Shown here piece by piece: positions 1 to 10,161 of a stretch of 10,161 bases of DNA. Under the pieces are notes generated by a model. That model searched no databases and was not told the DNA's origin. It was given only the letters and a program-made list of their open reading frames with translations. The stretch is from assembly GCA_030836935.1 (NCBI GenBank), contig JAUPMA010000289.1, positions 1 to 10,161 of the forward strand, read 5' to 3'. How positions within the stretch are numbered: the first letter of the stretch is position 1; each line of letters opens with the position of its first letter. The translations under genes were made by a program, and so were the position numbers. Origin of the DNA: Pseudomonadota bacterium. GTDB lineage: Bacteria; Pseudomonadota; Gammaproteobacteria; SZUA-229.

Positions 1-221
1 TAATAGAGCGTGATGTTTTTATTGGGTGATGGTGCCGTAACCGGATGGCTGCGTTGCAACAGCATCAGATAGGTGTTATCCGATTTAAGATGCACCCATT
101 CCAGGCCATGGGAACCAATGCGTTTGTTGACAGGAATGAAACGGAATGCCTGCTGGTAAAATTCCAGTTGCCGTTCAATGTTATCGACTTCAATGACTGG
201 AATGACACCTTTCAGATTCAT
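1..221 (-). CDS. VOC-family (glyoxalase/bleomycin-resistance fold) protein, N-terminal part
   Basis: The window edge cuts this gene. The visible 73 residues start MNLKGVIPVIEVDNIERQLE and continue with FYQQAF, then a strand reading GLEWVHLKSDNTYLMLLQR. A first beta strand, an amphipathic helix containing xxFYxxxFxF, and a strand ending in a hydrophobic 'YLMLLQ' is the usual opening of a vicinal-oxygen-chelate beta-alpha-beta-beta-beta module. Members bind metals, act as lyases, dioxygenases or resistance proteins, or only bind ligands; the visible part does not say which. The ATG lies 9 nt after the fabH stop, with no clear Shine-Dalgarno sequence, so it is probably translated from the fabH transcript by coupling. 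Family call is fairly sure; function unknown. Confidence 0.72.
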   Translation of the reverse strand, partial: MNLKGVIPVIEVDNIERQLEFYQQAFRFIPVNKRIGSHGLEWVHLKSDNTYLMLLQRSHPVTAPSPNKNITLY

Positions 222-230
222 GATGAATGA

Positions 231-1196
231 TTACAATTTGAGTAATACCGAGCCCCAGGTAAAGCCGCCGCCAAAGGCTTCCAGCATAACCGTTTCGCCT
301 TTTTTGATACGCCCATCACGCACCGCTGTATCCAGTGCCAGAGGCACGGATGCAGCCGATGTGTTACCGTGCTTGTCAACCGTTACCACCACATGATCCA
401 TATTCATGCTGAGTTTCTTTGCCGTGGCCTGAATAATGCGCAAATTGGCCTGATGCGGCACCAGCCAGTTGATGTCCGATTTTTTCAGGTGATTGGCTTC
501 CAGTGTTTCATCAACAATGCGACCGAGCGTATTCACCGCTACCTTGAATACTTCATTGCCTTTCATGGTGATATAGGCATCCAGGGTACGCAGTTGATCA
601 ACGCCATGCGAAATACCGTAAGGAACATTCAGCAAATGTTCATAACTGCCATCAGCATGCAAATGTGAAGACAGGATACCCGGTTCGTCACTGGCTTCAA
701 CTATTACAGCACCGGCACCATCACCAAACAATACACAGGTAGTGCGGTCCTTCCAGTCAACAATTCGCGACAGCGTTTCCGCACCAATGACCAGCGCACA
801 ACGTGTACTGCCGGCACGAATAAAATTATTGGCTATACCCAGCGCATATACAAATCCGGTACAAACGGCCTGCACATCAAATGCAGTGCAGCCGTGAATG
901 CCCAGCCGCTGCTGCAACAGACATGCTGTGCTGGGAAAAATACGGTCCGGTGTAGTGGTGGCCACGATAATGAGATCAATATCTTCAGCCTTTTTGCCAG
1001 CGGCCTGCAGGGCTCGGCGTGCTGCATGTTCAGCCAGATCAACTGTATATTCACCAGCCGCTGCAATATGACGTTGGGTAATGCCAGTGCGATCACGTAT
1101 CCATTCATCCGTTGTATCAACGACCTTTTCCATATCGGCATTGGTCATGATTCTGGCCGGAAGATAACTGCCTGTACCCGTTATGCGTGCATACAT
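231..1196 (-). CDS. fabH: beta-ketoacyl-ACP synthase III (KAS III)
   Basis: Condenses acetyl-CoA with malonyl-ACP to begin type II fatty acid synthesis in the cytoplasm. The 321-residue protein opens [13 protein letters not shown], as E. coli FabH opens MYTKIIGTGSYLP. The thiolase-fold triad is present: Cys112 (in AVCTGF), His248 (in VPHQAN) and Asn278 (in KHGNTSAAS). The C-terminal glycine-rich FGGGFTWG is intact. Length matches the family (about 317). I chose the ATG at 1196 rather than the in-frame TTG at 1199: the ATG matches the family start, forms a TGATG overlap with the plsX stop, and has AGAAGGA 9 nt upstream. Translation is therefore probably coupled to plsX. A VOC-family gene follows directly, where many relatives have fabD. 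Confidence 0.97.
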
Positions 1197-2221
1197 CAAA
1201 CCGGTTCCTTCTCTAGCAGAGTTTCAATATGTTTACTGATACGTTGCGGCAGTGCTTTTTCAACTTCCAGCAGCGCAATCTTTATGGCATTGGCAAATGA
1301 AAAAACATCGGCACTGCCATGACTCTTGATAACAATGTGCTGCAAGCCAAGCAAACTGGCACCGTTATATACGCGCGGATCAACGCGCTTTCTGAAAGCC
1401 CTGAGTACCGGCAAGGCAACCAGGCCCGCCAGTCTGGTGATTATATTGCGCTTGAATTCCTGACGCATGAAGTAGGTGATCATTTTGGCCACGCCCTCCG
1501 TGCTTTTAAGTGCGATATTACCGACAAAACCGTCGCACACCACTACATCCGCCGTACCCTTGTAAATATCATCACCTTCAACATAACCGATGTAATTCAG
1601 ATTGCTGTTACGCAACAATTGATCGGCTTCTTTCACTTGCGCGTTGCCTTTGAGTTCTTCGGTGCCGATGTTGAGCAAACCTACGCGCGGTTTTTCCATA
1701 TTATCAACAGCTGAAGCGGCTACAGAACCCATTACAGCAAATTGCAGCAAATGTCCGGCACTGCAATCGACATTGGCACCAAGATCCAGCATGTGGGTAT
1801 GACCCGTAATGGATGGCAGCGTGGTCATAATGGCCGGACGATCAATACCGGGAAGTGTTTTTAGTACAAATTTGGCCGTTGCCATCAAGGCACCGGTATT
1901 ACCGGCGCTGACTATTGCATCGGCCTTGCCTTCATGAACCAGATTAATGGCAACGCGCATGGAGGAATCTTTTTTCTTGCGTAATGCCAGGGCAGGCGCC
2001 TCGTCCATTTCTACGACTTCAGATGCATGCCGGATTTGCAAATGTGCGTTTGGCTGCAAGCCGATTTTTTTTAGATTTGACAACAACGCATCTTCCTGAC
2101 CAACCAGAATCAGACATACATCAGGAAACTGTTTCAATATGCGCGCAGCGGCTGGCACGATGACACCAGGGCCATGATCGCCGCCCATGGCATCAAGTGC
2201 AATAACTGGAAATCTGCTCAT
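1196..2221 (-). CDS. plsX: phosphate acyltransferase PlsX (acyl-ACP:phosphate acyltransferase)
   Basis: Converts acyl-ACP plus phosphate to acyl-phosphate, the acyl donor for PlsY in phospholipid synthesis; a peripheral membrane enzyme. The 341 residues start [14 protein letters not shown] (the nucleotide-like glycine-rich N-terminus) and carry [50 protein letters not shown] and IKSHGSAD, all close to E. coli PlsX (356 aa), which has a somewhat longer C-terminal tail. The start ATG gives the family N-terminus, but the upstream region has no good Shine-Dalgarno sequence. It lies 68 nt after rpmF, separated by a terminator-like hairpin, and shares one base with the fabH start. Expression is likely to be set partly by read-through from rpmF. 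Confidence 0.97.
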
Positions 2222-2238
2222 GTAATTTTTTTCAGCAA

Positions 2239-2276
2239 TGAAAAACGGGCGAGTGAAACCACCCGCCCGTTTTTCA
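2239..2276 (-). terminator. Hairpin with flanking A/T tracts between rpmF and plsX (attenuator or partial terminator)
   Basis: A 13-bp perfect inverted repeat pairs 2239-2251 with 2264-2276. The loop can close further with GTG/CAC around a tetraloop after one mismatch. The GC core CGGGCG is followed on the minus-strand transcript by TTTTT, as in an intrinsic terminator; the A tract on the other arm makes it formally bidirectional. It lies directly after rpmF and before plsX, so it probably ends most rpmF messages while letting some polymerase continue to plsX-fabH. That it is partial is inferred from the conserved gene order and the absence of a convincing promoter downstream of it. Confidence 0.8.
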
Positions 2277-2289
2277 ATACCTGCATGAA

Positions 2290-2475
2290 TTATTCGCTGT
2301 CAGACTTGCTGGCAATAACTTTGCGGCCACGATAAAAACCATCCGGGGTAACGTGGTGGCGCAAATGCATTTCACCACTGGTTTTATCAACCGACACAGT
2401 AGCGGCGGTCAGCGCGTCGTGGGCACGACGCATATCGCGTCTGGAACGGGTTTTACGATTCTGTTGTACTGCCAT
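2290..2475 (-). CDS. rpmF: 50S ribosomal protein L32 (bL32)
   Basis: Small basic protein of the large ribosomal subunit. The 61 residues start [20 protein letters not shown] and continue [14 protein letters not shown] and [10 protein letters not shown], nearly the same as E. coli L32 (57 aa), with four extra residues at the C-terminus (ending KSDSE). The ATG at 2475 is chosen over longer in-frame starts: it gives the family N-terminus and has GGAGA about 6 nt upstream. This L32 lacks the CxxC zinc-ribbon pairs found in some bacterial L32 proteins, so it is the zinc-independent type. It is 52 nt downstream of yceD and upstream of plsX, as in E. coli. Confidence 0.97.
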
Positions 2476-2503
2476 GATAGTCTCCGATAAATCAATCACA
2501 CAT

Positions 2504-2527
2504 GAAAATTTGTTGAGTCAAATTTTC
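2504..2527 (-). repeat. AT-rich perfect inverted repeat between yceD and rpmF
   Basis: GAAAATTTG (2504-2512) is the exact inverse of CAAATTTTC (2519-2527), around a 6-nt loop, beginning one base after the yceD stop codon. The stem is too AT-rich for a strong terminator and lacks a T tract. It could be a weak transcript-stabilising or processing hairpin, or a protein-binding palindrome. No function can be assigned. Confidence 0.5.
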
Positions 2528-3055
2528 CTATTCTTTATGCAAGTCCTTCAGCACGGCGAAGGGATTTGTTTTTACCTTCTGCTCTGCCGCCATAACGGCT
2601 TCCTGTTTCTGCCGTTGCGCCTGTTGCTGCAAAAAATCCGAACAATCCTGTTCATGTACCAGCACCAGTGGCAAGGCCAGCAGCAATTCATCTTCGATGA
2701 CTGCTGCCAGATTCATTTCGTCTGCTTCGAGTAACAACGGTTCAAGTCCGGCCGGTAATGCATCCGCATCGGCATCATCGCGGATCAATGCCAGGTTCAT
2801 CCGTGTTTGCAGCGTGTATTGCATGGGTTGCAGGCAACGCTGGCAAACAACATTCAGATTCGCTGATAACTCGCCACCCAGTGTGCGTAATTTTCCCTGC
2901 CGGCCAAATTGCACATCCACCGCAACACTGCCTGAATCATCCAGCAGCATCGCAGCCAGCCGCTGCATGCGGCTCACCGGACAGACACCTTTTATACCGG
3001 TGCCATGATCGGCTTTTTGTACAAAATCCAGAAATTCGGGTATGAGCGGCTGCAT
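2528..3055 (-). CDS. yceD: YceD family protein (DUF177), large-ribosomal-subunit RNA accumulation factor
   Basis: Cytoplasmic protein of the DUF177 family, whose members have been linked to accumulation of 23S rRNA and large-subunit assembly; the biochemical activity is unclear. With the ATG at 3055 it has 175 residues, close to E. coli YceD (173), and aligns with it from the first residue (MQPLIPEFLDF vs MQKVKLPLTLD). Visible family marks are the CQRC pair (Cys71, Cys74), the acidic EDELLLALPLVLVH segment (121-134) and the C-terminal NPFAVLKDL (164-172). An in-frame ATG at 3136 would add 27 residues with no family counterpart. The start at 3055 has no Shine-Dalgarno sequence and lies a few bases after a possible promoter, so the exact start is open. 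rpmF follows, the usual arrangement. Confidence 0.9.
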   Translation of the reverse strand: MQPLIPEFLDFVQKADHGTGIKGVCPVSRMQRLAAMLLDDSGSVAVDVQFGRQGKLRTLGGELSANLNVVCQRCLQPMQYTLQTRMNLALIRDDADADALPAGLEPLLLEADEMNLAAVIEDELLLALPLVLVHEQDCSDFLQQQAQRQKQEAVMAAEQKVKTNPFAVLKDLHKE

Positions 3056-3065
3056 GAGCGGCGCA

Positions 3066-3094
3066 ATGGTATAGGTTTCGCTACCGGTTGTCAA
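3066..3094 (-). promoter_or_regulatory. Possible sigma70 promoter for yceD-rpmF
   Basis: On the minus strand a perfect -35 box TTGACA (3094-3089) is followed after 17 bp by TACCAT (3071-3066); TATACC overlaps it with a 15-bp spacer. Transcription would start near 3059, only a few bases before the ATG at 3055, giving an almost leaderless message. The -35 match is strong, the -10 is mediocre. This is a prediction from consensus only. Confidence 0.35.
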
Positions 3095-3153
3095 AAGAAA
3101 AGCCTTATATTTCAACTGTTTCCGGCGCCCGTCCATGACTCATGTTTTTCCGC

Positions 3154-3181
3154 TTGAACCTGGCGGCGCGACAGGTAAGAT
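3154..3181 (+). promoter_or_regulatory. Possible sigma70 promoter for maf
   Basis: TTGAAC (3154-3159) and TAAGAT (3176-3181) are separated by 16 bp and lie 31 bp before the maf ATG, in the space between divergent maf and yceD. Each box has four or five consensus matches. The position is right for maf, but the evidence is consensus matching alone. Confidence 0.35.
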
Positions 3182-3211
3182 GAGCGCCCCGGCACACGCA
3201 TCTGATTGATT

Positions 3212-3787
3212 ATGAAACTGGTATTGGCTTCAACCTCACCCTTTCGACGGCAACTGCTCGACCGCCTGCAAATGGCTTACGAAACCGACTCGCCCGACGT
3301 GGACGAAACTCCCCTGCCCGGAGAGAACGTCGACCAGATGGTAACGCGACTGGCCATCGCCAAGGCCCGGGCCGTAGCGTCACGTCACCCGGATGCGCTG
3401 ATTATCGGCTCCGACCAGAGCGCCGAGCTGGATGGCGAGAAGCTCTCCAAACCCGGCGGCTACGACAACGCATTCAGGCAACTCAGGCGTGCTTCCGGCA
3501 AACGCATCGTATTTCATACCGGCCTGTGCCTCCTCAACAGCGTCACCGGCCACACACAAACAACCTGTGTGCCTTATACAGTTGTCTTCCGCCGCCTGAA
3601 CGATGCACAAATTGATGCTTACCTGAAACGGGAACAGCCCTGGAATTGCGCCGGCAGCTTCAGATCGGAAGCACTGGGCATTGCCCTGTTCGAACGTTTT
3701 GAAGGCGATGATCCCAGCACACTGATCGGCTTGCCGCTGATAAAACTGGTCACCATGCTGGAAAACGCTGGGATGCCGGTTCTCTAG
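3212..3787 (+). CDS. yceF: Maf-family nucleotide pyrophosphatase, YceF type (7-methyl-GTP pyrophosphatase)
   Basis: Maf proteins hydrolyse non-canonical nucleoside triphosphates to the monophosphate plus pyrophosphate; the YceF branch prefers 7-methyl-GTP. The 191 residues contain the N-terminal LASTSPFRR (5-13), the DVDETP motif (29-34), GSDQ with the likely catalytic Asp68, the KP pair at 80-81, and CAGSFRSEALG (147-157). These agree with E. coli YceF throughout and the length matches (194). I chose the ATG at 3212; an in-frame TTG at 3206 would add two residues. No clear Shine-Dalgarno sequence precedes it. It is the only plus-strand gene here, divergent from yceD as in E. coli, and is followed by a 294-nt gap. 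Its codons look richer in G/C at third positions than those of thiL or the protease. Confidence 0.94.
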   Translation: MKLVLASTSPFRRQLLDRLQMAYETDSPDVDETPLPGENVDQMVTRLAIAKARAVASRHPDALIIGSDQSAELDGEKLSKPGGYDNAFRQLRRASGKRIVFHTGLCLLNSVTGHTQTTCVPYTVVFRRLNDAQIDAYLKREQPWNCAGSFRSEALGIALFERFEGDDPSTLIGLPLIKLVTMLENAGMPVL

Positions 3788-3822
3788 CCTGAATATTTCA
3801 CCAAAAAAGAAAAGACTTCGCC

Positions 3823-3881
3823 GCTCCTGCGCATCTCGGCAACGGCTCCTGCGTTGCTCTACCTTCCGCCATCCATGGCGG
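3823..3881. repeat. Direct repeat plus CCATGG-centred palindrome downstream of maf
   Basis: GCTCCTGCG occurs at 3823-3831 and again at 3845-3853, 22 bp apart. It is followed by a hairpin CCGCCAT-CC-ATGGCGG (3866-3881), 7 perfect pairs. The segment is G/C-rich compared with the sequence after 3900 and looks like an intergenic repeat element rather than coding sequence. Whether it recurs in the genome cannot be seen from one window. Confidence 0.4.
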
Positions 3882-3982
3882 TCGCTGCGCACGCGGCATT
3901 CGCACCTCCCTGTGCATCAAGCGCAAATGGGATAAAAGTTATCGGCATTCATCAAGATGCAATGTGTTCCATGAAGAAAAGC

Positions 3983-4000
3983 GTCGGCCTGAAGGCAGAC
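3983..4000. repeat. Imperfect palindrome (REP-like) in the maf / protease gap
   Basis: GTCGGCCT (3983-3990) pairs with AGGCAGAC (3993-4000) with one mismatch around a 2-nt loop. It resembles, in shape and spacing, the perfect palindrome 26 bp further on. Both look like short repetitive extragenic palindromes of the kind scattered through gammaproteobacterial intergenic regions. This is a resemblance only. Confidence 0.4.
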
Positions 4001-4022
4001 CCACATGGAAACGCCTGCTTTT

Positions 4023-4050
4023 GTAGGTTCGCCTTTAGGCGAACGCTTTT
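4023..4050 (+). terminator. Palindrome with short T tract, possible maf terminator or REP-like element
   Basis: TGTAG is followed by a 7-bp perfect stem GTTCGCC (4027-4033) / GGCGAAC (4038-4044) with a TTTA loop, then GCTTTT on the plus strand. For maf transcripts this is a plausible weak intrinsic terminator, about 240 nt after the stop codon. For the convergent protease transcript the same hairpin has no U tract. The TGTAGG opening and palindrome also fit a dispersed extragenic repeat, similar to the one at 8409-8438. Confidence 0.45.
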
Positions 4051-4081
4051 ATCGCCCATCATTTTTAACAAAATAGTCAGG

Positions 4082-4741
4082 CTAGTCTGAACTGACTGCA
4101 GAAATTTTTTGCTCAATCGTCATTTTGCCTGCTTCCTTGGTAACCCTGAGCCGTTCCAGAAATGTCATGCCCAGCAATATTTCTTCAGGAAACTGTCCAT
4201 CAATCACTACAGCTTCTACATTTTTCTGTTCCAGCTGACCCAGTTTTACCGAACGCAACTTTATACGCCAGGCACGCGCAACACCCGATGCTGTTGATAC
4301 TTGCGCCGGTTCACCGTCGATGCGGTACTGAATACCGAGTTTTTTTGCATCAACCGCACTCATGGCAACTGTCGTGGCACCGGTATCCACCAAAAATCGT
4401 GCTGATCGTCCATTAATGCTGCCATGCGTAAAAAACATTCCGCGTGTATCCGCCATGATTTGTTCGCGCAGTTGCAGTGGTTTTTGGTAACTCATGCTGA
4501 TGGCACTGCCAGCGGTATAGTTTTTTTGCTCGCCATTTATTTCCAGCACCGTGGTATTGCTGTCCGCCGAAATCAGTTTTATACCGGAATAGATTTGCCC
4601 GACAGCCAGAACTTTTGATTCGCCATCAATCAGCAGCATGGCTTTTCCCGGAAACAGCGCCTGCACTTCAATTGTTTCCGCTGCACCAGCTGAAAATGAC
4701 GTGAGTACAGAAAATAATAATGCAAGGAAAATCCTGTTCAT
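4082..4741 (-). CDS. Exported retropepsin-like aspartic protease (clan AA, TIGR02281-like)
   Basis: Predicted periplasmic aspartic protease, 219 residues. Residues 1-21 form a signal peptide (MNRIFLALLF..., hydrophobic core, cleavage likely after SAGA/A). Residues about 23-85 form a separate beta-rich domain with VLAVGQIYSGIKLISADSNT, which recalls the periplasmic homology region of type II secretion GspC proteins. Residues about 100-212 are the retropepsin-type unit: FLVDTGATT with catalytic Asp119, a STASG segment (149-153), and a second half with ILLGMTFLERL (188-198). A single DTG suggests an active homodimer. Its start overlaps the pgpA stop by 4 nt (ATGA), so translation is coupled. Substrate unknown. 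Family call good; the GspC-like comparison is from memory. Confidence 0.85.
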   Translation of the reverse strand: MNRIFLALLFSVLTSFSAGAAETIEVQALFPGKAMLLIDGESKVLAVGQIYSGIKLISADSNTTVLEINGEQKNYTAGSAISMSYQKPLQLREQIMADTRGMFFTHGSINGRSARFLVDTGATTVAMSAVDAKKLGIQYRIDGEPAQVSTASGVARAWRIKLRSVKLGQLEQKNVEAVVIDGQFPEEILLGMTFLERLRVTKEAGKMTIEQKISAVSSD

Positions 4742-5223
4742 GACAGAAGTCCGTTGATCAGATGCAACACCAGACAGGCCATTACACCTGCCAGCAAGTC
4801 ATCCAGCATGATTCCAAGTCCACCATGCACATGTTTATCCAGCCATGAAATTGGCCATGGCTTTAAAATATCAAAAATACGGAATGCCACAAAACCCGCC
4901 ATCATCCACCAGATTCCGGATGGCACGGCAATCATGGTCAGCAGATAACCGGAAATTTCATCGAACACAATGCCCGGATGATCATGCACGCGCAGCTGCT
5001 TGCTGGTGTAATCACAAATAGCTATCCCAGCCAGCGACACAAACAGGACAACCGACACATACAACCCGGTACTGAAATTGCTGATTGCATAATAAACAGG
5101 AATCGCTGCCAGGGTACCAAAAGTGCCGGGCGCTTTTGGCATCAGGCCCGTACCAAACCCAAGCGCCAGAAAATGCACGGGATTTTTCAGACAGGCTGGT
5201 GGAATTTTTACTGTTGATTTCAT
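4738..5223 (-). CDS. pgpA: phosphatidylglycerophosphatase A
   Basis: Inner-membrane enzyme that dephosphorylates phosphatidylglycerol phosphate to phosphatidylglycerol. The 161 residues contain GFGTGLMPKAPGTFGTL (22-38), Asp71 in ICDYTSK, FDEISGY (87-93) with the family's acidic pair, FDILKPWPI (117-125) and the MLDDLLAGV motif (139-147), which are the expected conserved sites. Hydrophobic segments at about 36-48, 53-70, 92-114 and 138-157 agree with an integral membrane protein. E. coli PgpA is 172 aa. The ATG overlaps the thiL stop and its own stop overlaps the protease start (ATGA both times), so thiL, pgpA and the protease are probably translated from one message. Confidence 0.95.
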   Translation of the reverse strand: MKSTVKIPPACLKNPVHFLALGFGTGLMPKAPGTFGTLAAIPVYYAISNFSTGLYVSVVLFVSLAGIAICDYTSKQLRVHDHPGIVFDEISGYLLTMIAVPSGIWWMMAGFVAFRIFDILKPWPISWLDKHVHGGLGIMLDDLLAGVMACLVLHLINGLLS

Positions 5224-6203
5224 TTTATGTTTGAAAAATGGTTATAACCGGTATTTTCAAAAACAACTTCCATGCCTGCCGCATCAAAACAATGTATTCC
5301 ATGGCCCGATATGATTTCACCAATACAGCTCATTTGCATACAACATTTATCTGCCATGACTTTTATTGATAATTCATTTTCTGACGGTAAGGTGAAACAC
5401 AATTCATAGTCATCACCACCTGCGACGATGACGGACCAGTCAACATCATTGCCATAGAAATTCCGTAATTCATCTGACAACGGCAATTTACTTAAATAGA
5501 TATTTGCTGCACAGCCACTGGCGTTGGCAATGTGTCCCAGATCAGCCACCAGACCATCCGAAATATCAATGCCGCACTGACTGATGGCTGACAGCTCCCG
5601 TCCCAATGCCACACGTGGCACTGGCCGGTTAAGTCTTGAAACGCAATGTACCAAAGAATTTTTCGTTACGAGCTGGCCAAGAACTTTTTTCAATCCCAAT
5701 GCCGCATCACCCAGTGTACCGCTGACATAAATTTTATCGCCGGGTTTTGCCGTATCGCGCCGTAACACCTGACTGGATGTTACAAATCCGGTTAATTGCA
5801 CCGTAATACTCAACGGCCCGGAGGTGGTGTCGCCACCAATTAATTGCACGCCATATTCATCTGCCAACACAGAAAATCCGCGCATGAACTCCTGCAACCA
5901 GCTTTCATCCGCTGCCGGCAATGTAATGGCCAGAATGGCCCAGGCCGGTTCTGCGCCCATGGCGGCAAGATCACTCAGATTCACAGCGAGTGATTTATAA
6001 CCGATATCAAAAGCGGATGTGTTGACAGGAAAATGCACACCGGCAACCAGTGTGTCAGCCGTCATCGCCAGTTGTTTGCCGGCTGGTGGCTGCAACAAGG
6101 CACAATCATCACCTATCCCCAGCAACACATCCGTGCGTTTGCAGGCAAACGATTTGAAATAATGATTGATAAGATCAAATTCGGACACGGCGCGTACAGG
6201 CAT
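5220..6203 (-). CDS. thiL: thiamine-monophosphate kinase
   Basis: Phosphorylates thiamine monophosphate with ATP to thiamine diphosphate, the active cofactor. With the ATG at 6203 the protein has 327 residues (E. coli 325). Motifs in order: SEFDLINHYF (7-16), GIGDDCALL (29-37, metal and nucleotide binding), TADTLVAGVHF (48-58), NLSDLAAMGAEP (75-86), GGDTT (123-127), GIDISDGL (211-218) and GGDDYELCF (262-270). A GTG at 6230 would add nine residues and a GTG at 6188 would trim five; neither start has a clear Shine-Dalgarno sequence, so ATG 6203 is a best guess. It lies 40 nt after nusB and overlaps pgpA by 4 nt. The nusB-thiL-pgpA order is standard in gammaproteobacteria. Confidence 0.96.
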   Translation of the reverse strand: MPVRAVSEFDLINHYFKSFACKRTDVLLGIGDDCALLQPPAGKQLAMTADTLVAGVHFPVNTSAFDIGYKSLAVNLSDLAAMGAEPAWAILAITLPAADESWLQEFMRGFSVLADEYGVQLIGGDTTSGPLSITVQLTGFVTSSQVLRRDTAKPGDKIYVSGTLGDAALGLKKVLGQLVTKNSLVHCVSRLNRPVPRVALGRELSAISQCGIDISDGLVADLGHIANASGCAANIYLSKLPLSDELRNFYGNDVDWSVIVAGGDDYELCFTLPSENELSIKVMADKCCMQMSCIGEIISGHGIHCFDAAGMEVVFENTGYNHFSNIK

Positions 6204-6243
6204 GATTGAATGATCGGGAGTGTACTCCACGAACTGTTACACG

Positions 6244-6684
6244 TTAACCGCGATTGATTTCAACAGAACGGCATTCGCGCGCCAGCTTGTCCAGCACGCC
6301 GTTGACAAACTTGTGGCTTTGTTCGGCACCAAAAGCGCGCGCAAGATGGATGGCTTCCTTGATGACCACCTGATACGGCACATCAGGACGGTTACGCAAT
6401 TCCCAGGTGGACAGGCGCAAAATCGCCTGCTCGACATGATCGAGCATCTCATCCTTGCGGCTCAGGTGTGGCAACAGCATGGCATCGATTTCATCAAGCT
6501 GTGCCGGCACGCCATGCAGCAGTTCATGAAAATAATCCACGTCCACTTTAGCCATGTTCTGCTCGTCATGAAACTGCACTTCGATATCATTCAAATCATT
6601 GCCGCTGATGGTCCACTGATACAGCGCCTGCATGGCTTTTTCGCGGGCACTGCTGCGGCGTTTGGCAAGGCTGGCATCCGCCAT
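6244..6684 (-). CDS. nusB: transcription antitermination factor NusB
   Basis: RNA-binding all-helical protein that, with NusE (S10), binds boxA of rRNA leader transcripts and supports processive transcription. The 146 residues begin with a basic segment SLAKRRSSAREKAMQALYQW, where the arginine-rich first helix contacts boxA RNA. They continue with the family marks LPHLSRKDEMLDHVEQAILRLSTWEL and VVIKEAIHLARAFGAEQSHKFVNGVLDKLA. Length is close to E. coli NusB (139). The ATG is 2 nt after the ribH stop and AGGA sits about 10 nt upstream, inside ribH. The ribH-nusB pairing is widely conserved. Confidence 0.97.
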   Translation of the reverse strand: MADASLAKRRSSAREKAMQALYQWTISGNDLNDIEVQFHDEQNMAKVDVDYFHELLHGVPAQLDEIDAMLLPHLSRKDEMLDHVEQAILRLSTWELRNRPDVPYQVVIKEAIHLARAFGAEQSHKFVNGVLDKLARECRSVEINRG

Positions 6685-6686
6685 GA

Positions 6687-7160
6687 TCAGGAAATCCTGG
6701 CCAGCAGGTTCACCATTTCAATGGCTGTGACCGCCGCCTCTGCGCCCTTGTTACCGGCCTTGGTACCGGCACGTTCAATCGCCTGTTCAATGGAATCGGT
6801 AGTCAATACGCCAAAGATCACCGGAATTCCGTGATCCAGCGCCACTGAAGACATACCCTTGGCTGCCTCACCGGCCACATAATCAAAATGCGGTGTAGAC
6901 CCGCGAATCACTGCACCCAAACCAATAATGGCCTGGTAATTACCGCTCTGCGCAACGCGTTGCACGGCCACCGGCATTTCATAGGCGCCCGGCACCTTGA
7001 TCACGGTAATCTGGTCAGCTGGCACGCCATGACGCCTGAAAGCATCCAGCGCACCGGCGAGCAGGCTTTCGACGATAAAACCGTTGAAACGTGCGACAAC
7101 AATGGCAAAACGACCTGTGGTGTAAATCAGATCGCCTTCGATGGTTGATACTTGTGACAT
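6687..7160 (-). CDS. ribH: 6,7-dimethyl-8-ribityllumazine synthase
   Basis: Condenses 5-amino-6-ribitylaminouracil with 3,4-dihydroxybutanone 4-phosphate to lumazine, the penultimate step of riboflavin synthesis. The 157 residues contain the substrate-stacking FN (25-26), [11 protein letters not shown] (57-66), [14 protein letters not shown] (82-95) with the likely general-base His91, and [11 protein letters not shown] (117-127). Length matches E. coli (156). The start has no strong Shine-Dalgarno sequence. The gene lies 119 nt after ribBX, the gap containing a heptamer array and a TATAAT box, and 2 nt before nusB. Confidence 0.97.
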
Positions 7161-7201
7161 AGTTACGACTCGTGTTGATGTTATTAAATTAAGAACTGTG
7201 A

Positions 7202-7207
7202 ATTATA
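7202..7207 (-). promoter_or_regulatory. Possible -10 box upstream of ribH
   Basis: The minus strand reads TATAAT, a perfect -10 hexamer, 42 bp before the ribH ATG, just after the heptamer array. No recognisable -35 box lies 16-18 bp upstream (the positions fall in AAGCTTTAA repeats), and there is no extended -10 TG. In AT-rich sequence this can occur by chance, so it is only a candidate internal promoter for ribH-nusB-thiL-pgpA. Confidence 0.25.
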
Positions 7208-7210
7208 TAG

Positions 7211-7278
7211 AAGGTTAAAGCTTAAAGCTTAAAGTACAGGGGAAAAGCTTTTTACTTGCCACTTTAAACTTTAAGCTT
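7211..7278. repeat. Inverted array of AAGNNNN heptamers between ribBX and ribH
   Basis: The plus strand carries four consecutive heptamers, AAGGTTA, AAGCTTA, AAGCTTA, AAGTACA (7211-7238). The minus strand carries five, reading from 7278: AAGCTTA, AAGTTTA, AAGTGGC, AAGTAAA, AAGCTTT (to 7244). The two sets face each other, so 7218-7235 pairs with 7261-7278: 18 bp with one mismatch, which is a G-U pair in the minus-strand RNA. A second palindrome AAAAGCTTTT (7243-7252) sits in the loop. The array starts one base after the ribBX stop codon. It would be a long AT-rich hairpin in the operon message. Confidence 0.8.
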
Positions 7279-7279
7279 A

Positions 7280-8389
7280 TTACTGCTCTTCAGACTTGCC
7301 TGCCACATAATCCACCACTTCCAGGCCGAAGCCGGCCAGGCCATGAATACGTTTCGGCGCCGTCATCAAACGCATTTTATGCACATTCAGATCCATCAGT
7401 ATCTGCGCTCCAACACCGTGAGTGCGCAAATCACCAGCCTGCACTTCGTGTTGTGCCGGTTCATGCGGGCTGAGCATCCATTGCACAATATCACGCGCAT
7501 CCTGCGGCTGGCGCAGGATCACCACCACGCCCGGCTGATCACTTTCGGCAATCTGTTTCATCGCCGCACGCAACGGCCAGCTGCTGGTCTGGCTGGAAGC
7601 CAGCACATCAAACAACGTATTTTCCATATGCACGCGCACCAGCACCGGCTGATCCGGCTTGATCTCGCCCTTCACCAGCGCCAGATGCAAACCTTTACCC
7701 ACGGCGTCCTGATAGGCATACAAACGAAAGCGGCCAAACTCATTGGGGAAATCACATTCGGCAACCCGCTCAACAGATTTCTCATTCTGAATGCGATAAC
7801 GAATCAGCGCCTCAATGGTGCCGATTTTAAGATTGTGTTCTTTGGCAAATTTTTCCAGATCGGGACGGCGTGCCATGGTGCCGTCGTCATTGAGGATTTC
7901 AACAATCACCGATGCCGGTTCAAAACCCGCCAGACGCGCCAGATCGCAACCGGCTTCGGTATGACCGGCGCGATTCAACACGCCACCGGGTTGCGCCATT
8001 AACGGGAAAATATGTCCCGGCTGCACGATGTGTTCCGGGCGTGCATTTTTTGCCACCGCCGCCTGAATCGTCACTGCACGATCCGCTGCCGAAATACCGG
8101 TGGTGACACCTTCAGCCGCTTCAATCGACATGGTGAAATTGGTTCCATGCGCCGAATCGGTGGCATTGATCATCAACGGCAAGCGCAATTGCTGGCAACG
8201 ATCGCGCGTCAGTGTCAGACAAATCAGGCCGCGTCCGTAACGCGCCATGAAATTGATATCTGCCGCCGTCGCACAGGAGGCCGCCATCAACAGATCGCCT
8301 TCGTTTTCACGATCCTCGTCATCCATGATGATGACCATCTTGCCCTGACGCAGATCTTCGATAATTTCTTCAATAGAATTTAATTGCAT
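7280..8389 (-). CDS. ribB: 3,4-dihydroxy-2-butanone 4-phosphate synthase with degenerate GTP cyclohydrolase II-like domain (RibBX type)
   Basis: The N-terminal domain makes 3,4-dihydroxybutanone 4-phosphate from ribulose 5-phosphate, one of the two RibH substrates. The 369 residues start MQLNSIEEIIEDLRQGKMVI. Catalytic motifs are DDEDRENEGD (23-32), MARYGRGLICL (48-58), GISAADRA (98-105), HTEAGCDLARLAG (143-155) and EILNDDGTMARRPDL (164-178). Residues about 205-365 align with RibA (EFGRFRLYAY, HLALVKGEI, DLRTHGVGAQILMDLNV, GLAGFGLEVVDYV) but the zinc cysteines of the SECLTGD...RCDC motif are absent (HMENTLFDVLASSQTSSW at 254-271). GTP cyclohydrolase II activity is therefore unlikely and a separate ribA is expected elsewhere. 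A longer in-frame start at 8458 would only translate repeats. The gene is bracketed by two heptamer arrays and its start has only a weak GGAT upstream. Confidence 0.95.
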   Translation of the reverse strand: MQLNSIEEIIEDLRQGKMVIIMDDEDRENEGDLLMAASCATAADINFMARYGRGLICLTLTRDRCQQLRLPLMINATDSAHGTNFTMSIEAAEGVTTGISAADRAVTIQAAVAKNARPEHIVQPGHIFPLMAQPGGVLNRAGHTEAGCDLARLAGFEPASVIVEILNDDGTMARRPDLEKFAKEHNLKIGTIEALIRYRIQNEKSVERVAECDFPNEFGRFRLYAYQDAVGKGLHLALVKGEIKPDQPVLVRVHMENTLFDVLASSQTSSWPLRAAMKQIAESDQPGVVVILRQPQDARDIVQWMLSPHEPAQHEVQAGDLRTHGVGAQILMDLNVHKMRLMTAPKRIHGLAGFGLEVVDYVAGKSEEQ

Positions 8390-8408
8390 AATAAATTTAT
8401 CCAGATAT

Positions 8409-8438
8409 GTAGGATGGGCGAAACCAGCGCAACCCATC
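8409..8438. repeat. REP-like palindrome between ribE and ribBX
   Basis: TGTAG is followed by GATGGG (8413-8418) which pairs with CCCATC (8433-8438) around a 14-nt loop containing GCG...CGC. The form (TGTAGG, short palindrome, GCGAAAC...GCGCAA centre) resembles small repetitive palindromes common in gammaproteobacterial intergenic regions, and the opening matches the one at 4023. It adjoins the heptamer array and ends 24 bp before the ribBX start region. Copy number in the genome cannot be judged here. Confidence 0.5.
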
Positions 8439-8442
8439 AACC

Positions 8443-8516
8443 AAGTGGCAAGTAGCAAGTGCGAAGTAGCAAGCAGAAGTTTCTCCTTGCCACTTGCTAC
8501 TTGAACCTTGCTACTT
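8443..8516. repeat. Inverted array of AAGNNNN heptamers between ribE and ribBX
   Basis: The plus strand carries AAGTGGC, AAGTAGC, AAGTGCG, AAGTAGC and AAG (8443-8473). The minus strand, from 8516, carries AAGTAGC, AAGGTTC, AAGTAGC, AAGTGGC and AAGGAG (to 8483). Facing each other, 8450-8473 pairs with 8493-8516 over 24 bp with four mismatches, all in one heptamer; the 19-nt loop includes a small AGAA-GT-TTCT palindrome. The ribE stop codon TAG is itself part of the first AAGTAGC. Same unit length, AAG phase and head-on arrangement as the array at 7211-7278, and both contain AAGTGGC. Confidence 0.85.
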
Positions 8517-9170
8517 TTTCATAAACCCGTGTTCAGCCAAAAACGCTTCAGTAATTCCACTACCGGATTGCGCCGCCTTGTCACCCAGCAACAAACGCTC
8601 CAGATAACGCGCAATCAAATCCACTTCAAGATTGACACGATGACCGGATTGATACTGATTCATAATCGTTTCCTGCAAGGTATGCGGCACAATATTCAAT
8701 TCAAACCGGCAACCATCCACCTTGTTTACCGTGAGGCTGACACCATCGACGGTAATCGAACCTTTCATGGCAATATATTTTGCAAGATTCGATGGCGCTT
8801 CAATAACAAAACGCACCGAACGTGCATCATCGCGGCGATCCATAACACGGCCCACACCGTCCACATGGCCACTCACCAGATGACCGCCCAGGCGCGTAGT
8901 GGGTGTCAAGGCTTTTTCCAGGTTCACCGCACTGCCCGTCTGCAAATCACCCAGCGTGGTCAGTGACAGGGTTTCACCGGAAACATCCGCACAATATGCA
9001 TCGGCTTTCAGCTCAATCGCCGTGAGACACACACCGTTGGCGGCAATACTGTCGCCCAGCTGTACATCACGCATATCGAGCTTGCCGGTATGAATCCAGA
9101 TGCGCGCATCGCCACCCTTATTCCGGATGGATTCGATCTTGCCAACGGCTTGAATAATACCCGTGAACAT
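8511..9170 (-). CDS. ribE: riboflavin synthase, alpha chain
   Basis: Catalyses the dismutation of two 6,7-dimethyl-8-ribityllumazine molecules to riboflavin, the last step of the pathway. The 219-residue protein has the two tandem beta-barrel halves of the family: MFTGII at the start, GDSIAANGVCLT (39-50) with the Ser41 and Cys48 positions, GGHLVSGHVDGVG (95-107) with His97 and His102, and the second-half counterpart KGSITVDGVSLTVN (136-149). A C-terminal helix RYLERLL is used for trimerisation in relatives. The ATG gives the invariant MFTG start; AAGAG lies about 6 nt upstream. It is called ribC in E. coli. It begins 2 nt after the Ntn hydrolase, and its stop codon lies inside a heptamer repeat. 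Confidence 0.97.
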   Translation of the reverse strand: MFTGIIQAVGKIESIRNKGGDARIWIHTGKLDMRDVQLGDSIAANGVCLTAIELKADAYCADVSGETLSLTTLGDLQTGSAVNLEKALTPTTRLGGHLVSGHVDGVGRVMDRRDDARSVRFVIEAPSNLAKYIAMKGSITVDGVSLTVNKVDGCRFELNIVPHTLQETIMNQYQSGHRVNLEVDLIARYLERLLLGDKAAQSGSGITEAFLAEHGFMKK

Positions 9171-9172
9171 AA

Positions 9173-9760
9173 TTAACTCTTTTTCAAATCTACCGTGTAC
9201 ATGGTCAAGGGCAAGGAGGATGCTGTATTGAATTCACAACCTGCTTCAACACCGGCACGCGCAATATCTTCCGGTGATTTCAGACGATCGTACAAGGCAA
9301 ACATGGCGCCGAGTGCATATTCAGAACCGGAACCAATTGCCCAGAAGCGCGCGTACTGACTCACTTCGCGCAATGAATAAATGCCGAAAATGCCATTGGG
9401 ATTGCAAATCAGCGCATCAATGTGTGTAGCTTCATAAGGATCATCATCTTCATCCTTGGTTTTGAGAAAATATTTATCCTTTAATACCGGATGCAGTTTT
9501 CGAAAAGTTTCAAAAACCGCCATGCGATCCGAAAAATCAATTTTGACTTTTTTATCTTTCAGCACGCTTTCCATCACCAGTGCATGCGCCGCACTGCCAA
9601 CAATACCGAAATAACCGGCATCGGTGCCATGACCATAATTCTGGATTTTGTCGCTGGAGGCATCATAAGGTACACCCATGCGCAAATCACCAAACGTGGT
9701 GAGGCTGTCCGCCGCAATCACGGCCTTGCCATTTTTTTGTACCGCTACAATGGTGGACAT
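9173..9760 (-). CDS. Proteasome-like Ntn hydrolase (HslV/BPH type)
   Basis: A 195-residue protein of the proteasome beta-subunit superfamily, expected to form a cytoplasmic ring-shaped peptidase. It starts MSTIVAVQKNGKAVIAADSL, nearly the N-terminus of E. coli HslV (MTTIVSVRRNG...IAGDGQ). After Met removal the catalytic positions are residue 1, Asp17 and a lysine (Lys37, in SDKI); the HslV lysine is at 33, so there is a 4-residue insertion here. AIGSGSEYALGA (141-152) matches HslV AIGSGGPYAQAA. Residue 1 is Ser, not Thr. An acidic insert TKDEDDDPYEATH (101-113) and the overall sequence, from memory, are closer to the BPH group described in betaproteobacteria. GAGGA precedes the start. It lies 3 nt after ribD and 2 nt before ribE; no hslU is in view. 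Superfamily certain, subgroup likely. Confidence 0.85.
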   Translation of the reverse strand: MSTIVAVQKNGKAVIAADSLTTFGDLRMGVPYDASSDKIQNYGHGTDAGYFGIVGSAAHALVMESVLKDKKVKIDFSDRMAVFETFRKLHPVLKDKYFLKTKDEDDDPYEATHIDALICNPNGIFGIYSLREVSQYARFWAIGSGSEYALGAMFALYDRLKSPEDIARAGVEAGCEFNTASSLPLTMYTVDLKKS

Positions 9761-9763
9761 AAA

Positions 9764-10161
9764 TTATAATTCCTCAATAATGCGCCGTCTGGGCCGCGCG
9801 GTGATGCGCCAGTCTTTACCCAGCGCGCGCATATCCAGAATATCCAGACCGATGCGCTGGTTCATGCTGGCAATTTGTGGCAAGTGAAACAAACCCTTGG
9901 CACTGTCACCCATAATATGCGGCGCCATGTATATAACCACTTCATCCACCAGATCCGATTCCAGCAACGCACCGCATAAAATACTGCCGGCCTCCACATG
10001 CAATTCATTTACCTGTTTCTGTTCAGCCAGCCAGTTGAGTGCCTGATACAAATCCACCTGACCGTTGTTATCTGCAACCCTGTCAACGGAAACATTTTCG
10101 CGTGTACAGGCGGCCGTTTTTTCGCTGGTCGTCAGAATAATAATCGGGCCGGCAGGCTGAA
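9764..10161 (-). CDS. ribD: RibD, C-terminal reductase domain (partial)
   Basis: RibD is a two-domain enzyme: an N-terminal pyrimidine deaminase and a C-terminal NADPH-dependent reductase, acting on the early pyrimidine intermediates of riboflavin synthesis. Only the last 131 residues are in the window, reading from QPAGPIIILTT. Family marks of the reductase are LNWLAEQKQVNELHVEAG, ILCGALLESDLVDEVVIYMAP and the C-terminal arginine-rich tail (RPRRRIIEEL). VEAG...L.GALL...LVDE...Y.AP matches the E. coli RibD end. The open frame continues past the window edge, so the apparent GTG at 10057 is not a real start. The Ntn hydrolase starts 3 nt after the stop, so this is the leading gene of the visible operon. 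Confidence 0.94.
   Translation of the reverse strand, partial: QPAGPIIILTTSEKTAACTRENVSVDRVADNNGQVDLYQALNWLAEQKQVNELHVEAGSILCGALLESDLVDEVVIYMAPHIMGDSAKGLFHLPQIASMNQRIGLDILDMRALGKDWRITARPRRRIIEEL

Follow-up and report, generated by a model that had tools for sequence, protein, structure and literature searches.

Bacterial proteasome homologues (BPHs) are represented by solved structures of the proteins from Cupriavidus metallidurans (5ovu) and Thiobacillus denitrificans (5ovs, 5ovt), and no substrate, activity or role is reported for them in the literature covered here. According to the main text of Fuchs et al. (2018; PMC5777263), the N-terminal residue is serine in all BPHs outside Betaproteobacteria, the prevailing genomic contexts are the argG, pyruvate dehydrogenase and hsp33 operons, and no partner ATPase was found. 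Both BPHs tested in that study, which carry Thr1, were inert on peptides and casein, yet were modified by epoxomicin and MG132; because of this inertness, proteolysis by any BPH is unproven. Among proteasome-like proteins, connectase is described as acting as a ligase (PMC8665760). The word 'riboflavin' is absent from the main text, as distinct from the supplements, of PMC5777263, and neither 'riboflavin' nor 'operon' occurs in the portion of PMC8665760 considered. Literature searches that paired BPH or proteasome with riboflavin or rib returned no paper on the combination among the matches listed, and broader BPH searches returned no further BPH study among theirs.

The gene analysed here is located in a stretch of 10,161 nucleotides (the window) that makes up an entire contig (C285) of a gammaproteobacterial genome (G000) rated 58% complete. 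Open-frame reading of the window yields a 195-residue product that starts ATG TCC ACC ATT (MSTI...), with the nucleophile codon directly after that for Met and no propeptide. The flanking genes were named by NCBIfam profile search (Table 1), and the position between ribD and ribE, with the short gaps given in a preliminary description of this DNA, agrees with the coordinates obtained. The immediate neighbours in the window are thus ribD and ribE, with no AAA+ unfoldase gene directly beside the BPH gene. The GTP cyclohydrolase II half of RibBA scores just 60 bits against an NCBIfam cut-off of 205.85 and may be inactive. Between ribE and ribBA, positions 8442-8516 contain clustered short repeats of the AAGTAGCAAG type in both orientations, forming imperfect inverted repeats (with at most two mismatches, eight matches in the window, six of them within 8442-8516, against 0.84 expected).

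Table 1. Features of the window, with profile scores in bits and the respective cut-offs
Feature	Position	Strand	Basis
thiL	5220..6230	-	TIGR01379, 346 bits, cut-off 184.15
nusB	6244..6684	-	TIGR01951, 145 bits, cut-off 88.35
ribH, lumazine synthase	6687..7160	-	TIGR00114, 188 bits, cut-off 84.6
ribBA	7280..8389	-	NF010626, 555 bits, cut-off 513
ribE, riboflavin synthase, 2 nt downstream of BPH gene	8511..9170	-	NF006767, 249 bits, cut-off 155
BPH/ribE gap, 2 nt	9171-9172		
BPH-type proteasome homologue, 195 aa, predicted mature N-terminus Ser1	9173..9760	-	PDB match and fold
Acidic pore loop KDEDDDPYE, residues 102-110	9431..9457	-	alignment
Ser codon TCC, predicted nucleophile Ser1 (ORF residue 2)	9755..9757	-	sequence
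ribD/BPH gap, 3 nt	9761-9763		
ribD 3' part, truncated by contig end, 3 nt upstream of BPH gene	9764..10159	-	TIGR00227, 76.5 bits, partial, under cut-off 150.15

The preliminary description suggested that the protein might belong to the BPH group, and it is indeed a BPH, ordinary by its fold. Its best solved relatives are 5ovu (160 bits, E 5.3e-46) and 5ovs (117 bits, E 9.7e-33), clearly ahead of the best solved HslV match (19.7 bits), and structure comparison places the fold of the predicted model nearest to BPH. Since the protein shares 45% identity with the C. metallidurans BPH, membership in the cluster of gammaproteobacterial proteasome homologues (GPH), as described in the covered portion of PMC8665760, is judged unlikely from the sequence. 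The window protein and the BPHs of C. metallidurans and T. denitrificans have in common the fold, the length, the lack of a propeptide, the Asp17, Lys37 and Gly residues and the acidic pore loop, but the latter two combine Thr1 with a pyruvate dehydrogenase or argG context (PMC5777263, main text), whereas the window protein combines Ser1 with rib genes. As far as that text describes the Ser1 BPHs, the window protein belongs to the same subfamily. The long acidic insert noticed earlier corresponds to the BPH pore loop; its net charge is -4 in the window protein (mean -4.9, range -6 to -3 in 69 rib-linked proteins), and the predicted model has pLDDT below 50 at residues 99-110 in this region.

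HslV, including the Ser1 protein CodW of B. subtilis, shares the Ntn-hydrolase fold and a Ser or Thr nucleophile with the window protein, which, however, falls far below the HslV cut-offs (29.2 bits against 157.75 for TIGR03692 and 30.2 against 137 for NF003964), has a long pore loop and lacks an hslU neighbour, and a separate hslV-hslU pair is present in sister genomes. The catalytic triad and fold are also common to the 20S proteasome beta subunit, from which the window protein differs in having Ser1 and Val46 instead of Thr1 and Ala46, in lacking a propeptide and, within the window, in the lack of an adjacent alpha-subunit gene. NCBI-derived records label this family 'MFS transporter' (the window protein itself and P0013, P0020, P0038, P0086, P0100, P0108 and P0121), and several JGI records label relatives HslV; both labels are misleading for BPH, and the 'MFS transporter' records would be corrected by the present assignment. 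We also observe a four-residue insert in the window protein (residues 45-48, positions 9617-9628), ahead of the strand that leads to the oxyanion Gly, which in the alignment none of the remaining 68 full-length rib-linked proteins shares, save for one residue in one of them. Eight of 54 genomes of the same order (G011, G019, G022, G023, G026, G031, G033 and G035) encode an additional PF00227 protein, possibly Anbu, in an open frame of 248-290 aa.

Ser2, Asp18, Lys38 and Gly55 of the open frame (Ser1, Asp17 and Lys37 and the oxyanion Gly of the predicted mature protein) align with the catalytic residues of T. denitrificans BPH named in the main text of PMC5777263. The BPH pattern of Asp17, Lys37 and Gly50 is thereby complete, with Ser as the nucleophile. 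Active sites were compared in 91 loci (96 less five incomplete ones), of which 69 are rib-linked and 22 are not. All 69 full-length rib-linked proteins have Ser1, Asp17, Lys37 and the oxyanion Gly, so that the predicted Ser1 of the preliminary description recurs together with the rib location. Ser1 in BPHs outside Betaproteobacteria is not new, having been published in 2018 (PMC5777263, main text). Among the 22 loci outside the rib slot, 17 have Thr1 and five Ser1. The Ser1 codon is TCN in every one of the 69 rib-linked loci, with all four third bases in use, and threonine is just one base change away. The counterpart of the serine that forms a hydrogen bond with Thr1 in T. denitrificans BPH, Ser144 in the window protein, is replaced by Ala in 12 of the 69.

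When 71 Ser1 proteins (the 69 rib-linked and two from family-level group f128) are compared with the 10 Thr1 proteins of a phylum-wide sample, three alignment columns distinguish the groups completely or almost completely, namely residue 1, the residue that precedes the oxyanion Gly, and a column with Leu in 68/71 Ser1 proteins versus Tyr (seven) or Met (three) in the Thr1 proteins. The residue before the Gly, which by alignment on this Gly is position 46 of the proteasome, is Val in all 71 Ser1 proteins as opposed to Ala (seven), Ser (two) or Cys (one) in the Thr1 proteins. For Ser1 BPHs, the covered parts of the main text of PMC5777263, as distinct from its Fig. S3, name no active-site companion residue. 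In yeast beta5, Ala46 and Thr3 hold the methyl group of Thr1; in the T1S mutant, the Ser hydroxyl swings into the place of the methyl, with a loss of 40-45% of activity on one substrate (PMC4792962, in the part considered). We infer that Val46 fills the space of the Thr1 methyl in Ser1 BPHs.

A wider set consists of 272 homologues longer than 150 aa, drawn from the best 120 of each of three database searches, with two shorter ones dropped. Here, 18 proteins have Thr1 (P0201, P0203, P0205, P0211 and 14 more), an exception to the published statement that Ser1 is universal outside Betaproteobacteria, which they contradict. All 18 have Val46 and are near relatives of the f138 protein; only one is named Halofilum, and the three genomes sampled from the Halofilum-related order have Ser1 and are rib-linked. 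Val46 does not require Ser1, given that these 18 listed homologues pair it with Thr1, and a strict Ser1-Val46 rule also fails in the same set, where position 46 is Ile in 12 Ser1 proteins and Cys in one. It is Thr or Ala in three Ser1 loci that are not of the rib type, and Asp17 is replaced by Glu in three of the 272. The pairing of Ser1 with Val46 may reflect shared ancestry rather than coadaptation. The natural series of Thr1 with Ala, Ser or Cys46, Ser1 with Val46 and Thr1 with Val46 offers a direct way to ask why proteasomes use threonine.

Within the order to which the window belongs, the gene was found in 46 of the 54 genomes, truncated by contig ends in two of them (G011 and G026), and is adjacent to ribD and/or ribE in all 46, a recurrence much higher than chance would produce. 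The eight genomes without it probably just miss this sequence, because seven also lack a RibE match and in the eighth RibE is cut at a contig end. An even sample of 370 genomes of the gammaproteobacterial class gave 44 hits, all inspected for context: 31 adjoin ribD and/or ribE in the slot (30 intact, one broken, in G219) and 13 are elsewhere, where it should be considered that the contig of G368 stops before ribD and that G212 and G085, among the 13, have short flanks. The 31 rib-slot loci span 13 family-level codes (f1, f8, f41, f45, f48, f57, f76, f81, f110, f111, f115, f137 and f138). A second class sample (37 hits in 360 genomes, mostly the same genomes) added two rib-linked loci, in G793 and G819. 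In the phylum sample there were 13 hits in 397 genomes, and the 10 new loci fetched all have Thr1, none of them rib-linked; a context was assigned to nine of the ten, pyruvate dehydrogenase genes in seven, hsp33 in one and argF with argG in one, the neighbours being named by sequence reading rather than by family search. These ten loci are taken as the betaproteobacterial type because their contexts and Thr1 match the published ones.

The gene arrangement in the slot is compact. The distance from ribD to the BPH gene is -20 to 60 nt in 57/67 rib-linked loci and that from the BPH gene to ribE is -20 to 10 nt in 51/69, and in each of the 23 listed rib loci that extend far enough upstream, nrdR is found ahead of ribD. 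The best match is to BPH, ribD or ribE adjoins the gene in dozens of genomes, and the close homologues have Ser1, all in line with the preliminary description. The ribD-BPH-ribE slot is conserved and appears to be new, undescribed as far as the literature searches show, and its presence in 13 family-level groups provides a testable genetic setting for an enzyme family about which little is known. In genomes lacking an intact BPH in the rib slot, 40 RibE loci were examined; RibD is upstream in 35 of them, one being the broken locus of G219, and the ribD-ribE gap is at most 120 nt in 30 of the remaining 34.

A different location is seen in the two genomes of f128, where the gene order is nrdR-BPH-ndk-rlmN with mdh on the opposite strand (NrdR and Ndk confirmed by NCBIfam), and ribD and ribE are joined to each other on other contigs. 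The nearest BPH relatives of f128 are in f48 (support 92/94), where two of three genomes show mdh followed by nrdR-ribD-BPH-ribE and the third is truncated. We claim only the different location for f128, and from the f48 arrangement we infer that the rib genes moved; the f128 BPH gene seems to have persisted, with catalytic residues intact, after its rib neighbours were gone. A free Ser1 is less certain here because the codon before it is TTG and the frame stays open upstream to an ATG. Replacement of the f128 rib genes by a foreign operon was considered and rejected: RibE is divergent (39-40%), yet the AU test gives no rejection of a grouping of f128 with f48 (p 0.554). Loss of the gene is possible because it is broken in place between ribD and ribE in G219 (L084; a single-contig genome of f41) while intact in the genus mate G093 (L109). 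The search for BPH remnants in six wide ribD-ribE gaps gave none at E <= 1; a BPH-less gap of 426 nt in L143 contains an open frame of about 130 codons.

In a tree of 64 BPHs (order thinned, residue 1 excluded, rooted with HslV), one group of 20 (support 83/96) unites the Thr1-rich proteins with three Ser1 proteins and is separate from the Ser1 proteins of the rib type and of f128. The tree implies at least five changes between Ser and Thr, which may have run either way given the very long HslV root branch and several long rows, and at least three between rib and non-rib contexts. In the weakly resolved RibE tree, BPH-bearing and BPH-less lineages are intermixed, which fits an old presence of BPH with many losses. 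The BPH genes are under purifying selection, with median dN/dS of 0.03-0.06 in six rib-linked groups, similar to or lower than that of RibE (0.04-0.17) and lower than that of the C-terminal part of RibD (0.09-0.37) in the same groups; values are 0.065 in f128 and 0.11 and 0.19 in two Thr1 pairs, many pairs having dS above 1.

The absence of hslU nearby, pointed out in the preliminary description, holds for the window but not for the genome, which contains an HslU fragment on another contig (C71; 382 bits against a cut-off of 362). HslU is above the cut-off in 47/54 order genomes, with an HslV-like match beside it where the two lists were compared, for example in G034. Outside the order, HslV was detected in 25 of the 28 BPH genomes, including the broken G219 and both f128 genomes; it was not found in the BPH genomes G128, G198 and G363 (100, 94 and 92% complete, respectively). 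Given this distribution, BPH does not substitute for HslV and probably needs no HslU.

On the explanation that we regard, taken as a whole, as on balance probable, the gene encodes a Ser1-type BPH acting as a chamber protease that is independent of ATP and expressed together with the housekeeping rib genes. The protein would be a self-compartmentalising N-terminal-nucleophile peptidase related to HslV, from which methionine aminopeptidase would take off the Met and expose Ser1, the hydroxyl of which would be activated by Lys37 and Asp17 while the conserved Gly holds the oxyanion. The subunits probably assemble into two stacked rings that enclose the active sites and acidic pore loops, and the enzyme would act on small or unfolded substrates independently of HslU, with Val in place of the proteasome Ala46 probably helping a serine nucleophile to work where threonine is usual. 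The gene was probably fixed early in the stable housekeeping rib operon of Gammaproteobacteria, which would account for its close spacing with ribD and ribE, and the slot would supply steady expression rather than mark a step of riboflavin synthesis. It seems to us improbable that in Gammaproteobacteria this Ser-nucleophile proteasome relative is a dedicated part of the riboflavin operon, namely a chamber protease responsible for the turnover of Rib enzymes or apo-flavoproteins, in which Val46 adjusts Ser1 to full competence instead of leaving it a weakened Thr1.

The recurrence of the slot (all 46 order hits, and 31 of the 44 class hits across 13 family-level groups) and the tight spacing also favor a protease tied to flavin metabolism, which would clear Rib enzymes that are misfolded or in the apo form, or flavoproteins lacking flavin, and be co-expressed to match flavin supply; the linkage across 13 families might just as well point to a genuine role in flavin metabolism. 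We nevertheless consider such a tie unlikely: both f128 genomes hold BPH away from the rib genes, Thr1 BPHs sit with aceE/aceF/lpd, hsp33 or argG (as also in the main text of PMC5777263), many rib operons have no BPH, and the C-terminal tails of RibE, compared by eye, are alike in BPH-bearing and BPH-less genomes. The flavin-related turnover that the preliminary description offered as speculation remains such and is weakened by the nrdR-BPH-ndk lineage (f128). In addition, the rib operon is very stable, so the linkage may be passive. Taken to its limit, the gene would be a hitchhiker that landed once between ribD and ribE and was kept by operon stability, gaining only expression. The few events implied by the tree and contexts and the closeness of ribD and ribE in most loci without a rib-slot BPH agree with this scenario, which is a minimal form of the favored explanation and hard to tell apart from it, but the intact active site and low dN/dS argue that the protein itself is under selection, making mere hitchhiking quite improbable. 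The inertness of known BPHs on standard substrates (PMC5777263, main text) and the ligase activity of proteasome-like connectase raise the prospect that the protein is no protease but a specific transpeptidase, ligase or other amidase. This is very improbable considering that the predicted model retains four helices, including the first pair that is absent in connectase, that its best match is BPH, and that, according to the same text, epoxomicin and MG132 react with Thr1 BPH as they do with proteasomes.

The statement of the preliminary description that expression follows riboflavin synthesis was deduced from the gene spacing, and a route through the FMN riboswitch is not indicated: Rfam searches at the gathering threshold found this element in none of 23 BPH-bearing loci (the window, nine and 13 others) as opposed to four of 20 loci from BPH-less genomes, a descriptive comparison in which stretch lengths differ, the window ends inside ribD and the lineages are not independent. 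The four riboswitches lie near rib genes (L181 1299-1438, L169 2276-2474, L161 2277-2442 and L176 3225-3368), and those of L169 and L181 are located in the ribD-ribE gap, the place taken by BPH elsewhere. A degron-like RibE tail linked to BPH was likewise rejected, as tails such as LLAEHGFLK occur, by eye, with and without BPH. Finally, the Vibrio antisense RNA family V_AS9 of Rfam is above threshold in two rib loci (L097 4594-4697 and L164 1274-1380), which may be a match to coding sequence.
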